From Microbulbifer hydrolyticus (GTDB taxonomy: Bacteria; Pseudomonadota; Gammaproteobacteria; Pseudomonadales; Cellvibrionaceae): DNA of 64,000 bases. Of the stretch, positions 1 through 64,000 are shown one piece after another (the first letter of the stretch is position 1; each line of letters starts with the position of its first letter). Under the pieces are notes generated by a model, which made no database searches, had not been told where the DNA came from, and saw only the letters and a list, made by a program, of their open reading frames with translations. A program made the position numbers and the translations under genes. The stretch covers positions 2,307,501-2,371,500 of the forward strand of contig NZ_CP047491.1 of assembly GCF_009931115.1 (NCBI RefSeq). Reading direction: 5' to 3'.

Positions 1-248
1 GAAATCTTACCCGGATAATTACTGGTCACTTCCGCACCGTTTAAAATAAACCAGACAATATCGCGGTCATCAATAGCACTTACCGAGTCATTTAATGACT
101 GAGCCAGTACATCTTCATCCGCAGACCGGATCAATATAACCCGATTCTTCCACTGCAAATCCTCTATCCCCTCTATTTCCGGAGCATCTTCGGAAACTAC
201 ATATAGTGGAAGCAGTATTAAAAGAACAAAGATCAGATACTTCATCAT
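1..248 (-). CDS. DUF4174-like exported protein, C-terminus cut by window edge
   Basis: The reading frame starts at tandem ATG codons (248 and 245) and stays open to the window edge, giving about 82 residues. The N-terminus (MMKYLIFVLLILLPLYVVSE) is a signal peptide or membrane anchor. It is followed by a segment with LQWKNRVILI and a later DDRDIVWFIL stretch. This layout, with WK-x-R before a hydrophobic strand and D-R-D before a second strand, resembles the DUF4174 family of small thioredoxin-like exported proteins. It is the leftmost visible cassette gene. The family call is from pattern recognition only and function is unknown. Confidence 0.6.
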   Translation of the reverse strand, partial: MMKYLIFVLLILLPLYVVSEDAPEIEGIEDLQWKNRVILIRSADEDVLAQSLNDSVSAIDDRDIVWFILNGAEVTSNYPGKI

Positions 249-579
249 TCACCACGCTAAAGCATCACCTTATGGATATTGAGGGTTTCAGCAACGACTT
301 AAGCCAGCACGCCTAGAGTTTCCAATAGTGAACCGGCTGTTGCGTTACAATAATCATTGTAACGATTGTAGTGGTTTCAGTGGTCTATTTGGCGCATCTA
401 TGTCGGCTGGAAGGAGGCTTGAGCAAAAGCGGGATAGGCTCTGGCGGCGACTACAACCGCTTGTTAATCCCCCTCGACACTACCTCACTCCATGGATTGG
501 CTTGCGAAGCGGCAGCAATCAGCATCAAATTAAAGTGGCCAGTGCCTTGTACATAACGTGTCTCGTTTCTAGATTACAG
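249..579. other. Stretch without a convincing gene inside the cassette array
   Basis: About 330 bp lie between the DUF4174-like cassette gene and the first clear attC site. Short plus-strand ORFs here (for example 328-585) run against the array direction, lack ribosome-binding sites and have unlikely composition. GTTAATC at 463-469, followed on the minus strand by CAAGCGGTTG, looks like the start of an attC, and a perfect 9-bp inverted repeat sits at 343-364. This suggests a decayed or ORF-less cassette. Confidence 0.5.
343..364. repeat. Perfect inverted repeat, 9-bp arms
   Basis: CGTTACAAT, a 4-nt loop AATC, then ATTGTAACG. Both arms carry the GTTAC/GTAAC cores typical of attC ends, so this may be the folded tip of a degenerate attC site or an unrelated hairpin. 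Confidence 0.6.
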
Positions 580-679
580 CATTAACGCCTTGCTAAGTTG
601 CGTGCGGAGCACGCGCGTAGCATGTCCCGCGGAGGCTACGCTTTTTGTGGCTGGAGTGTACCTGCGCAATTTGTTAGGT
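580..679 (-). repeat. attC site 1 (degenerate)
   Basis: On the minus strand it opens with ACCTAAC at the stop codon of the 674-1063 gene and closes with GTTAATG near 580. The closing core departs from GTTRRRY. The interior holds inverted segments around GCGTGCGGAGCACGC. Its ends are less complementary than those of the other sites, so recombination activity is doubtful. Confidence 0.55.
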
Positions 680-1063
680 GCTTTCACAGATATAGCCATT
701 ATTAGATTTTCCAGCTGGTACGGACTCAACACGAATATACTCACCACGATCATAATTAAATGTCACACAAACAGGGTCAATAATCATATGGTCAGGCAAC
801 CCTGTATAGTGGTAGAAATCAATACCGCTAATTATTTTACTGCTGAAATTGCCTGATAAAACACTAAGAACCTGATAGGAGACATTAAACACTCTATCCA
901 TGCAAACCTCTTGAAGCTTTGAATCTGGATCATTATCAATGTACTCATTGCAACTCTTTGAACTCAATGCAGCAGAAATTGGTTTCGCCACAATTACCAG
1001 TTCTTCTGATGCACTCACCGAATGAGCCAGCATGAAAAATATGAATGATGCCGCTAATTTCAT
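674..1063 (-). CDS. Cassette-encoded exported protein of unknown function (129 aa)
   Basis: The ATG at 1063 lies six bases after the GTTAGGT end of the upstream attC, the usual cassette layout. Residues 1-19 form a signal peptide with probable cleavage after SVSA-S, predicting a periplasmic protein. The mature part has three cysteines near residues 38, 54 and 99 (CNEY, VCMD, PVCVTF) plus one close to the end (YICEST), which could form disulfides. I recognise no family. The stop codon TAA is part of the downstream attC core ACCTAAC. With no promoter of its own it presumably depends on read-through or an external cassette promoter. Confidence 0.7.
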   Translation of the reverse strand: MKLAASFIFFMLAHSVSASEELVIVAKPISAALSSKSCNEYIDNDPDSKLQEVCMDRVFNVSYQVLSVLSGNFSSKIISGIDFYHYTGLPDHMIIDPVCVTFNYDRGEYIRVESVPAGKSNNGYICEST

Positions 1064-1068
1064 TTTTC

Positions 1069-1187
1069 ACCTAACGCCCAGCGCAGGCGCAGCTAGCGCG
1101 GAGCGCCTTTTGTGTTATTGTTTGAGCGCAGCGAGCAACACAAAAGGTGCGTAGCGTTGGCTGTCGCTCTGCCGCTGCTTGTTATGC
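1069..1187 (-). repeat. attC site 2
   Basis: About 119 bp on the minus strand, from GCATAAC just after the TAG stop of the 1187-1549 gene to GTTAGGT just before the ATG at 1063. The interior has long imperfect arms (CACAAAAGG and CCTTTTGTG plus GCG-rich flanks). It closely resembles attC site 7 at 4070-4189. Confidence 0.85.
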
Positions 1188-1549
1188 TAGCGGACTTCGA
1201 AAATGTATAGCTTCTTGGGCTTTCCTTCAATTGGAACCCAAACCTCTTTGACGCCTTTAAAGTCCAAGACCAGATCTGCTTCTTCTAAGATGTTTTGGCC
1301 TTGAACGAGACCATCCCAGTAAACCCCGCCACAAGTCCAATACATTGGTTCTTCTTTTTCAGGGATGTTTACCATTAACTCACCACTTTCTGGCCTGGTG
1401 ATATTTAACTCATGCTCTTTGAACGCGGCAGCAGAAATGAAATTTTGTCCATCAATAGTCATGATTTCAGGAAGCTCAATATCCCTCACTTCTTGAGACG
1501 CACAACCGCCAATTGCGATAAAAATTATTGCGAGAAATATACGATTCAT
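1187..1549 (-). CDS. Cassette-encoded lipoprotein of unknown function (120 aa)
   Basis: The N-terminus MNRIFLAIIFIAIGGCASQE is a lipoprotein signal with lipobox IGGC. The +2 residue is Ala, which predicts outer-membrane sorting. The mature domain of about 105 residues is acidic and has two further cysteine/tryptophan features (YWTCGGVYWDG). It resembles no family I know. The ATG at 1549 follows the GTTATGC end of attC site 3 by 15 bases, and the TAG stop abuts attC site 2. Function is unknown; the location call rests on the lipobox. Confidence 0.7.
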   Translation of the reverse strand: MNRIFLAIIFIAIGGCASQEVRDIELPEIMTIDGQNFISAAAFKEHELNITRPESGELMVNIPEKEEPMYWTCGGVYWDGLVQGQNILEEADLVLDFKGVKEVWVPIEGKPKKLYIFEVR

Positions 1550-1564
1550 TTTATTCCTACTTGA

Positions 1565-1681
1565 GCATAACGCCGCGCTCAGGGACGGCTTACTTTGGGC
1601 GTCTTTTGCACGAAAATAGGGGCGCAGCGACTGCGCAAAAGGTGCATAAAGTAAGACGTCCCCTGAAGCACCTTGTTACGT
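1565..1681 (-). repeat. attC site 3
   Basis: Minus strand: CGTAAC core overlapping the TAA stop of the 1676-2350 gene, through to GTTATGC at 1571-1565. The interior arms are complementary, with AAGTAAGACGTCCC against GGGACGGCTTACTT around a GCGCAAAAG/CTTTTGC inner stem. A well-formed attC-like hairpin of about 117 bp. Confidence 0.8.
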
Positions 1682-2350
1682 GGTTGTGGCACAGACTATG
1701 ACTCTCGCACATGATTCCGGGGCCGTTTGAGCAATGAAATGCCCACCTTCCACAGATTCGATTCTTAACTGGGGATAAATATTACCCAAAACTTTGACTG
1801 CATCAAATGCGACCAAGCGATCATTTGTTGGCCGGATATATACGGCTGGCGTTGATTGATGATGTTTTGGCTCATCAAGTTCTGCAATATTCAGTAACCG
1901 CTGCTTTAAAACGCTTGGCTCAACCTGCGCAATAGCCTGGCGAACTTGAGCCATTAGCGCCCTATTGCCACCGCCGTCAAAACATAGCGTTTTCATAAGC
2001 CAGTTTGGAAACAGACTGGGCTTAAGAACATACTTCGGTAGGACAGTAGCAAGTTTTGCAAGCCTTCCCGGACAAGAAACGAAGCTAGCTATAAAAACTA
2101 CCTTTGACACTCTACTACCAAGGATATTGCATAATTCATACGCAATCCTTCCGGAATATGATTCAGCAACTACTACAACACTTGATGTTTCAATTTTTTC
2201 TGCGATCTGCTCAGCCTGCTGACGGTAGCTCACACCCGGTATTTCATTGAGGCAAATAATTTCTCGATCCAATTCTTCAGGGATATTCAAAATTAGCTCA
2301 TTAAAGAGCGATCCCGTCCCATCCATTCCTGGTAGAAATACAATTTTCAA
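1676..2350 (-). CDS. Cassette-encoded alpha/beta-hydrolase-fold protein (224 aa)
   Basis: Starts LKIVFLPGMDGTGSLF from a TTG codon at 2350; no in-frame ATG or GTG lies between the upstream stop and this TTG. FLPGMDGTG is the strand and oxyanion-loop start of alpha/beta hydrolases. VVVAESYSGRIAYEL near residue 60 carries the nucleophile serine in the elbow. TNDRLVAFDA near residue 175 suits the catalytic Asp and EGGHFIAQ near residue 202 the catalytic His. The full triad implies an active esterase or lipase-like enzyme with unknown substrate. It is the only cassette product here with a clear enzymatic fold. Flanked on both sides by attC sites. Confidence 0.8.
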   Translation of the reverse strand: MKIVFLPGMDGTGSLFNELILNIPEELDREIICLNEIPGVSYRQQAEQIAEKIETSSVVVVAESYSGRIAYELCNILGSRVSKVVFIASFVSCPGRLAKLATVLPKYVLKPSLFPNWLMKTLCFDGGGNRALMAQVRQAIAQVEPSVLKQRLLNIAELDEPKHHQSTPAVYIRPTNDRLVAFDAVKVLGNIYPQLRIESVEGGHFIAQTAPESCARVIVCATTT

Positions 2351-2365
2351 TGTTTAGCTACCATC

Positions 2366-2500
2366 ACGTAACGCCGCCGACAGGGGCCGCTTACCTTGTG
2401 CGCGATAAAGGGAGCAAAACGACCTGCGCAAAACGTGCGAAAGGTAAGCTGTCCCACGGAGGGCTGAAGGCCCGGAGTAAATTGCCCGGCGTTGTTATAC
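2366..2500 (-). repeat. attC site 4
   Basis: About 135 bp, the longest of the set. On the minus strand it begins GTATAAC at the TAA stop of the 2495-2767 gene and ends GTTACGT 16 bases before the TTG start of the hydrolase cassette. The interior has complementary arms (GGACAGCTTACC against GGTAAGCGGCCCC) plus an extra inner hairpin GGGCTGAAGGCCC. Confidence 0.8.
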
Positions 2501-2767
2501 ATTAGTAACGGAGCTTTCTCCATGTGCAGCCGATTGTAGGGTTGAACTATTTCTGGTTAAGGCGACGATCACAACCAGTAAAATTATTGAGAGCCCAGCC
2601 CCGAGGCAAAAGTAGTCATACATTCCGTAACCACTCAGATCAAAGCGAGCAGTACTTCCCGCGGCAAACGCATCGGCAGTCTTGCCCCATATATAGCCTT
2701 GGATCATAACTGGAGTGACGGACAGGATGCATCCTACGTACAGCAAATGTTTAAAAATAGTATTCAA
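2495..2767 (-). CDS. Cassette-encoded small membrane protein with two helices (90 aa)
   Basis: Starts at TTG 2767 (LNTIFKHLLYVG), the first start codon after an in-frame TAG. A hydrophobic stretch at residues 8-28 and a second at about 55-70 (LGAGLSIILLVVIVAL) predict an inner-membrane hairpin protein with a short linker containing SGYGMYDYF. Family unknown. The TAA stop forms part of the downstream attC. A later start at the internal ATG (MIQGYIWG) is possible but would lose the first helix. Confidence 0.6.
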   Translation of the reverse strand: MNTIFKHLLYVGCILSVTPVMIQGYIWGKTADAFAAGSTARFDLSGYGMYDYFCLGAGLSIILLVVIVALTRNSSTLQSAAHGESSVTNV

Positions 2768-2802
2768 TTTCTAGTCCTTTTGAACTTCAATCTTAGATCG
2801 GT

Positions 2803-2898
2803 GTATAACAGCGGCAGACAAAGCTGGCGCTTGTTGTTCCGGCTTTATGGCAATAACGAGTGACAGGTTTGGCTGTCCGCTGCTTGCCCTTGTTAAAT
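2803..2898 (-). repeat. attC site 5
   Basis: About 96 bp, from ATTTAAC near 2898 to GTTATAC at 2809-2803. The interior shows paired GCGGACAGCC and GCTTTGTCTGCCGC segments. It lies between the small membrane-protein cassette and the 163-aa cassette, about 10 bases beyond the stop of the latter. Confidence 0.75.
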
Positions 2899-2907
2899 TT
2901 TGGATAC

Positions 2908-3399
2908 TTATAAAACATGCAGCCCACGTTTATTAACCAATGCTTCTAGTGGTTTAGGAATCGTATCACTAATATGCCAGAAATAAGCTGTGTCATCATA
3001 GCCCTGCCCGTACACCACTTTGTACTCTGGAATTATTACCCAAAAGAATGGCCATGTATCAGGATTAATACAATCAAGAGCCGATTCTTTGGATGTGAAC
3101 CTTTTCAATTGTATTCGCTCTTTTCTCATCCCCTTTAATGTGAATTTATAACATTCTGTTGACTCAACCAAAAAATAATTAAATCGCTTGAATGCATCAT
3201 CCCTGCGATGTTGCTCTTCCGAGGGAACGTTTACAAGAAGCTTAATTGCTTCCTCTTCACTCAACCAATGATCGAATATTGATACTGAAGTCTGATTGTA
3301 GCTATAAGGCTCTATATCGCAGATAACATTAAGCACTCCTGGAAAAACTTCCAAGATCTCTGCTTGCTCATTTTTAGAAAGATTCTTCAATTTACGCAT
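2908..3399 (-). CDS. Cassette-encoded cytosolic protein of unknown function (163 aa)
   Basis: ATG start at 3399, eight bases after attC site 6. There is no signal peptide or membrane segment. The N-terminus is Lys-rich (MRKLKNLSKNEQAEIL), followed by a mixed alpha/beta-type sequence with aromatic stretches (INPDTWPFFWVIIPEYKVVYGQGYDD). The pattern is that of a small immunity-like or phage-like soluble protein, but I cannot name a family and that resemblance is only impressionistic. Codon use is AT-rich like the neighbouring cassettes. Confidence 0.65.
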   Translation of the reverse strand: MRKLKNLSKNEQAEILEVFPGVLNVICDIEPYSYNQTSVSIFDHWLSEEEAIKLLVNVPSEEQHRRDDAFKRFNYFLVESTECYKFTLKGMRKERIQLKRFTSKESALDCINPDTWPFFWVIIPEYKVVYGQGYDDTAYFWHISDTIPKPLEALVNKRGLHVL

Positions 3400-3406
3400 G
3401 GTTTAA

Positions 3407-3499
3407 ATTTAACGCCCGGATTTGGGGCGGACTTGGAGCCGCGAAGCGGCGGAAAGGCCGCCCCAGCCCCGCAGGGGCGATAACAGCCGCTTGTTAGGC
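3407..3499 (-). repeat. attC site 6
   Basis: About 93 bp, from GCCTAAC (abutting the stop of the 3501-4061 gene) to GTTAAAT just before the ATG at 3399. The interior is GC-rich and strongly self-complementary (GGCGGCC and GGCCGCC, GGGGCGGACTTGGAGCC). It has the best canonical first core of the array. Confidence 0.85.
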
Positions 3500-3500
3500 T

Positions 3501-4061
3501 TTAGTACAGCTCTCCAAGAGACACGTATCTTGATGCACGGCTAAACAAGGCGTAGCCAAGTTTGTACTCAGGCCCAGAGCTAGGGCTCCATACACTATGG
3601 AAATAGTACTCACCTTCCCAAGTAACTTCGATCTCCCAAATGGCTCCGTCTAGCCCCGCGTCCGATTCTTCCTTCTTAGAGGTTAGATACTCAGTTTTAA
3701 TTAGAGTTCGTATCTGACTTAAATATTCCCTGTCCACATTTACGATTTTTGACATACCTATCTCGTTCGCTTGAGACATACATCTTGATAAAGACTCTAT
3801 CTGCATATTTCCATCATCAATGGATAAGGTGATCTGAACTGTGGGATCAAATGATCGTGAGAGCGAAAAGCGTACTAAGTTCTTATCTTTTTGTTTGTAT
3901 ATACTATTTGAACGAAAAAGTTTCGCTCTATTGGCGATAGATTCGTTATTTTCAGGCTTACGAGCAAACCCATTGCTTTGCTTACCAAGATCTTGTGAAT
4001 ATATGCCAATCAAAGCTAGCGAAATAAGAACTGCACCAATAGAAAAAATATTTTGATTCAC
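3501..4061 (-). CDS. Cassette-encoded membrane-anchored protein (186 aa)
   Basis: Start GTG at 4061, nine bases after the end of attC site 7; no ATG lies upstream in frame. Residues 5-22 (IFSIGAVLISLALIGIYS) are a single N-terminal membrane helix or uncleaved signal. The remaining 160 residues would be periplasmic and include a beta-rich second half with several Trp and Tyr (AIWEIEVTWEGEYYFHSVW). The family is not recognised. The TAA stop lies two bases from attC site 6. Confidence 0.65.
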   Translation of the reverse strand: MNQNIFSIGAVLISLALIGIYSQDLGKQSNGFARKPENNESIANRAKLFRSNSIYKQKDKNLVRFSLSRSFDPTVQITLSIDDGNMQIESLSRCMSQANEIGMSKIVNVDREYLSQIRTLIKTEYLTSKKEESDAGLDGAIWEIEVTWEGEYYFHSVWSPSSGPEYKLGYALFSRASRYVSLGELY

Positions 4062-4069
4062 GCTTCAAA

Positions 4070-4189
4070 ACCTGACGCCCAGCGCAGGCGCAGCCAACGC
4101 GGAGCGCCTTTTGTGTTACTGTTTGAGCGACAGCGAGCAACACAAAAGGCGCGTAGTGTTGGCTATCGCTCTGCCGCTGATTGTTAGGT
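4070..4189 (-). repeat. attC site 7
   Basis: About 120 bp, from ACCTAAC to GTCAGGT (one base off GTTAGGT). The interior is nearly identical to attC site 2, sharing the GCGCAGGCGCAGC, CGGAGCGCCTTTTGTGTTA and AACACAAAAGG blocks. It separates the first (rightmost) cassette from the second. Confidence 0.85.
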
Positions 4190-4192
4190 GGC

Positions 4193-4585
4193 TTACTGGG
4201 CACTAAGCTTTCTCTCCAGCGCCATATTATATTCTTTGGCGTAACTGTTAAATTCGTGAGACAGCTTGCCATGCTCCTTACTCTCCAATGCATCTGAGGT
4301 GCCCATGATATATCTAGAACCATATTTGCAGAGCAACTCCTTGTTGGATAGACCTGGATAGCCGATTCCGAATCCGCCAATTGCTATGAAGCGATAATCT
4401 TTATGCTTGATCCTCGCTTCTACATCTTTTCTGGGTGAATTTAAATTAATTGGCAATAGGTACGTCTTTAACAGTGCTAACTGAGTTGTCTCTGGAACTG
4501 TATCAGGATTCATCCAGCATGGAATCTCATTGGAATAAGCGGATGAACTTAATAAAAAGAAAAAAATTATACTCAACAGTCTCAT
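4193..4585 (-). CDS. Cassette-encoded exported protein of unknown function, first cassette of the array
   Basis: I place the start at ATG 4585, giving MRLLSIIFFFLLSSSAYS, a clean signal peptide with probable cleavage after AYS. An in-frame GTG four codons upstream overlaps the recombination core GTTAGGTG and would only add residues before the signal. The mature region of about 112 residues contains paired cysteines (PCWMNP, LLCKYG) and a glycine-rich IAIGGFGIGYPG. I recognise no family. It is the cassette nearest to where attI should be, so it would be the best expressed if a cassette promoter exists to its right. Confidence 0.65.
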   Translation of the reverse strand: MRLLSIIFFFLLSSSAYSNEIPCWMNPDTVPETTQLALLKTYLLPINLNSPRKDVEARIKHKDYRFIAIGGFGIGYPGLSNKELLCKYGSRYIMGTSDALESKEHGKLSHEFNSYAKEYNMALERKLSAQ

Positions 4586-4595
4586 GCTGATTTTC

Positions 4596-4961
4596 ACCTA
4601 ACAGTTTATTCAAAGGCCAGTGGCTTTATAATTCCCTGGCTACTATTTATCTAGCTGCAGTCGCAGTCTTTACAGTTTTAACTTTGAAATCAACGACTTC
4701 CATCGGATAGGGCGCACCGCGTATTGGAATAAAAAGACTTGGCGTAGTTTTTAGGGCAACAACTCTGGCTATTAAGCATATTACGAACCCCTTACAAATC
4801 AATAAGTTACGAGCGAGCCTCCATAAATAGGAGACTCGGCGAATATATTTCGGGAGTATACGATCACGGGCCCTGCCCCCGAGCCCGTTACTCCGCCGCT
4901 TCTATTATCCCGGTAAGGTGTCTCGCGCCGTGTCACACGAGCGCCATTCCTGAAGTGACCG
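4596..4961. other. Boundary between cassette array and chromosomal efflux operon
   Basis: The last recombination-type core, GTTAGGT on the minus strand, is at 4602-4596. To its right, 360 bp hold no integrase, no clear attI and no convincing gene. On the minus strand one frame stays open from about 4890 to a TAA at 4649-4647, but its only ATG is 18 codons before the end, so it may be a gene remnant or chance. Another frame (4981-4799) starts at a TTG inside the end of the RND gene. A 17-bp sequence at about 4796-4812 recurs near 31146. Confidence 0.45.
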
Positions 4962-7900
4962 CTAGGCCCTGGCCCGCCCAACTCCCCTCCCCCTCAACAT
5001 CCCAAACAACACCGGAATATCCCGCGAAAACATCAGATAAAGACAAGGCACCAGCAACAGTGAAATGGTGGTTGCGGCCAGAATGCCATAACCAAGGGAG
5101 ATGGCCATCGGGATCATAAACTTCGCCTGTACCGAAGTTTCAAAAATCATCGGCATCAGACCGCAGAAGGTGGTGACCGTGGTGAGGATGATCGGGCGGA
5201 AGCGGCGGACGGCTGCCGCTTTGATGGCATCGGTGATGGGCATACCGTCGGCGCGCAGGCGGTTGCCGTATTCGATCATCACCAGGGTATCGTTGATCAC
5301 CACCCCTGCCAGCGCCACCATGCCCAACAGGCTGACCATACTGAGCCCGTAGCCCATGACCAGATGCCCGAGAATGGCACCGATCACGCCGAAAGGAATG
5401 GCCACCATGACCGTCAGTGGCTGGATATAGCTTTTCAGGGGAATCGCCAGCAGAAAGTACAGCACCGCCAGGGTCAGGCTGAAGGTCAGGCCCAGAGAAG
5501 AGAGCCCCTCTCGCTCGTCGGCCTGACGGCCCTCGTAGGAAAGCGACAGTCCCGGGTACTGCGCACGCAGCTGTGGCATTACCGACTGGTCCAGCTCGTT
5601 GATCACCAGTGCGGCCTGGTCGGCGGGTTCGACATTGGCGGTAACGGTCATGACCCGCCGGCCTTCGCGACGGTTGATGCTGGCGTAGGCACGCCCCTGG
5701 TCGATTTCCACCAGGTCTGGCAGTGGCAACCATAGCCCGTTGCCGGCACGGATCATGATGTTGTTCACATCGTCGAGGGTAACGCGCTCCTCCTCGGGCA
5801 GGCGCACCATTACCTTGATCTGGTCGCGCCCGCGCTGCTGGCGGAAGGCTTCCGCGCCGTAGAGGGAGGCGCGCAACTGGCGGCCGATATCTTCCGCAGA
5901 CAAGCCGAGACTTGTTGCGGTATCTGTCAGGGTCAGGTCCAGCTGTCGCTTGCCCTGGGAGACACCGGCATCGATATCACCCACCGCCGGGAATCCCTGC
6001 AGGGCTTCAGACAACTGGACCGCCGCCTGCTCAAGCAGGTCGGTATCCGTATGGCGTAATTCAACGGTCAGGGCCGGGCCCGCGCCGGGGCCGCCGCGGT
6101 CGCTGGCAAAACTTGAGCTGAGTGCGCCGGGTACCGGACCAACTTGGCGGCGCCAGCGCCGCACGAATTCACCGGTCGATACCTCGCGCTGGTCCCCGGG
6201 AGTGAGATAGACATCCACCTGCACGGAGTCGTTCCTGATCAGGCCCCGCATGCCGATAAAGAAGCCCTCGCGACCGGCTTCTTCAAGAATCTTGTCGGCC
6301 GCGCCCATGATCTGTTTGCGCGCACGTTCCAGTTGGGCTTCCGCCGTGCCCGGGGGGAATGTCACCTGGACCCGACCGGAATCACGCTCGACCTTGGGCA
6401 TCAGGGTAAAGCCCATGCGCCCGCTGGCCGCATACCCACTCATCACGATGAGGACGGCAACGGAAATGGCAATGGTGGTGTAGCGGTGGCGCACACACAG
6501 ATCCAGCAGCGGCTTGAAGCGGTGTTCCACAAATCGGTCGAGAGTGCGCGCAAGCATTTTCTGGCGCGCGGCCAGGCGACGCGCCGGACGGCTTTTATAG
6601 CCCCGCTTGGAGTGCGCCAGGTGCGCGGGCAGAATAAACAGGGCTTCCACCCAGGAGATGATAAATACAGCTCCCACCACAAGCGGAATCACACCGAAGA
6701 TCTTGCCCATAAACCCGGGCAGCTCCCTGAGTGGCAGGAAGGCGACAATGTTGGTGAGGATCGCAAAAGTCAGCGGTACTGCCACCTGCTTGGCACCGGC
6801 CACCGCGGCATCGAAGTTGCTGTAGCCCCGCTGCCGCCACTCGTGGATATTTTCCCCGGCGATGATCGCATCGTCCACCACGATGCCAAGGGCGATGATG
6901 AACGCAAACATGCTCACCATATTGATGGAGACATCCATCGCCGGCAGAAACAGCAACGCACCGAGAAAGCTGATGGGGATACCGAGGGTCACCCAGAACG
7001 CGAGACGCAGTTCGAGAAAGGCACCGAGCACCACAAACACCAGCAGCAGGCCGATGAACCCATTCTTCAGCAGCAGCGACAGGCGCTCGGTGAAGATCTC
7101 CGAATCGTCATCACGCACGCTGATATGAATACCCGGCGGTAATGCCGGGCGCAGCTCTGCCAGTACCTGATGGGTAGCTTCGCTCACGCTCATGGGCGTC
7201 TGGTCGCCGATGCGGAACACATCGATCCCCGCCGCCGCTTCCCCGTTGAACACCATATTACGCGGCTCGTCCACCAGGGCATCGCGGATACGGGCAATAT
7301 CCTTCAACCGCACAGTGCCGCCGTTTTCAGTACGGGCGATGGCGATTTCGCCAAACTGCCGCGCCCAGTCCTTGCGCTCGGTGACCCGCACCAGGATTTC
7401 CCCGGCTTCGGATTTCACCCCGCCGGCGGGCACATCCACCGCGTCGTTGCGCACCAGCTGCGCGATATCCGGTAGCGAAAGGTTATAGCGCCGCAGGTCG
7501 TCGCGATGGATTTCAATGGCGACCTCGTAATCTTTTATCCCATAGGCTTCCAGCTGGGTGATGTCCGGATGTGCTTCCAGTTTGTCGTATACCTGCATGA
7601 CGAACTCGCGCAGGGTGCGCTCGTCCACATTCCCGTGCACCACCAGATCCAGCACATCCCGCTTGCGCTCGGCCAGACTGACCTGTGGCCGCTCAATGTC
7701 TGACGGGAAGGTACTAACGCGATCGATCGCTGCCTGCACATCCTGGAAAACCTTGTTCCCGTTTGCGTCTTCATCCAGCTCCAGGGTAAGGCTCGCACTG
7801 CCCTCCCCGGCACTGCCGCGCAACTCCTTGATCCCTTCAAGGCCGGTGATCGCCTGCTCGGCCGGCACCAGCACACCCCGCTCCACTTCTTCCGGGCTGG

Positions 7901-8114
7901 CGCCCGGATAGGAAATGTTCACGGTCACCATATCGAGGCTGAATTCAGGAAACACTTCCTTCTTGATGGTGAGCGAAAAAATCAGCCCGCCAACCAGAAA
8001 GACCAGCATCAGTAAGTTGGCGGTGACATGGTTGTGGGTCATCCACGCGATGGCGCCGCGGCTGGTATCGACTGGGGGCCGTTTTTGGGCCGGAGAGGGA
8101 TATTGCTCGCTCAT
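4962..8114 (-). CDS. RND-family efflux pump, inner-membrane subunit (1050 aa)
   Basis: Proton-driven tripartite efflux transporter of the AcrB/MexB superfamily. The length is typical. The first membrane helix is near residues 33-50 ([14 protein letters not shown]), followed by a large periplasmic porter domain (PGASPEEVE, near residue 73). Helix 4 carries the paired aspartates of the proton relay in [13 protein letters not shown] (near 410). The second half repeats the layout and ends in a last helix group before an Arg-rich tail. It is the last gene of a minus-strand operon; its ATG overlaps the stop of the fusion-protein gene by four bases. [25 protein letters not shown] is the form common in environmental multidrug or solvent RND pumps. 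Substrate not deducible. Confidence 0.95.
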   Translation of the reverse strand: [1050 protein letters not shown]

Positions 8115-9427
8115 CCTCGCTCACCATCGGTGCCCTGCTCGCGGGATTTTTTTGAAGGTTCCGGCAACTCCGGAGGTGCGCCCTCGGAGGCTGGCGTAGG
8201 GGCCCCGCCCTTCGATGGCTTGCGCTTTAACTCCGGGTACAGTGCGCGCTTGCTGCCGGGTTCACTGGCTGCCGAGCCTGCAGTGCGTACCGGCATGTCC
8301 TCGGTCACGCTGGTCAACCGCGTGATCACCAGGGTTTCACCGCCGCGCAGGCCGCTTTCCAGCACCGCGAACTCGTCGTCAAAATGGGAAACCTGCACCG
8401 GCTGAATGTGGATCTTACCCTCGCGAACCACCCACACTTCGTTGCCATCCTGCAGTGCGGTCAGGGGTATCCGGACCTGCTGACCATCGGCCCGGCCAGT
8501 GATCTCCACCCGCGCAAGGTCATTCAGCAATAACTGCGGCCGGGACGGGTCCTCGATACCGAGGGGATCGTCCAGCTCTACCAATACACGCGCCAGCCTG
8601 CCCTGCTCCTCCAGCACCGGGATCACCCTGACAAAACGCCCGTCACGGAATTTCTCCCGCGGCCACTGGCTGCCGCGGATCCGCACCCGGGCTTGTGGCG
8701 TATTGAGTTGCGGAAGCTGGCTCGCCGGCACTTCCACTTCGATCTGAAAGCGGTCGGCGCCCGCCAGGGTGTACAGCACTGTGCCCGGCGCTACCCGGTC
8801 GCCGACATCCACGGAGCGGGCCACCAGCAGCGCATTGAACGGGGCAGAGAGCGAGGTCAGCCGGAGGTCCCGTTCCGCCAGTTTTAGCTGCGCCTGTGCC
8901 GCGTCCACCCGGGCGCGCGCCGCAGCCAATTGCGGCTCGCGCATGACCAGCGACCGGTCGGCATCGGGCAGTGAGGCGCCCAGCAGCTCGAATTCTTCCT
9001 TCGCCACCAGGCGCTGCCCCTGCTCCTGCTGCAACTCTGCGCGGCGTTCAGCCAGGGTACTGCGGGCGGTCTGCAGGGCCAGCTGGTAGGGTTCCTGCTC
9101 GATGCGCATCAATTCTTCCCCCTGCGACAGGGTCGATCCCGGTCCCAGATCGTAATTCAGCCACTCCACACGTCCATCGACCTGTGGCTGCAGTTCTACC
9201 AGCTCCCGCGCTCGCACTTTTCCCAGCGCCCTGACCGTGAGGGGAAACTGCCCGTATTCCGCGGTGGCCACTTCGACGGTGAGTGGCGGCGCGGTGCGCG
9301 CGCCGCGCTGCATGGTGGGTTTTTCACGCAGCAGCCACTGGGAAACCAGTACCGCGAACACGATCAGGAGAACCGGTAAAGCAATACCCCAGTTTATTTT
9401 TCCCAACAGCGGATGTCTGGACATCAT
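8111..9427 (-). CDS. RND efflux periplasmic membrane-fusion protein (438 aa)
   Basis: HlyD/AcrA-type adaptor joining the RND pump to the outer-membrane channel. It has an N-terminal membrane anchor at about residues 12-33 (WGIALPVLLIVFAVLVSQWLL) and a lipoyl-like half-domain near residue 70 (VRARELVELQPQVDGRVEWL). A coiled-coil hairpin at about 115-175 (ARSTLAERRAELQQEQG, ARARVDAAQAQLKLAERDL) is followed by the second lipoyl half (LTSLSAPFNALLVARSVDVGD) and beta-barrel domains. The C-terminal 45 residues are a charged, Pro/Lys/Glu-rich tail. It overlaps both neighbours by four bases (ATGA junctions), indicating translational coupling. Confidence 0.93.
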   Translation of the reverse strand: MMSRHPLLGKINWGIALPVLLIVFAVLVSQWLLREKPTMQRGARTAPPLTVEVATAEYGQFPLTVRALGKVRARELVELQPQVDGRVEWLNYDLGPGSTLSQGEELMRIEQEPYQLALQTARSTLAERRAELQQEQGQRLVAKEEFELLGASLPDADRSLVMREPQLAAARARVDAAQAQLKLAERDLRLTSLSAPFNALLVARSVDVGDRVAPGTVLYTLAGADRFQIEVEVPASQLPQLNTPQARVRIRGSQWPREKFRDGRFVRVIPVLEEQGRLARVLVELDDPLGIEDPSRPQLLLNDLARVEITGRADGQQVRIPLTALQDGNEVWVVREGKIHIQPVQVSHFDDEFAVLESGLRGGETLVITRLTSVTEDMPVRTAGSAASEPGSKRALYPELKRKPSKGGAPTPASEGAPPELPEPSKKSREQGTDGERG

Positions 9428-10905
9428 TGATTCTCCACACGGTAAACTTCCAGCTCCTGCGCCGCCGGTTTCGGCAGGTCCTGTTCCGGCAGGCCACCAG
9501 ACAGGGCGCGATAGAGTGTTACGCGGTTTTCCAGTAATTCGCGGCGCGCAGTAAGCAGCTGCCGCTGCAGTGATTGTTGGTTGTCGGTCGCAGACAGTAC
9601 ATTCAGAAAGTCCACCGAACCCTGCCCATAGGCCCGCCGCTGACGCAGGGTAATCTGGTCGGCCAATGTGGTACGGGTTTCGAGGAAGTGCAGTCGTTCG
9701 CGAATGGCGCGCTCGTTGATCAGCGCCTGCTCCACTTCTGCAAGCGCCTGCATTACGGTGTGACGGAACGCGGACCAGCGCTCCTGCTCCACGGCTTGCT
9801 GCTGGCGCTGCGCTGCGGCCAGATTGCCGCCGTCGAATATGACACCCTCCAGGGCAGTGCTGAAATTCAGAAGCCAGTCATCGGCAATATCGGAGAGCGA
9901 GCGGCCGCCACCGCTAAAGAACAGGCCGAGAGTGAGCGCCGGTAGTCGCTCAGCCCAGGCCTGATCGGCAAGATAGTGCCCCTGCAGGAGTTGGCGCTGA
10001 GCCACGCGCACGTCCGGCCGACGCAGCAAGAGTTGCGAGGGAACACCGGTATCCGGCAGCGCGGGAAGCACCGGTAACCCGGTCTCTGCCCGGGCAAACG
10101 ACGGCAGCTGGTCCGGGCTGAGCCCGAGCAGCGCAGCGAGCTGCACCTGCAGTATCTGGATATCCGCGCGGCTCTGCTCCAGTTCCTGTTGCGACTGCTC
10201 GACCAGCTGGCGCTGCTGGAGCACGTCTGCCGCCCCACTCACGCCGCCACCAAAACGCAGCTCCAATACCCGCAGGGTCTTGCGGTTGGTATCCAGCTGC
10301 TGCGCGAGCAATTGTTGCTGCCCTCGGGCTTCCTGCAGCTGCAGCCAGATATTGGTCACTTCGGCAGAAAGCGTCAGTGCCGCCACCTGGAAGTTGTCCC
10401 GCTGTGCCAGGCGTCCGGCTTCGGCCGCGCGGGCGCCACTGCGCACGCGCCCCCACAGGTCCACTTCGTATCCCGCCGCGAGGCTGCCACTCCAGCTGTT
10501 GCCTTCGTTTTCGGCACCGGAAAAATCGAAATCGTTACTGGATGCGCGCCGCTGCTCGGTATTTTCCAGCCCTCCGGTCAACCGCGGCCAGAAACCGCTG
10601 CGCGCCTGGTCGGCGGCGGCATCGGCCTGCTGCAGCCGCCAGTAGGTGGCCTGCAGGTCGGGGTTGGCGGAAAGCGCCAGAGCCACCAGCTGATCGAGCT
10701 CCCGATCACCAAAGCTCTGCCACCAGCGCTGTTCCGGTAACTGGGTACCGCTTGTGCTGAATTGATCTGGCAGGCCAAGCGACTGCTCCGGCAATTGCGG
10801 CGGCAGTGGCTCTGTCGTGGAGCACGCGGCCAGCGTCACAACCAATGCACCGCAGTAGAGGCGCGACGGGCGTCGGCAAGAAGCTGTTTTAGTCAGAAGC
10901 CCCAT
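9424..10905 (-). CDS. Outer-membrane efflux lipoprotein, NodT/TolC family
   Basis: The TolC-like exit duct of the tripartite pump. From ATG 10905 the protein starts MGLLTKTASCRRPSRLYCGA and has lipobox LAAC (Cys about 28), as in NodT-family lipoproteins; ATG 10929 would add eight residues and is also possible. Two OEP repeats follow: the first ends near residue 250 and the second contains the typical LLRRPDVRVAQRQLLQ segment near residue 290. The C-terminus has the family signature of long helices (FRHTVMQALAEVEQALINE). It is the first gene of the efflux operon and is divergent from the acyl-CoA dehydrogenase gene. Confidence 0.92.
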   Translation of the reverse strand: MGLLTKTASCRRPSRLYCGALVVTLAACSTTEPLPPQLPEQSLGLPDQFSTSGTQLPEQRWWQSFGDRELDQLVALALSANPDLQATYWRLQQADAAADQARSGFWPRLTGGLENTEQRRASSNDFDFSGAENEGNSWSGSLAAGYEVDLWGRVRSGARAAEAGRLAQRDNFQVAALTLSAEVTNIWLQLQEARGQQQLLAQQLDTNRKTLRVLELRFGGGVSGAADVLQQRQLVEQSQQELEQSRADIQILQVQLAALLGLSPDQLPSFARAETGLPVLPALPDTGVPSQLLLRRPDVRVAQRQLLQGHYLADQAWAERLPALTLGLFFSGGGRSLSDIADDWLLNFSTALEGVIFDGGNLAAAQRQQQAVEQERWSAFRHTVMQALAEVEQALINERAIRERLHFLETRTTLADQITLRQRRAYGQGSVDFLNVLSATDNQQSLQRQLLTARRELLENRVTLYRALSGGLPEQDLPKPAAQELEVYRVENQ

Positions 10906-10984
10906 AAAACGATATCGGCATAAAGGCATTTATTTTGATTATCGAAATTCCTATTAGAGGAGCCAAGGTGATTTACGTTTGTTT

Positions 10985-10994
10985 ACCGATCGGT
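10985..10994. promoter_or_regulatory. TetR-operator-like palindrome
   Basis: ACCGATCGGT is a perfect 10-bp palindrome in the 165-bp divergent intergenic region between the efflux operon and the acyl-CoA dehydrogenase gene. Sites of the form TTACCGANCGGTNA are commonly bound by TetR-family efflux repressors. No tetR gene lies nearby, so a repressor would have to be encoded elsewhere. Palindrome seen; function inferred. Confidence 0.4.
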
Positions 10995-11093
10995 CACGAG
11001 CCTCTTCGGCTGCCAGCCTGGCACAATCCCCGATGCTATGGTCACCCAGGCATAATGTGATCACAAATAGTGAACTCTGGATAAAGGTTCGCT

Positions 11094-12317
11094 ATGATGA
11101 CCGCTAGAACCCTTAGTATGGACCGAACCATGAGCAAAAATCAGCCACTGGCGCACTGGGACGATATTCTCCTGCTGGACCGCCAACTAAGTGACGAAGA
11201 GCGCATGATCCGCGACACCGCGCGCGAGTATTGCCAATCCAAGTTGATGCCGCGCGTGCTGGAAGCCAACCGCCACGAAATCTTCGACCGCGAGATCATG
11301 CGTGAAATGGGTGAACTGGGCCTGCTTGGCTCCACCATCGAAGGCTACGACTGCGCCGGCCTGAATTATGTGTCCTACGGCCTGGTCGCTCGCGAAGTGG
11401 AGCGCGTTGACTCCGGTTATCGCTCTGCGATGAGCGTTCAGTCCAGCCTGGTAATGCACCCGATTTACGCCTACGGCAGCGAAGAACAGAAGCAGAAATA
11501 CCTGCCCAAGCTCGCCAGTGGCGAATGGGTCGGCTGCTTCGGCCTCACCGAGCCAGACGCCGGCTCCGACCCCGGCGGCATGAAAACCCGCGCGAAAAAA
11601 GTCGACGGCGGCTACCGCATCAGCGGCTCCAAAATGTGGATCACCAATAGCCCCATCGCCGACGTATTCGTGGTTTGGGGCAAGGACGACGAGGGTGATA
11701 TCCGCGGCTTCGTGCTTGAGAAAGGCATGGAGGGCCTCAGCGCCCCCAAAATCGAAGGCAAATTCTCCCTGCGCGCCTCCATCACTGGTGAGATCGTGAT
11801 GGACAACGTATTTGTGCCCGAGGAAAACCGCTTCCCGGACATCAAAGGCCTCAGCGGGCCCTTCGGCTGTCTGAACCGCGCCCGTTACGGTATTTCCTGG
11901 GGCGCCATGGGTGCCGCGGAGTTCTGCTGGCACGCCGCGCGCCAGTACGGCCTCGACCGCAAGCAGTTCAACAAGCCCCTGGCACAGACCCAGCTGTTCC
12001 AGAAAAAGCTCGCCGACATGCAGACCGAAATCACCCTCGGCCTGCAGGCCTCGCTGCGCGTGGGCCGCCTGATGGACGAACAGAAAAGCCACTTCGACCC
12101 CACCATGATCTCCCTGGTCAAGCGCAACAACTGCGGCAAAGCCCTGGATATCGCGCGCGTCGCGCGGGACATGCACGGTGGCAACGGCATTGCCGACGAG
12201 TTCCACGTCATCCGCCATGTGATGAACCTGGAAGCGGTCAATACCTACGAAGGCACCCACGATGTACACGCCCTGATTCTGGGGCGCGCACAGACCGGCT
12301 TGCAGGCGTTTTCCTAA
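11094..12317 (+). CDS. gcdH: Glutaryl-CoA dehydrogenase
   Basis: FAD-dependent oxidative decarboxylation of glutaryl-CoA to crotonyl-CoA in lysine and tryptophan degradation. Supports: 407 residues, acyl-CoA dehydrogenase N-, middle and C-domains in order; FAD/substrate loops [16 protein letters not shown] (near 145) and [14 protein letters not shown] (near 183); and the C-terminal [20 protein letters not shown] with the catalytic base Glu386, the glutaryl-CoA dehydrogenase form of this motif. Start at ATG 11094 follows AAAGG with suitable spacing; a second in-frame start 12 codons on (MSKNQPL) is possible. It stands alone, divergent from the efflux operon. Confidence 0.93.
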
Positions 12318-12401
12318 GCGCCCACAGCATTCGGCTGTACCGGAGCCCTGCGGGGCTCCATAATTCCCCGCTATCCGCGACAATGTGGCAAACGGGAATC
12401 C

Positions 12402-13022
12402 ATGGAACAACTACTGCACTGGTGCGACCTGATCGGCATTGTGGTCTTCGCCTTTACCGGCGTTTTGGCCGCCGGCCACAAGCAGATGGACCTGTTCGGC
12501 GCAGTGGTACTCGCCTGTGTTACCGCCACCGGTGGCGGCACCCTCCGCGACATGATCCTCAATGTCCCCGTCTTCTGGCTTTCCGACAGTTACTACCTGT
12601 GGATTGCCGTTGTCACCGGGGTAATCAGCTTTTACCTTATTCGCTATCTGCAGGTCCCCATGCGCCTGCTGATGATTGCCGATGCGGCCGGCCTCGCGGT
12701 ATTCGTCGTCATCGGCACCCAGAAGGTCCTGAGCCTGGGGCACACCCCCGCCATCGCTATCGTCATGGGCGTGATGACCGGCACCTTCGGCGGCCTGATA
12801 CGCGACATCCTGTGCGGCGATATCCCCCTGCTTCTGCGCCGCGAAATTTATGCCACCGCAGCCTTGAGTGGCGCCGCCACTCTGGTGATACTGGACGACA
12901 TTCAGGCGCTGCCCGGCGAAGCCGTGGTAGCCATTGCGGTACTGGTGACCCTCGGGTTTCGACTTGCAGCATTGCGCTGGAATCTCTCGGCGCCCATCGC
13001 GCGCATTCGTCCCGAGCAATAG
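12402..13022 (+). CDS. TRIC/UPF0126-family membrane protein (YicG-like)
   Basis: Seven hydrophobic segments in 206 residues, arranged as an internal repeat. Each half carries the family glycine/arginine signature, seen as TATGGGTLRDMIL (near 45) and GTFGGLIRDILCGDIP (near 130). In bacterial TRIC channels, which conduct monovalent cations, these sites line the pore. The start ATG 12402 follows CGGGAAT. It is followed by the S33 hydrolase gene after about 40 bp on the same strand. The family is clear; the physiological role of bacterial members is uncertain. Confidence 0.9.
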   Translation: MEQLLHWCDLIGIVVFAFTGVLAAGHKQMDLFGAVVLACVTATGGGTLRDMILNVPVFWLSDSYYLWIAVVTGVISFYLIRYLQVPMRLLMIADAAGLAVFVVIGTQKVLSLGHTPAIAIVMGVMTGTFGGLIRDILCGDIPLLLRREIYATAALSGAATLVILDDIQALPGEAVVAIAVLVTLGFRLAALRWNLSAPIARIRPEQ

Positions 13023-13059
13023 CACCAGCGTCCACGACTCCACTGCAGACAAACCAACT

Positions 13060-14751
13060 ATGCCCCCACGTATTATGAAATCCCCCTCAGGCGCCGGCCG
13101 GCTGCTCCTTGCCGCACTGCTCGCCGCGGTTGCGAGCGGATGCGCCAGAGAAGATTCCAGCGAGGCTCTGACGCCCAACCGCCTGATTTCCAAACCCTGC
13201 TGGTTTGACACCGAGGCCGGCTGGCCTACCACCCAGTGCTACATGATGGAAGTACCGGAAAATCACGCAAAGCCGTCAGGTCGCAAAATCCAGTTCCCAG
13301 TGGTGCGCTTTTTTGCCGAGATCGGCGACCCGGACAAAGAACCCCTGCTCCACCTGGGTGCGGGCGGCCCCGGAGCCAGCATGGGCCTGGAGCCCGAAAA
13401 TGCCAGCGACTGGCTGTGGGTCAACTACGCCGGTATGACGATCGAAGATGGCCGCGACCTGATCGTCATCGACCCGCGCGGCACTGGCATGGCGCAGCCG
13501 AAACTCGCCTGCGACGAATTCATCAAAGATGCCGACCTCGCCTTTACCCGCAACCTGAGTACCGACGAAGAATCCCGGGTATTCACTTACAGTATGGAGC
13601 GCTGCTATAGCCGGCTGAGTGAGACTGCTGACCTCGCGCAATACAACAGTGCCACCGTGGCCCAGGACATCGATGCGCTGCGCGAGGCACTGGGAGTCCC
13701 CCAGTTCAACCTGTATGGCGTTTCCTACGCAAGCCGCTATGCGCTGACCATCGCCAGAGACTTTCCCGATTCCGTGCGCGCCATGGTGCTGAACAGCGCC
13801 GTGTTCCCAAACATCATCTACACCCAGCAGCTCCCGGAAGACGTCATCGCCGCCTACCAGCGCGGGCTGGATTACTGTGGCCAGGACACGGCCTGCAACA
13901 AGCAGTACCCCGATCTCAAGCGGCGGCTGGAATCCCTCGTGCAGGCGCTCGACGAATCCCCACTCACCGTTGAAACCGCCAATGTGCACCCGGGGGAACA
14001 GTATCCCTTTGTACTTACTGGCCAGCGCCTGCTGCGCGTGCTATTTCAGGCGCTGTACAACGAGCAGTTTTACAAGGAGCTGCCGGCAATCATCGAAGAA
14101 CTGGAATCCGAGCAGGCGGACCTCCTGAAGCCGTCCATCGCCAGTTTTATGGGACTCGTTCTGGACCCCAACTTTGGCGATGCGGCGGGCATCAGCCACT
14201 TCTGCTACGAAGAAGCGCCGTTTGTCGACTTCGATGTGGCACGGCAGTCCGCTGCCAATAGCGGTATCCTGGGAGGGTCGGTACGCTCAGATATCGACAT
14301 GATGCAGGTTCAATGCCGTATCTGGGCCATTCCGTCTGCGCCGCTGCTGGAGTCCCGGGCGATAAAACCCAGGGTTCCGACACTTGTCATGCACGGCGCG
14401 CTGGACCCGGTACTCTCCGCCAAAGACGCAGACAAGGCCCGCAAGAAGCTGCCAAACCACCAGTGGCTGCTGTTCCCGCAGCTGGCCCATGATGTAATCT
14501 CGGCGAGCGACTGCGCAGAGCAGGCGGCGGCAAGTTTTCTCGACCAGCCCGAGCAGCCAGTAGCGGAAATAGCGGCCAGCTGCCGCAAAGAAGAACTCGC
14601 CCAACAGGCGGAGCTGGAAAAAAAGCTTGCGGAACTGGAAGCCGAGCGAGAAAAACAGGAGCAGGACGGCGCGACAAGGGGTGCATCGGAGGACGACGAT
14701 CAGCGCAACCGCAAGATACCAGCCGGCAACCGCTACTCGGAAGCCCACTGA
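13060..14751 (+). CDS. Alpha/beta-hydrolase lipoprotein, S33/TAP-like peptidase family
   Basis: Secreted hydrolase resembling tripeptidyl aminopeptidase and proline iminopeptidase relatives. From ATG 13060 it has a signal LLLAALLAAVASGCARED with a lipobox-type SGC, so it is probably a lipoprotein. Landmarks: HLGAGGPGASMG (oxyanion loop), DLIVIDPRGTGMAQP, nucleophile elbow LYGVSYASR with Ser222, HGALDPVLSAKDA (Asp) and FPQLAHDVISASDC (His). The last 50 residues are a charged helix (EEELAQ-type repeats, ELEKKLAELEAEREKQEQ) likely to form a coiled coil. A longer upstream frame exists but would overlap the UPF0126 gene and lacks a signal. Confidence 0.88.
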   Translation: MPPRIMKSPSGAGRLLLAALLAAVASGCAREDSSEALTPNRLISKPCWFDTEAGWPTTQCYMMEVPENHAKPSGRKIQFPVVRFFAEIGDPDKEPLLHLGAGGPGASMGLEPENASDWLWVNYAGMTIEDGRDLIVIDPRGTGMAQPKLACDEFIKDADLAFTRNLSTDEESRVFTYSMERCYSRLSETADLAQYNSATVAQDIDALREALGVPQFNLYGVSYASRYALTIARDFPDSVRAMVLNSAVFPNIIYTQQLPEDVIAAYQRGLDYCGQDTACNKQYPDLKRRLESLVQALDESPLTVETANVHPGEQYPFVLTGQRLLRVLFQALYNEQFYKELPAIIEELESEQADLLKPSIASFMGLVLDPNFGDAAGISHFCYEEAPFVDFDVARQSAANSGILGGSVRSDIDMMQVQCRIWAIPSAPLLESRAIKPRVPTLVMHGALDPVLSAKDADKARKKLPNHQWLLFPQLAHDVISASDCAEQAAASFLDQPEQPVAEIAASCRKEELAQQAELEKKLAELEAEREKQEQDGATRGASEDDDQRNRKIPAGNRYSEAH

Positions 14752-14815
14752 CACTGGACAAAATGCTCCCCGCAGCTTAATTTGAGAGCAATAACGACTA
14801 TAAAACGCAGTGTCT

Positions 14816-15670
14816 ATGAACTATCAGGGCGTGATTGAAGTTACCGAGCTGGCTGGACTTCTGGATCAACAGGATCAAGGAAGTGGCCAACTCGTTATTC
14901 TGGACTGTCGCTACAACCTGGCTGATACCGGGGCTGGAGAACAGGCCTATCTCAACGAACATATTCCCGGCGCGCGCTACGCCAGCCTGCACCGTGACCT
15001 CTCGGCCCCGTGTGATCGCTACGGCGGCCGTCACCCCTTCCCCGCTGCCAAGCAGTTTTCCGAATTTGCCCGCTCCATGGGTATTTCTGCGGATACGCAA
15101 GTCGTGGTCTACGATGACCAGCGTTTCGCTTTTGCTGCGCGCGCCTGGTGGTTGTTTCGGCACTATGGCCACGCGCGCGTTGCCATCCTGAATGGCGGAT
15201 TCAATGCGTGGAAAGACGCGGGGTTGCCGCTCTCAAATGACGAGGAAGATGCAAAGGCCCCGGGTGATTTCAGTGCGTCCACTGAGGCAGGCGCGCTATT
15301 GCGTTACGAGGATATTTATCCGCATCTGGACAATCCGCCCTGGCAGTTGGTAGATGCACGGGAAACCAAACGTTTTCTGGGGAATGAAGAACCCATCGAC
15401 CCGATTGCGGGCCATATTCCGGGGGCCATCAACAAGCCCTGGCAGGATGTCACTGATGACAAAGGCTTTATCAAGCCGTTGGCGGCCCTGCGCGAAAACT
15501 GGCAGAGCATCCCGGCAGACGACGAGATCGTATGTTATTGCGGCTCCGGGGTTACCGCGTGTGTAAACCTGTTCTCTTTGCACCTGATTGGGCGCGAAGC
15601 ACGGCTTTACCCGGGCAGCTGGAGTGACTGGTGCGCGCACATTCTCTATCCACGCACCGAGTCGGCCTGA
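14816..15670 (+). CDS. Sulfurtransferase with two rhodanese domains
   Basis: Thiosulfate or 3-mercaptopyruvate sulfurtransferase of about 284 residues. The inactive N-terminal rhodanese domain contains DCRYNLADTGAGEQAYL and HIPGARYASL. The active C-terminal domain contains DARE, GHIPGAINKPW and the catalytic loop CYCGSGVTACV, with Cys242 as the persulfide-forming residue. The CGSGVTA loop fits both thiosulfate and mercaptopyruvate enzymes, so substrate preference is undecided. An in-frame GTG at 14810 would add two residues. Monocistronic on the plus strand. Confidence 0.93.
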   Translation: MNYQGVIEVTELAGLLDQQDQGSGQLVILDCRYNLADTGAGEQAYLNEHIPGARYASLHRDLSAPCDRYGGRHPFPAAKQFSEFARSMGISADTQVVVYDDQRFAFAARAWWLFRHYGHARVAILNGGFNAWKDAGLPLSNDEEDAKAPGDFSASTEAGALLRYEDIYPHLDNPPWQLVDARETKRFLGNEEPIDPIAGHIPGAINKPWQDVTDDKGFIKPLAALRENWQSIPADDEIVCYCGSGVTACVNLFSLHLIGREARLYPGSWSDWCAHILYPRTESA

Positions 15671-15713
15671 TCCACGCTTGCTTGTCCACTGACCTGGTTA
15701 ATCGGGCCGGCAA

Positions 15714-16343
15714 TCAACGCAGCAGGCAGGCGCCGGTTCCGGCAAGGCCGCAATAACCGCCCGGATTCTTCGCCAGATACTGCTGGTGATCTTCTTCGGC
15801 GTAGAAAAATGTCGGGGCGGGCTGGATTTCCGTGGTAATTGCACCGTACCCCTTGTCCGCCAGCGCCTGCTGAAAACTGCGCTCTGATGCCTGGGCCTGC
15901 GCCAACTGCGCATCCCCATAGGTATAGATACAGGAGCGATACTGGGTGCCGAGATCGTTTCCCTGGCGCATACCCTGCGTCGGATCGTGCTCCTCCCAGA
16001 AACGCCCCAGCAGCTCTTCGTAGCTCACCTTCTCTGGATCAAATACCACCAGCACGACCTCCGCGTGGCCAGTTCCGCCACTGCAGACCTCCTGATAGTT
16101 GGGATTGGGGGTGTGACCACCGGCATAGCCCACTGCGGTGACATACACACCCTCAATTTCCCAGAACAGCCGTTCCGCGCCCCAAAAGCAGCCCATCCCG
16201 AACACCGCCTGCTGCATGCCTTCAGGAAAAGGCGCCACCATGGAATGGCCGGAGACAAAGTGTTTGCCGCTGATGGGCATCGCTTCAGTGCGGCCCGGGA
16301 GCGCCTCGTCGGCAGAGGGAATCTGGGTCTTGTCGAAATGCAT
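15714..16343 (-). CDS. msrA: Peptide methionine (S)-S-oxide reductase
   Basis: Repairs oxidised methionine. The catalytic motif [14 protein letters not shown] has the nucleophile Cys52. It is followed by the family stretches [33 protein letters not shown] and [26 protein letters not shown]. The C-terminus [15 protein letters not shown] keeps two recycling cysteines, as in the 210-residue enterobacterial enzyme, so it should use thioredoxin. The gene lies convergent with the sulfurtransferase gene and upstream-to-downstream of a methyltransferase gene with a 41-bp gap. Confidence 0.96.
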
Positions 16344-16384
16344 GGGATCTACCTCTTTGCGTGGGGAACCACAAAACCAACGGG

Positions 16385-17002
16385 TTATTCACCCGCAAGC
16401 ATAATACAGCCGGTGGCCTTCATCGGGCGCTGAGTCTGCCACTCGAAATACTGTGCGTCGAGCTTTTCCTCGGCGCGCTCCGCGAGCCGTCGAAACGGCG
16501 GCCGGCCTGGATCCACCAGCATTACCCGCCCCACTCCGGCACGCATGGCGCGACGGGTCAGGTTGTAGAGCAGCCCCTCCAGCTTGTCCCAGAAGCAGAT
16601 GTCGGTACCGATCACAGCGTCAAACTCGGTCAACGCGGCCTCGGTTACTTTTTCGTAGCGGCATTGCCAGGTCGTGATATTCACGTCGTTCAGCTTCGCG
16701 TGGTATTCGGCGAAGGGAAACACGCTCGGGTCAGCGTCCAGGGAAGTGACTTTCGCACCGAATTTTTTTGCACAGAAAATCCCACCCAGTCCCCAGCCAC
16801 AGCCCAGATCGAGGACCCGCGCGCCTTTCTTCAAAGGATGCCTCTGCAGGTAGTCCATGGTCAGGCAGGAACTCTTCCAGAATTTATTGCCATGCAGGCT
16901 GGCATCACCGGCTTCGCGCCGTAGCCGACGCATATCCGGGTGCGCATTTTTCCGCACGGTCAGTCCAAACATCTGGCGGCTGAGAGAATGACTTTGAGCC
17001 AA
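16385..17002 (-). CDS. Class I SAM-dependent methyltransferase, lysine-methyltransferase-like
   Basis: A Rossmann-type methyltransferase of 205 residues. Motif I is [15 protein letters not shown] (near 70), followed by [22 protein letters not shown]. The post-motif [25 protein letters not shown] takes the place of the D/NPPY loop of this group. The layout is that of methyltransferase family 16, which includes protein lysine methyltransferases such as ETF-beta and calmodulin methyltransferases, but the target cannot be told. Located just upstream of msrA on the same strand, so possibly co-transcribed. Confidence 0.8.
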
Positions 17003-17283
17003 GGTACTCCCCTTTCATTTTCGAACGGTGTGTGACATGGGACATGCAATATGGCATCCCGAGCACGAATATCAACTCAAGCGCGGGCCTATATCTAGCC
17101 ATTGCCCTGCGGCAATTTCTACAAAAATAAAGCAGGCACTGCCATTTCTGCGAAGTGTACCCACTAGGGCGAACCTCTGCAGCCATCTGGTCTACTTTTG
17201 CAATTGAGCCGTTATTGGGCTCCGTGTCACTCGCCCGGTTACGCGATTCGAATTAGCAGATCCTGCAGGCAAGAGAGCTCAGC

Positions 17284-18549
17284 ATGAAAATAAATATCCG
17301 TAAAACGTTATTGGCAGCCTCCATTGCGGCTGCAGCATCCAATGCGAATGCGGTACCCATCTACCAGTCCAATCAAGTCACCCTCTATATGGAGGGCTAC
17401 TTCACCGCACATATGGTCAATACCTTTGGCGATACCCAGATGCAGGATGGCGCCTCGCGCGTGCGTATTGGCCTCAACGTACCCGCCTATGACCTGTGGG
17501 ATACCGGCTTCAACCTCGAGTGGGGTGTGAGGGCGATCAATTCCGCGCAGAACCTGGTGATTCAGGGTGACCAGCAAGCGGCACCTGGAGACCGACGAAA
17601 CTCGCTTTACCTCCGCCAGGGGCACTTGTTTGCCAAGCATCCCAAGTGGGGCGAGTTTTCCGCGGGCAAGCAATGGGGGGTGTACTACGAGGTCACCTAT
17701 ATCACTGACTGGTACAACGTCTCCGGCGGTCTTGCCAGCGGTACCTATGGCCTGAATACGGATGGTGGTGTTACCGGCACGGGCCGTGCGGACAGCGCCC
17801 TGGCGTGGCGCAAAACATGGAAACTGGATGCCGGTGAATTCAAGATCGGCCTGCAGTACGCGGCCCATGTGGCCGACCTGGAGATCGGGGTCGACGACAT
17901 CGTCGGCCCCGACACCCTGCTCGTATGCCCGCCCGGGGATTGCGAGTACGGCATCAGCCACGGTATCGCCGCTGTCTACCGGGCCGATATCGGTGACGGT
18001 CTTTTTTTTGGAGCCGCCTACAACCGCGTCAAGCTGGATATTGCCAGCCAGGATGGACTGATTTTTGACACATCCGGCCTTGAACCCGTCCTGGTCCAGG
18101 ATGACTTCGCGTTTAATGCCAGCAGTAATGACTGGACCACAGCCATCGGCATGTATTACGGCAAAGAGGCCTACGCAAAGGGTTTCTATGGGGCCGTGGT
18201 GTTGCAGCGCTCCCAGAACAACCAGCTGGCACCAATCGGCTCTGTACAGGGAGTCACCAACTTTTTCGATGCCAGGGGATCGGAGTCTTTTCTGAGTTAT
18301 ACCTGGGGTAGCGACAATTGTTACACCTTTTATGGTGGGCATAACTATCTGGAATCCGACGACCCGGAATTCGATGCGGCACTTATCCAGGGCGATAAAT
18401 ACCGACTGGAGCAGTACTTTTTAGGCTTCCAGTACCGTTGGAACGAGCGCGTGCGCATCTATTTTGAAAACGGTTTTGACGGTAGCAATGTTGTGGCCGC
18501 GCCGGAGTACGACAGCTTTAACGCCATCGGCATTCGCATCGACATCTGA
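17284..18549 (+). CDS. Outer-membrane porin-like beta-barrel protein (421 aa)
   Basis: Signal peptide MKINIRKTLLAASIAAAASNANA, cleaved before VPIY. The mature part has alternating amphipathic strands and aromatic girdles, including VTLYMEGYFTAHMVNTFGD at the start and YRWNERVRIYFENGFDG near the end, ending in a hydrophobic strand. The GEFSAGKQWGVYYEVTYITDW segment resembles the constriction-loop region of Gram-negative porins. The start ATG 17284 follows GAGAGCTCAGC. Terminal Ile rather than Phe is unusual for a porin C-terminus. Substrate unknown. The 280-bp upstream region has no gene. Confidence 0.82.
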   Translation: MKINIRKTLLAASIAAAASNANAVPIYQSNQVTLYMEGYFTAHMVNTFGDTQMQDGASRVRIGLNVPAYDLWDTGFNLEWGVRAINSAQNLVIQGDQQAAPGDRRNSLYLRQGHLFAKHPKWGEFSAGKQWGVYYEVTYITDWYNVSGGLASGTYGLNTDGGVTGTGRADSALAWRKTWKLDAGEFKIGLQYAAHVADLEIGVDDIVGPDTLLVCPPGDCEYGISHGIAAVYRADIGDGLFFGAAYNRVKLDIASQDGLIFDTSGLEPVLVQDDFAFNASSNDWTTAIGMYYGKEAYAKGFYGAVVLQRSQNNQLAPIGSVQGVTNFFDARGSESFLSYTWGSDNCYTFYGGHNYLESDDPEFDAALIQGDKYRLEQYFLGFQYRWNERVRIYFENGFDGSNVVAAPEYDSFNAIGIRIDI

Positions 18550-18595
18550 TACGCTTGCGGCCTGAGTTCTTTATTCCACCGGGGAGCAATATACC

Positions 18596-19135
18596 TTGGG
18601 TCGCATGATTTTGCTGATTGCCGTGGGCATCTTTGCCTGGCTGGCGATTCAACAGTTCAAATACAGCCCGCCAGAGCGGCGACGCAAGCTCCTCGTGCAG
18701 TATGTACTGATCGCACTGGCGGTGGCGGCCGTGCTGCTGGCCGTTACCGGGCGCCTGCACTGGGTAGGTGCGGCAGTTGCAGTGGTCCTGCCCATGCTCA
18801 ATCGGCTGTGGCGCACGTTTGGGCGACACCTGCCGTGGATTGCGCCACTGATCGCCAAGCGCGCCCAGGCAAAGGCCGAAAAAGACAAAGCTCGGCACTC
18901 GGATCGTGAGCATCAGGAAAAAGAAGAAAAGTCGCAGCGGGCGAACGAGCCACAGTTGACCGTTGCGGAAGCGCGCAAAATATTGAGCGTTTCTGCCAAC
19001 GCCTCAAAGGATGAAATCATTGGCGCACACCGCAGGCTGATCCAGAAGTTCCACCCGGATCGCGGCGGCAACGACTATCTGGCCTCCCGCATCAATGCCG
19101 CCAAGGCCCTGCTGCTCAAACAGCTCGATCAGTAA
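18596..19135 (+). CDS. Membrane-anchored J-domain protein (DnaJ-like, 179 aa)
   Basis: Type III J-protein that should recruit and stimulate DnaK at the inner membrane. Two N-terminal hydrophobic segments (about 4-20 and 32-65) are followed by a charged linker rich in Lys and Glu (90-120). A C-terminal half J-domain from about 125 carries HRRLIQKFHPDRGGNDYLASRINAAK with the essential HPD. The arrangement, with the J-domain at the C-terminus, resembles mitochondrial Tim14/Pam18 and bacterial DjlC-type proteins. I choose TTG 18596 because GGGGAG lies nine bases before it; the ATG three codons later is too far from that site. Confidence 0.88.
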   Translation: MGRMILLIAVGIFAWLAIQQFKYSPPERRRKLLVQYVLIALAVAAVLLAVTGRLHWVGAAVAVVLPMLNRLWRTFGRHLPWIAPLIAKRAQAKAEKDKARHSDREHQEKEEKSQRANEPQLTVAEARKILSVSANASKDEIIGAHRRLIQKFHPDRGGNDYLASRINAAKALLLKQLDQ

Positions 19136-19141
19136 TTCCCA

Positions 19142-19942
19142 TCAGGCCCGCCGGCACAACAGGTGTACGTAGCGGGCCAGCTGTCGATACGGGTCCACCC
19201 GGGAATACGCCAGCTCCTTCTCCACGATCGCCGCCGGTGGCAGTTTGTCACGCATTTCCGGCGTCATGAAATCGTGGAAACAGCGGATGCCGCTGTGCGC
19301 CACCAGCGACAACCCCGCCTGCTCTACCCACCCCATCACCTCTTCCGGCAACAGAGGGTTTTGCGGAGTGAGGCTGCCGGGGTGCCCGCCCCAGTATCCG
19401 CTGTCGCGGTTGCGGTCCAGCTGGCGCAGGCTGCCTCGCTGTAACAGGCGGAACTCCAGCGCGCGGCGGTTGTAAAAAGTGAGGGAGAGGTAAGCACCGG
19501 GTGCCAGGCATTCAGCCAGGTGCACCAGGGCCTGCTGGGGCTGCTCCAGCCATTCCAGCACCGCATGGCACAGCAGAAGATCGGCAGCGGGCACCCTCGG
19601 ATCGGATGTCAGCGACTGCAAAGGTACCTGAAGCGTCTGAACAGAGTGCTCCAGGTTGCGGGCTTGTAGCTGCTCGCGGGCCAGCGCCAGCATCTCGGAG
19701 GAAATATCCGTAATCCAGACCTTGTGTCCGTCAGCGGCCAGATCCAGCGCAAACTGTCCCTGGCCACCACCGGCATCGACAACCTTGAGCGGTGCCCCCT
19801 CTTTTCGCGCCCCGGCCCCAGCCGCTGCAAGGATTGGTGCGAGATCCCGATTGAGCACCGCCAGGCGAATGTCGCCTTTCAGTCCACCATAGATCCGCTT
19901 CCTGAAACGCTGGGCGAGATCGTCGAAATTGCGATCAGCCAT
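19142..19942 (-). CDS. cmoM: tRNA 5-carboxymethoxyuridine methyltransferase
   Basis: Methylates cmo5U34 of some tRNAs to the methyl ester mcmo5U. It opens MADRNFDDLAQRFRKRIYGGLKG, matching the CmoM N-terminus that is conserved in gammaproteobacteria. SAM motif I is KVVDAGGGQGQFALDLA and the catalytic region LLCHAVLEWLEQP. C-terminal landmarks are GIRCFHDF and YRQLARYVHLL. An upstream extension of 72 residues in the same frame has cysteine- and tryptophan-heavy composition and is not coding. It converges with the J-protein gene (6-bp gap). The other enzymes of the pathway, cmoA and cmoB, lie at 23824-25557 on the opposite strand. Confidence 0.9.
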   Translation of the reverse strand: MADRNFDDLAQRFRKRIYGGLKGDIRLAVLNRDLAPILAAAGAGARKEGAPLKVVDAGGGQGQFALDLAADGHKVWITDISSEMLALAREQLQARNLEHSVQTLQVPLQSLTSDPRVPAADLLLCHAVLEWLEQPQQALVHLAECLAPGAYLSLTFYNRRALEFRLLQRGSLRQLDRNRDSGYWGGHPGSLTPQNPLLPEEVMGWVEQAGLSLVAHSGIRCFHDFMTPEMRDKLPPAAIVEKELAYSRVDPYRQLARYVHLLCRRA

Positions 19943-19976
19943 AGACGGAATACCGGAGAAACACCAACTGAGCCAC

Positions 19977-20690
19977 CTATTTGTCCCGGACCTGGTCCAG
20001 TGAACGACCTTCCGCAGCGAGAATGACCTGCAACGTGCGCGAACGGAATTCCCGCATATACAGCACCCAGATGACAGCCAGATAGCCGAACACAAACAGC
20101 ACCGGGTGCACAAACCAGCCCATGACCGCCATGGAGAAGTAAAAGGAGCGCAAGCCATAGTTGTAACTGTGCCCCGCCTGATCGATTACCTTGGCGGCAC
20201 TGATCGCATAGCGGCGTCGCTCCTCACGGGAGACCTCCTCCTCGTCGATCGCAGGCGCGGCGCCGAGCAGCACATTGGCAAACGAGTACTGGCGCAAAGA
20301 CCAGGTGAAGTTAAAGAAGGCAAAGATGTAGATCACGATGAGCACCATGACCTTGAGCTCAAATTGCTCGACAGTGGTGGTCTGCGCAAACGGCAAGCTA
20401 CTCAGAACCTCCACCGCAGCACTGTTGGCGGACAGCGCCGTCACCAGACCCGCGAGGATCAGGATGCTGGTGGAGGCGAAGAAACCGATCACCCGCTCGA
20501 GATTGCTGAGGATGGCGGCATCCGGCATGCGCATATCCCGCTCCAGCATACGCAGCATCCATTCAACCCGATACCACTGCATGGAAGACGCCAGGCACCA
20601 GGCGGTTTTCGCCTTCTTGCGGGCGAACACCGTATAGCCGGCCCATGTCAGGAAGAACCCGGCCAGGCTCGCATAATCCATCCAGTTCAA
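19977..20690 (-). CDS. DUF599-family membrane protein (237 aa)
   Basis: Four hydrophobic helices (about 5-22, 68-88, 113-135 and 185-215) with conserved N-terminal MNWMDYASLAGFFLTWAGYTVFA and the C-terminal SYNYGLRSFYFSMAVMGWFVHP. These are the signatures of DUF599. Members are found next to tRNA or housekeeping genes in proteobacteria and have no assigned function. It lies 34 bp upstream of cmoM on the same strand, and the two are probably one transcript. Confidence 0.85.
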   Translation of the reverse strand: MNWMDYASLAGFFLTWAGYTVFARKKAKTAWCLASSMQWYRVEWMLRMLERDMRMPDAAILSNLERVIGFFASTSILILAGLVTALSANSAAVEVLSSLPFAQTTTVEQFELKVMVLIVIYIFAFFNFTWSLRQYSFANVLLGAAPAIDEEEVSREERRRYAISAAKVIDQAGHSYNYGLRSFYFSMAVMGWFVHPVLFVFGYLAVIWVLYMREFRSRTLQVILAAEGRSLDQVRDK

Positions 20691-20886
20691 CGCGCGTCCC
20701 CCTATCGACTACATTTATGGCGTCAAAGAATAATGGCCAGAGTTTCGCACCGGTGACGCAGGTGTCAACACAATCCTGTCAACCCTGTCATTTCCACCGC
20801 CCGGAGCGCTAAAATGGCCGCCGATTTTGCCAGGGGCGCAACTAAGCCTGCCCCGGCAACTGCAACCTACCCATTGGAGCTGTCTT

Positions 20887-23799
20887 TTGAGCAACGTACA
20901 CCCCGCATTCGAACCGATTACCAGTGCCGAGATCGAATCCCTCGGCGTTCGCGTGGAAGAGTACCGCCACCGCCGCACCGGCGCCCAGCACCTGCACATT
21001 GCTGCCGACAACCCCGAAAATGTATTTCTGGTGGCGCTCCGCACCGTGCCGGAAGACTCCACCGGAGTCGCACATATCCTTGAGCACACGGCGCTCTGCG
21101 GCAGTGACAAATACCCGGTGCGCGACCCCTTCTTTATGATGATACGGCGTTCACTGAATACCTTTATGAACGCCTTCACCAGCTCCGACTGGACGGCCTA
21201 CCCCTTCGCCAGCCAGAACCGCAAGGATTTTGACAACCTGCTGGACGTCTACCTCGATGCAGTTTTCTTTGCGCGTCTGGACCCGCTGGATTTCGCCCAG
21301 GAAGGTCATCGCCTGGAGTTTGCTGAAACCGAGAACCCGGACAGCGAGCTGGTCTTCAAAGGTGTGGTGTTCAATGAAATGAAGGGCGCCATGAGCTCCG
21401 TCACCTCACAATTGTGGCAGAAACTCAGTAAATATCTGTTCCCGACCACCACCTACCATTTCAACTCGGGCGGCGAGCCCGCGGACATTCCCGACCTGAC
21501 CTACGAGCAGTTGGTGAACTTCTACCGCAGCCACTATCACCCGAGCAATGCGATCTTCATGACCTTCGGGGATATCGAAGCCGCCGAGCACCAGGCGGTA
21601 TTTGAAGAGAAAGCCCTGCATAAATTTGACCAACTGCACAAAACCATCGAAGTCGGCCGCGAGAAGCTCTACGTGGCACCGGTGCGGGTGGAAGAACAGT
21701 ACCCCCTCCCCGGCGAAGAAAACCTGGAAGAGAAAACCCATGTCGTACTGGGCTGGCTACTCGGTGACGTCACTGACCTCGAACAGGCGCTCACTGCCCA
21801 CCTGCTGGCGGGCGTTTTGCTGGATAACAGTGCATCACCGCTGATGCACCTGCTCGAAACAACCGACCTCGGCCACTCGCCTTCGCCGCTCTGCGGCCTG
21901 GATGACTCCCAGCGTGAGCTGGTGTTTGTGTGCGGCATTGAAGGCAGCGAACGCGAGCGCGCAGACGAGCTGGAGAAGCAGGTACTGAAAGTACTCGAAG
22001 ATGTGGCAGAAAACGGCGTACCACACGACCAGGTCGCCGCCGCGTTGCACCAGCTGGAGTTGCAGCAGCGCGAGATCGGGGGTGACGGCTACCCCTACGG
22101 CCTGCAGTTGATCCTGACCGCGCTGACCGGCGCCACCCACCGGGGCGATGCTATTGGCCTGCTCAACATCGACGCCGCGCTGGAAAAGCTGCGCAAAGAG
22201 ATCGAAGACCCCCAATTCATCGCCAATGCTGCGCGCAAGTTGCTGTTGGAAAACCAGCACCGGGTACGCCTGGTGCTGTCGCCGGACGCGGAAATGGCAA
22301 GTCGTGCCGACCAGGCAGAAAAAGCCCGTCTGGCGCACATCAAGGAAGCGCTCTCTGACAGCGAAAAACAGCAGATTATCCAGACGGCACAGGCACTGGC
22401 CGAGCGCCAGCAGCGTATCGACGACGAGTCCATCCTGCCCAAGGTTGGCGTAGAGGACATACCGCCGGAACTACCCAAAGTGGAAGGGGAAGAAGTGGCG
22501 GTGGGCGGCGCCAAAGTGACTCGGTATGGTGCCGGCACCAATGGTCTCGTCTATCAGCAGCTGGTTACTACCCTGCCCGACTTTACCGACGAAGAGCGGA
22601 TCCTCGCGCCCTATTACTGCCAGGCACTGAGCGAGCTGGGCCTGGGTGATAAAAATTACCTGGAAGTCCAGCAATGGCAGGCGGCCGTCGCCGGCTCCCT
22701 GCACGGCTTTACCAGCCATCGCACAAAGCTTGACGACCTGAACAGTCAGTCCGGGCACTTTATCTTGTCCGGCAAGGCACTGGCCGCGAATCAGGCAGCA
22801 CTGACGGAATTGATGCAGGCCACTATGGAGCAGGTACGCTTTGACGAGCTGCCACGTATCAAGGAGCTGTTGCTGCAGACCCTGGCGCGCCGCGAACAGT
22901 CCGTTGTCGGCAGTGGTCACGCGCTGGCGATGGCCGCAGCAAGTGCCGGCTTCAACCGCGCTGCGGCCGAAGGACACGAGTCTGGTGGCCTGCTTGGACT
23001 GCGTCAGTTGAAGGCCCTGGTAAAAACCCTCGACAGCAACGAAGGACTGGAAACTCTGGCGAGCAAGTTCAACGCCATCCACCAGAAAATCCTCGGCGCC
23101 AACCGGCAGTTCCTGATTGTTGGCGAGGAAGAGCGCCTATCCGATTTCACTGCAGCACTGGCCCCACTGGCAAACAATGCACCGCCATTCACCACCGCAG
23201 AAGAGCCGCCGTTCAGCCCACGCAAGATCCAGGAAGTGTGGGTGGCCAACAGCCAGGTAAATTTCTGCGCGAAGGCCTACCCCACTGTGCCCATGTCACA
23301 CCCGGATGCTCCCGCTCTGGCGGTACTGGGCGGGTTCCTGCGCAACGGCTACCTGCACCGCACCATCCGCGAACAGGGTGGTGCCTACGGTGGCGGCGCC
23401 AGCCACGATGTGAACATTGGGGCCTTCCGTTTCTACTCCTACCGCGACCCACGCATGGCGGAAACGCTCAACGACTTCGATGCATCCGTCGAATGGCTGC
23501 TGAACGAATCCCACGATGCCAACCAGGTAGAAGAAGCGATTCTCGGGGTTGTCGGTGGCATGGATAAGCCGGGATCGCCCGCCGGCGAAGCGAAAAAGGC
23601 ATTCCACTCAAACCTGTACGGCCGCACACATGCAGTACGGCAGGAGTTCCGCCGCCAGGTCACCGAAGTCACGCTCGATGATCTGCAACGGGTAGGCATG
23701 ACCTATCTCAAGCCGGAAAAAGCCAGCACTGCGATAGTGACCGGTAGTCAGGGACGAGACGCCGGGCTGGCGCTGGACCTGCACGAAGAAAAGTTGTGA
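20887..23799 (+). CDS. M16C-family zinc metalloprotease (presequence-protease-like, 970 aa)
   Basis: Large single-chain insulinase-family peptidase related to the mitochondrial and chloroplast presequence protease. The inverted zinc motif HILEH (His63, Glu66, His67) lies in GVAHILEHTALCGSDKYPVRDPFF, and the distal Glu is expected in the FKGVVFNEMKGA segment about 75 residues on. Two further M16 domains follow, with REQGGAYGGGAS near residue 825 in the last. Start TTG 20887 is chosen because GGAG sits seven bases upstream; the frame extends 20 residues further but without a site. In organelles the family degrades targeting peptides; the bacterial role is unclear. It is followed by cmoA after 24 bp. 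Confidence 0.9.
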   Translation: MSNVHPAFEPITSAEIESLGVRVEEYRHRRTGAQHLHIAADNPENVFLVALRTVPEDSTGVAHILEHTALCGSDKYPVRDPFFMMIRRSLNTFMNAFTSSDWTAYPFASQNRKDFDNLLDVYLDAVFFARLDPLDFAQEGHRLEFAETENPDSELVFKGVVFNEMKGAMSSVTSQLWQKLSKYLFPTTTYHFNSGGEPADIPDLTYEQLVNFYRSHYHPSNAIFMTFGDIEAAEHQAVFEEKALHKFDQLHKTIEVGREKLYVAPVRVEEQYPLPGEENLEEKTHVVLGWLLGDVTDLEQALTAHLLAGVLLDNSASPLMHLLETTDLGHSPSPLCGLDDSQRELVFVCGIEGSERERADELEKQVLKVLEDVAENGVPHDQVAAALHQLELQQREIGGDGYPYGLQLILTALTGATHRGDAIGLLNIDAALEKLRKEIEDPQFIANAARKLLLENQHRVRLVLSPDAEMASRADQAEKARLAHIKEALSDSEKQQIIQTAQALAERQQRIDDESILPKVGVEDIPPELPKVEGEEVAVGGAKVTRYGAGTNGLVYQQLVTTLPDFTDEERILAPYYCQALSELGLGDKNYLEVQQWQAAVAGSLHGFTSHRTKLDDLNSQSGHFILSGKALAANQAALTELMQATMEQVRFDELPRIKELLLQTLARREQSVVGSGHALAMAAASAGFNRAAAEGHESGGLLGLRQLKALVKTLDSNEGLETLASKFNAIHQKILGANRQFLIVGEEERLSDFTAALAPLANNAPPFTTAEEPPFSPRKIQEVWVANSQVNFCAKAYPTVPMSHPDAPALAVLGGFLRNGYLHRTIREQGGAYGGGASHDVNIGAFRFYSYRDPRMAETLNDFDASVEWLLNESHDANQVEEAILGVVGGMDKPGSPAGEAKKAFHSNLYGRTHAVRQEFRRQVTEVTLDDLQRVGMTYLKPEKASTAIVTGSQGRDAGLALDLHEEKL

Positions 23800-23823
23800 A
23801 TGCGAGACGGTGAGTAAAACGCG

Positions 23824-24564
23824 GTGAACAAGAAAGACGATATTTTTTCCAAGCCCCTGGGCGAAGTGGCCGGTTTCAGCTTTGACCAGTCGGTAGTGGA
23901 AGTCTTTCCGGATATGATCCAGCGCTCGGTGCCGGGCTATACCACCATCGTGGCCATGATCGGCACCCTGGCCGAGCGCTACGCGCAGGCTGGCAGCCGC
24001 TGCTACGATCTGGGCAGCTCCCTGTGTGCTGCGACACTGGCCATGCGCCACCGGATCCCGGCGGCGGATTGCGAGATCATCGCCGTGGATAATTCCCAGG
24101 CGATGGTGGAGCGTGCCCGCACGGTGCTGGCTGCCGACAGTGGCCAGGTCCCGGTACAGCTGGTATGTGATGACCTGCAAAACGTCGCCGTGGAAAATGC
24201 GTCGGTGGTGGTGTTGAATTTCACTCTGCAATTTATTCCCACCGAAGAGCGCGAATCGATCCTGCAGCGAATTTACGATGGCCTGCGTCCGGGCGGCGTT
24301 CTGATTCTGTCGGAAAAAGTGGCGTTCTCGGACCACGATCATCAGGAACTGATGATTGACCTGCACCACTCGTTCAAGGCGGCCAATGGCTACAGCGCGC
24401 TGGAAATTGCCCAGAAGCGCAGCGCGCTGGAAAATGTGCTGCTTCCGGAAACCCTGTTCGATCATCGCACGCGCCTGAAAGACGTCGGTTTCAATAGTGT
24501 CGATGTCTGGTTTCAGTGCTTCAACTTTGCCTCACTGATCGCCATCAAACAGCGAGATGCGTGA
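23824..24564 (+). CDS. cmoA: Carboxy-S-adenosyl-L-methionine synthase
   Basis: Converts SAM and prephenate to carboxy-SAM, the donor used by CmoB. Residues match the family along the full 246 aa: [35 protein letters not shown] at the N-terminus, [14 protein letters not shown] for cofactor binding, and [12 protein letters not shown]. Further on come ILSEKV and the C-terminal [13 protein letters not shown]. Start GTG 23824 (VNKKDDIF), with the protease gene 24 bp upstream and cmoB 15 bp downstream, so the three are very probably one operon. Confidence 0.96.
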
Positions 24565-24579
24565 ACGGGAACCACTGCG

Positions 24580-25557
24580 ATGATCGACTACACCCCGCTC
24601 TATGCGGGCCTGCAACATATTCCCGAACTGCGCACCTGGCTCGCCACCCTGCCGCATCAGATTGCCGAGGGTTTGAGCCCGGCACGCTGGGGCGACCTGC
24701 CCGATTGGCAGGCAGTGCTCGAGGCACTTCCGGACATCACGCCGTCGTCGAGCGAGATCGCCAGCGAAGTGCGTATCGGCAGTGCCGGTGACATCACCGC
24801 CGAGCAGACCGCACAACTGGAAAGCCAGCTGCACAGGCTCCACCCCTGGCGCAAAGGCCCGTGGACGGTGTTCGATACGTTCATTGATACGGAGTGGCGC
24901 TCGGACTGGAAGTGGGATCGCGTCGCGCCGCACCTGCACGATCTCAACAACCGGCTGGTCCTGGATGTGGGTTGCGGAAGCGGCTATCACTGCTGGCGCC
25001 AGTTTGGTGCGGGAGCGCGCCGTGTTATCGGCATCGACCCGTCGGCAAAATTCGTTGCCCAGTTCTATGCCCTGAAAAAGTATCTCGGACTGGATAAGCC
25101 GGTTGATGTGTTGCCACTGGGCATCGAGGCCCTGCCGGACAACCTGCGCGCCTTCGATACAACTCTATCCATGGGTGTGCTTTACCACCGCCGTTCGCCG
25201 CTGGATCACCTGCGTGAACTCAGGGAGACCCTGCGCCCGGGCGGCCAGCTCCTGCTGGAAACCCTGGTCATCGATGGTGGGGCGGGCGAGTGCCTGGTAC
25301 CCGAGGGCCGCTATGCAAAAATGCGCAACGTCTGGTTCTTCCCAAGCACCGCCACGCTGGAAAGCTGGCTGCGCAAGGTTGGCTTTACCGACGTGAAAAC
25401 GGTCGACCTGGATCGCACCACCGTCGAAGAACAGCGCAAGACGGACTGGATGCGCTTCGAGTCGCTGGTGGACTTCCTCGACCCGGAGGATCACAGTAAA
25501 ACCATCGAGGGACACCCCGCGCCCTTGCGTGCCACGCTCACCGCCACCGCCCCGTAA
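24580..25557 (+). CDS. cmoB: tRNA U34 carboxymethyltransferase
   Basis: Transfers the carboxymethyl group of carboxy-SAM to 5-hydroxyuridine at tRNA position 34, giving cmo5U and widening wobble decoding. 325 residues. N-terminal helical domain, then HPWRKGPWTVFDTFIDTEWRSDWKWDRV (conserved substrate segment near 90), motif I LVLDVGCGSGYHCWRQ, GIDPSAKFVAQFYALKKYLG and SMGVLYHRRSPLDHL. All are diagnostic of CmoB. It ends with a Pro/Ala/Thr tail. The 296 bp that follow before sdaA hold no gene. Confidence 0.96.
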   Translation: MIDYTPLYAGLQHIPELRTWLATLPHQIAEGLSPARWGDLPDWQAVLEALPDITPSSSEIASEVRIGSAGDITAEQTAQLESQLHRLHPWRKGPWTVFDTFIDTEWRSDWKWDRVAPHLHDLNNRLVLDVGCGSGYHCWRQFGAGARRVIGIDPSAKFVAQFYALKKYLGLDKPVDVLPLGIEALPDNLRAFDTTLSMGVLYHRRSPLDHLRELRETLRPGGQLLLETLVIDGGAGECLVPEGRYAKMRNVWFFPSTATLESWLRKVGFTDVKTVDLDRTTVEEQRKTDWMRFESLVDFLDPEDHSKTIEGHPAPLRATLTATAP

Positions 25558-25853
25558 CGCCGGGGTTCCCGCCAGTATCTCCGCGACCAACTTGCCGGTC
25601 TGGTTCGCAATATTCCCTGCGCCAGCCAGCGTCAAATTAGTAGTTTGTTGCACCGCGCAGGGGGATCACCAAATAAAATCTCGATTTCCCACCCCCGTAT
25701 TGCGCTGAAAATAGCCTTCGGCGAACGTGTACACCGCCGCAGCCCTGCGAGGCTATCCGCAGGCGCAGACGGCAGCATAACTACACTTATATCGACGGCT
25801 TGCGGGCGCATGTGCACCGCCGGCTCTTTTGGCGAGAGAATCTCAGGACACCC

Positions 25854-27239
25854 ATGAGCATCAGCGTTTTCGAACTGTTCAAAATCGGCGTTGGCCCCTC
25901 GAGCTCACACACCGTGGGCCCCATGGTGGCAGCGCGTCAGTTTGTCTGTGACCTTGAAGAACAGGGGGCACTGACCAAAACCGACCGGGTCGAAGTCCAC
26001 CTCTACGGCTCGCTGGCCCTCACCGGTATCGGCCATGGAACCGATATGGCGGTCCTGATGGGCCTTGAGGGCGAAGCCCCGGATACCATTGACGTTGACG
26101 CCATCGAAGGCCGACTCGCCGGAATCGAGAAGCACCAGCAGCTGATACTCAACGGCTTGCGCGCGATCCATTTCGAGCGCGAACGCGACCTGCTGTTCCA
26201 CAAAGAAGAGTTCCTGCCTCAGCACTCCAACGGCATGACCTGCAAGGCGTTTGCCGGCGATGACTGTCTGTTTGAACGCAGCTATTTCTCCATTGGCGGT
26301 GGCTTTGTGCTGTCTGAAGACGACTTCCAGCATCGGGAACAGATAGCCACCCTGCTGCCCTACGATTTCAGTTCTGCGGAAGAACTGATGTCACTGTGCG
26401 ACCGCCACGGCTGGACCATTGCCGAGCTGGCGATGGAAAACGAAAAGGCCTTCCGCAGCGAGCAGGAAATCAAGGATGCCCTGTGGCATATCTGGGAGGT
26501 GATGGACGCGTCCATCCAACGCGGGTGTCATCAGAGTGGCGTCCTGCCCGGCGGCCTCGGGGTACGCCGGCGCGCGGAAGAACACTACCGGGAGCTGTCC
26601 AAACAGACCGATGAGGAACGCCGCCGTGGGCTGTCGATTCTCGACTGGGTTAGCCTGTATGCGCTGGCGGTAAACGAGGAAAACGCAGCCCGCGGACGCA
26701 TCGTCACCGCCCCCACCAATGGTGCCGCTGGTGTGATACCGGCAACCATCGCGTACTACGTGCACTTTGTGCATGAGCCGGAGGAACACGGCGACCTCAA
26801 GGATCAGGTGGTGGAATTCATGCTCACCGCCGGAGCCATCGGCATGCTGTTCAAGAAGAATGCGTCGATTTCTGCCGCTGAAGTGGGCTGCCAGGGCGAG
26901 ATTGGTGTCGCCTGCTCCATGGCATCTGCCGGACTCGCCGCCGTGCAGGGTGGAAGCAACCAGCAAATCGAGAATGCCGCGGAAATCGGCATGGAGCACA
27001 ATCTCGGGCTGACCTGCGACCCTATTGGTGGCCTGGTTCAGGTGCCCTGCATCGAGCGCAATACCATGGGAGCGGTAAAGGCCATCAACGCGGCGCGGCT
27101 GGCTCTGCGTGGTACCGGCGCCCATATCGTGCCGCTGGACAGCGTGATCGAGACCATGCGCCAGACGGGTATCGACATGCAGAGCAAGTACAAGGAAACG
27201 TCTCTCGGTGGCCTCGCGGTAAATGCGGTGAACTGCTGA
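25854..27239 (+). CDS. sdaA: L-serine ammonia-lyase, iron-sulfur type
   Basis: Deaminates L-serine to pyruvate with a [4Fe-4S] cluster. Start ATG 25854 gives [24 protein letters not shown], the family N-terminus with SSSHT; the frame runs 18 codons further upstream without support. Cluster and active-site segments are [16 protein letters not shown] (near 345) and [18 protein letters not shown] (near 385). The C-terminus [16 protein letters not shown] is typical, and its conserved final cysteine (VNC) can cap the cluster, a known feature of the Legionella-type enzyme. Single-chain type of 461 residues. Convergent with rsmJ. Confidence 0.96.
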
Positions 27240-27256
27240 TCAAATGACGCCTCCCC

Positions 27257-27319
27257 GCCCGGCAACTATGCTGCCGGGCAGTGCCACAAGGCGGATTGCC
27301 CGGGTACTGGCTACCCGGG
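27257..27319. terminator. Two hairpins between convergent sdaA and rsmJ
   Basis: GCCCGGCA-7 nt-TGCCGGGC at 27257-27279 and CCCGGGTA-5 nt-TACCCGGG at 27299-27319, the second overlapping the rsmJ stop. Neither has a run of T, so they may act as roadblock or 3'-end stabilising hairpins rather than classic intrinsic terminators. Confidence 0.5.
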
Positions 27320-28120
27320 GATGCCGTGCCGGGTATACACATCAAATCTTCCGGATTTCCCTTCAAACCTCAGGCTCGGTTTTTCACCAGCCAGGTCCGG
27401 CGCCAATCGCGGGCGCTTGACCACGGTACGGTAATAACAGGCCGCCAGTGCAGGGGCCAGCAAGCCATCGGCGTCTTCGTCGCTGCCCACAATCTGGTGG
27501 AACGCGACCATCTCCTTTTTCACCTTGGCGCTTTTCTCCCGGCTCGGAAACATGGGGTCCAGATAAATCACCGGAATTGACTCCGCACCCTGCTCCGCCA
27601 GCCAGGCGGTGGCACTATCCACCAGCGGCTCCAGCAGCAGGCGCGCGGCAATCGGGCCCAGCTCGCGATCAGTGAGTGCGGCCTCCTGCAGCCGGCGCAC
27701 CCCGTCCTCGAGCAGCGCATAGACCACCGGATTGCGTTCCAGCATTCGCACTTCACAACCGACAGATGCCAGTACAAACGCATCCCGCCCCAGGCCCGCC
27801 GTGGCATCCAGTACTTGCGGGTAAAATCCACTGCGAACTCCCACAGCCTTGGCGATCTGCTGTCCCTTACCGCCACCAAACTTGCGTCGATGGGCCACGG
27901 CGCCCGAGACAAAATCCACTGCCACCGGCCCCGGCGCCTTGCGCCCGGTCGCGCACAACTGCAGGCTCTGCCCTCGCTTTAGTACAAAGGGTGCATCGTC
28001 GATCAGTTTCTCCGGCGTTTCACCGAGATACGGCAGCTTTAGCTGAGTCGCCAACGCTTCGGCCTGACTACAGAACTCGGATTCTGCAGCCGTAACAGCC
28101 AATGGCAAGGTTGAAGGCAT
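27311..28120 (-). CDS. rsmJ: 16S rRNA (guanine1516-N2)-methyltransferase
   Basis: Methylates G1516 of 16S rRNA. Diagnostic stretches are [63 protein letters not shown] (SAM motif I), [20 protein letters not shown] (the catalytic DPMFP loop) and [17 protein letters not shown]. 269 residues, slightly longer than E. coli RsmJ. Start ATG 28120. Lies 34 bp downstream of the SpoIIAA-like gene on the same strand. Confidence 0.96.
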
Positions 28121-28153
28121 TGAGGAGGATATCCGTCGCTTAAAGCGGGGAAT

Positions 28154-28522
28154 TTAACCGGGATGGCTCAGCCATTCCAGTGCTGAAGCCTCCTCGGAAC
28201 CGGGAAAAGGACGAACTTCCGCGGAAACGAAGTGGTTGAGAAGCTGGGGCATAAAGCCCAGGAGGGTGTTGTCTGAAAGTACCGCAATTCGGTGAAGGTG
28301 GCGGTGCTGATTGCGGGTAAACACGCAGTGGGAGACCAGCGCCGCAAAATTCTGCCAGCCCCGATAATGACGGGCATCAATCAGTAGCCCCTGCAGGTAT
28401 CCATGCTGACAGATGACCGGATCCACCTGCGCCGCCAGCGCACGAAACTCCGCAGGCCGCAGGTCTGCCACCGGGCGGATTTCAAGAATATCGTGATCGT
28501 GATGCCAACAGTGCTCAATCAT
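28154..28522 (-). CDS. SpoIIAA/STAS-like protein (DUF3478 type)
   Basis: A 122-residue single-domain protein, starting MIEHCWHHDHDILEIRPVADLR at ATG 28522; a GTG four codons upstream is possible. The pattern of a short beta strand, then LRPAEFRALAAQVDPVI, LQGLLIDARHYRGWQNFAALVSHC and IAVLSDNTLLGFMPQLLNHFV matches the small STAS-fold family found in many proteobacteria. It lacks the serine phosphorylation setting of true anti-sigma antagonists. Function unknown. Followed directly by rsmJ. Confidence 0.8.
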   Translation of the reverse strand: MIEHCWHHDHDILEIRPVADLRPAEFRALAAQVDPVICQHGYLQGLLIDARHYRGWQNFAALVSHCVFTRNQHRHLHRIAVLSDNTLLGFMPQLLNHFVSAEVRPFPGSEEASALEWLSHPG

Positions 28523-28566
28523 GGCCTGACACAAATTCGTAACTACTTGTTTAAGCGTAGAAAAGA

Positions 28567-28598
28567 AAAAGGCCGCGAACCAGTCGCGGCCTTTTTTT
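28567..28598 (-). terminator. Rho-independent terminator
   Basis: GGCCGCGA-ACCAG-TCGCGGCC stem with an A-run on the left and a T-run on the right, so it can work in both directions. In the minus direction it ends the 28629-29057 transcript, separating it from the SpoIIAA-like/rsmJ unit. Confidence 0.9.
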
Positions 28599-28628
28599 GT
28601 CAGAGACTATTGAACTGTTAGCCAGCCA

Positions 28629-29057
28629 TTACTGTGGTTCATCTCCGGTTTTGTCTTCGTCTTCACCGCGCAACTTGTCCATGGCGTCTTCCGCGGCATC
28701 TTTGGTGGCCTCACCGGCATCTTCCAGCGCGTCGCCGGCATCTTCGGCGGCATCTTTGAGCACCTCACCGGTGTCCTCCGCTGCATCTTTCACGGCATCA
28801 CCAGCATCGCGGGCCGCGTCTTTGGTTTCATCGAGTAACCCGCTGTCGGAGGACTGTGGGTCTTCTGTCGTCGGAGCCACGTCGTCATTGTCCTGAGGCA
28901 TCGTCGGATCAGCGTCCATATCCGGTGGCGTCGTACTTTCCGTGGCTGGTTTTTCCATGTTGTCGTAGGCATCGTCGACAGCGTCGTCCGATTTCTGCGA
29001 CATGAAATAGCCGATGATCAACAACAGAATAATCAGTGGTAGCAGTAGTTTTTTCAT
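28629..29057 (-). CDS. Membrane-anchored acidic repeat protein, LEA-like (142 aa)
   Basis: Residues 1-20 (MKKLLLPLIILLLIIGYFMS) form a membrane anchor. A disordered acidic region rich in Asp, Pro and Thr follows (25-72). From residue 75 onward are near-regular repeats of the DAAEDAGDALEDAGEAT type, period about 11, giving amphipathic acidic helices. Such helices occur in LEA and apolipoprotein-like proteins, but the match is by composition and no domain is certain. The periplasmic or cytoplasmic side is not settled. It has its own terminator and no operon partner. Confidence 0.7.
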   Translation of the reverse strand: MKKLLLPLIILLLIIGYFMSQKSDDAVDDAYDNMEKPATESTTPPDMDADPTMPQDNDDVAPTTEDPQSSDSGLLDETKDAARDAGDAVKDAAEDTGEVLKDAAEDAGDALEDAGEATKDAAEDAMDKLRGEDEDKTGDEPQ

Positions 29058-29373
29058 ATACCCAATGACCCCTGGTCAGCTTTAGAGAGTTCAGAACGAT
29101 GGAGAGCAACCCGGTGAGTTACTCGGGGATACACCCGACACTTTGCTCCGCCGTTACCGGTTGGCGCCACGCCCTACTTCGCAGAAACCGTGATTGCGGA
29201 AGAAGTGGACGCCAATACTGATAAGAATAATCTTCAACGGGCACACTTCAAGGAACAATGTTCCATTATTCAAGTCTTTATGCTTCTAAAAGACCCCGGG
29301 CATATTCAGTGAGAGTCTATATGGTACTGATTTCTGTGCTGCCTGACGCCCCTTGCCCGGCCAGCCTTGCCGG
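29058..29373. other. Intergenic stretch with a short inverted repeat
   Basis: 316 bp without a supportable gene, upstream of the LEA-like gene and downstream of the NTR-like gene (both minus). GGAAC-AAT-GTTCC at 29252-29264 is a small perfect inverted repeat that could be an operator. Nothing else was identified. Confidence 0.4.
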
Positions 29374-29958
29374 TCACCCTTGATAGTACCGATCCAGTTG
29401 CACCAGCAGGCTGGCAGCCTCGGCGTCTTCGATCGCAGCCTCGCAACTGGACAGCTGCAGGCGCCCCCGGGTATCCGATTCAGCAAAAATGAGATATTGC
29501 GCGCCGCGCTTCAATTTGTGGTCACAGTCGTCCAGTGTCAGCCGGAAAGCGATCAGATTACTCGACTCCCCTTTCCACACCTTCTGCGCTACACCGGAAT
29601 ACACGTAACCGAGGATGGCCACCATTCCAGGCTCCGACAGCGCATTATCAACCATGCGATGAACCCCGGTTATTTTTACTCGGGCCACCAGTTCGGAATT
29701 GTGGATACGGCTGTAAACCGCATCGTCCACCTTCTCTATTACTGCGCCAGGCTTTATCCCCGGAGGGGCCAGCCCTTCGGAGGAGGATTCCACTGCTACT
29801 ACCTTGCGCCCGCTTTCGAGTGCGGCGGCGGAAATATCGGAATCCTGCCGCGCATGCAGTACCTCGGCAGGAAGAAGTAGGAGTGTGGAAAGTAGCAGAA
29901 AATACAGCCCGGGCTTCGCAGTCCCCCTGGCTTGTGCGCGTAAATACATGTCAGCCAT
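29374..29958 (-). CDS. Exported protein, possible NTR/TIMP-like domain
   Basis: I choose ATG 29958 because CAGGGA precedes it at proper spacing; the frame opens 10 codons earlier. A signal segment PGLYFLLLSTLLLLPAEVLHA ends near residue 42. The mature part includes SELVARVKITGV, a YVYSGVAQKVWKG segment, then IAFRLTLDDCDHKLKRGAQYLIFAESDTRGRLQLSSCEAA. The pattern of a beta strand, V-x-KG, a Cys-bearing strand and YLIF is like bacterial proteins assigned to the netrin/TIMP fold. That is an inference from motif shape. Function unknown; probably periplasmic. Confidence 0.6.
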   Translation of the reverse strand: MADMYLRAQARGTAKPGLYFLLLSTLLLLPAEVLHARQDSDISAAALESGRKVVAVESSSEGLAPPGIKPGAVIEKVDDAVYSRIHNSELVARVKITGVHRMVDNALSEPGMVAILGYVYSGVAQKVWKGESSNLIAFRLTLDDCDHKLKRGAQYLIFAESDTRGRLQLSSCEAAIEDAEAASLLVQLDRYYQG

Positions 29959-30003
29959 AACGATCCCTGCCATAACTGCCCCTGTCATTATTTATGGGCA
30001 ATA

Positions 30004-30029
30004 AAAAAGGGCGCCGAAGCGCCCTTTTA
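30004..30029 (-). terminator. Rho-independent terminator of the OmpA-lipoprotein gene
   Basis: GGGCGC-CGAA-GCGCCC hairpin flanked by A-run and T-run, so bidirectional. It lies six bases beyond the stop of the 30035-30685 gene. Confidence 0.92.
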
Positions 30030-30034
30030 TCTTG

Positions 30035-30685
30035 CTACTGCAGCGGCAGCAATTCCAGCTCTACGCGACGGTTGGCCTGACGACCGGCGTCTGAGTCATT
30101 GCCGGCGATGGGATAACGCTCACCGTAACCCACTGCCTGTACACGACCAGCAGCAACACCACGGGTGGTGAAGAAATTTGCCACGGACTCGGCGCGACGC
30201 TCACTCAGGTTCTGGTTGGTTACGTCGGAACCGGTGCTGTCGGTGTGGCCACTGACACGGATCGCGGTTTTATCGAATTCGTTCAGTACCAGGACAACGG
30301 AATCCAGGGTGTCATAGAAATCGTTACGGATTTCGTAGCGGTTGGTGGCGAAAGTAATGTTACCCGGCATGATCAGGCGAATGTTGTCACCCTCACGCTG
30401 AACACGTACACCAGTGCCTTCCAGGCGCTGGCGGAGGGCCATTTCCTGACGATCCATGTAGTAGCCAATACCGCCACCGATGGCAGCGCCACCCAGTGCG
30501 CCAGTGATGGCACCCTTCTTGCGGTCGCTCTTGCTGGAAGTGGCTGCACCAATGATGGCACCTGCAACTGCACCGGCGCCGGCGCCTTTGGCTGCATTGC
30601 TGGTTTTACTTTCCTGGGTGTAGGGGTCCAGAGTGGTACAACCTACCAGTGAGCCAAGGGCAAGAATTGCTACCCATTTTTTCAT
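30035..30685 (-). CDS. OmpA-family outer-membrane lipoprotein (YiaD-like, 216 aa)
   Basis: Start ATG 30685 preceded by AGGAG. The lipoprotein signal MKKWVAILALGSLVGCTTLD has lipobox LVGC. Residues 32-80 are a glycine-zipper region (AKGAGAGAVAGAIIGAATSS, GALGGAAIGGGIGYYMD) that can insert in membranes. The C-terminal OmpA/Pal peptidoglycan-binding domain runs from about 105 to 215. Its signatures are VSGHTDSTGSDVTNQNLSERRAESVANFF, GYGERYPIAGNDSDAGRQANRRVELEL, with the Asp and Arg that bind diaminopimelate. Likely links outer membrane to cell wall. Frame extension upstream to 30778 is not coding. Confidence 0.93.
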   Translation of the reverse strand: MKKWVAILALGSLVGCTTLDPYTQESKTSNAAKGAGAGAVAGAIIGAATSSKSDRKKGAITGALGGAAIGGGIGYYMDRQEMALRQRLEGTGVRVQREGDNIRLIMPGNITFATNRYEIRNDFYDTLDSVVLVLNEFDKTAIRVSGHTDSTGSDVTNQNLSERRAESVANFFTTRGVAAGRVQAVGYGERYPIAGNDSDAGRQANRRVELELLPLQ

Positions 30686-31325
30686 TAAGCTTCTCCTAGC
30701 GCTTTTAATAATCAGGGTGAAAAATCGGCGATCGGGTGCAGTATCCCTTCCAGTAGCTGACTGGAAGCTGAACCACACGCGCCATGGGCACGAAGACTAT
30801 GCGCAAAGTCTCCGCAGGTCCACCGCCGATTTCCCAAAAATGACGCTGCGTGCATTCTGGGACCGCATTCGATCGGATCCCGTAAAACTCATCGTCCCAG
30901 CACATCGGCCAGAGCATCCAGATATTGGACGCTGACCCAACCAATTCCGCGCACCATTCACGCCGGTGATTGAAATCGAACTGATTTGGCCCGCGTAATA
31001 ATGGTGTGCCCGCGTGTAATTCACTCTTCCACAAGATCTGTGGATAACTTTGTGCATGAATCCAGAAAAGACCACGCCAAGCCCCACAAACCCTTGCCCC
31101 CAGCAATTTGGGCACTTTTTGGCCCGTTATATTTAAACTTTTAAAATCAATAAGTTACGACGCAGGCAGACTCGGAGGTGGCCGATGGAAGCGGCGCGAA
31201 CTATGCACACCGTTAGCGCACGCGCATGTGGAAAAAATCTTGTCAAGCGTTAACAGGCGCTGAAAAAACGAAAATCTGAAAATTTCCAGAAACAGAAGTA
31301 GAAATACGCGCAGGGTTGGAAGTGT
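30686..31325. other. Long intergenic region upstream of the OmpA lipoprotein gene
   Basis: About 640 bp with no clear gene. A minus-strand frame at 31115-30705 (136 codons) stops 20 bases before the OmpA lipoprotein start; it is unusually rich in Trp and Cys and is probably not coding, though it cannot be excluded. The plus-strand frame at 30633-30935 overlaps the start of the lipoprotein gene and looks spurious. The 31120-31320 part is AT-rich, includes a 17-bp copy of a sequence near 4796, and is a likely promoter region. Confidence 0.5.
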
Positions 31326-31556
31326 TTAGTAGTGCGGCGGTTTTTCCTCGTCAGGCTTGAACCCCTTCTGCACCTCGAATGACAGATCCTGGTATTTCTC
31401 CGTCATTTCTTTGACGCGCCCGACCAGTGCCCGGATCTGTGCATCCTGCGACGTAATCACATCATTCAGCTGAGCCAGGGTGTCTTCCTGAAAAGCCAAC
31501 CGGGTTTCAAGCTCCTCCACCCGCGCCACCAGCTCTTGTTGATCTTCCACACTCAT
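31326..31556 (-). CDS. slyX: SlyX family protein
   Basis: 76 residues. An N-terminal coiled coil of heptads (LVARVEELETRLAFQEDTLAQLNDVITSQDAQIRALVGRV) is followed by a short tail ending EKPPHY, the invariant SlyX C-terminus (PPHY). Role unknown; in enterobacteria it sits near the slyD prolyl isomerase gene, which is not the case here. It follows the beta-lactamase-fold hydrolase gene by 17 bp, so the two may be co-transcribed. Confidence 0.93.
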   Translation of the reverse strand: MSVEDQQELVARVEELETRLAFQEDTLAQLNDVITSQDAQIRALVGRVKEMTEKYQDLSFEVQKGFKPDEEKPPHY

Positions 31557-31573
31557 GGTTTACCTCCGCCAGC

Positions 31574-32719
31574 TCACAGCAGGCTGTACAGACAATTCTT
31601 CAGACCAACGGCGCGCTGATCCATAAACAGGCTCTGCCCCATTCGCGAAGTGACATACCCGAAGCCCAGCTCAGCTTTAGGGTCGGCAAAACCGACGCTG
31701 CCGCCGGCACCGGGATGTCCAAACCCGGACTCGCTCCCGAAGTGCAGGTCTTCCGCCGGGGACGACTTCAGAAACCCGCATCCAAAAGCCACTTCCGCCT
31801 GAAGTATGGCGTCCTGCCCTCGGCTCTGCTCCGCGGTGGTTTCACGCAGCAGCGCTGCGGGGAGCAGCTTCGGATCCTCACTGGCGAGATCGCCGTAGAT
31901 CGCCGCCAGGTCGCGCGCACTGAAATGCCCGTTGGCGGCGGGGATCAACGACTTTCGCCACTGTTCGCCGTTGGTGCCCATCATCAGGGTAACGGGGTTG
32001 GTGAACGCGGTAGCCACCGGCCCCTGCCGGTCTTCCTTGATCGAGCGACCGATCGCGTTATCACGTAATTCCGGTAGAGGCTTTTTCAGAGGGCCGACAT
32101 CCGCAATGGACGAGGACTGGTGTCCTTCAGCGCCAAAGCCGCCATCCAGGCCCAGCGGCTCCGAGATACCGCTGCGATACAGCGACATCAGCGGTTGGCC
32201 ACTGGCTTTTTCAATCAGTCCACCCACAGTCCAGCCATACAGAAAAGGCGCGTAGCCCTGCCTGGTGCCGGGTTCCCACCAGGGTTCCGTGGCGGCGACC
32301 TTCTCAAGAGCACCGGCCCAGTCGTAAATCAGATCGTCCGCCACCCGCTCACGGAAGGCGATGACACCGGCACGATGGCACAGCAACTGGCGACCTGTGA
32401 CCGCGGCTTTGCCGGCCTCGGCAAATTCCGGCCAGTAGTGCGCCACCGGCACGTCGAGGTCCAGATTGCCCGCCGCCACCTGTTGCAGCGCAATCAACGC
32501 AAGTACCCCCTTGGACGATGAGAACACGTTGGCGAGCGTATCTTCCTCAAACGCGCGCTCCCCCTGGCGATCGGCGTGTCCGGCCCACAGGGAAGCGATC
32601 TCCTCGCCCTGGTGTACCGCACAGAATGAAGCGCCCACATCGCCGTGATCGCGAAAATTGGTGGCGAAGGCGTCGTACAGGGCTTCGAAGCCCGGGGCGC
32701 AATATCCCTGAATATCCAT
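31574..32719 (-). CDS. Serine hydrolase, class C beta-lactamase/EstB-like family (381 aa)
   Basis: A penicillin-binding-protein-like fold hydrolase, probably an esterase. The catalytic tetrad S-x-x-K is Ser67-Lys70 in ANVFSSSKGVLAL. The tyrosine motif is probably in RQGYAPFLYGWTVGGL (near 160). There is a glycine-rich strand near the end (FGHPGAGGSVGFADP), with HPG in the place of the KTG triad, as in esterase-type members. No signal peptide, so it is cytoplasmic, unlike resistance beta-lactamases. Located upstream of slyX on the same strand. Confidence 0.9.
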   Translation of the reverse strand: MDIQGYCAPGFEALYDAFATNFRDHGDVGASFCAVHQGEEIASLWAGHADRQGERAFEEDTLANVFSSSKGVLALIALQQVAAGNLDLDVPVAHYWPEFAEAGKAAVTGRQLLCHRAGVIAFRERVADDLIYDWAGALEKVAATEPWWEPGTRQGYAPFLYGWTVGGLIEKASGQPLMSLYRSGISEPLGLDGGFGAEGHQSSSIADVGPLKKPLPELRDNAIGRSIKEDRQGPVATAFTNPVTLMMGTNGEQWRKSLIPAANGHFSARDLAAIYGDLASEDPKLLPAALLRETTAEQSRGQDAILQAEVAFGCGFLKSSPAEDLHFGSESGFGHPGAGGSVGFADPKAELGFGYVTSRMGQSLFMDQRAVGLKNCLYSLL

Positions 32720-32867
32720 TGGGGTCGGGTACCAGTTTCTGTGGGGTTATACGGAGCTGACAGCCTCCGAAGAGGCGGCGGGTTGAATCGGGCGCAAGGA
32801 TAGCGGATAGGAACAGGGCTGTTAAGCTCGCGCCCGAGAATTTGCCCGGCGCTGGCCCGCGCGCCGG

Positions 32868-33701
32868 TCAATCTTCGGTGAGGGGTTCAAAGTCCTCTAA
32901 TTTGTAACCGCAGTGCTTGCAGTACTCGGAATCTGCATCGTGTCCGGCACGGCCACAATTGTGACAGCGCGCCAGCTGTTTCTCACGGCCCAGCTCGTGC
33001 GCCAGCTCGGCGGTCACAATCCCTGTGGGTACCGCAATGATGGAATAGCCGATCAGCATGGTCATGGAGGCAATCGCCTGCCCGAGGGGCGTATGCGGGG
33101 TAATATCCCCGAAGCCTACGGTAGTGATGGTGACGATTGTCCAGTAGATACTTTTGGGAATACTGGTGAAGCCGTGCTTTGGCCCTTCCACGATGAACAT
33201 GATGCTGCCGAATATGATGCAGATCACCAGCACACTGGCGTAAAAGACCAGAATACGCCGCCGCGCCTGCCACAGAGAACGGATCAGCAGGTTGGCATCA
33301 CTCAGGTAGCGTACCAGCTTGAGGATCCGGAAGATCCGCAACACCCGCAGCAGGCGGATCACCATCAGGTAGGTGGCTCCGGTGAAGATCAGTGCCAGAT
33401 AACTGGGCAATATCGCCAGCAAGTCTACTACGCCATAAAAACTGGAAATATAGGAGCGACGGTCCCTGGCACAGTACACCCTCAACAGGTACTCAACGGT
33501 AAACAGCCCGGTGAAAAACCATTCCAGGGTGAAGAAAATGTCCCCGTAGCGGACCCACCAGCTCTCGACCGATGCCAACAACACCAGCACGACGCTGACC
33601 AGAATGGTCCAGATCAGGACAACGTCAAAATACTTACCCGCCGGCGTATCGGTGCCAAAAATCACTTCGTTCAGCCACTTGCGGGTACCTGTCAGGGCCA
33701 T
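32868..33701 (-). CDS. Voltage-gated potassium channel with C-terminal zinc ribbon (277 aa)
   Basis: Six membrane helices. The S4 voltage sensor is visible as LMVIRLLRVLRIFRILKLVRYL (Arg/Lys every third residue, near 125) and the pore loop as IYWTIVTITTVGFGDITPHTPLG, whose TVGFGD is the K+ selectivity filter (GFG variant). After S6 a short C-terminus carries CHNCGRAGHDADSEYCKHCGYKL: Cys246, Cys249, Cys261 and Cys264 form a likely zinc ribbon. Such a ribbon on a bacterial Kv-type channel is uncommon in textbook members but is seen in ion-transporter homologues of marine gammaproteobacteria. Start ATG 33701. Confidence 0.92.
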   Translation of the reverse strand: MALTGTRKWLNEVIFGTDTPAGKYFDVVLIWTILVSVVLVLLASVESWWVRYGDIFFTLEWFFTGLFTVEYLLRVYCARDRRSYISSFYGVVDLLAILPSYLALIFTGATYLMVIRLLRVLRIFRILKLVRYLSDANLLIRSLWQARRRILVFYASVLVICIIFGSIMFIVEGPKHGFTSIPKSIYWTIVTITTVGFGDITPHTPLGQAIASMTMLIGYSIIAVPTGIVTAELAHELGREKQLARCHNCGRAGHDADSEYCKHCGYKLEDFEPLTED

Positions 33702-33912
33702 TCAGTCTTTTCCTTATACTCGGGGGTTCATGCAGTGGCGAGTGGCCAACCTCCGTTATTCTAGCCGACAAAGCCGGTTTTCCTGCAACCCTGAGAACCT
33801 CACCGCCCTACCCGGCAGCTACAGTGGACACAGCAAAGCCCCCCTTTTCCTACGCCGCACCCATCGGCTATCCTTGCGCCGGCATACACAATCCACACGC
33901 CAAAGTATCAGT

Positions 33913-34236
33913 ATGAGCAGCAAAAACAGACTGGTTTATTCCACAGACCGTGGCCGAATCAAGGACTCCCCCGCAGAGGAAAAACGCCACCAGGGCGACG
34001 GCATTGTCCGTATCCAGCGCGAGACCAAAGGGCGCAAGGGCAAGGGTGTCACCTGCGTGCGGGGGGTGGACGGGACCGACAGCGAGCTCAAGTTGCTGCT
34101 GGCAGAGCTGAAAAAGCGCTGCGGCTGTGGCGGTGCCCTGAAAGATGGCGTCATCGAGATTCAGGGCGACAAACGGGAAGAAGTGAAAGCGGTGCTAGAG
34201 ACCAAAAACTACAAGGTGAAACTGGCCGGAGGGTAA
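33913..34236 (+). CDS. yciH: SUI1/YciH-family translation factor-like protein
   Basis: 107 residues, homologous to eukaryotic translation initiation factor eIF1. Signatures: SSKNRLVYSTDRGRI at the N-terminus, then VRIQRETKGRKGKGVTCVRGV and the SUI1 core LAELKKRCGCGGALKDGVIEIQGDKREEVKAVLE. Start ATG 33913; the frame is open for 100 codons upstream but that part has no coding character and overlaps the channel gene on the other strand. In E. coli it can affect start-site fidelity in vitro. Divergent from the K+ channel gene. Confidence 0.95.
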   Translation: MSSKNRLVYSTDRGRIKDSPAEEKRHQGDGIVRIQRETKGRKGKGVTCVRGVDGTDSELKLLLAELKKRCGCGGALKDGVIEIQGDKREEVKAVLETKNYKVKLAGG

Positions 34237-34270
34237 ATTCCGGCCGGGAATGACGCTTTTTTGAGCGAGA

Positions 34271-36997
34271 TCACAATGCACCGACGAGGCGTAACGGCTT
34301 GATTTTCCGCTGCGTCTCTTCCGTCAGGCACAAACGCAGGAGCCTGGCGAGAGCAATCTGATACCCCTCATGTACCACTGCGCTCGCATTTTTGCAGCGC
34401 AGCTCCAGTCCCTGAAGTTCCCCCGCAAGATCACTGGTTCTGGAACCGGCGGATATGTCGGCCTCCCCTGCTCCGCACGCCTCGAGCTTTTCCATCAGCG
34501 CGGGAGGCAAAAGGTCTGGCTGCTTTGTCGCAGCCTGATGTACCTGGCGAATCTGCTGCACGGCAAGCTGCGCATATTTTTGCACCAGCGCCGGCGGTAC
34601 GTCGGCCGATGGCAACCGCTCAATCAGTTCACAAATCAGGTCCCCGTGGCTGTCCAGGCCAGCGAGCGGCTCGCGTAGTGCCTCAAAGCCTTTCAGTTGC
34701 TCAAGGGCACCACTTGCCGCGCTGCCATCGGCGGCAGACATCGAGGCCATGGCGCAGTGAATCCGCTGAAAGAACATCCTGTGGAGCTGCTCCCGCTGTT
34801 GCATGCACTCCTGGACACGCGCGCGGTTGTCCTTGCGTGAAGCTTCCGCCGCTGATGGCGTAGTTCCACTGAGATCATAACTGCGCGGGTCAACACGCAC
34901 ATTGGCTCGCACCAGTGCGGCACCGAGCTGGATGCGCGTGCCGCGCAATTGTAACTGTGCGAGTCGTTGCTCCTGCTCCTGCAGGTCGATCAAACGGCTG
35001 CGCAGCCAATCGATAGACTCCTGCAATCCCAGCTCAGCCAACTCTTCATTATTTGGCTGTTGTAGCGGAAGAAAGTCTCTCGGAATGGCGCGATTGAAAT
35101 ATTCTGACAGAGTCTGCTGTGCCTCCTCCGTCTCTTTGCTAGCGGTAAGCAGGAGCTGGTTTTCAACCGGGCGGTAACTTTCATCAATCCCCTGCCGGCT
35201 ACTTTTCGCACACAGGTCGTCAAAGTCAGTAAACAGTTTTTGTAAGGAAAAATCCGTCCGCTCAAGCAGCGCCGGCAAGCGCAAATCCTCCACCACACCA
35301 ACCCGTTCATGGCCAGCAGGTTCGACCGCGCTCCAGCAATCGGTATCCTCGGCCATTGCCATCTCGATACTGGCCCGCGTGGGTTCATCCAGCGTTCGAA
35401 ACAACCAGCGCACCGCCTGCGGGATATTGGCCAGGCGCCTGCCAGTCAAATGTGCCTCGCGATTGATCTCACCGCATACCAGGTCTGCGTGCACCAGCTG
35501 ATTCCAGCGCTCGGCAAATTCAGCAAAGGCATCGCTGCCGATCATCTGTGCGGCGGCAGCGTCAGCGCGAGCTTCCAGTCGCCGCGCAAGCCCTGCACTG
35601 GTTGCGCGATGCACGTTTTGCAACCGCTCAACCACCGGCACGATTGCCAGGCCGCACGCCGACAGCACTTTGTGCAGTGGCTTCAGAAGGGGCGCCGGTG
35701 CCCCTTTAGCGCTAAACAGGGTTACCTCATTCTCCAGCGCGTCCTGCATCACCTGCAGCTTTTGCGCGGTAACCAGCGAGCAGTACATTGCTGCGCGTAC
35801 CAGCCGGCCTTGATGATAAGAAAAGGCGCGTGCAATCAGCGCCGTCAGGTCACCACCATTCAGGGTAGCAACCGCGGCAAGGCCCAATTGCAGCTTGAGC
35901 TTTCCGTCGGTTGACTTGGCGACAAGGATCTCAGCACCGGGGGTCACTTCCACCAGCGTACCTTTTGCCTGCTTGGCCGCTGCCAGGTTTTTGGGCCCGG
36001 CGAGTTTACCGGCAATACCGAGGCCACTTTTGGCCTCCAGTACTTCCAGCAACAGAAACAACCCGGGTGCTTCAGGTTTACGTAAGTGTATTCCGGAGGG
36101 CGCTTCGCTATTTCCGGCAAAGGCAGGCTTGGTCGTCGTGAAAAAGGGATACAGGAACAGTACACCCAGCAGAGACAGCACGAGCAGTTTGAAGACGAGC
36201 CCAACGAGAACAGCCACGCCGAAGCTCCCCGCTATAATCGAGGCTGGTATAGCCCACAGCGCAGTCCCCAGGTAAAACAGAGTAAGGCAAAACAGTCCGA
36301 CAAAGACGGCCGGCACCAGGGCGGCGCTGACCAGTCCAGGAACCAGCCCGAGAGGTTGAGCCCCGGACCCAAAGCGTACTGATTTTTCCGAATCAAACAG
36401 CGCTTCCAGTTGTGTACGCGCCGCGGAAATCGCCTTCTCCTCGACGGTCTCTTGTTTTGGCCTGGCTTCTCGCAACTCAGCCTTTTGAGGCTCTGCTTGT
36501 TGGGTTTTCGCTGCCGGAACTTTTACCGCTCCGGTGTTGATTGTTTTTCCCGGCGACTCGGGCAATGTACCGGGGTTGGCAACCCGACCATTTTTCGGGC
36601 TGACCGATTTCGCGGCGGCCTGCCGACCTGAAACACCACTTCCATTGACCACTTCGGCATGCACCGGTATGTCAGCGGATACAGCTGCCTTATCGCTCCC
36701 CTTTCGCGCCTTGCGTTTCTGGGCAAATTGCAGACGTGCGAGAATCGCCCGATTATCAAATTTCCCGGCAGGATGGACCTCAATTTTCAGCCCGATCTGC
36801 TGTAACTGCGTTCGGTACTGAACAACCTGCCCGGGCGAGAGATGATCCTTGATCACCCACCCTTTCAAAAACAGCTTTCGGGCCTGCTCGGGCGTGATGG
36901 AAAAGGCAGTCGCCATCTGCTGTAACACTTCTGCCGGCGCCTTGGCACGCAGAGTTTTACCCGCAGAGACAATCTGGAATTTTTGCTGGCCTGACAT
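34271..36997 (-). CDS. Large membrane protein with a degenerate M48-peptidase-like domain (908 aa)
   Basis: Start ATG 36997 (MSGQQKFQIVSAGKTLRAKA); the open frame runs 37 codons further. Order of parts: an N-terminal domain of about 70 residues (ITPEQARKLFLKGWVIKDHLSPGQVVQY); a charged, Ala/Lys/Pro-rich linker (100-205); two or three membrane helices (about 225-310). Next is a soluble region with VTPGAEILVAKSTDGKLKLQLGLAAVATLNGGDLTALIARAFSYHQGRL. In M48 proteases the corresponding place reads LVAHELGH-x-x-x-G, so the two zinc histidines appear to be lost. Long helical tail of about 400 residues. Function unknown; the M48 relation is an inference. Confidence 0.75.
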   Translation of the reverse strand: MSGQQKFQIVSAGKTLRAKAPAEVLQQMATAFSITPEQARKLFLKGWVIKDHLSPGQVVQYRTQLQQIGLKIEVHPAGKFDNRAILARLQFAQKRKARKGSDKAAVSADIPVHAEVVNGSGVSGRQAAAKSVSPKNGRVANPGTLPESPGKTINTGAVKVPAAKTQQAEPQKAELREARPKQETVEEKAISAARTQLEALFDSEKSVRFGSGAQPLGLVPGLVSAALVPAVFVGLFCLTLFYLGTALWAIPASIIAGSFGVAVLVGLVFKLLVLSLLGVLFLYPFFTTTKPAFAGNSEAPSGIHLRKPEAPGLFLLLEVLEAKSGLGIAGKLAGPKNLAAAKQAKGTLVEVTPGAEILVAKSTDGKLKLQLGLAAVATLNGGDLTALIARAFSYHQGRLVRAAMYCSLVTAQKLQVMQDALENEVTLFSAKGAPAPLLKPLHKVLSACGLAIVPVVERLQNVHRATSAGLARRLEARADAAAAQMIGSDAFAEFAERWNQLVHADLVCGEINREAHLTGRRLANIPQAVRWLFRTLDEPTRASIEMAMAEDTDCWSAVEPAGHERVGVVEDLRLPALLERTDFSLQKLFTDFDDLCAKSSRQGIDESYRPVENQLLLTASKETEEAQQTLSEYFNRAIPRDFLPLQQPNNEELAELGLQESIDWLRSRLIDLQEQEQRLAQLQLRGTRIQLGAALVRANVRVDPRSYDLSGTTPSAAEASRKDNRARVQECMQQREQLHRMFFQRIHCAMASMSAADGSAASGALEQLKGFEALREPLAGLDSHGDLICELIERLPSADVPPALVQKYAQLAVQQIRQVHQAATKQPDLLPPALMEKLEACGAGEADISAGSRTSDLAGELQGLELRCKNASAVVHEGYQIALARLLRLCLTEETQRKIKPLRLVGAL

Positions 36998-37211
36998 GGA
37001 ATGTTCACCGCGCGAGATTGGCTTGACTTCAGAACGTTTGGAACCAGCATGGAGAGTAAAAGATTCGTCAGTACCCTTGTGCGCACTGGTTCTCAGACAG
37101 GTGGCCAATTAACCCGGATACGCCATTTGAAAACCGGCTTCACAGTGCTTTCGCCAACAAGGTCTCACGCCAAGGCTGCGCCGGGTTCACAGATGCATTA
37201 TTTACCGGTCT

Positions 37212-38705
37212 TCAGCGCTTGAGGCGCGCCCCGGCGGCCGGAGTCCAGACGTCCACTTCGACTCCTGGAATATTGTGCTCGCGCGCATCGAAAACAGGCT
37301 CCTCGATACCGCGCCTTCTCTGGTTTTCGTAGTCTGAAAACACCTTGATTGCGGTGCCAGACAGTAACAAAATTGCCAACAGGTTGGCCGTCGCCATAAA
37401 GCCCATCGACATATCCGCCATATTCCATAACAGCTGGAAATTGCTCGAACTGCCAGTGAACGCCACCCAGGAACCGAACAAAATGAAAAAGATATACAGC
37501 ACGCGATAGCAGAAAATCGACGTCCGGGTATGCCACAAGTAGAAGATATTGGTTTCGGCGTAGTAGTAATTGGCAATAATCGAGGTAAATGCAAAAAACA
37601 GCAGCGCGGTCGCGATAAAACTGTTGCCCCAGGCACCAACCTCACTGGCCAGCGCAGCCTGGGTCAGGGTCACCCCCTCTACCATCCCGCCCAGCTCGAC
37701 ATTGCTTAACAAAATGATCGCGGCGGTGGCAGTACAGATCATCATTGTGTCCAGAAAAACGGAAGCCATCTGTACATAGCCCTGAACCACCGGATGCTTC
37801 ACATCCGCAGCGGCTCCCACATTGGGAGACGACCCCATTCCAGCCTCATTCGAAAAAAGTCCGCGCTTGATTCCGCTGGCCACTACAGCACCAAATGCGC
37901 CGGCACCCATTTCCTGCGCGCCAAATGCGTTCCCCAGGATGATGCCGAAAATTTCTGGCAGACGACCGATATTCATCACCACAATCGCCAGCGCCACGGT
38001 GATGTAGCAGAGCGCCATTATCGGCACCACAATACCCGCAAAACGACCAATAGACTGTATGCCACCAAATACGATCGATGCCGCCAGCACCGCTATCGCA
38101 CCACCGACCAGCAGCGGGTTGAAGCCCCAGGCTGCCTGTATCGCTTCCGCCATTGCATTGGCCTGGACAGCATTGAAAAAGAACCCGAAGCAAATCACCA
38201 GAAAAATAGAAAAGACGATCGACAGCCACTTCCACTTTTTCCCGAGACCTTTGTCGATGTAATACGCGGGGCCACCGCGAAAGGTACCAGCCACTTCGCC
38301 GCGCTCTTTAAAGGTCTGCGCCAGGGTGTTTTCTATCAGGCTGGTTGCCATGCCCACCAGTGCCACCATCCACATCCAGAAAACCGCACCGGGCCCGCCT
38401 GAAGTAATGGCTACCGCCACGCCGGCGATATTGCCGGTTCCCACACGGGCTGCTGCACTGGTAGCAAAAGCCTCAAAGGATGACACCGAGTCGTCGCTTT
38501 CCTTACGGAAACTCCGCGCCATCACTTTCAACATATGGCCGAATGCACGGATCTGGACGACGCCGGTTCGGACCGTAAAAAAGATTCCCGCGGGCAGTAA
38601 CGCGGCTATGAGAATACCCAGCCACCAGTAGCCACCGATGCCACCCCAGGTAACCTGATTTCCGCCATTGACCAGTGCAGTCAAGCTGTCGAGTATCGCC
38701 TGCAT
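37212..38705 (-). CDS. Alanine/glycine:cation symporter (AGCS family, 497 aa)
   Basis: Sodium- or proton-coupled uptake of alanine or glycine. Eleven hydrophobic segments are present. Family signatures: GILIAALLPAGIFFTVRTGVVQIRAFGHM (N-terminus), FATSAAARVGTGNIAGVAVAITSGGPGAVFWMWMVAL, the GGPAYYIDKGLG segment, and GLFSNEAGMGSSPNVGAAADVKHPVVQGYVQ (conserved SNEAGMG). Start ATG 38705. Stands alone between the M48-like gene and the divergent S9 peptidase gene, 200 bp away. Confidence 0.95.
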   Translation of the reverse strand: MQAILDSLTALVNGGNQVTWGGIGGYWWLGILIAALLPAGIFFTVRTGVVQIRAFGHMLKVMARSFRKESDDSVSSFEAFATSAAARVGTGNIAGVAVAITSGGPGAVFWMWMVALVGMATSLIENTLAQTFKERGEVAGTFRGGPAYYIDKGLGKKWKWLSIVFSIFLVICFGFFFNAVQANAMAEAIQAAWGFNPLLVGGAIAVLAASIVFGGIQSIGRFAGIVVPIMALCYITVALAIVVMNIGRLPEIFGIILGNAFGAQEMGAGAFGAVVASGIKRGLFSNEAGMGSSPNVGAAADVKHPVVQGYVQMASVFLDTMMICTATAAIILLSNVELGGMVEGVTLTQAALASEVGAWGNSFIATALLFFAFTSIIANYYYAETNIFYLWHTRTSIFCYRVLYIFFILFGSWVAFTGSSSNFQLLWNMADMSMGFMATANLLAILLLSGTAIKVFSDYENQRRRGIEEPVFDAREHNIPGVEVDVWTPAAGARLKR

Positions 38706-38905
38706 ATTCCCTGTGCCCGCTGTAACCTTGACGTATTCTGTAGAAACCCCTGTAAAGGTTAGCAGCGCTCTTTCCGCAGCTCGCTATCTTTCAGGCTTGT
38801 TGCCGGATTTAGGCCCGACACTTGCTCACCAACAGAGCCGGCGTAAAATGCCTCAATAGCAGCGCGCCAATGCGACAAGAAACAGCCAGAGGAACCGAGC
38901 GCTAA

Positions 38906-40885
38906 ATGACCTCATCCAGAACGACAGACACCGCACACCGCCAGACCGCACCCTATGGCAGCTGGGCATCTGCCATCAATGCCGAGTTGCTGACTGCTGG
39001 CAATGTGCGCTTGAGTGAGGCCCGGCAATTTGCGGGCAAGGCCTACTGGCTCGAATCCCGTCCGGCAGAAAAAGGCCGTTCGGTGCTTGTGGAGTGCGAC
39101 CTGAAAGATGCGGCGCGCCCAAAACGCGACCTGCTCCCGTCACCGTTGAGCGTGCGCTCTAAAGCACACGAATACGGCGGCGGCGTCTACGTCATTGGCA
39201 ATGGTCAGGCGTACTTCGTGCTCGCTGCCGACCAGCGAATTTATCGTATGCCTCTTGAGGGCGAAGTTCCCGAACCGGTCACACCGGAAGGCCCCTACCA
39301 CTATGCCGATTTGCAGATTGACCTCCGGCGAAACCGCCTGCTGTGCGTACAGGAAGACGAAAGTGACAAGAGGCGCGAAGCCGTTGCGCGCTTGATCGCC
39401 ATTGACCTCTCCCAGCCAGAGGGCGACGCGCAGATCACGGTACTGGCAGAAGGTGCCGATTTTTATTCCAATCCCGCCCTGAGCCCGGACGGACTGCGGC
39501 TCAGCTACCTGCAATGGGACCACCCGGATATGCCCTGGGATGCCACCAGGTTGATGCTCGCGGAGCTGGACGAAAATGGCGAGATTGCAAAAGTGCGGCA
39601 GATCGCTGGTGGCGGAAACGAATCCATATTCCAACCCCAGTGGTCCCCCTCCGGACAGCTGTTCTACGTATCCGACAGAAACAACTGGTGGAATATATAT
39701 CGCGCAGGTAGCGAGCAACCGCTGTGGGAAAAGCCCGCCGAATTTGCCACGCCGCAATGGGTATTCGGCATGTCGACCTACGGTTTTCTGAGTGACAGCG
39801 AGATTTTCTGTACTTATACAGAACAAGGCATCTGGCGGCTGGCGTTGATCGACCTGAATACCGGGCAGCCGCAGCCTCTGGAACACCCGGGGTGTGACTT
39901 TGAAAGTATCAGTTGCGCCGATGGACGCGCGCTGTTTATTGCCAGTGGCCCAGCGGACTTCCCCAGTGTTTCCCTCTACGACGGCGACAAAAACGCTTTT
40001 TCCGTGATTGCCAGCAGTAGCGCCGCCCCGGTCGAACCCAAATGGTTTTCCCGTGCGCAACCGATCTCGTTTGAAAAGGACGGGCGTGAAGTGCACGGTT
40101 TCTACTATCCACCGTGTAACCCGGATTTCCAGGCGCCGGCGGAGGAAAAACCACCGCTGATCGTGTTCGGACACGGCGGACCGACCGGTGCCACCTCCGC
40201 AGGCCTTAACCTCAAGGTCCAGTACTGGACCAGCCGTGGCTTCGCCATCCTCGATGTGAATTATTCCGGGAGCACCGGATACGGGCGCACCTACCGGGAC
40301 CGCCTGAAAGACAACTGGGGCATTCTCGATGTCGAGGATGTCTGCGCCGGTGCCGAGTACCTGGTCGAACAGGGACTGGCTGACGCCAATCGCCTGCTAA
40401 TCAAGGGTGGCAGCGCCGGCGGCTACACGGTACTGGCCGCACTGACGTTTCACGATACCTTTTCCGCGGGTGCCAGCCATTATGGTATCGGTGACCTGAC
40501 TACCCTCGCCCGGGACACTCACAAGTTCGAGTCGCGCTATCTCGACAAACTGGTCGGCCCCTGGCCCAAGGCGGAAGCAATTTACCAGGCCCGTTCGCCC
40601 CTCAATCACATTGAACAGCTGGATTGCCCAGTCATCTTTTTTCAGGGCATGGAAGACAAGGTTGTTCCACCAAACCAGGCCGAAACCATGGTGACCGCGT
40701 TGCGCCAGCGCGGCGTTCCCGTGTCCTATATTACGTTTGCCGAAGAAGGCCACGGCTTCCGCGCCGCCAGCAGCATCAAAATGGCGCTGGATGGGGAGCT
40801 GGAATTCTACAGTCGCGTATTTGGATTTCCCTTGCCGCAGCCGGGCCCGGGAATCTCCATCGATAACCTGAGTGAGAGCCGCTGA
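38906..40885 (+). CDS. S9-family serine peptidase, prolyl-oligopeptidase type (659 aa)
   Basis: Acylaminoacyl- or dipeptidyl-peptidase-like enzyme. The N-terminal beta-propeller (about 30-390) shows repeats such as FYSNPALSPDGLRLSYLQWDHPDMPWDATRL and IFQPQWSPSGQLFYVSDRNNWWNIYR. The C-terminal alpha/beta hydrolase domain carries FGHGGPTGATSAGLN, VNYSGSTGYGRTYRDRL and the triad Ser503 (GGSAGGY), Asp584 (GMEDKVV) and His616 (EEGHGFR). No signal peptide, so cytoplasmic. The stop TGA shares one base with the ATG of greB, so the two are translationally coupled. Confidence 0.94.
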   Translation: MTSSRTTDTAHRQTAPYGSWASAINAELLTAGNVRLSEARQFAGKAYWLESRPAEKGRSVLVECDLKDAARPKRDLLPSPLSVRSKAHEYGGGVYVIGNGQAYFVLAADQRIYRMPLEGEVPEPVTPEGPYHYADLQIDLRRNRLLCVQEDESDKRREAVARLIAIDLSQPEGDAQITVLAEGADFYSNPALSPDGLRLSYLQWDHPDMPWDATRLMLAELDENGEIAKVRQIAGGGNESIFQPQWSPSGQLFYVSDRNNWWNIYRAGSEQPLWEKPAEFATPQWVFGMSTYGFLSDSEIFCTYTEQGIWRLALIDLNTGQPQPLEHPGCDFESISCADGRALFIASGPADFPSVSLYDGDKNAFSVIASSSAAPVEPKWFSRAQPISFEKDGREVHGFYYPPCNPDFQAPAEEKPPLIVFGHGGPTGATSAGLNLKVQYWTSRGFAILDVNYSGSTGYGRTYRDRLKDNWGILDVEDVCAGAEYLVEQGLADANRLLIKGGSAGGYTVLAALTFHDTFSAGASHYGIGDLTTLARDTHKFESRYLDKLVGPWPKAEAIYQARSPLNHIEQLDCPVIFFQGMEDKVVPPNQAETMVTALRQRGVPVSYITFAEEGHGFRAASSIKMALDGELEFYSRVFGFPLPQPGPGISIDNLSESR

Positions 40886-41397
40886 TGGGACGCTGGAGAC
40901 CACCGCGTCCAAGAGGCTCGCGCTATATCACCCCCGAGGGTGCTGCGCGCATGCGTGCGGAAGTCCGACAACTGTGGGAAGTGGAACGCCCGCGGGTGAC
41001 CCAGGCCGTGAGTGACGCGGCCAAACTCGGCGACCGCAGTGAGAATGCGGATTACATTTACGGCAAAAAAAGATTGCGGGAAATCGACAGTCGGGTGCGC
41101 TTTCTCACCAAACGGCTGGAAGAAATCACCGTGGTGGACCGTATCCCGGACGATCGCGAAAAAGTATTTTTCGGAGCCTGGGTAACCCTGGAAGACGACG
41201 ATGGAAAGACCGTGCGCTACCGCATTGTCGGTCCGGATGAATTCAATGTGAAGGAAGGCCTGATATCGATGGATTCACCGGTGGCACGCGCGCTGATCGG
41301 CAAGCGACTGGATGACGAGATCGAGGTCCAGCAGATGGAGCAATGGGTCACCTACTACATTGTCGAGATAGATTACCCCGATCCGCCCGAGATTTAA
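40885..41397 (+). CDS. greB: Transcription elongation factor GreB
   Basis: Rescues backtracked RNA polymerase by stimulating transcript cleavage. 170 residues: coiled-coil N-domain with LGDRSENADYIYGKKRLREIDSRVRFLTKRLEEI, where the acidic tip D-x-x-E-N-A-D acts at the polymerase active site. The FKBP-like C-domain has ITPEGLISMDSPVARALIGKRLDDEIEVQ-like residues. The tip and the basic patch (YGKKRLRE) are of the GreB subtype. Start overlaps the S9 peptidase stop by one base, an unusual partner for greB. Confidence 0.95.
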   Translation: MGRWRPPRPRGSRYITPEGAARMRAEVRQLWEVERPRVTQAVSDAAKLGDRSENADYIYGKKRLREIDSRVRFLTKRLEEITVVDRIPDDREKVFFGAWVTLEDDDGKTVRYRIVGPDEFNVKEGLISMDSPVARALIGKRLDDEIEVQQMEQWVTYYIVEIDYPDPPEI

Positions 41398-41536
41398 GGC
41401 CGACATAGTGGCCCACCCAGCAGGGGGATCGCCTCACGCGCCCCCATCAGCCATCAAAGATTTCCGACGGGCGCAGCCTGCGTACTCAAAAAGCGTGTCC
41501 TTTATTGCCAGAGCGGCGAATCGATATGCAAGTGAG

Positions 41537-41579
41537 AAAAAAAAAGCCCCGGCAACCACATTGGATTGCAGGGGCCTTG
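41537..41579 (-). terminator. Rho-independent terminator of the acyl-CoA dehydrogenase gene
   Basis: Minus strand: GGCCCCTGCAATCC, loop, GGTTGCCGGGGC, then a run of nine T. It lies just beyond the stop of the 41603-42760 gene. The 200 bp between greB and this gene hold nothing else recognisable. Confidence 0.85.
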
Positions 41580-41602
41580 TCGATCGAGGGTTTGCTCGGG
41601 AA

Positions 41603-42760
41603 TTAACGCACACCCTCGAGCAGGTGCCGCGCAATGATCAACCGCTGGATCTCACTGGTGCCCTCGTAAATGGTGGTGATGCGTACATCTCGCGCCATAC
41701 GCTCCAGCGGGAACTCCCGGGTGTAGCCCACACCACCGTGCATCTGCAGGGCCACGTAACAGGCTTCGTTGGCCTTTTCCGAGGCGTAGAGCTTTGCCAT
41801 GGACGCAGCCGGACCGAAGGGCTGGCCGGCGTCTTTCTGCCAGGCGGCCTGCAACAGCAGCAGTCGCGCGGCTTCCATCTCGGTGTACTTATCGGCGAGC
41901 TGCCACTGTAGCCCCTGGAACTGTGCCAGGGGCTTGCCGAACTGTTCCCGCCCCTGCAAATAGGTGCGCGCGCAATCCAGCGCTTCCAGGCCAATACCCA
42001 GCGCCAGCGATCCGATACCAATACGGCCGCCCGCCAGCTCACCGGCTGCGATACGGAATCCACGGTTCTCTTCACCCAACATGTTCGACGCGGGAATTCG
42101 GCAGTCTTCAAACGCAACCTCGTTGGTCACGGACGCCTTCTGCCCCATCTTTTCTTCGGCTTTGCCGATCACCAGTCCGGGGGTGCCGGCCTCAACCAGG
42201 AAACAGGAAATCCCCTTCCCTTTCGGCGCCGAGGAGTCGGTCACGGCCCACACCACAAATACGCCGGCAAACTCGGCGCTGCTGATAAACAGCTTGCTGC
42301 CGTTCAGCACAAAGTCATCACCATCCCTGACCGCGCGGGTACGCATCGCGGCGGCGTCGGAGCCGGAACTCGGCTCGGTGAGACAGAAAGAACCGGCGGG
42401 GTATTCGCCGCTGCAGATTTTCGGCAGGAAGTAATTTTTCTGCGCATCGGTACCCATGGCCTGGATCACTTCCGCCACCATGTTGGTGACCGAAGTGGTA
42501 GTGGCGGTAGAGGCACAGCCGCGGGCGATTTCTGCGATGGCGAGACTGAAGGCGATGGTACCGGCACCGGTACCGCCGAATTCGGGGTCGATATTGATCC
42601 CCATAAAACCGAGTTCCGCCAATTCCTTCAGTTTTTCCAGAAACAGTGCACGGTTGCCGCTTTTATCCAGTTCCGCGGCAATCGGCTTCAGTTCACTCTC
42701 GGCAAACTGACGCGCGGCCTCCTGGATCATCTGTTGTTCTTCGGTCAGCTCGAAATTCAT
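41603..42760 (-). CDS. Acyl-CoA dehydrogenase, short/branched-chain type (385 aa)
   Basis: FAD-dependent alpha,beta-oxidation of an acyl-CoA. Landmarks are AIAEIARGCASTATTTSVTNM, SFCLTEPSSGSDAAAMRTRAV (FAD and substrate loop near 130), LNGSKLFISSAEFAGVFVV, YLQGREQFGKPLAQFQGLQW and the C-terminal ITTIYEGTSEIQRLIIARHLL. Glu in YEGTSEIQ is the catalytic base position used by short- and medium-chain and isobutyryl/butyryl enzymes; the chain length is not settled by sequence alone. Stands alone with its own terminator. Confidence 0.93.
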   Translation of the reverse strand: MNFELTEEQQMIQEAARQFAESELKPIAAELDKSGNRALFLEKLKELAELGFMGINIDPEFGGTGAGTIAFSLAIAEIARGCASTATTTSVTNMVAEVIQAMGTDAQKNYFLPKICSGEYPAGSFCLTEPSSGSDAAAMRTRAVRDGDDFVLNGSKLFISSAEFAGVFVVWAVTDSSAPKGKGISCFLVEAGTPGLVIGKAEEKMGQKASVTNEVAFEDCRIPASNMLGEENRGFRIAAGELAGGRIGIGSLALGIGLEALDCARTYLQGREQFGKPLAQFQGLQWQLADKYTEMEAARLLLLQAAWQKDAGQPFGPAASMAKLYASEKANEACYVALQMHGGVGYTREFPLERMARDVRITTIYEGTSEIQRLIIARHLLEGVR

Positions 42761-42836
42761 GGGGTCTCACCTCGCTTGGTACATTCTGTCGCCAGGACCT
42801 TTTGGGTCGCGACTCATTATTGGTTTTATCGGTTTA

Positions 42837-43775
42837 TCAGGATCGCTGAAAAAACAGACGCTTCAACGCGCCCTGCTGTATCGCCACACCCAGCAAGATC
42901 ATTGCCAGGCCCGCGATAGTGGCTAGCTGGATTTTTTCACCCACCAGCAGCGCAATCAGCAGCAGCGACAAGGGTGGGGAAAGATAGATGAAATTACTGA
43001 TCCGGGCCGTGTTGTCGCAGCTCATCATTGCTGCCTGCCATAGCAGAAAGGCAATGCCCATTTCGAACAACCCGACATACAGCGCACCCAGCCAGCCCGC
43101 GAGCGGTGGCCACTGCCAGGCCTCTCCCCAGCCCTGCCACAACAGTGTGCCCGCGAGCCACGGCAGACCGCAGCAACATGTCAGGAACAGGTTCACTGCG
43201 GCGGTGCCACCAATGCGGGTATTCAACAACCAGTAACAGGACCATATCAACGTACTGAGGAGTGCCAGAGTCACGCCCCAGGGCTGATCAAATTGCAGCC
43301 CCAGGAGATCGCCGCCGGTGGCGATCACCAGTACGCCGGTATAGCAGACCAGCCCCGCTAGGAGGTCCTGCCGGCGCAGCTTTTGCTTCAATAGAGGAAC
43401 GGAAAGCAGCGCCAGCAGCACACCCCAGGTGTAGTTCAACGGCTGCGCCTGCTGTGCCGGGAGTAGTTCGTACGCGTGAAATAGCGTCAGGTAATAAAGG
43501 AAAGGATTACAGAAGCCTAGCGCAATATACCAGCGGTGGTTGCGCCGCCAGCTTGCGCCGATTTCAGCACTGCGCCCCTGCCAGAATATGGCGACGAGCA
43601 TGAATACGGCCGAAACCACCGACGCAATACTGACCAGCTGCAGAGGCGTCAGGTACTGCAGCGACAACTTGAATGCGCTCGCGACCGTGGACCAGCAAAG
43701 CACCGCAGCCAGCGCCAACGAGGTGGCGCGGCGATTGGCCTTGCTGGCGGCAGGGAGAGATTCCACTCGATCCAC
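42837..43775 (-). CDS. DMT-superfamily (EamA) transporter (312 aa)
   Basis: Ten hydrophobic helices arranged as two EamA repeats: one from about residue 15 (ALAAVLCWSTVASAFKLSLQYLTPLQLVSIASV) and the second from about 160 (WGVTLALLSTLIWSCYWLLNTRI). The WSTVASAFK start and the FNPFLYYLTLFHAYELLPAQQAQPLNYTWG-like region recall aromatic amino-acid and metabolite exporters of the YddG type. Substrate unknown. It is 77 bp downstream of the start of the acyl-CoA dehydrogenase gene and 48 bp from the Lrp-family gene; all three share a strand. Confidence 0.88.
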   Translation of the reverse strand: MDRVESLPAASKANRRATSLALAAVLCWSTVASAFKLSLQYLTPLQLVSIASVVSAVFMLVAIFWQGRSAEIGASWRRNHRWYIALGFCNPFLYYLTLFHAYELLPAQQAQPLNYTWGVLLALLSVPLLKQKLRRQDLLAGLVCYTGVLVIATGGDLLGLQFDQPWGVTLALLSTLIWSCYWLLNTRIGGTAAVNLFLTCCCGLPWLAGTLLWQGWGEAWQWPPLAGWLGALYVGLFEMGIAFLLWQAAMMSCDNTARISNFIYLSPPLSLLLIALLVGEKIQLATIAGLAMILLGVAIQQGALKRLFFQRS

Positions 43776-43823
43776 TAGACTCGATCCAATGACAGCATAT
43801 GTGTTTGACGGGCCGCTGCGTGA

Positions 43824-44327
43824 CTATCGCTTGCCGGACTTGGGTTCCGGGTCCGGTACGGCAACCGAAGTGTCGGTTTTGACTTCCTGCATCACCACGT
43901 AGGTATGTGTTTCACGCACACCCGGGACGGATGCGAGCTTCTCGCCGAGGAATCGCCGGTAACCGAGCATATCCTTGATACGGATTTTGACCAGGTAATC
44001 GAAACCACCGGCCACCATATGGCACTCCTGAACCTCTTCGAGACTGGAAACATGCTTATTGAACGCTTCCAGAGTTTCCGTGGCGGTATCCGACAGGGAT
44101 ACCTGGATATACACCACCAGGCCCGCGTCGACCTTGAGCGGGTCGAGCAATGCCACATACTCCTGAATAAACCCTTCGCGCTCCAGGCGCTTCACCCGCT
44201 CCAGGCAAGGCGTGGGACTCAGGTTTACCCGACGGGCCAGCTCAACGTTAGGCAAGCGGCCAGCGCGCTGCAGAATGCGCAGAATCTGGCGATCAATGCG
44301 GTCCAGATCTTCCAACTTCCGAGACAT
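43824..44327 (-). CDS. Lrp/AsnC-family transcriptional regulator
   Basis: Start ATG 44327 (MSRKLEDLDRIDRQILRILQ); 17 extra upstream codons in frame are not needed. N-terminal winged helix: GRLPNVELARRVNLSPTPCLERVKRLEREGFIQEYVALLD. C-terminal RAM effector-binding domain: ECHMVAGGFDYLVKIRIKDMLGYRRFLGEKLASVPGVRETHTYVVMQEVK. The last 15 residues are extra and basic. Divergent from putA with a 139-bp gap. PutA here has no DNA-binding domain, so this gene is the likely proline-responsive regulator (PutR/Lrp role), an inference from context. Confidence 0.92.
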   Translation of the reverse strand: MSRKLEDLDRIDRQILRILQRAGRLPNVELARRVNLSPTPCLERVKRLEREGFIQEYVALLDPLKVDAGLVVYIQVSLSDTATETLEAFNKHVSSLEEVQECHMVAGGFDYLVKIRIKDMLGYRRFLGEKLASVPGVRETHTYVVMQEVKTDTSVAVPDPEPKSGKR

Positions 44328-44466
44328 ACAAAATACCCTACTGGTGATTAACCGAATAAGCCCTATATTTAACCACACTATTTCGCAATATGGCGATTAA
44401 TTCTGGGACGTTTACCACATAATCCGGTTTTTTATCCTGCACCCTTATTCTAGTCTGGGAGTACAC

Positions 44467-47400
44467 ATGTCTACACAGTTCGCCGGCCAATTGACCAAAG
44501 AGTTGCAAAATGCCCGCCAGAAGGCCCGTGAATACCTGCACGCCGACGAAAATCAGTGCGTCAGCGAGCTTTTGGCCGCCCCCCGCCCCGGGGAAGCCCT
44601 GCGAGAAAAGATTCTGGCCACTGCCAGCCAGCTGGTGGTCAAATCCCGCGAACAGCGCAGCAAGCGCGGCACGCTGGATGCCTTCCTGCAGCAGTTCGGT
44701 CTGTCCAATAAAGAAGGCGTGGCCCTGATGTGCCTGGCAGAGTCCCTTCTGCGCGTCCCGGACGCCGATACCGCAGACAAGCTGATCGCAGAAAAAGTCC
44801 ATTCCGGCAACTGGTCCAGCCACCGCGGCCAGTCGGATTCCCTGTTCGTGAATGCCTCCACCTGGGGGCTGATGCTTACCGGCAATATCGTCGAACTGGA
44901 CCCGGACATCACCGAGAAGCCCTCCACCCTGATGAAACGCCTGGTCAGCCGCATGGGTGAACCCATGGTGCGCACTTCCATGATGCAGGCGATGAAGATC
45001 ATGGGTGGCCAATACGTTCTCGGACGCACTATCAAGGAAGCCCTGAAGCGCGGCCCCGCGGAGAACAAGCCCGGTACCCGTTTCTCCTTCGACATGCTCG
45101 GTGAAGGTGCCCGCACCATGGCGGACGCCAAACGTTACTTCGACGCCTACATGATGGCGATCGAGGCAATCGGCGCAGACAACCTGAAGAAAAGCAGCGA
45201 GCAGCGCGATGTGGCGCAAGCCAATGGTATTTCCATCAAGCTCTCCGCCCTGCACCCCCGCTACAGCGAGTTGCAGCGTGAGCGGGTGATGAGCGAACTG
45301 CTGCCCACGGTGAAAGAACTCTGTCTGGCCGCAGCCAAGTTCGATATGGGACTTAATATCGACGCCGAGGAAGCCGACCGCCTGGATATCTCCCTGGATA
45401 TTTTTGAGGCACTGGCCCGCGCACCGGAGCTGAGAGACTGGCAAGGCCTCGGGTTTGTTCTGCAGGCCTACCAGAAACGCTCCCCTCATGTGGCGGACTG
45501 GCTGATCGCCCTCGGTCGCGATACCGGTCGCAAGCTGATGGTGCGCCTCGTCAAGGGGGCCTACTGGGACACCGAAATCAAACACGCCCAGCAGATGGGC
45601 CTGAGCGACTACCCGGTGTATACCCGCAAGTGCCACACCGACTTGTCCTACCAGGTATGCGCGAAGAAACTGCTGGACGCCCGCGATGCCATCTACCCAC
45701 AGTTCGCTACCCACAACGCCTATACCGTGGGCCTGATTCTGGAACTGGCCGGCGACACCAACGACTACGAATTCCAGCGTCTGCACGGCATGGGCCACCT
45801 GCTCTACGACCAGATTGAAGCGGTGTACGGCAGGCGCGTACCGGTGCGTGTCTACGCCCCGGTCGGCGCCCACAAAGACCTGCTTCCCTACCTGGTTCGT
45901 CGCCTGCTGGAAAATGGCGCCAACAGTTCCTTCGTCAATCGTTTTATGGACGAGAAGACCCCGGTCAGTGAGCTGGTACAGGACACTCTGAAACAGAGTG
46001 AAGCCTGCAATCCTTACCGCCACCCGGAAATCCCGGTACCGGCAGATATCTACATCGGCCACGAGTCACTGCCGCGGAAAAACTCCCACGGCATCGAGCT
46101 GACCGACCCCATCGCCGCAGAACCAATGAAAAAGGCTGTCGCCACAACCGCAGGCGCCTCCTGGGCCGGCGGACCGATTATCGACGGTGTTGCCAGCACG
46201 GGCGACCAGACTGTGGTAAACCCGGCCACCGGCGAACCTGTCGGCCACACTGCCGACACCGACGCGATCCAGATCGACAAAGCATTTACTTCGGCAGCGG
46301 AACACCAGCGCGCCTGGAACCGCCTCGGTGGCGATGCCCGCGCAAAAATCCTCGACAAGGTTGCGGACCTGTATGAGGAGCACATGAACGAGCTGGTCGC
46401 GATCATCTGCCGCGAAGCAGGCCGTACTCTCAACGATGGTATTTCCGAAGTGCGTGAGGCTGTGGATTTCTGTCGTTATTACGCCAATGGTGCACGCAAG
46501 CATTTCAGCGAGCCCACCGTGCTTCCCGGTCCCACGGGTGAGAGCAATGAACTGAGCCTGTGCGGCCGCGGGGTGTTTGTGTGTATCAGCCCGTGGAACT
46601 TCCCGCTGGCGATTTTTACCGGCCAGGTGGTCGCGGCCCTCGCCGCCGGCAACGGCGTGCTTGCCAAACCGGCAGAACAGACCCCGTGCATTGCCCACCG
46701 GGCAGTACAGCTGATGCACGAAGCCGGTGTTCCGCAGAAGGTCCTGCACCTGGTAACCGGCACCGGTGCTGCCATTGGCAAACCGCTGCTGGACGACCCG
46801 CGGGTTGCCGGTGTGGCCTTTACCGGTTCCACTGAAACCGCCAAGCACATCAACATGCAGCTGGCCGCCAAAGACGGCCCTATCGTTCCGCTGATCGCCG
46901 AAACCGGCGGCCAGAACGTGATGGTCGTGGACTCTACTGCGCTGCCGGAACAGGTCGTGGACGATGTGATTCAGTCTGCGTTCCTGAGTGCCGGCCAGCG
47001 CTGCTCTGCACTGCGTATTCTGTGTGTACAGGATGTCATCGCTGACAACCTTCTCGGCATGCTGAAAGGTGCCTGTGATGAGTTGACCCTGGGCGACCCG
47101 TCAAAGCTGGAAACCGATATCGGTCCGGTCATCGACGAAAAGGCACTGGGACTACTGGAGCAGCACCGCGAGCGCATGCAACAGGAGGCCAAACCGCTGT
47201 TTGCGTTTGACGAAAGCAAACGCCCACAGAGCGGCACCTTCTTCGGTCCGCAGGTGGTCGAAATCGAGGACTTCAATCTGCTCAAGCGCGAGGTGTTCGG
47301 TCCTTTCCTGCACGTGGTGCGTTTCAAGGCCGACGAGCTGGAGGATGTGATCCGTCGCATCAATGCCACCGGTTACGGCCTGACCTTCGGCCTCCACTCC

Positions 47401-47640
47401 CGTATCGAAGGGCGTGCCGGCGCCATCTTCAAGCGTGTGGATGTCGGTAACTGCTATGTGAACCGGGATATGGTCGGCGCGGTTGTGGGCGTGAACCCGT
47501 TCGGCGGTATGGGGCTGTCGGGCACCGGCCCCAAAGCCGGCGGTCCGCACTACCTGTTCCGCTTTGCCAACGAGAAGACCAAGACCGTCAACATTGTCGC
47601 CACCGGCGGCAACACCGAGCTGTTTACCCTGGGACAGTAA
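44467..47640 (+). CDS. putA: Bifunctional proline dehydrogenase / L-glutamate-gamma-semialdehyde dehydrogenase
   Basis: Oxidises proline to glutamate in two steps. 1057 residues, so it lacks the N-terminal ribbon-helix-helix of the 1320-residue E. coli protein and should be purely enzymatic. The FAD barrel domain spans about 100-430, with GRKLMVRLVKGAYWDTEIKHAQ (Lys363 region) and YPQFATHNAYTVG. The NAD-linked aldehyde dehydrogenase domain starts near 550: CISPWNFPLAIFTGQ, catalytic base Glu812 in IAETGGQN and nucleophile Cys846 in SAGQRCSALR. An oligomerisation flap is at the end. GGGAG precedes the ATG by seven bases. Monocistronic, divergent from an Lrp regulator. Confidence 0.97.
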   Translation: MSTQFAGQLTKELQNARQKAREYLHADENQCVSELLAAPRPGEALREKILATASQLVVKSREQRSKRGTLDAFLQQFGLSNKEGVALMCLAESLLRVPDADTADKLIAEKVHSGNWSSHRGQSDSLFVNASTWGLMLTGNIVELDPDITEKPSTLMKRLVSRMGEPMVRTSMMQAMKIMGGQYVLGRTIKEALKRGPAENKPGTRFSFDMLGEGARTMADAKRYFDAYMMAIEAIGADNLKKSSEQRDVAQANGISIKLSALHPRYSELQRERVMSELLPTVKELCLAAAKFDMGLNIDAEEADRLDISLDIFEALARAPELRDWQGLGFVLQAYQKRSPHVADWLIALGRDTGRKLMVRLVKGAYWDTEIKHAQQMGLSDYPVYTRKCHTDLSYQVCAKKLLDARDAIYPQFATHNAYTVGLILELAGDTNDYEFQRLHGMGHLLYDQIEAVYGRRVPVRVYAPVGAHKDLLPYLVRRLLENGANSSFVNRFMDEKTPVSELVQDTLKQSEACNPYRHPEIPVPADIYIGHESLPRKNSHGIELTDPIAAEPMKKAVATTAGASWAGGPIIDGVASTGDQTVVNPATGEPVGHTADTDAIQIDKAFTSAAEHQRAWNRLGGDARAKILDKVADLYEEHMNELVAIICREAGRTLNDGISEVREAVDFCRYYANGARKHFSEPTVLPGPTGESNELSLCGRGVFVCISPWNFPLAIFTGQVVAALAAGNGVLAKPAEQTPCIAHRAVQLMHEAGVPQKVLHLVTGTGAAIGKPLLDDPRVAGVAFTGSTETAKHINMQLAAKDGPIVPLIAETGGQNVMVVDSTALPEQVVDDVIQSAFLSAGQRCSALRILCVQDVIADNLLGMLKGACDELTLGDPSKLETDIGPVIDEKALGLLEQHRERMQQEAKPLFAFDESKRPQSGTFFGPQVVEIEDFNLLKREVFGPFLHVVRFKADELEDVIRRINATGYGLTFGLHSRIEGRAGAIFKRVDVGNCYVNRDMVGAVVGVNPFGGMGLSGTGPKAGGPHYLFRFANEKTKTVNIVATGGNTELFTLGQ

Positions 47641-47745
47641 GCCATCCGGGGTACACCCGCTCGTCACGGGCCAGAAACGCCGCTGCCGATTCTGGCGTCA
47701 GGGCGATTGGAACTACGGCGCGTATAACGGACCAATCTACATGCG

Positions 47746-47771
47746 CAAAAAAGCCGGGCTTTGAGCCCGGC
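47746..47771 (-). terminator. Rho-independent terminator of the glycine-zipper lipoprotein gene
   Basis: GCCGGGCT-CAAA-type hairpin with a six-T run on the minus strand. It lies 30 bases beyond the stop of the 47802-48197 gene. Also close enough to putA (ends 47640) to help terminate it from the other side. Confidence 0.85.
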
Positions 47772-47801
47772 GCAACATCCTGTGGTTTGCCGAATACTTG
47801 G

Positions 47802-48197
47802 TTAATTCAACACGCGATATCCGCGCCCGCGCAAACAGTTGCGCGCGATGTAATTCTGTTCCGCGTGGGCACTGCCCACACCGCTGACGCCTCCAATCAG
47901 GGCACCGGCACCGGCGGCGGCTGCCGCCGCGCTGCTGGTATCGCCGATAATGGCCCCCAGCGCACCGCCCAATAGCGCACCACCGGCAGCTCGCGTCACA
48001 CCGCGGCGCCCGGCATCATTCCTCGCCGCCATCGACAGGGTTTTGCAATCTGCGAGATCAAGCTGGTACTGCCGCATATTGACGCCGTAGGTATCAATCA
48101 CAATACCGCCAGCCCCATACACCTGCTCCTGTTGATAGGCGCACCCAATCAAGGTTGCTGCGCTTAAGCCCACAGCGGCCATGATTTTGTATCTCAT
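47802..48197 (-). CDS. Glycine-zipper lipoprotein (131 aa)
   Basis: Signal MRYKIMAAVGLSAATLIGCAYQ with lipobox LIGC. Mature part: a hydrophilic N-half, then the glycine-zipper TRAAGGALLGGALGAIIGDTSSAAAAAAGAGALIGGVSG (about 70-110), a helical hairpin that inserts into the membrane as in SlyB/YMGG-like proteins. The tail HAEQNYIARNCLRGRGYRVLN is the conserved ending of this lipoprotein group. Probably an envelope-stress lipoprotein. Monocistronic. Confidence 0.85.
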   Translation of the reverse strand: MRYKIMAAVGLSAATLIGCAYQQEQVYGAGGIVIDTYGVNMRQYQLDLADCKTLSMAARNDAGRRGVTRAAGGALLGGALGAIIGDTSSAAAAAAGAGALIGGVSGVGSAHAEQNYIARNCLRGRGYRVLN

Positions 48198-48343
48198 TGG
48201 CGCTCCTCACCACATTTGTCGCCTGTGTCTACTTAGGTTTAGATGAGGGTTGGAAAGCGCGCCACGCTATTTCGGCATAACGGGAGGTGGGCTAGGAACA
48301 GGAAGTTTGGAAGGCAGTATGCGGCGCAGGTTCTGCGCCCGGG

Positions 48344-49093
48344 TCAGCGGTAGAAGTACTCCAGATTCAGCCGCTGGGGATCGCCGGAACGGTCCAGCAG
48401 GTTCGTGACACCGACAAACCGCATCAGCTTCGGTTCGGCCTGGCCTTGGTCAGCGCTTTCCGCGTACTCGAGATATATGTCACCGCCAGCGATCCAACGC
48501 AGGATCGCCTGTGCCAGGTCCACGCGAATACACAGGTCAGCCTCAGGGTTCTGGCAAGGCGTGGCCGCCGCTCTCAACCCGATTGTCCTGCCGTGAACCG
48601 GCGACGCAAACTGGAACTGCAGTTCTTCGCCAGCCTTCAAAACTGACCAGTGCCGGCGCACCAGTGCATCGAACCCGGCATCGATCACATCGAGCTGACC
48701 GTCGGAAAAAACCTTGTCGCGATACTCGGCGTTGCGATTCGCCCGATAACGAAGCCGCCAGCCATCCGCAACCCGGGTGGCTTCACGAACCTCGCCACTA
48801 CGGAAATCTTCCTGGGAAATCTGCGGGCGCGTGTCCTGTAGCAGGCCCGAACGGCCAGCGTCCCCGGTTATGTGTTTTTCTGCAATTTTATTGGCTTGAG
48901 GTTGACCTGGTGTGTAATACACAACCCGCACCTCCCCGGCCGCTCGTGGCAGAAAATACTCGCAGTAGCGAACATCAGGCTCTTCAACACCACTCGCCCG
49001 CCCGACCACTGTAGCCGCACTCTCCACAGTATCGGGAGCATTGCACCCGTCCACCGCCAGTGAAGCCGCCAACACCAATTCGATCATAGACAC
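48344..49093 (-). CDS. Exported protein of unknown function, last gene of the sigma/ChrR-linked operon (249 aa)
   Basis: The first 13 residues (MSMIELVLAASLA) are a short hydrophobic start that could be a signal, and the next ones (VDGCNAPDTVESAAT) begin the mature protein. Contains four Cys (CNAP, VRYCEYF, TPCQNP, DLCIRV) that may form disulfides. The C-half is Asp/Arg-rich with WIAGGDIYLEYAESAD. I know no family for it. It lies 32 bp after DUF2878 on the same strand, so it is probably part of the operon that begins at 54538. Confidence 0.6.
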   Translation of the reverse strand: MSMIELVLAASLAVDGCNAPDTVESAATVVGRASGVEEPDVRYCEYFLPRAAGEVRVVYYTPGQPQANKIAEKHITGDAGRSGLLQDTRPQISQEDFRSGEVREATRVADGWRLRYRANRNAEYRDKVFSDGQLDVIDAGFDALVRRHWSVLKAGEELQFQFASPVHGRTIGLRAAATPCQNPEADLCIRVDLAQAILRWIAGGDIYLEYAESADQGQAEPKLMRFVGVTNLLDRSGDPQRLNLEYFYR

Positions 49094-49125
49094 CTCCTGT
49101 GTACACCGTCAGCCCATGACAGGCC

Positions 49126-49680
49126 TTACAGGCGAAACAGCCGCATTCGGGCGCAAACTAACAGTAGTGGCAAGAATGCACTCCACAGAACTGCGAGCAA
49201 CAGCACGGTTTGAAGAACCGGCTCTGCGAACACCACAGAGCCATTGATCTTGGCCCCAATCCAGTAGCTGAACGGGCCAGCGACGCCCCCGACTACCGCG
49301 GCAATCGCCAGGTTCCGATGCAGGAAGGCGAACGCAAAACGCAGCGCGAGTGCAAAATTCATCCACAAAAAAAGTAACCAGGACGGCAGCAGGAAAAACT
49401 CGTGGCTAGCGGTGAATACGCCCACCCGAAAAAGAGCGGCATCCATCCAGCACCCGAACAGGGTGACCAGTGCCACCCAGCGCAACGTCCTTACAGTCCA
49501 CTCAGTACTGAAGGGATTTCCGTTAAACAGCCACACATGAAGTGCAATATTTAGCGCGGTCACCCCTGCGAGCAGAGTTGCCCCCGGCGCCAGAACACAA
49601 ATCAGCCAGACCACTTCGAACAGAAGGCCACTGATCAGTAATTTCCCGATACCCAGGGACTGAACTTGTGAGAGTGCCAC
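49126..49680 (-). CDS. DUF2878 membrane protein
   Basis: Five hydrophobic segments in 184 residues, including GIGKLLISGLLFEVVWLICVLAPGATLL at the N-terminus and a conserved FLLPSWLLFLWMNFALALRFAFAFL. DUF2878 genes are typical companions of the cfa/DUF1365/amine-oxidase cluster. I take GTG 49680 as start, giving the usual length; the frame continues upstream into cfa, but the first part there is not of this family. Starts 14 bases after the cfa stop, so it is translationally linked. Confidence 0.8.
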   Translation of the reverse strand: MALSQVQSLGIGKLLISGLLFEVVWLICVLAPGATLLAGVTALNIALHVWLFNGNPFSTEWTVRTLRWVALVTLFGCWMDAALFRVGVFTASHEFFLLPSWLLFLWMNFALALRFAFAFLHRNLAIAAVVGGVAGPFSYWIGAKINGSVVFAEPVLQTVLLLAVLWSAFLPLLLVCARMRLFRL

Positions 49681-49694
49681 TGCTACCCGCCCAC

Positions 49695-51101
49695 TCAGTG
49701 AAGGTGCGGCAGCGTATTGCAACGCGGCTTGGCAAACGTAAATTGCGCAGTACTGATGACACGCTCCAGAAAGCCGCCTTCGCAGTAGCAAAAATAGAAA
49801 TCCCACATATTGATAAAGCGCTGGTCAAAGCCCTGGGCACGCACTTCATCGATACGCTCGAAAAAGGCCTTTCTCCACGATCGCAGTGTCATCGCATAGT
49901 CAAAGGTAATGTCGTCCAGTCCCACGATCTGCATGTCAGTGTGACAGGCAATATTGTCAGCAACGACCTGGTTGGAAGGGAGACATCCACCGGGGAAAAT
50001 GTAACGCTGAATAAAATCCACACTATTTTTGTACTGCTCAAAGCGCTGATCCTGGATGGTAATGGCCTGCATCACCATCAGGCCATCCGGCTTTAACAGT
50101 CCACTGCAGCGGGAGAAAAATTCCCGGTAGTACTTGTATCCAACCGCCTCGACCATCTCGATGGAAACAATCTTGTCGTACTGGCCTTCCAGCTCACGAT
50201 AGTCTTTCAGCAGCAAGGTAACTCTGTCTTCCAGGCCTTCACGGGCCACCCATGCCTTTGCGTATTCGTATTGCTGCCTGGAGATGGTGGTTGTGGTTAC
50301 CCGGCACCCGGTTTTCTTTGCCGCGTAAATGGCCATGCCTCCCCAACCGGTGCCAATCTCAAGCAGGTGATCGCTCTCCTTCAATTGCAGCTTTCGACAA
50401 ATGCGAGCAAGCTTGAACTCCGATGCTTCCGCGAGGCTCGCATCTTTTGCGGGAAAGACGGCCGATGAGTACAGCATGGTCGGATCAAGGAACAGTCCAA
50501 AGAAATCGTTTCCGAGATCATAATGCGCGGAAATATTTCGACGTGAGCCCTTCAATGAATTGCCGTTCAACCGGTGCAGCCCTTTGAGAACCAGCTTATT
50601 CACAAAGTTCCACTTGGAGTCGAGACTGTTCAGCAACGCCATATTGGCGACCATAATACGGATAACCTGGACCAGATCCGGCGAGTACCAGGCGCCATCC
50701 ATGTATGCCTCTCCGGACCCAATTGAGCCATTGAGCAGTACCTGGGTATAGAGCGAAGGATCCGAAACGTGGATATGCGCCTCCAGCTCAGAGGAACCCT
50801 CCGGTTCGCCAAACACAAAAACCTCGGGCGCATCGTTCTGGCTGTGCTGCTGATCGGCACGCGGAGAATAGTGCTCATAGACAAATAATGTGCCCATGCT
50901 CAGGTCTTTCAGCTTGTCCAAAACCAGTGTTCTGGCCAGGCGCTCAAACCAGGGCAAGGGTCTCTGGTAGTCCGCATCGCCAGTAGCCGGGACGGCCGCG
51001 GTGTCAAAGCTGCCGTCGGCGCCGCCCACAATGTTTTTATCGTTTGGACTCGACAGAAATTCCCGTCCAGAAACTGGAGCTGTGTTGTATCCAGATTTCA
51101 T
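49695..51101 (-). CDS. cfa: Cyclopropane-fatty-acyl-phospholipid synthase family methyltransferase
   Basis: Modifies unsaturated acyl chains of membrane phospholipids using SAM. Start ATG 51101 has GGAG 10 bases upstream; a longer frame starts at 51122. Signatures: the N-terminal domain near DPSLYTQVLLNGSIGSGEAYMDGAWYSPDL, then RRNISAHYDLGNDFFGLFLDPTMLYSSAVF, SAM motif HLLEIGTGWGGMAIYAAKKTGC, IVSIEMVEAVGYKYYREFF and the C-terminal FDQRFINMWDFYFCYCEGGFLERVI. This is the form found next to DUF1365 and FAD amine-oxidase genes, which is regulated by ECF sigma/ChrR systems in other bacteria. Confidence 0.93.
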   Translation of the reverse strand: MKSGYNTAPVSGREFLSSPNDKNIVGGADGSFDTAAVPATGDADYQRPLPWFERLARTLVLDKLKDLSMGTLFVYEHYSPRADQQHSQNDAPEVFVFGEPEGSSELEAHIHVSDPSLYTQVLLNGSIGSGEAYMDGAWYSPDLVQVIRIMVANMALLNSLDSKWNFVNKLVLKGLHRLNGNSLKGSRRNISAHYDLGNDFFGLFLDPTMLYSSAVFPAKDASLAEASEFKLARICRKLQLKESDHLLEIGTGWGGMAIYAAKKTGCRVTTTTISRQQYEYAKAWVAREGLEDRVTLLLKDYRELEGQYDKIVSIEMVEAVGYKYYREFFSRCSGLLKPDGLMVMQAITIQDQRFEQYKNSVDFIQRYIFPGGCLPSNQVVADNIACHTDMQIVGLDDITFDYAMTLRSWRKAFFERIDEVRAQGFDQRFINMWDFYFCYCEGGFLERVISTAQFTFAKPRCNTLPHLH

Positions 51102-51192
51102 ATCAATTTTTCTCCGGCTCAAAATTGCTTCTCAATCACGTCACATCAGGGCACATCACACCTTAACCCCCGTGCTAGCGGGCACCCTGGTA

Positions 51193-51951
51193 TCAAGGGT
51201 TGCGTTCCCTCCCCGGATGGGAATGAATTGGCACACGCTTTAATAGCAGTTTCAGGGCCTGCCAGTAAATTGAGATGATGATTTTTACGGTGTGCAATGG
51301 GAACTGGATCAGTTTCATTCGCAGGGCGGCGGGACTAATTTCTTCACGTTTCAGGTTCATACTGGCATCGAACACCCGTTCACCGTCTTCAATGGAACGG
51401 ATACTCACAGACAGCGCTTTATCGGGCAGCGTGCTTTTCCAAAGATATCGCTGCCCCAGTGGCATAAATGGTGAAACGTGCAGGGATTTGGCAAATTCAG
51501 CCCGCTGCACCGGCCCCTGCCCCTGTGAAGCCATATCCAACACATACCCATGTCGCTCGTTCCACGGCGTGTTGTGCACGTCCACGAGCAAAAACTCAAC
51601 ATTTTCCCCGGTCTTGTCAAAGCAGTAATAGATGCTGATGGGGTTCATGTTGTAGCCGAAATAGCGCCAGTTCGCGAGCAGCGCGATAGGCCCGGCGGGA
51701 CGCACCCCGGTTTCCTCGGCTACGCGGTCGCGCACCGCCCGATCCAGGGGAACAGCGGGGTCACCGTAGAAATCCTCCCGGCAAAAACTGGCCGGCGCCC
51801 CTCGCCTGCCCGACCACCAGCGCGATTGGGCAAAGATTTGCGGAAGCTCATCGAGAAATGCATAGACCATAAACCCCCGATAGCGGAAGCCGTGTTCACG
51901 GGGCTTCAAACGCCGGTGCTGGATCCAGCCGGAGTAAAGGCCACTGCGCAT
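51193..51951 (-). CDS. DUF1365 family protein
   Basis: Start ATG 51951, overlapping the amine-oxidase stop (TAATG). 252 residues. Family features: SGWIQHRRLKPREHGFRYRGFMVYAFLDEL at the N-terminus, the LLANWRYFGYNMNPISIYYCFD segment, LLVDVHNTPWNERHGYVLD and FAKSLHVSPFMPLGQRYLWK. Cytosolic or membrane-peripheral; function unknown but always close to cfa and FAD-amine-oxidase genes, pointing to membrane-lipid or carotenoid-linked chemistry. Gene order and overlap indicate one operon with its neighbours. Confidence 0.92.
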   Translation of the reverse strand: MRSGLYSGWIQHRRLKPREHGFRYRGFMVYAFLDELPQIFAQSRWWSGRRGAPASFCREDFYGDPAVPLDRAVRDRVAEETGVRPAGPIALLANWRYFGYNMNPISIYYCFDKTGENVEFLLVDVHNTPWNERHGYVLDMASQGQGPVQRAEFAKSLHVSPFMPLGQRYLWKSTLPDKALSVSIRSIEDGERVFDASMNLKREEISPAALRMKLIQFPLHTVKIIISIYWQALKLLLKRVPIHSHPGRERNP

Positions 51952-53231
51952 TAGAAGTCGACCCCCAAGCCCTTCGCAACCCGAAGCGCACTTGTCACAC
52001 CATCTTCGTGGAAACCGTTGGCCCAGTAGGCGCCACAAAACCAGCTCCGGTTGACGCCATTGATCTCCGACCAGCGAGACTGGGCGTGATTGCCATCAAC
52101 CGAAAACTGAGGATGCGAGTACTCGAAACGCCCAAGCACCTGCGCCGGATCGATCGCATCATCCGCATTGAGTGTCACGCAGTAGGTTTTTTTTGCATCC
52201 AGCCGCTGAAGAATATTCATATTGTAAGTGAGGATAGGCAGGCGATCGTGGTCTGCCTGAAGCCGGTAGTTCCAGCTCGCCCAGGCGCTTCGCCTGCGGG
52301 GCAAGAGACTGATATCGGTGTGCAGGACCACGGAATTCTTTTCATAGGGGATATTTCCGAGCACATCTTGCTCCTCAGGGCTGGCATCGGACAGCAGAGA
52401 CAACGCCTGGTCTGAATGGCAGGCAAATATCACCTGGTCGAACTCTCTCTGCTGAACAGTCCCGGATTGATCACGGTACTGCAGGGTAACACCGTGCGCA
52501 TGCCGCACCACCTTTTGCACCGGGCAGGACAAATGAATCCGATCCGCAAAGGCGCGCGCCAGTGGCGCGATATAGCTTCGTGAGCCGCCCTGAATTACCC
52601 GCCACTGGGGGCGATTGAAAATATTGAGCAGTCCATGGTTGTAAAAAAAACGGATGAAAAAATCCACCGAAAAGTCGAGCATTCTGGACATACTCGCGGA
52701 CCAGATGGCCGAGCCCATTGGGATAAGATAGCGCGAGGAGAACTCCGCTGAATAGCCATTATTGTCGAGATACGCGCCCAAGGTCATTGAGGGCCCCAGA
52801 TCCCCCCGCCGCCAGTCATCCACGGCATCGCGGTTAAAGCGAACGATGTCCTTCAGCATACGCCAGTGGCCGCCATCGATCAGGTTGCGACGTTGGGCAA
52901 ACAGGGAATTAAGGTTATTGCCCGCGTATTCAAAATCCCGGGATCCCGAACCTTCCATTCCGGGCTTAGACACACTGAACCCCATATCAGTGGGTTGCGA
53001 CTCAACTCCGATTTTGTCCATCAGCTTGATGAAATTGGGATAGGTCCAGTCATTGAAAACAATAAATCCAGTATCAATTGGCAGTACTCGGCCATCCTCG
53101 TAAACATCGATGGTCGCGGTATGCCCCCCCAGGCGGTCATCGGCCTCGAACAGGGTAATTTCATACTTCTCGTGCAATTGATAGGCCGCGGTCAATCCCG
53201 AAATACCACTGCCAATGACGGCAATTTTCAT
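51951..53231 (-). CDS. FAD-dependent amine-oxidase-like protein (NAD(P)-binding, 426 aa)
   Basis: Start ATG 53231, preceded by AAGGAGAGCC; the frame extends 19 codons further. Dinucleotide motif MKIAVIGSGISGLTAAYQLHEKYEITLFEADDRLGGHT, then DTGFIVFNDWTYPNFIKLMDKIGVESQPTDMGFSV. C-terminal VNRSWFCGAYWANGFHEDGVTSALRVAKGLGV has the second FAD-contacting GAYWANGFHEDG motif. It is the FAD oxidoreductase routinely linked with DUF1365 and cfa. Substrate unknown; the fold is shared with phytoene desaturase and amine oxidases. Overlaps the SDR stop by four bases. Confidence 0.93.
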   Translation of the reverse strand: MKIAVIGSGISGLTAAYQLHEKYEITLFEADDRLGGHTATIDVYEDGRVLPIDTGFIVFNDWTYPNFIKLMDKIGVESQPTDMGFSVSKPGMEGSGSRDFEYAGNNLNSLFAQRRNLIDGGHWRMLKDIVRFNRDAVDDWRRGDLGPSMTLGAYLDNNGYSAEFSSRYLIPMGSAIWSASMSRMLDFSVDFFIRFFYNHGLLNIFNRPQWRVIQGGSRSYIAPLARAFADRIHLSCPVQKVVRHAHGVTLQYRDQSGTVQQREFDQVIFACHSDQALSLLSDASPEEQDVLGNIPYEKNSVVLHTDISLLPRRRSAWASWNYRLQADHDRLPILTYNMNILQRLDAKKTYCVTLNADDAIDPAQVLGRFEYSHPQFSVDGNHAQSRWSEINGVNRSWFCGAYWANGFHEDGVTSALRVAKGLGVDF

Positions 53232-54019
53232 CCGGCTCTCCTTAACTTCTTGATTCTTGTCATACGAGGTGCGCACCATCCAAACCAAACCGGCCGCAAC
53301 ATGCCCAGCAGCCGCAGTGGCCAGCTAAGGCGACGGGGAAAGTCGATCACTGCTTTACGCGTCTTGAGGCCTGCAAGGATCCTGTCTGCCGCATCCTCCG
53401 GGGACATCAGAAATGGCATGTTGAAATCATTTTCCCGGGTCAGCGGCGTTTCGATAAATCCCGGCCGAATCAATACGGTCCGCAATGGTAGGCGGGAGGT
53501 ATCCGCACGCACCGCGTCCATGAAATACTGAAGCGCCGCTTTGGAGGCTCCATAGGCTTCCGCACGCGGAAACCCCACAACCGAAGACAGGCTCCCTACT
53601 GCGGCAAACACCGGTTCACGAGCGTTGGCTAACAGTGGCAGCGCCTCACGCAGGGTATTCACCACCCCGAAAAAGTTCGCATCAAATACCCGGCGGTAGC
53701 TGTCGACATCGAGGGAAAGGTTATCGTCGTACTCGCACACGCCTGCGCAGGCAATCACCATATCCAGTTGATCGGTGATTTCACGCAGCGCCGCACCGGC
53801 ACTGGCCATGGATGCATCATCGCCCACATCACAACTGAGCACCCGAACCAACTTGGGTGCGGGCTTTTGTACCTCAAGCAGCGCATCGCGACTGCGGCCA
53901 CTCACGATCACAAAGTGGCCGTCAGCAACCAGGCTGCGCACCAGCGCGGCGCCAATGCCGGAGCCGGCCCCGGTCACCCAGATAGTTTTCTTGCGTGAAA
54001 GATCGTTACCGTCCTTCAT
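53228..54019 (-). CDS. Short-chain dehydrogenase/reductase (263 aa)
   Basis: NAD(P)-dependent SDR. Cofactor motif TGAGSGIGAALV near residue 17, VIVSGRSRDALLEVQ for nucleotide choice, the active-site region AVGSLSSVVGFPRAEAYGASKAALQYFMDAVRAD with Ser, Tyr and Lys (Y-x-x-x-K), and IRPGFIETPLT. It is the SDR that accompanies the amine oxidase in this cluster. The C-terminal 30 residues (WPLRLLGMLRPVWFGWCAP) may be a membrane anchor. Start ATG 54019; separated by 66 bp from the SnoaL-like gene upstream. Confidence 0.93.
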   Translation of the reverse strand: MKDGNDLSRKKTIWVTGAGSGIGAALVRSLVADGHFVIVSGRSRDALLEVQKPAPKLVRVLSCDVGDDASMASAGAALREITDQLDMVIACAGVCEYDDNLSLDVDSYRRVFDANFFGVVNTLREALPLLANAREPVFAAVGSLSSVVGFPRAEAYGASKAALQYFMDAVRADTSRLPLRTVLIRPGFIETPLTRENDFNMPFLMSPEDAADRILAGLKTRKAVIDFPRRLSWPLRLLGMLRPVWFGWCAPRMTRIKKLRRAG

Positions 54020-54085
54020 GGCCCCGACACCTCCTTTGGCTTTATCCTGACGACTGTCCGCACCCCGGCTGCCGCACGGGCAAGG

Positions 54086-54538
54086 CTACGCACCCGCATT
54101 CCCACCACTCGCTGCCATGCCGCGCTTTACATAACTCAGCACACTGCCCAGCAAGGGGATATGCTCGTATACCATGGCGCCGAGGTCATAAATGTCCTCG
54201 TGCTCCAGAACCCGATCCTTTTCCAGGTCGAGCTTCAACAGCGAGGCGCCTCGCATACTTAAAGGGGCCCCACCACTCAATCGGGGATGTCGGTAGTGCA
54301 TCGTCCACCAGAGGTTGAGCGCATTCCCGTCCACCAGTGTCTGGTCGAACTCGAAGCGGCACTCGCGCAGGTTCTGCGCCACCCCGGCGAAGTAGGCCTG
54401 CATATTTTCAAGCCCTTCGACTCGGTGCACCGGATCCGAGAAAATAACGTCTTCCGCGTAAACTTCGGCGATATAGGAAGGATCTGCCGCCAAAAAGTCT
54501 GAATACAGATGCTTTATGCGCTTCACAAGCGATGCCAT
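54086..54538 (-). CDS. SnoaL-like/NTF2-superfamily protein
   Basis: 150 residues, cone-shaped alpha+beta fold. Signature YSDFLAADPSYIAEVYAEDVIFSDPVHRVEGLENMQAYFAGVAQN is the polyketide-cyclase-like pocket start, and LRLDLEKDRVLEHEDIYDLGAMVYEHIPLLG follows. Members of this group are regular partners of the SDR/amine-oxidase/DUF1365/cfa set. First gene of the minus-strand operon, 54 bases downstream of the possible sigma-dependent promoter at 54592-54619. Confidence 0.85.
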   Translation of the reverse strand: MASLVKRIKHLYSDFLAADPSYIAEVYAEDVIFSDPVHRVEGLENMQAYFAGVAQNLRECRFEFDQTLVDGNALNLWWTMHYRHPRLSGGAPLSMRGASLLKLDLEKDRVLEHEDIYDLGAMVYEHIPLLGSVLSYVKRGMAASGGNAGA

Positions 54539-54591
54539 AGTGCCACTCCGGGCTTGGACATATAGTCACGATTACTGGATTGATGTCTTCA

Positions 54592-54619
54592 AATACGCCA
54601 TCACACCCGATTCAGATTA
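54592..54619 (-). promoter_or_regulatory. Possible ECF11-type promoter for the minus-strand operon (weak match)
   Basis: Minus strand: TAATCT, 16-nt spacer, CGTATT. It matches the TGATCC-N16-CGTAT pattern in four of six positions at -35 and fully at -10, with the same spacing, upstream of the SnoaL-like gene. If right, the sigma factor controls both its own gene pair and the lipid operon. Confidence 0.5.
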
Positions 54620-54699
54620 CTCGGATCCCACCTTATCTGTCCCTTCCCCACCCTGCGATGCGGAATATCAAGGAGGCCGCACAAAAATCAGGCAAATGA

Positions 54700-54727
54700 T
54701 GATCCAATCCCCTGGCGTGTGCGTATG
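54700..54727 (+). promoter_or_regulatory. ECF11 sigma-factor autoregulatory promoter
   Basis: TGATCC at 54700-54705, 16-nt spacer, CGTATG at 54722-54727. This matches the target promoter known for ECF11 (RpoE-ChrR) sigma factors: TGATCC, 16 or so bases, CGTA. It places the transcript start close to 54733, so ATG 54733 would have no leader and ATG 54793 is the better start of the sigma gene. Confidence 0.8.
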
Positions 54728-54792
54728 CAGCCATGGAAACCAGATATCGCATGCGGTTTGAAGACCAATGTACGTACAATGGCCCAAACGGA

Positions 54793-55404
54793 ATGAAAAA
54801 CGGATACAGCGAGTCAACTATCGTGCAGGCTTCTGAGAAAACCAGGGACGATGAATGGAGCAACCTCCTCGTGCGGGTTGGTCAGCATCGTGACCGGCGG
54901 GCATTCGAGCAGCTTTTCAGCCACTTTGCCCCGCTGGTAAAGGGGTTCCAGTTCAGCCGCGGCGGGCAAAGCTCCGCGCCCGAAGCCGCCGATGAGCTGG
55001 TACAGGAAGTCATGTTTCGTGTGTGGCGCAAAGCACCCAGCTTTAACCCGGACAAGGCCGCCGCCAGCACATGGATATTCACCATCATGCGCAACTGCCG
55101 CATTGATGCGATGCGCCGCCGGGGACGCCAGCCCGATACGGATGACAGCCTCAACGTGGAGGATATATGGGATGACAGCCATGACGATCAGCCGCTCGTA
55201 TACCTGCAGCAATCCCGCAGGCACGATGCTGTAAAGACCGGCCTGAAGGAACTGCCACCGGAACAGAGCCACGTGATTGAAAAGGCCTATATCGAAGGCA
55301 AATCACACAGTGAAATAGCGGAAGAACTTGGGCTGCCACTGGGAACGGTAAAATCCCGCGTGCGGCTCGCCCTCAAGAAACTTCAAAGCACAATTGTCAG
55401 GTAG
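54793..55404 (+). CDS. rpoE: ECF RNA polymerase sigma factor, ECF11/RpoE (ChrR-controlled) type
   Basis: About 203 residues from ATG 54793; a longer start at 54733 is inconsistent with the promoter. Region 2: QHRDRRAFEQLFSHFAPLVKGF, with EAADELVQEVMFRVWRKAPSFNPDKAAASTWIFTIMRNCRIDAMRRRGR (core binding and -10 recognition). Region 4: LKELPPEQSHVIEKAYIEGKSHSEIAEELGLPLGTVKSRVRLALKKLQ (-35 recognition helix). The DNA motif, the ChrR partner 6 bp downstream and the neighbouring lipid genes identify the ECF11 group. The name rpoE follows Rhodobacter and not E. coli RpoE. Confidence 0.9.
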   Translation: MKNGYSESTIVQASEKTRDDEWSNLLVRVGQHRDRRAFEQLFSHFAPLVKGFQFSRGGQSSAPEAADELVQEVMFRVWRKAPSFNPDKAAASTWIFTIMRNCRIDAMRRRGRQPDTDDSLNVEDIWDDSHDDQPLVYLQQSRRHDAVKTGLKELPPEQSHVIEKAYIEGKSHSEIAEELGLPLGTVKSRVRLALKKLQSTIVR

Positions 55405-55410
55405 GGAGCC

Positions 55411-56124
55411 ATGATCCACCACCATCCCGACAACAACATGATGCTGGAATATGCCAGCGGTAGCCTCAACTGGGCCCACAGCCTGGTGGTTTCAGCACAT
55501 GTGCAGCTCTGCCCGAAATGCGCAGCGCAAATGAAAGTACTCAACGGCGTTGGCGGCACGCTACTCGCTTCCAGCGCACCGGCCGCTTCCAGTGAAGACC
55601 ATCAGGCACAAGCCTTTGAGCAGTTGATGCGCCGTATCGACCAAGGTGTGCAGGATGAAACAGGCGATAGCGAGCCACCTCAAAAAGTGGCAACCGCCGC
55701 CAGTTATCAGAAAGTTCACAAGGATCCGATCTTCACCGCGGTGCCGCCAGTCGTACAAAAGTTGCTCGACAACAACCCGATCTTGCGCTGGCGTCGTTTA
55801 TCCCGGGGGCTGAAAGAGGCTCGGTTGAACACCAGCCAGGACCGGCATGAAGTCGCCTTCCACCGGATATCCCCGGGAAGCAAGGTGGCGGAGCATGACC
55901 ACCGCGGAACTGAGATCACTATGGTGCTCTACGGCAGTTTTTCCGACGCAGATGGTGTGTATTCACCCGGAGACTTCCTCGTGCGCGAGCCGGGTGAGGT
56001 TCACCGCCCGACCGCTACACAGGATCAGGAGTGTCTGTGTCTTTCCGTGGTTGAAGCGCCGGTGGCCCTTACCGGCTTCTGGGGGAAAGTGGTCAACCCT
56101 TTTCTGTCCATCAGACCTGGGTAA
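55411..56124 (+). CDS. chrR: ChrR-family zinc-binding anti-sigma factor
   Basis: Holds the ECF sigma factor inactive until stress. N-terminal ZAS domain with zinc ligands His5, His30, Cys34 and Cys37 (same spacing as Rhodobacter ChrR). The C-terminal cupin has EHDHRGTEITMVLYG with His162, His164 and Glu168, then His198 in GEVHRPT, and the CLC pair Cys208/Cys210 found in ChrR. All four ZAS and all four cupin metal positions are retained, so it should be a functional singlet-oxygen-type sensor. Start ATG 55411, six bases after the sigma gene stop: one operon. Confidence 0.93.
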   Translation: MIHHHPDNNMMLEYASGSLNWAHSLVVSAHVQLCPKCAAQMKVLNGVGGTLLASSAPAASSEDHQAQAFEQLMRRIDQGVQDETGDSEPPQKVATAASYQKVHKDPIFTAVPPVVQKLLDNNPILRWRRLSRGLKEARLNTSQDRHEVAFHRISPGSKVAEHDHRGTEITMVLYGSFSDADGVYSPGDFLVREPGEVHRPTATQDQECLCLSVVEAPVALTGFWGKVVNPFLSIRPG

Positions 56125-56137
56125 AACGTGCTGCAAC

Positions 56138-56170
56138 AAAAAACCCCGGAAATATTCCGGGGTTTTTTAT
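56138..56170 (+). terminator. Rho-independent terminator of the sigma/chrR operon
   Basis: AAACCCCGGAA-TAT-TTCCGGGGTTT hairpin followed by T-run; A-run on the other side makes it bidirectional and it also serves the convergent 56210-59734 gene. Confidence 0.9.
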
Positions 56171-56209
56171 AGGTGGGGCGGCTACAGGAAAGAGCCAAAC
56201 CGTGTTGCG

Positions 56210-59200
56210 TTAGCGGACAGCAACACTGTGCGCAGCGGCCCCGCTTCCACCTTCTCCAGCCTGGAAGCGCTCTCTCAGTGCATTCCAGCGCGAGTGGATG
56301 CCGTCGAATTTTGCCGCCCGCACATGGCCGTAGCCACGAACCTGCTGCGGCAATGCCAACAGCTCCTCCGCCAGATCGATATTGCCGCTGCCCAAAGACT
56401 TGGCCACATCGAGCACAGACTGCTGCACCTCGCGCGCCCACTTGCGCTCCCGCCTCCGCTCCGCGGTATAGCCGAACACATCCAGCGGCGTGCCGCGCAG
56501 CACTTTACCCCGCGCGAGCACCGGCAACACCTTGGCCAGCCAGGGGCCGAGCGCAATTTTACGGATCTTGCCGCTGGCGTCCGGCCGTGCGAACAGAGGC
56601 GGCGCCATCAGGAACTTGAGCTTGTAGTCACCGCTAAACGTTTCGCGCAACTGACGCTGAAATGCGTCACCACTGTATAGCCGCGCCACCTCGTATTCGT
56701 CTTTATACGCCATCGCCTTGAACAGGCTCAGTGCCGCCGCGCGGGTCAACTTATCGCCGGCGGTCGATAGCCTGCGCTCCGACGACTTCAGCGCTTCGAT
56801 TGCGGAGGTAAAACGGCGGGCGTAGGCGGCACTCTGATATTCGGTAAGCTCGGTAGCAAGACGTGCTACCAACTGCTCCGTTGTCTCCTGCGGCTCAACC
56901 AGCTTTACCACCTGGGCCGGACTGAGAAGCTGATCGATCGCCCGGGGATTTTCTACCAGCAGCCGACCGGCGCGGAAAGCACGCAAGTTGTTTTCCACCG
57001 CCACGCCATTCAGTTCGACCGCACGTTCGATGGCACTCTGGGAAACGGGCAATAGTCCCTGTTGACAGGCATAACCCATCATCATCAGGTTGGCGGCAAC
57101 CGTATCGCCAAACAACGCTTCCGCGTATCGATTGGCATCCAGCGCAAAATATTCGCCGGCCACAGACTCGATGCTCTGGGCGGTTTCACCCGCGGGGAAT
57201 GCCAGTTCGTTATTGCGTACAAAGGCCGCAACCGGGACTTCTGCAGTGTTCACCAGCGCCTTCATCTCGCCGGCCGCAAACTTGGTGCGTTGCGCCGCCG
57301 CCGTCACCATATCGCAACCCAGCAGGAGGTCCGCCGCACCATCGCGAATACGTGCGGTGGTAATGTCTTGCGGCCTGTTGCCCACTTTGACATGGGCAAC
57401 CACCGCCCCGTTTTTCTGAGACAATCCGGTAAAGTACAACGTGGTACTGCCCTTCTCCTCAAGGTGCGCCGCCATACCCAGCAGTGCCGCAACGGTGAGT
57501 ACACCACTGCCACCAATACCGGCCACCAGAATACTCAGTGGTTGATCCAGCTGCGGCTTCGGCGCGTCGGCCAACCCGCGGCTGGCTTCGTCGATGGATT
57601 CTGCCAGGGATTTCAGCGCTGGCTTCTTCAACTCACCGCCTTCCACACTGACAAAACTCGGGCAGAAGCCGTCCGCACAGCGCATATCTTTGTTACAGCT
57701 CGACTGGTTCACCTGACGCTTGCGCCCGTACTCGGTTTCCAGTGGCTCTACGGCGATACAGCTGGACTGCACGCTGCAATCGCCACAGCCCTCGCACACT
57801 CGGTGATTGATCAGCAGGCGACGTGCCGGGTCCACCATTTGCCCTTTCTTGCGACGACGGCGCTTTTCCGCCGCGCACACCTGTTCATAAATAATCGCCG
57901 TCACACCACTGGTATCACGCAGCTTACGCTGTACGTCATCGAGTTCATCGCGGTGGAAAATCTTGATTTCTTTGGGCAGCTGGTTGCGACGCGACTGCCA
58001 GTGCTCGGGGTTTTCACTTACCAGGCAGACCTCACCCACTCCCTCCGCCAGCAGCTGTCGGGATAGCGTGGGTACCGTCACCTCACCGTCCGCAGGCTGG
58101 CCACCGGTCATGGCCACGGCGTCGTTCAGCAGTATCTTGTAGGTGATATTGATTTTGCTGGCCACGGCCTGGCGGATCGCCAGCAGGCCGGAGTGGTTGT
58201 AAGTTCCATCACCCATGTTCTGGAAGATGTGCTTGTCACTGGAAAAGCGATGCAGCCCCACCCAGTGCGCCCCCTCCCCCCCCATATGGGAATAGGTGTC
58301 GGTACGCAGGCCTTTACCCAGCGCCATGATATGACAGCCGATACCGGCACTACCGGTACTGCCTTCCGGCAGTTTGGTAGAGCTGTTGTGAGGACACCCG
58401 GCACAAAAAATAGGCTCACGGGCCAGCAGGCCTTGCGCCTTTTGCAGGGTTCCACTGCCCAGCTTTTCTGCCAGCGGAATCAGGCGTGTGGCCAGCTCTG
58501 TGTCGGCCAGCCAGCGCGCGATGGCCTTGGCCACCTGATCCGGGCCAAAACCCCAGATGGCCGGCAACAGGTCGTTACCCTCCAGATCCTTTTTGCCCAC
58601 CACGCGCGGGCGGTCATTATCCGCCCAGCCGTAGAAGAGATTCTTCATCTGGTCTTCCACCAGCGGACGCTTCTCTTCCACCACCAGGATACGTTCCATG
58701 CCATGGGCAAACTCGCTCATGCCACGCGGCTCCAGCGGCCAGCTCATGGCCACTTTATGGATGGAAATACCAGCCTCGAGCAGGTCCTGCTCGGTCAGCT
58801 CGAGCAGCTTCAGCGCTTCCAGCAGGTCGCCGTGGGCCTTGCCGACGGTGACAATACCAAACCGCTTCTGCGGCGCATCGACGATGGTCTTGTCCAGCTT
58901 GTTGGCATAGGCAAATGCCTTGGCCGCAGGCAGACGCTCTTCGAGCATACGGCGCTCATACTCCATACGCTCCGCTGGCCAGTTCAGGTGAGGGTCGTAG
59001 TTGAGTCCGTGCGCAGGTACCGGGAAGGATTCCGGCAGCACAAAGTTCGGCAACGATGGAACCACGATAGAAGCACCGGATTCGACGGTTTCCGTGATGG
59101 TCTTGAAGCCCACCCACAGGCCGGAAAATCGCGACAACGCGATACCGGCAACGCCGAGAGTCAGGTATTCATCAATGGTTGCCGGAAACAACAGGGGCAT

Positions 59201-59734
59201 CATCACCGATTCGAAAATCTGATCGGTATTGTGAGAAAACATGGAGGACTCTGCGGTGTGATCATCGCCACAGAGAGCGAGCACGCCTCCAAGCCTGGAG
59301 GTACCCTGAATATTCGCCTGGCGGAATACGTCGGCGCTGCGATCCACACCGTGACCTTTGCCGTACCAAATGGAGAAGACACCGTCGCGGGTAGCCTGCT
59401 GGCGGTAATGATCCAGGAGCTGCGTGCCCCAGATATTGGTTGCGCCCAGATCTTCGTTGATACCCGGCTCGAAGTGGATGTCCCGCTCTGCCAGCAGCTT
59501 TTTGTGCCGCCACAGCGCCTGGTCATAGCCGCCGAGGGGCGATCCGCGGTAACCGGAGATAAAGCCGGCGGTATTGAGCCCCGCCTGTTCATCCAGCTGC
59601 TTTTGCATCAACGGCAGACGCACCAGTGCATCGATGCCAGTTAAAAAAACGCGTCCGGCGTCTCGGGTAAACGCGGCCTTGAGGGAATACTCCCGGTCAA
59701 AGCCCAGTTCCTGATCAGTTTCGACCATCGCCAT
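56210..59734 (-). CDS. Indolepyruvate ferredoxin oxidoreductase family protein, fused alpha-gamma chain (1174 aa)
   Basis: Oxidative decarboxylation of aryl- or branched-chain 2-oxo acids to acyl-CoA with ferredoxin. The single chain joins: an N-terminal TPP/pyrimidine domain (TAESSMFSHNTDQIF and SGYRGSPLGGYDQALW near residue 60) and the TPP-binding domain GIGCHIMALGKGLRTDTYSHMGGEGAHWVG (near 475), followed by MGDGTYNHSGLLAIR. Next come two 4Fe-4S-type cysteine clusters (CEGCGDCSVQSSC and CNKDMRCADGFCPSF, near 660) and a C-terminal gamma-type domain (GIGGSGVLTVAALLGMAAHLE). Start ATG 59734. Divergent from an Lrp regulator; in marine gammaproteobacteria it serves amino-acid degradation, probably aromatic or branched. 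Confidence 0.93.
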   Translation of the reverse strand: MAMVETDQELGFDREYSLKAAFTRDAGRVFLTGIDALVRLPLMQKQLDEQAGLNTAGFISGYRGSPLGGYDQALWRHKKLLAERDIHFEPGINEDLGATNIWGTQLLDHYRQQATRDGVFSIWYGKGHGVDRSADVFRQANIQGTSRLGGVLALCGDDHTAESSMFSHNTDQIFESVMMPLLFPATIDEYLTLGVAGIALSRFSGLWVGFKTITETVESGASIVVPSLPNFVLPESFPVPAHGLNYDPHLNWPAERMEYERRMLEERLPAAKAFAYANKLDKTIVDAPQKRFGIVTVGKAHGDLLEALKLLELTEQDLLEAGISIHKVAMSWPLEPRGMSEFAHGMERILVVEEKRPLVEDQMKNLFYGWADNDRPRVVGKKDLEGNDLLPAIWGFGPDQVAKAIARWLADTELATRLIPLAEKLGSGTLQKAQGLLAREPIFCAGCPHNSSTKLPEGSTGSAGIGCHIMALGKGLRTDTYSHMGGEGAHWVGLHRFSSDKHIFQNMGDGTYNHSGLLAIRQAVASKINITYKILLNDAVAMTGGQPADGEVTVPTLSRQLLAEGVGEVCLVSENPEHWQSRRNQLPKEIKIFHRDELDDVQRKLRDTSGVTAIIYEQVCAAEKRRRRKKGQMVDPARRLLINHRVCEGCGDCSVQSSCIAVEPLETEYGRKRQVNQSSCNKDMRCADGFCPSFVSVEGGELKKPALKSLAESIDEASRGLADAPKPQLDQPLSILVAGIGGSGVLTVAALLGMAAHLEEKGSTTLYFTGLSQKNGAVVAHVKVGNRPQDITTARIRDGAADLLLGCDMVTAAAQRTKFAAGEMKALVNTAEVPVAAFVRNNELAFPAGETAQSIESVAGEYFALDANRYAEALFGDTVAANLMMMGYACQQGLLPVSQSAIERAVELNGVAVENNLRAFRAGRLLVENPRAIDQLLSPAQVVKLVEPQETTEQLVARLATELTEYQSAAYARRFTSAIEALKSSERRLSTAGDKLTRAAALSLFKAMAYKDEYEVARLYSGDAFQRQLRETFSGDYKLKFLMAPPLFARPDASGKIRKIALGPWLAKVLPVLARGKVLRGTPLDVFGYTAERRRERKWAREVQQSVLDVAKSLGSGNIDLAEELLALPQQVRGYGHVRAAKFDGIHSRWNALRERFQAGEGGSGAAAHSVAVR

Positions 59735-60148
59735 GAATTGGGACCTTCTCGCATTTGCTGGTAGGCACCTGATACCGGCGGGTAAAGGCCTGCCGGTCGG
59801 TTCCAGTGTTATTTTGCTATTGCCCGTAAACTATCACCGGCAAGTCGCGCAGGTCATACCAAATTCACCACAAAATTGGGTCGAAATGGAAAGAATCCAC
59901 CACTCCAAGATCATTTTCTGCAATAATTAGGAAGCAAGAGCGATTAGATGAGAATATCTATCAAGTTTCGGCAAAGCAGCCGAAAAGGCGGGTTGTTCAC
60001 TGCCATCCGAGTGAACCAGTGCTATCAATTGGTCACATCAGGTATTCTTACAGACTGGTCGCAAATTGCAGCTATTCGCAAGTTCTGACGTACAAACGTC
60101 AGGAATTTGCCATTCTGAACAAAAGAATCAGGAACACCGGGTACTCCT
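59735..60148. other. Divergent intergenic region between the oxidoreductase and Lrp genes
   Basis: 414 bp without a gene. AT-rich near 59860-60000, as expected for divergent promoters. It contains a strong imperfect inverted repeat at 60078-60110, described separately. Confidence 0.5.
60078..60110. promoter_or_regulatory. Imperfect inverted repeat, candidate Lrp operator
   Basis: GCAAGTTCTGACGT, ACAA spacer, ACGTCAGGAATTTGC. The inner 7 bp on each side (CTGACGT/ACGTCAG) pair perfectly, and the outer GCAA/TTGC also match. It lies 39 bases before the Lrp-family start. It may be an autoregulatory or shared operator; a transcribed hairpin is the other reading. Confidence 0.5.
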
Positions 60149-60631
60149 ATGGCCTATATGCTGGACGCCATCGACAAGCACATTCTGGAAATCCTTCAGC
60201 AGGACGCGACCATCCCCAATATCGAGCTGGCGGAAAAGGTTCACCTGTCACCCTCCCCCTGCTCCCGGCGGGTCAAGAACCTGCATGAGCAGGGCTTCAT
60301 CAAACGTGCAGTTACCTTGCTGGAACCAGATAAGGTCGGCCTGCCGGTGAGCGTGTTTATCCAGGTCACCCTCAACCACCAGGTCAAAAAAGAACTGCAA
60401 CATTTCGAGTCCACTATCGGCCAGTGGCCCGAAGTCATGGAGTGCTACCTGATGACCGGGGACTTTGACTACCTGTTGCGGGTAGTGGTGCCGAACCTGC
60501 ACGCTTACCAGGAGTTTCTGGACAAGAAGCTGACCGAGCTGCCCGGTATTGACCATATAAAGAGCAGCTTTTCACTCAAGCAGGTGCGCTACCACACAGA
60601 ACTACCCCTGGACCAGCTCCTGGAGAAGTGA
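60149..60631 (+). CDS. Lrp/AsnC-family transcriptional regulator
   Basis: 160 residues. Winged helix near the N-terminus: MLDAIDKHILEILQQDATIPNIELAEKVHLSPSPCSRRVKNLHEQGFI. RAM domain: PVSVFIQVTLNHQVKKELQHFESTIGQWPEVMECYLMTGDFDYLLRVVVPNLHAYQEFLDKKLTELPGIDHIKSSFSLKQV. This is the Lrp group in which G-D-F-D-Y binds a ligand. Divergent from the 2-oxo acid ferredoxin oxidoreductase and likely its amino-acid-sensing regulator. Convergent with the DUF2905 gene (no gap). Confidence 0.93.
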   Translation: MAYMLDAIDKHILEILQQDATIPNIELAEKVHLSPSPCSRRVKNLHEQGFIKRAVTLLEPDKVGLPVSVFIQVTLNHQVKKELQHFESTIGQWPEVMECYLMTGDFDYLLRVVVPNLHAYQEFLDKKLTELPGIDHIKSSFSLKQVRYHTELPLDQLLEK

Positions 60632-60632
60632 G

Positions 60633-60839
60633 TCAGCGGCGAAACAGGCTCAGCACAAGACTGAGCACCACACTGACAATAATCATTGATGTAATCGGAA
60701 AGAAAAATCGGTTTCGCCCGGACTCGATACGGATATCGCCGGGCAGGCGCCCGAACCAGCTGAACAGGCCCGGCGCATAATGTAGCGCCAACCCCGCAAC
60801 GATCAGCAGGCACCCCACCGCAATCAACCAACGTTCCAT
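60633..60839 (-). CDS. DUF2905 family protein
   Basis: 68 residues with two hydrophobic helices: N-terminal MERWLIAVGCLLIVAGLALHYAPGLFSWFGRLPGDIRIE, and a second, FFFPITSMIIVSVVLSLVLSLF. The conserved middle LPGDIRIESGRNRFFFPI is typical of DUF2905. ATG 60839 is preceded by AGGTGGGA; a GTG two codons earlier is possible. Small inner-membrane protein of unknown function. Confidence 0.9.
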   Translation of the reverse strand: MERWLIAVGCLLIVAGLALHYAPGLFSWFGRLPGDIRIESGRNRFFFPITSMIIVSVVLSLVLSLFRR

Positions 60840-60992
60840 TCCCACCTACCCTACTTGCTTAGATTCCGTGAAAGCCCCCGAACCCTTACAGAAAAAAAGG
60901 CGACACCAGATGATGACGACTAGTCTGGGATCTAAGGGAATAGCATTTACACGAAGATTGCCTGGCAGCTGCGGGGAAACAGAATCTCGACA

Positions 60993-62885
60993 ATGGAAAA
61001 ACATTTTGCCTGCAAACTGTTTGTCGCAGCTGGACTGCTGAGCGTCACGCATTTCGCCGCCGGAGCCAATTGCAACGCCACCGGCTCGCTTACCTTTATC
61101 GGCGCCACATCCGACCTGACACGCTCTGTCTGGCTCTCCACGACCTCTGCCGGCAGCTTTGGACTCGAAGTCGTCAATACCAAAGACATCGTAGACCAGT
61201 GGAGCCTGGATGCGCCCGGCAGGCACATTTCAACATCGCCGGAACTCGTATTCAGCAATGGGGGTACTCACGCGCTCCTAGATCTGAGCGGGAAAAATCC
61301 CTGCACCATCGATATTGAAAACCAGAAACCAGACCCCATTATTCTTCCGCCGCTGCCGACGCTGCCGCCAGTACCGCCGATCGGGATTCTACCGCCTCCC
61401 GATATCACCGGTGTGATGCCTGAGCTGCCAGCCCTGCGCCCCCCGGGTACCGGCATTACACCTCAGGTACCCGTACTAAGACCGCCCGGGACTGGAATTA
61501 CTCCAGCAATTCCGATATCCCCATCCTTGCCGATCGCGGTACTGCCACCCACCGGAATTACCCCTCTGGTACCAGTCGACCCGGAAAATCCGATTGGCGT
61601 GTTGCCACCAGACGCGATTACCCCGGAAGTGCCTGTAGATCCCGGGCGCCCTATCGGCACGCTCCCGCCTACCGGAATTACCCCTGAAGTGCCGGTTGAG
61701 CCGGGGCGCCCTATCGGCACGCTCCCGCCTACCGGAATTACCCCTGAAGTGCCGGTTGAGCCAGGGCGCCCTATCGGCACCCTGCCGCCTACCGGGATCA
61801 CCCCCGAAGTTCCAGTAACGGGCGGAAGTCGCGAGCCGGAGGGGCGCGTTATGGAAATAAATAGTCCATCGCAACGCAGTGCCACTCCCACTCGCTGGGT
61901 AGTGTGTATCCAGCCGGAAACCGAGCACCAGATTCCAGCGTCCCAGTCGGGCGAAGAGGCCTGGTGCCCAAAGGGATACCAGGGATTGAGATTTGAAGCC
62001 AGTGAGGTTGATAAATCCGGAACCCCTCTGCGTGCGCGCTACCTCGGTACGCTGGTGCCGCAGTTTGAGATAGAACCTGCACTCTGGAGCCTCTGGAGCC
62101 TGGTGGATCAAGTGGAGCTGAGGGACCGCCGAGGTGACAGGGCATTCGACTCGAGTGAATCGCGCCTTACCATGGGCCTCCACAGGCCCATCAGCCCAAA
62201 AGCATATTTTGGTGCATCACTGGCCGTATCCAGATACGACAGCGAGGGACTCCGCGGTTACCTGAATACGAAAGCGGATCGAATTTCCGTTGGCCCCTAC
62301 CTCGGCTATGACATCGGCAGCTCCCTGACGGCCAACGCCTCACTCAATTACTCCTATACGGACACAGACATCGCGCTGGCGGGATTTCAGGGCGGCAATA
62401 AAGTAGATGAGTGGTCTTTAAACCTGGGCCTGTCCGGGTTTTACCGCTGGGGAGATTGGGGGCTGCTACCCCGCGCGCAACTCAATTATTCCTATTTCGA
62501 TACCTCGCATTCCTTTCTCGGTGGAGAACTGCGAGGCGAAACGGTAGAACTGAATATCCGCGACAAAAGCGGTGACCTCAGCTACTCCGAAACCAGTGTT
62601 ATGTTTTTGAGAAGTGTAAAACTGCAAAACGCAGGAAGGATCACACCCTATATCGAGCTCGGGGCAAGAATTGCGTTCGACTTGCAGAGCGACCTCGACA
62701 CTGCGCGGGGAATCACGAGTGGAGGCTATCAGGCGAGCAGCAAAGTGGCAGGTTTCGCCCGGCTCGGCACGCGCTGGGTCGTATCCGACTCCAACTACCT
62801 GGACTTTGAAGTTTCTCAGGAAAACATCGATGAAGACGGCCTGGAGATTTGGAGAGGCAGGCTTCTCTTCCAGCAAGCCTTCTGA
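60993..62885 (+). CDS. Autotransporter-like outer-membrane protein with proline-rich tandem repeats (630 aa)
   Basis: Signal peptide MEKHFACKLFVAAGLLSVTHFAAGA. A beta-type N-terminal domain (30-110) with Cys pair (NCNATG, PCTID) is followed by a low-complexity region (113-280) of P-P-x-P, including a 20-residue repeat of PTGITPEVPVEPGRPIGTLP type. After a linker with another Cys pair (WVVCIQP, EAWCPKG), residues about 360-630 form a 12-strand-like barrel: YFGASLAVSRYDSEGLRGYLNTKADRISVGPYLGYDIGS, ending RGRLLFQQAF with terminal Phe for BAM recognition. Resembles AT barrels but with a short secreted part. Function unknown. Confidence 0.8.
   Translation: MEKHFACKLFVAAGLLSVTHFAAGANCNATGSLTFIGATSDLTRSVWLSTTSAGSFGLEVVNTKDIVDQWSLDAPGRHISTSPELVFSNGGTHALLDLSGKNPCTIDIENQKPDPIILPPLPTLPPVPPIGILPPPDITGVMPELPALRPPGTGITPQVPVLRPPGTGITPAIPISPSLPIAVLPPTGITPLVPVDPENPIGVLPPDAITPEVPVDPGRPIGTLPPTGITPEVPVEPGRPIGTLPPTGITPEVPVEPGRPIGTLPPTGITPEVPVTGGSREPEGRVMEINSPSQRSATPTRWVVCIQPETEHQIPASQSGEEAWCPKGYQGLRFEASEVDKSGTPLRARYLGTLVPQFEIEPALWSLWSLVDQVELRDRRGDRAFDSSESRLTMGLHRPISPKAYFGASLAVSRYDSEGLRGYLNTKADRISVGPYLGYDIGSSLTANASLNYSYTDTDIALAGFQGGNKVDEWSLNLGLSGFYRWGDWGLLPRAQLNYSYFDTSHSFLGGELRGETVELNIRDKSGDLSYSETSVMFLRSVKLQNAGRITPYIELGARIAFDLQSDLDTARGITSGGYQASSKVAGFARLGTRWVVSDSNYLDFEVSQENIDEDGLEIWRGRLLFQQAF
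61611..61810 (+). repeat. Tandem 60-bp repeats within the proline-rich region
   Basis: Three near-identical 60-bp units and a degenerate fourth encode PTGITPEVPV-(E/D)PGRPIGTLP. The units line up base for base, with differences at only a few positions (for example GAGCCGGGGCGC against GAGCCAGGGCGC). More divergent copies extend to the left from 61440. Recent duplication and slippage-prone length variation are likely. Confidence 0.85.
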
Positions 62886-62931
62886 CGGGCTGTCACCACG
62901 CTTTCATCAAGTGGCATCACAAACTTACGAG

Positions 62932-62965
62932 CAAAAAAAAGCTGCGGCCCATGAGGACCGCAGCT
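62932..62965 (-). terminator. Rho-independent terminator of the M3 peptidase gene
   Basis: Minus strand: GCTGCGGTCC-TCAT-GGGCCGCAGC followed by eight T. It lies 26 bases beyond the M3 peptidase stop, in the converging space with the autotransporter-like gene. Confidence 0.9.
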
Positions 62966-62990
62966 TGTCTACCTTAGCAAGAGTTACCGG

Positions 62991-64000
62991 TTATTCGCCG
63001 GCAGACGCGGTTGCTTCGGCTTTTTCGCCCGGCACCGGGAAACCACGGTCACGCATCAGCGGCTCGATGCCGGCATCGCGACCACGGAACAGACGGTAGG
63101 CCTCCGCCGGATCGATCGCGTTACGCGGCGCGAACAGGTACTTCACCAGCTTGCCGGCCACTTCCTTATCGTAGAACCCACCTTCTGCCTCCGCGAATGC
63201 CTCAGACGCATCGGAAGTCAGCACGTCAGCCCACATGTATCCGTAGTAGCCCGCTGAGTAACCTTCACCGGAGAAAATATGCCCGAAGTGCGGCGTACGG
63301 TGACGCATCACCAGCTCCGATGGCATACCCAGCCCAGTCAGCGTTTCACGCTCGAATTTGTCCGGATCGATACCCTCGGGATCGGCGGTGTGCAGCTTCA
63401 TATCCACCAGTGCGGACGCCAGGTACTCGGTAGTGGCGAAGCCCTGGTTGAAGTTGGCGGCCTTTTTGAGCTTTGCCACCAGCTCCGCCGGGATCGCTTC
63501 ACCGGTTTTGTAATGCACCAGGTAATTGTCGATGATCGGATCCGTGCTCAACCAGCGCTCCAGCAGCTGCGACTGGAACTCGGTATAGTCACGCACACCG
63601 CTGTTCAGGGTCGGGTAGCTCACGTTGGACGCGAGGAAGTGCAGCGCGTGGCCAAACTCATGGAAAAAGGTTTTTGCATCGTCCCAACCAACCAGTACAG
63701 GCTCGCCCGGCGCGCCTTTAATAAAATTGGAGTTGTTGGATGCGAGTACGGTTTTCTTGCCATCAAAGGTGGTGTGATCACGGTACATGCTAGCCCAGGC
63801 CCCAGAACGCTTACCGGTGCGGGCAAACGGATCCAGGTACCACAGGCCAATGTGCTCGCCAGTGGTCTTGTCTGTGACTTCCCACACTTTCACGTCTTCG
63901 TGGAAGACCGGCACACTGCCCTCTTCTACCGGGGTGAAGCTGAAGTTGAACAGCTCACCGGCAACATAGAACATGCCTTCGCGCAGCTTATCCAGCTGCA
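62991..64000 (-). CDS. M3-family zinc metallopeptidase (Dcp/oligopeptidase type), C-terminal part, cut by window edge
   Basis: About 336 residues of the C-terminal catalytic domain; the frame stays open to the window edge (QLDKLREGMFYVAGELFNF), so the N-terminus is missing. Zinc motif HEFGHALHF with the two histidines and Glu, and the third ligand Glu expected in the DYTEFQSQLLERWL segment. FSGEGYSAGYYGYMWADVLTSDASEAF is the M3 signature near the active site, with the GYYGYMWADV form used by dipeptidyl carboxypeptidases. Degrades short peptides. Own terminator at 62932-62965. Confidence 0.94.
   Translation of the reverse strand, partial: QLDKLREGMFYVAGELFNFSFTPVEEGSVPVFHEDVKVWEVTDKTTGEHIGLWYLDPFARTGKRSGAWASMYRDHTTFDGKKTVLASNNSNFIKGAPGEPVLVGWDDAKTFFHEFGHALHFLASNVSYPTLNSGVRDYTEFQSQLLERWLSTDPIIDNYLVHYKTGEAIPAELVAKLKKAANFNQGFATTEYLASALVDMKLHTADPEGIDPDKFERETLTGLGMPSELVMRHRTPHFGHIFSGEGYSAGYYGYMWADVLTSDASEAFAEAEGGFYDKEVAGKLVKYLFAPRNAIDPAEAYRLFRGRDAGIEPLMRDRGFPVPGEKAEATASAGE

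Follow-up and report, generated by a model that had tools for sequence, protein, structure and literature searches.

A predicted ECF11 promoter within the ufaO codons of a putative furan fatty acid operon in Microbulbifer hydrolyticus

An ECF11 unit with three local promoters, one of them lying in the codons of ufaO, can be proposed with good confidence for Microbulbifer hydrolyticus, and its operon would make a methylated furan fatty acid. The unit is located in a 64,000-nucleotide stretch of the genome, referred to here as the window. Its features are listed in Table 1. The regulon and the pathway are already known, and the embedded promoter is a new form of a known architecture. The literature searched yielded no account of a promoter within ufaO.

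Table 1. Features of the predicted ECF11 unit, in window positions.
Feature	Position	Strand	Basis or remark
Seventh gene	48344..49093	-	relatives at same place in genus and family
DUF2878 protein, accessory, start uncertain	49126..49731	-	Pfam
UfaM-like S-adenosylmethionine fatty-acyl methyltransferase (cfa of the preliminary description)	49695..51101	-	Pfam, Cfa-family scores
UfaO-like DUF1365 protein, hosts embedded site	51193..51948	-	PF07103, 239.8 bits
Third predicted ECF11 promoter, TGATCC-N16-CGTAAA, within ufaO codons, toward ufaM	51284..51311	-	
UfaD-like FAD oxidoreductase (putative desaturase, by homology of context)	51951..53231	-	Pfam; directly ahead of DUF1365, matching the published ufaD-ufaO arrangement
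Short-chain dehydrogenase (SDR), accessory	53228..54019	-	Pfam
SnoaL_2-domain protein, accessory	54086..54538	-	Pfam
Predicted ECF11 promoter of the lipid operon, TAATCT-N16-CGTATT	54592..54619	-	motif; 40/40 relatives
Predicted ECF11 promoter of sigma-chrR, TGATCC-N16-CGTATG	54700..54727	+	motif; 31/40 relatives
ECF11 sigma factor	54823..55404	+	GTG start likely; open frame reaches back to ATG 54733
ChrR zinc anti-sigma factor with cupin domain	55411..56124	+	Pfam, TIGR02451, ligand alignment

The preliminary description overlooked the third promoter, at 51311-51284 on the minus strand. The site was found in 34 of 40 genus relatives and was not found in the other six. The valine codon under its -10 box is GTA in all 36 genus genes, against a GTA background of 17-22%. 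This column ranks highest of 132 ufaO columns for synonymous bias, with 2.56 bits (runner-up, 1.25), and the codons within the spacer vary among relatives. Across genus and family the column reads GTA in 50 of 51 genes; 15 other well-filled valine columns each use all four codons.

In the combined genus and family set of 100 ufaO genes, which as kin are not independent samples, the N16 site occurs in 62, compared with a mean of 8.2 and a maximum of 17 in 300 synonymous shuffles. Other spacers in the same genes give 0-1 sites. Within the family, 32 of 60 genes yielded no N16 site in ufaO. Counted by gene over 100 loci, spacer-16 sites number 61 in ufaO, 4 in ufaD, 0 in ufaM, 1 in the SDR gene (97 loci), and 7 in the DUF2878 gene (82 loci). 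The seven DUF2878 sites lie upstream of the seventh gene, are all from Microbulbifer, and share one codon position. No clear internal-site signal extends beyond the family: 66 ufaO genes from the order, class, and phylum levels contain five sites, within the shuffle range (mean 1.4, maximum 6). A set of 80 named loci, partly overlapping the earlier sets, contains five ufaO sites with spacer 16, three of them in Marinomonas, and 0-1 with other spacers.

The ufaO sites fall at two codon positions, in different phases, and both positions were occupied in none of 166 genes. On a quick 141-locus tree, well-supported branches force at least 5 and at least 6 gains or losses of the two positions. It seems likely that a need of ufaM for a second ECF11 promoter has placed a site in the ufaO codons, at two alternative and never coexisting places that were repeatedly gained and lost, with a further site in the DUF2878 gene of seven Microbulbifer.

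These comparisons show that the DNA letters of the predicted internal promoter are under selection beyond that on the protein; all three sites are predicted to start transcription. This selection, as seen in the synonymous bias and the shuffles, led to rejection of a single-promoter reading of the seven-gene operon. It is improbable that the match is no promoter and that its letters are kept instead by a conserved peptide (LIxYPxxTVK), by codon bias, or by RNA structure. The peptide is indeed well conserved in DUF1365, and other ufaO columns are biased too, including several serine columns and N100, which is AAC in 40 of 40. However, the same valine is spelled otherwise beyond the family, with GTA in one of six class-level genes and in none of one at phylum level. 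Its column also stands far above all others while the spacer codons change, the spacer of exactly 16 recurs at both codon positions and phases, and the count of sites far exceeds that in the synonymous shuffles.

An experimental precedent for an ECF11 promoter in coding sequence is the Pseudomonas syringae phrB promoter, which lies within PSPTO_1122 (PMC5507510). In the literature searched, what comes nearest to a promoter inside ufaO is the remark "Potential promoter of RSP1089 is kept", which a strain and plasmid table carries for a ufaO deletion in Rhodobacter sphaeroides (PMC7380195).

The two divergent promoters lie between the sigma gene and the operon. The sigma-side boxes are TGATCC (54700-54705) and CGTATG (54722-54727) on the plus strand, and the operon-side boxes are TAATCT (54619-54614) and CGTATT (54597-54592) on the minus strand, each pair separated by N16. 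In 40 Microbulbifer relatives, spacer 16 is present on the sigma side in 31, with no site at 5/6 or better found in the other nine, and on the operon side in 40, scored as at least 4/6 of the -35 followed by N16 and CGTA. Spacers 12-15 and 17-21 give 0-1 matches on the sigma side and 0-3 on the operon side. As predicted promoters, the divergent matches exceed chance, and spacer 16 alone works in the 40 relatives. The site ahead of the sigma gene is where the preliminary description had put it. Its reverse copy facing the operon also stands; the -35 there, TAATCT, which had been called weaker, is identical to that of the P. syringae katG promoter. That promoter is reported to be singlet-oxygen induced and to rise about 41-fold when the ECF11 sigma factor is overexpressed (PMC5507510).

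Regions 2 and 4 of the sigma factor are both detected by Pfam. Among solved sigma factors it is nearest to 2q1z_A, an R. sphaeroides-type RpoE (E 5.8e-40; next, 6.5e-13); 2q1z is the R. sphaeroides sigma/ChrR pair (PMC6852236). The window's ChrR scores 172.4 bits against TIGR02451 (cut-off 124.5), which places it in that family, and does not reach the narrower equivalog NF051881 (110.9 bits versus 300). Aligned to 2z2s, it keeps all eight ligands listed in PMC6852236 (H5, H30, C34, and C37; H162, H164, E168, and H198), so the zinc and cupin ligands are complete, as had been claimed. By homology, the pair is of the ECF11 (RpoE/ChrR) singlet-oxygen type.

The sigma start is most likely GTG 54823. 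It was moved there from ATG 54733, which coincides with the expected transcription start, because, of the 25 loci scored (own locus counted; 5 of 30 unscored), 24 have ATG, GTG, or TTG as the codon aligned with the GTG and because leader length differs among relatives by non-multiples of three. Sigma orthologues score 243 bits or more, and no other match in any of the genomes exceeds 58.6 bits. Both the orthologue and DUF1365 are present in 41 of 48 genus genomes, six have neither, and one, which is 80% complete, has DUF1365 alone. The connection with photo-oxidative stress first suggested for the unit, like the regulon and its promoters, has the backing of homology, promoter conservation, and this co-occurrence.

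The seven-gene operon lies on the strand opposite the sigma gene, at the positions originally noted, and its Pfam families are DUF2878, CMAS, DUF1365, amino-oxidase FAD, SDR, and SnoaL_2. The DUF1365 UfaO, the FAD protein UfaD, and the CMAS-fold UfaM occur together, and their gene order is kept in relatives. In 80 named loci, ufaM is right behind ufaO in 71 and ufaD before ufaO in 76. The set ufaD-ufaO-ufaM is the published furan fatty acid pathway (PMC7380195, PMC12089945). In R. sphaeroides these three genes reportedly suffice to make the 9M5 furan fatty acid (PMC7380195). Turnover of ChrR in response to singlet oxygen is reported to require furan fatty acid genes (PMC6852236). The product, previously given as not known, is therefore predictable, and a role in membrane repair is unsupported. 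Judged from its gene families and their order, the operon very probably makes a furan fatty acid through the corresponding enzyme activities.

The methyltransferase had been called cfa. It scores 275.6 bits against the Cfa family (PRK11705), below the curated cut-off of 400, and a genuine Cfa (579 bits) is encoded elsewhere in the genome. Outside the genus, 121 of 121 operon methyltransferases are nearer to the window's UfaM-like protein than to that Cfa. On family scores and gene context, the enzyme is distinct from Cfa and is labeled UfaM-like. An operon making cyclopropane rather than furan fatty acids has very little probability given these scores, the separate Cfa, and the ufaD-ufaO-ufaM order. 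In its favor are the CMAS fold, the match to 6bqc, a solved cyclopropane synthase (E 1e-57), and the report that Halomonas ufaM in Escherichia coli also gave cyclic fatty acids (PMC12089945).

The furan fatty acid could also be an intermediate, with the SDR, SnoaL-like, DUF2878, and seventh proteins acting on it or its oxidation products to yield a further modified lipid. In its favor, all 40 genus loci retain the SnoaL and SDR genes with the operon. This reading is nonetheless rather unlikely: R. sphaeroides RSP1087-1089 are each reported as dispensable for making the 9M5 furan fatty acid (PMC7380195), no DUF2878 was detected in 4 of the 40 genus loci although these retain ufaM (L081, L083, L086, and L111), and nine of the 40 have the seventh gene only in part or not at all, one of these nine lying at a contig end. 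The seventh gene product matches no Pfam or NCBIfam family.

In the proposed mechanism with furan fatty acid as the product, loss of ChrR would free the sigma factor, which would fire the promoter of the sigma-chrR operon, the divergent one of the lipid operon, and the third promoter near the end of ufaO. The last would give an extra transcript of ufaM and the downstream genes. Synthesis on membrane phospholipids would proceed through methylation by UfaM, desaturation by UfaD, and oxygen insertion by UfaO. By analogy with R. sphaeroides, the furan fatty acid may feed back on ChrR. The extra promoter probably serves to increase or safeguard the first pathway enzyme, which is encoded by the last of the three genes.

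Further candidate members were sought in the rest of the genome. An unlinked DUF3833 lipoprotein gene was compared across 25 genus loci, own locus included, and an N16 site is present in 24 of them at 4/6 or better and in 14 at 5/6 or better; spacers 11-15 and 17-21, at 5/6 or better only, give 0 of 25. The gene is predicted to be under the same promoter type as the ECF11 core regulon. We take R. sphaeroides RSP_1088 to be a DUF3833 protein, and thus the likely counterpart of this lipoprotein. RSP_1088 is listed as having a lipoprotein orthologue (PMC5507510). The core regulon usually includes a photolyase as well, and the genome has two photolyase genes as candidates. The 1.5 kb ahead of the domain match contains no N16 match for one of them, and the sole match for the other (TCATCC-N16-CGTAGA) is 1151 nucleotides upstream. 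The pattern TGATC-N17/18-CGTA has 70 matches in the whole genome (G000), and 30 of the 42 examined fall within a reading frame of more than 150 amino acids on either strand. CTAG is often rare in bacterial genomes. The reversed pattern (7 matches) contains CTAG, so this control was unfair and the ratio was discarded.

The closest known system is R. sphaeroides RpoE-ChrR (ECF11; RSP1091-1087 plus ufaM), which has in common the sigma factor, zinc/cupin anti-sigma factor, promoter type, ufaD, ufaO, ufaM, and SDR. Here the operon adds SnoaL, DUF2878, and the seventh gene, and the DUF3833 gene is unlinked. R. sphaeroides ufaM is far from ufaD and ufaO (PMC12089945), whereas here it is inside the operon with the embedded promoter. 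Rhodopseudomonas palustris RPA2571-2569 and Halomonas sp. YLGW01 ufaD-ufaO-ufaM have three neighboring furan genes, as here, and no embedded promoter was found described in the available text (PMC7380195, PMC12089945). The P. syringae PSPTO_1043 regulon has the same TGATCC-N16-CGTA consensus by ChIP-seq, with 54 of 87 motif peaks in coding regions and the phrB promoter inside the neighboring gene; it differs in its genes, and the available text was not found to describe a synonymous-site test (PMC5507510). Shewanella oneidensis RpoE2-ChrR and Vibrio cholerae ChrR are gammaproteobacterial ECF11 pairs like that of the window, with promoters TGATCC...CGTA and TGATC-N18-CGTAT, respectively. A cfa-like gene is predicted in the Shewanella regulon, in one unit with a photolyase gene that the window's operon lacks, and is blue-light induced in Vibrio (PMC4336711, PMC5241685).

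The analysis connects a marine lineage with a known light-stress circuit whose product, furan fatty acid, can be predicted, and corrects a misleading "cyclopropane synthase" label. The site in ufaO is a comparatively clean case of a predicted promoter kept in coding sequence, with -35 and -10 letters fixed, the spacer free, and two positions across the family. It opens the questions of how coding constraint is traded off against promoter need and why ufaM would need a switch of its own. If true, a promoter that moves inside coding sequence with its function kept would be a rare and testable form of regulatory turnover within genes.

The genome of Microbulbifer hydrolyticus (G000) is 4.21 Mb in a single contig. 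The window covers G000:C1:2307501-2371500, and its nearest named relatives are Microbulbifer. An ECF sigma gene followed by chrR lies on the plus strand, and seven genes on the minus strand head away from both. The minus-strand genes match the Pfam families SnoaL_2, adh_short, Amino_oxidase, DUF1365 (239.8 bits), CMAS, and DUF2878, with no Pfam family for the last gene. The closest solved relative of the sigma factor is RpoE of 2q1z (E 5.8e-40; runner-up 6.5e-13). ChrR scores 172.4 bits with TIGR02451 (cut-off 124.5) and 110.9, below the cut-off of 300, with the narrower equivalog NF051881. Aligned to 2z2s, it keeps all 8 of the metal and cupin ligands listed in PMC6852236, in agreement with the preliminary description. 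The sigma frame is open from an ATG that would fall on the expected transcription start. Of 30 loci compared, 25 could be scored, the window among them, and 24 of these have GTG, ATG, or TTG at the codon aligned with a downstream GTG (the 25th is apparently mis-registered). On both grounds, the downstream GTG is the likely start. Coordinates are collected in the table.

Coordinates of the features discussed
Feature	Location	Strand	Remark
Upstream ATG of sigma frame	window 54733	plus	
Likely sigma start, GTG	window 54823	plus	
Embedded site, exact TGATCC-N16-CGTA	window 51311-51286	minus	3' part of ufaO; genome scan
Seventh operon gene	window 48344-49093	minus	
DUF3833 gene (L125, L005)	G000:C1:222480-222977		unlinked; lipoprotein signal judged by eye
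DUF1365 and DUF3833 genes, relative's genome	G033:C57:4085-7693		about 2.4 kb apart, unlike in G000

DUF1365 is the family of UfaO, and by homology the FAD oxidoreductase and CMAS protein correspond to UfaD and UfaM, which act with UfaO in furan fatty acid synthesis. In R. sphaeroides, UfaM, UfaD, and UfaO are reported to be sufficient for the furan fatty acid, with RSP1087-1089 each dispensable for the furan product (PMC7380195). In Halomonas, ufaD, ufaO, and ufaM are reported as consecutive, and its ufaM in E. coli gave 11-methyl-octadec-12-enoate as well as cyclic fatty acids (PMC12089945). The methyltransferase had been labeled cfa, a name that does not hold: it scores 275.6 bits with the Cfa model (cut-off 400), versus 579 bits for a second methyltransferase gene elsewhere in the genome. 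All 121 operon methyltransferases compared from outside the genus are nearer to that of the window than to this 579-bit Cfa. By Cfa-model score and comparison with relatives' methyltransferases, the operon protein is probably UfaM-like. The product, previously given as not known, is predicted from the ufaD, ufaO, and ufaM homology to be a furan fatty acid.

Among 48 genus genomes, the sigma orthologue and DUF1365 are both present in 41 and both lacking in six (G015, G022, G023, G035, G041, and G042), and one 80%-complete genome has DUF1365 alone. The order SnoaL-SDR-ufaD-ufaO-ufaM is identical in 40 of 40 loci. DUF2878 was not detected in four of these (L081, L083, L086, and L111). Nine lack the seventh gene or have only part of it, in one case at a contig end; both genes are therefore accessory. 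Seventeen proteins, including its own, were listed for the seventh protein, and the named ones are all from Microbulbifer. In family loci, tblastn gave weaker relatives at the corresponding position.

Promoters were compared across the other genus genomes in which the sigma orthologue is clear, 40 in all, with one locus taken from each. The TGATCC-N16-CGTATG sequence described ahead of the sigma gene was confirmed: a site with a 16-nucleotide spacer and at least five of six -35 letters is present in 31 of 40 relatives (not found at this threshold in the other nine), with 0-1 matches for spacers of 12-15 and 17-21. The site facing the operon, TAATCT-N16-CGTATT, had been called a weaker reverse copy. 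Its presence stands, since a spacer-16 site with at least four of six -35 letters occurs in 40 of 40 relatives (0-3 for spacers of 12-15 and 17-21). Of the 40 relatives, 18 have a perfect TGATCC as the -35 and five, the nearest kin of the window, have TAATCT, so the weakness is that of a clade variant. In P. syringae, katG, a member of the ECF11 regulon, is reported to be driven from a TAATCT -35 (PMC5507510). Both divergent sites are kept in three loci where the sigma gene and operon are 2.6-2.7 kb apart.

The embedded site in ufaO, a predicted third promoter, points toward ufaM, about 180 nucleotides downstream. It is present (at least five of six -35 letters, N16, CGTA) in 34 of 40 genus relatives and missing in six (L094 and L100-L104). 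At L094, ufaM is about 1.5 kb away, and TGACCC-N16-CGTACT lies outside ufaO, 759 nucleotides before ufaM. In a codon alignment of 41 genus ufaO genes, 132 testable columns were ranked for synonymous bias. All 36 genes with valine in the -10 spell it GTA (background 17%), and this column ranks first at 2.56 bits (runner-up 1.25). For isoleucine in the -35, 36 of 37 genes use ATC (rank 7). In the -10, 36 of 40 use ACC for threonine (rank 13), and 34 of 40 use AAA for lysine (rank 18). The spacer proline and leucine codons have several spellings. Ranks 2 to 6 fall elsewhere in ufaO, mostly on serine, and so the valine column carries most of the weight.

Outside the genus, 60 family loci (ufaO start to ufaM, 56,040 bases) gave 27 matches with spacer 16 and 0-1 for each spacer of 10-15 and 17-22. 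Most sites occupy one of two alternative codon positions. Among 166 aligned ufaO genes, position A is used in 44 (34 genus, 10 family). Position B, some 220-280 nucleotides upstream in another phase, is used by 17 genes in a single alignment column and by two in a nearby one. Four sites lie at neither position, and no gene has both. Of 15 family genes with valine at position A, 14 have GTA; the counts are one of six at class level and zero of one at phylum level. In 23 genes picked by protein motif alone, the position B cysteine is TGT in 21 (background 44%) and the arginine CGT in 19 (rows counted by hand; background 18%). In a quick tree built from 141 loci, with long branches flagged, the labels need six (A) and seven (B) changes. 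Well-supported branches force five and six, so that on this tree both sites were gained or lost repeatedly.

Chance codon choice was modeled by shuffling synonymous codons within each gene 300 times. Sites occur in 62 of 100 genus and family ufaO genes versus a shuffle mean of 8.2 and maximum of 17. At order, class, and phylum level, 66 genes give five sites versus a shuffle mean of 1.4 and maximum of six, and so no clear signal. By gene in the same loci, spacer-16 sites number one in SDR (97 loci), four in ufaD (100), zero in ufaM (100), and 61 in ufaO. DUF2878, present in 82 of the loci compared, has seven. They come from seven Microbulbifer genomes, share one codon position, and lie upstream of the seventh gene. 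This 3'-end site is TGATC(C/G)-N16-CGTA (L087, L088, L089, L105, L106, L108, and L109) and is missing from the window. A named set of 80 loci, partly overlapping the first (M. elongatus and M. variabilis are in both), has five spacer-16 sites in ufaO and 0-1 for other spacers. Position A is used by Microbulbifer elongatus, and position B by Marinomonas phaeophyticola, M. gallaica, M. profundimaris, and one gammaproteobacterial MAG.

An ECF11 site also precedes the DUF3833 gene, in 24 of 25 genus loci (its own counted) with at least four of six -35 letters and 14 of 25 with at least five, versus zero of 25 for other spacers at the latter threshold. The DUF3833 match is absent in 23 of 48 genus genomes. 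Photolyase is at most a candidate member of the regulon. An ECF11-type match falls within a photolyase reading frame, toward its 3' end (L019, position 1501), and TCATCC-N16-CGTAGA lies well ahead of the same frame, 1151 nucleotides upstream of the photolyase domain match (L169). Intergenic TGATCC-N16-CGTA is directly upstream of four genes (L062, L063, L066, and L069), judged by eye to encode an outer-membrane-type protein, an ABC transporter ATPase, a signal-peptide protein, and an MHYT-like membrane protein.

Embedded ECF11 promoters are already known as a kind, given that 54 of 87 P. syringae ChIP-seq motif peaks are reported in coding regions (PMC5507510) and a table remark mentions a potential RSP1089 promoter kept in a ufaO deletion (PMC7380195). 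The P. syringae phrB promoter is reported to work from inside the preceding gene (PMC5507510). As far as our literature searches show, the predicted promoter in ufaO ahead of ufaM, its synonymous-site selection, and its two alternative positions have not been described.

The promoter sites are conserved, and the one embedded in ufaO is under selection at synonymous positions. From homology, singlet oxygen would probably lead to loss of ChrR, and the sigma factor released in this way would increase expression of the sigma-chrR operon, of the lipid operon from the promoter at its start, and, a second time, of ufaM from the site within ufaO. Phospholipid chains would next be modified by UfaM, UfaD, and UfaO in succession, yielding a furan fatty acid. 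Singlet oxygen is reported to destroy this kind of product, which in R. sphaeroides is linked to the turnover of ChrR (PMC6852236).
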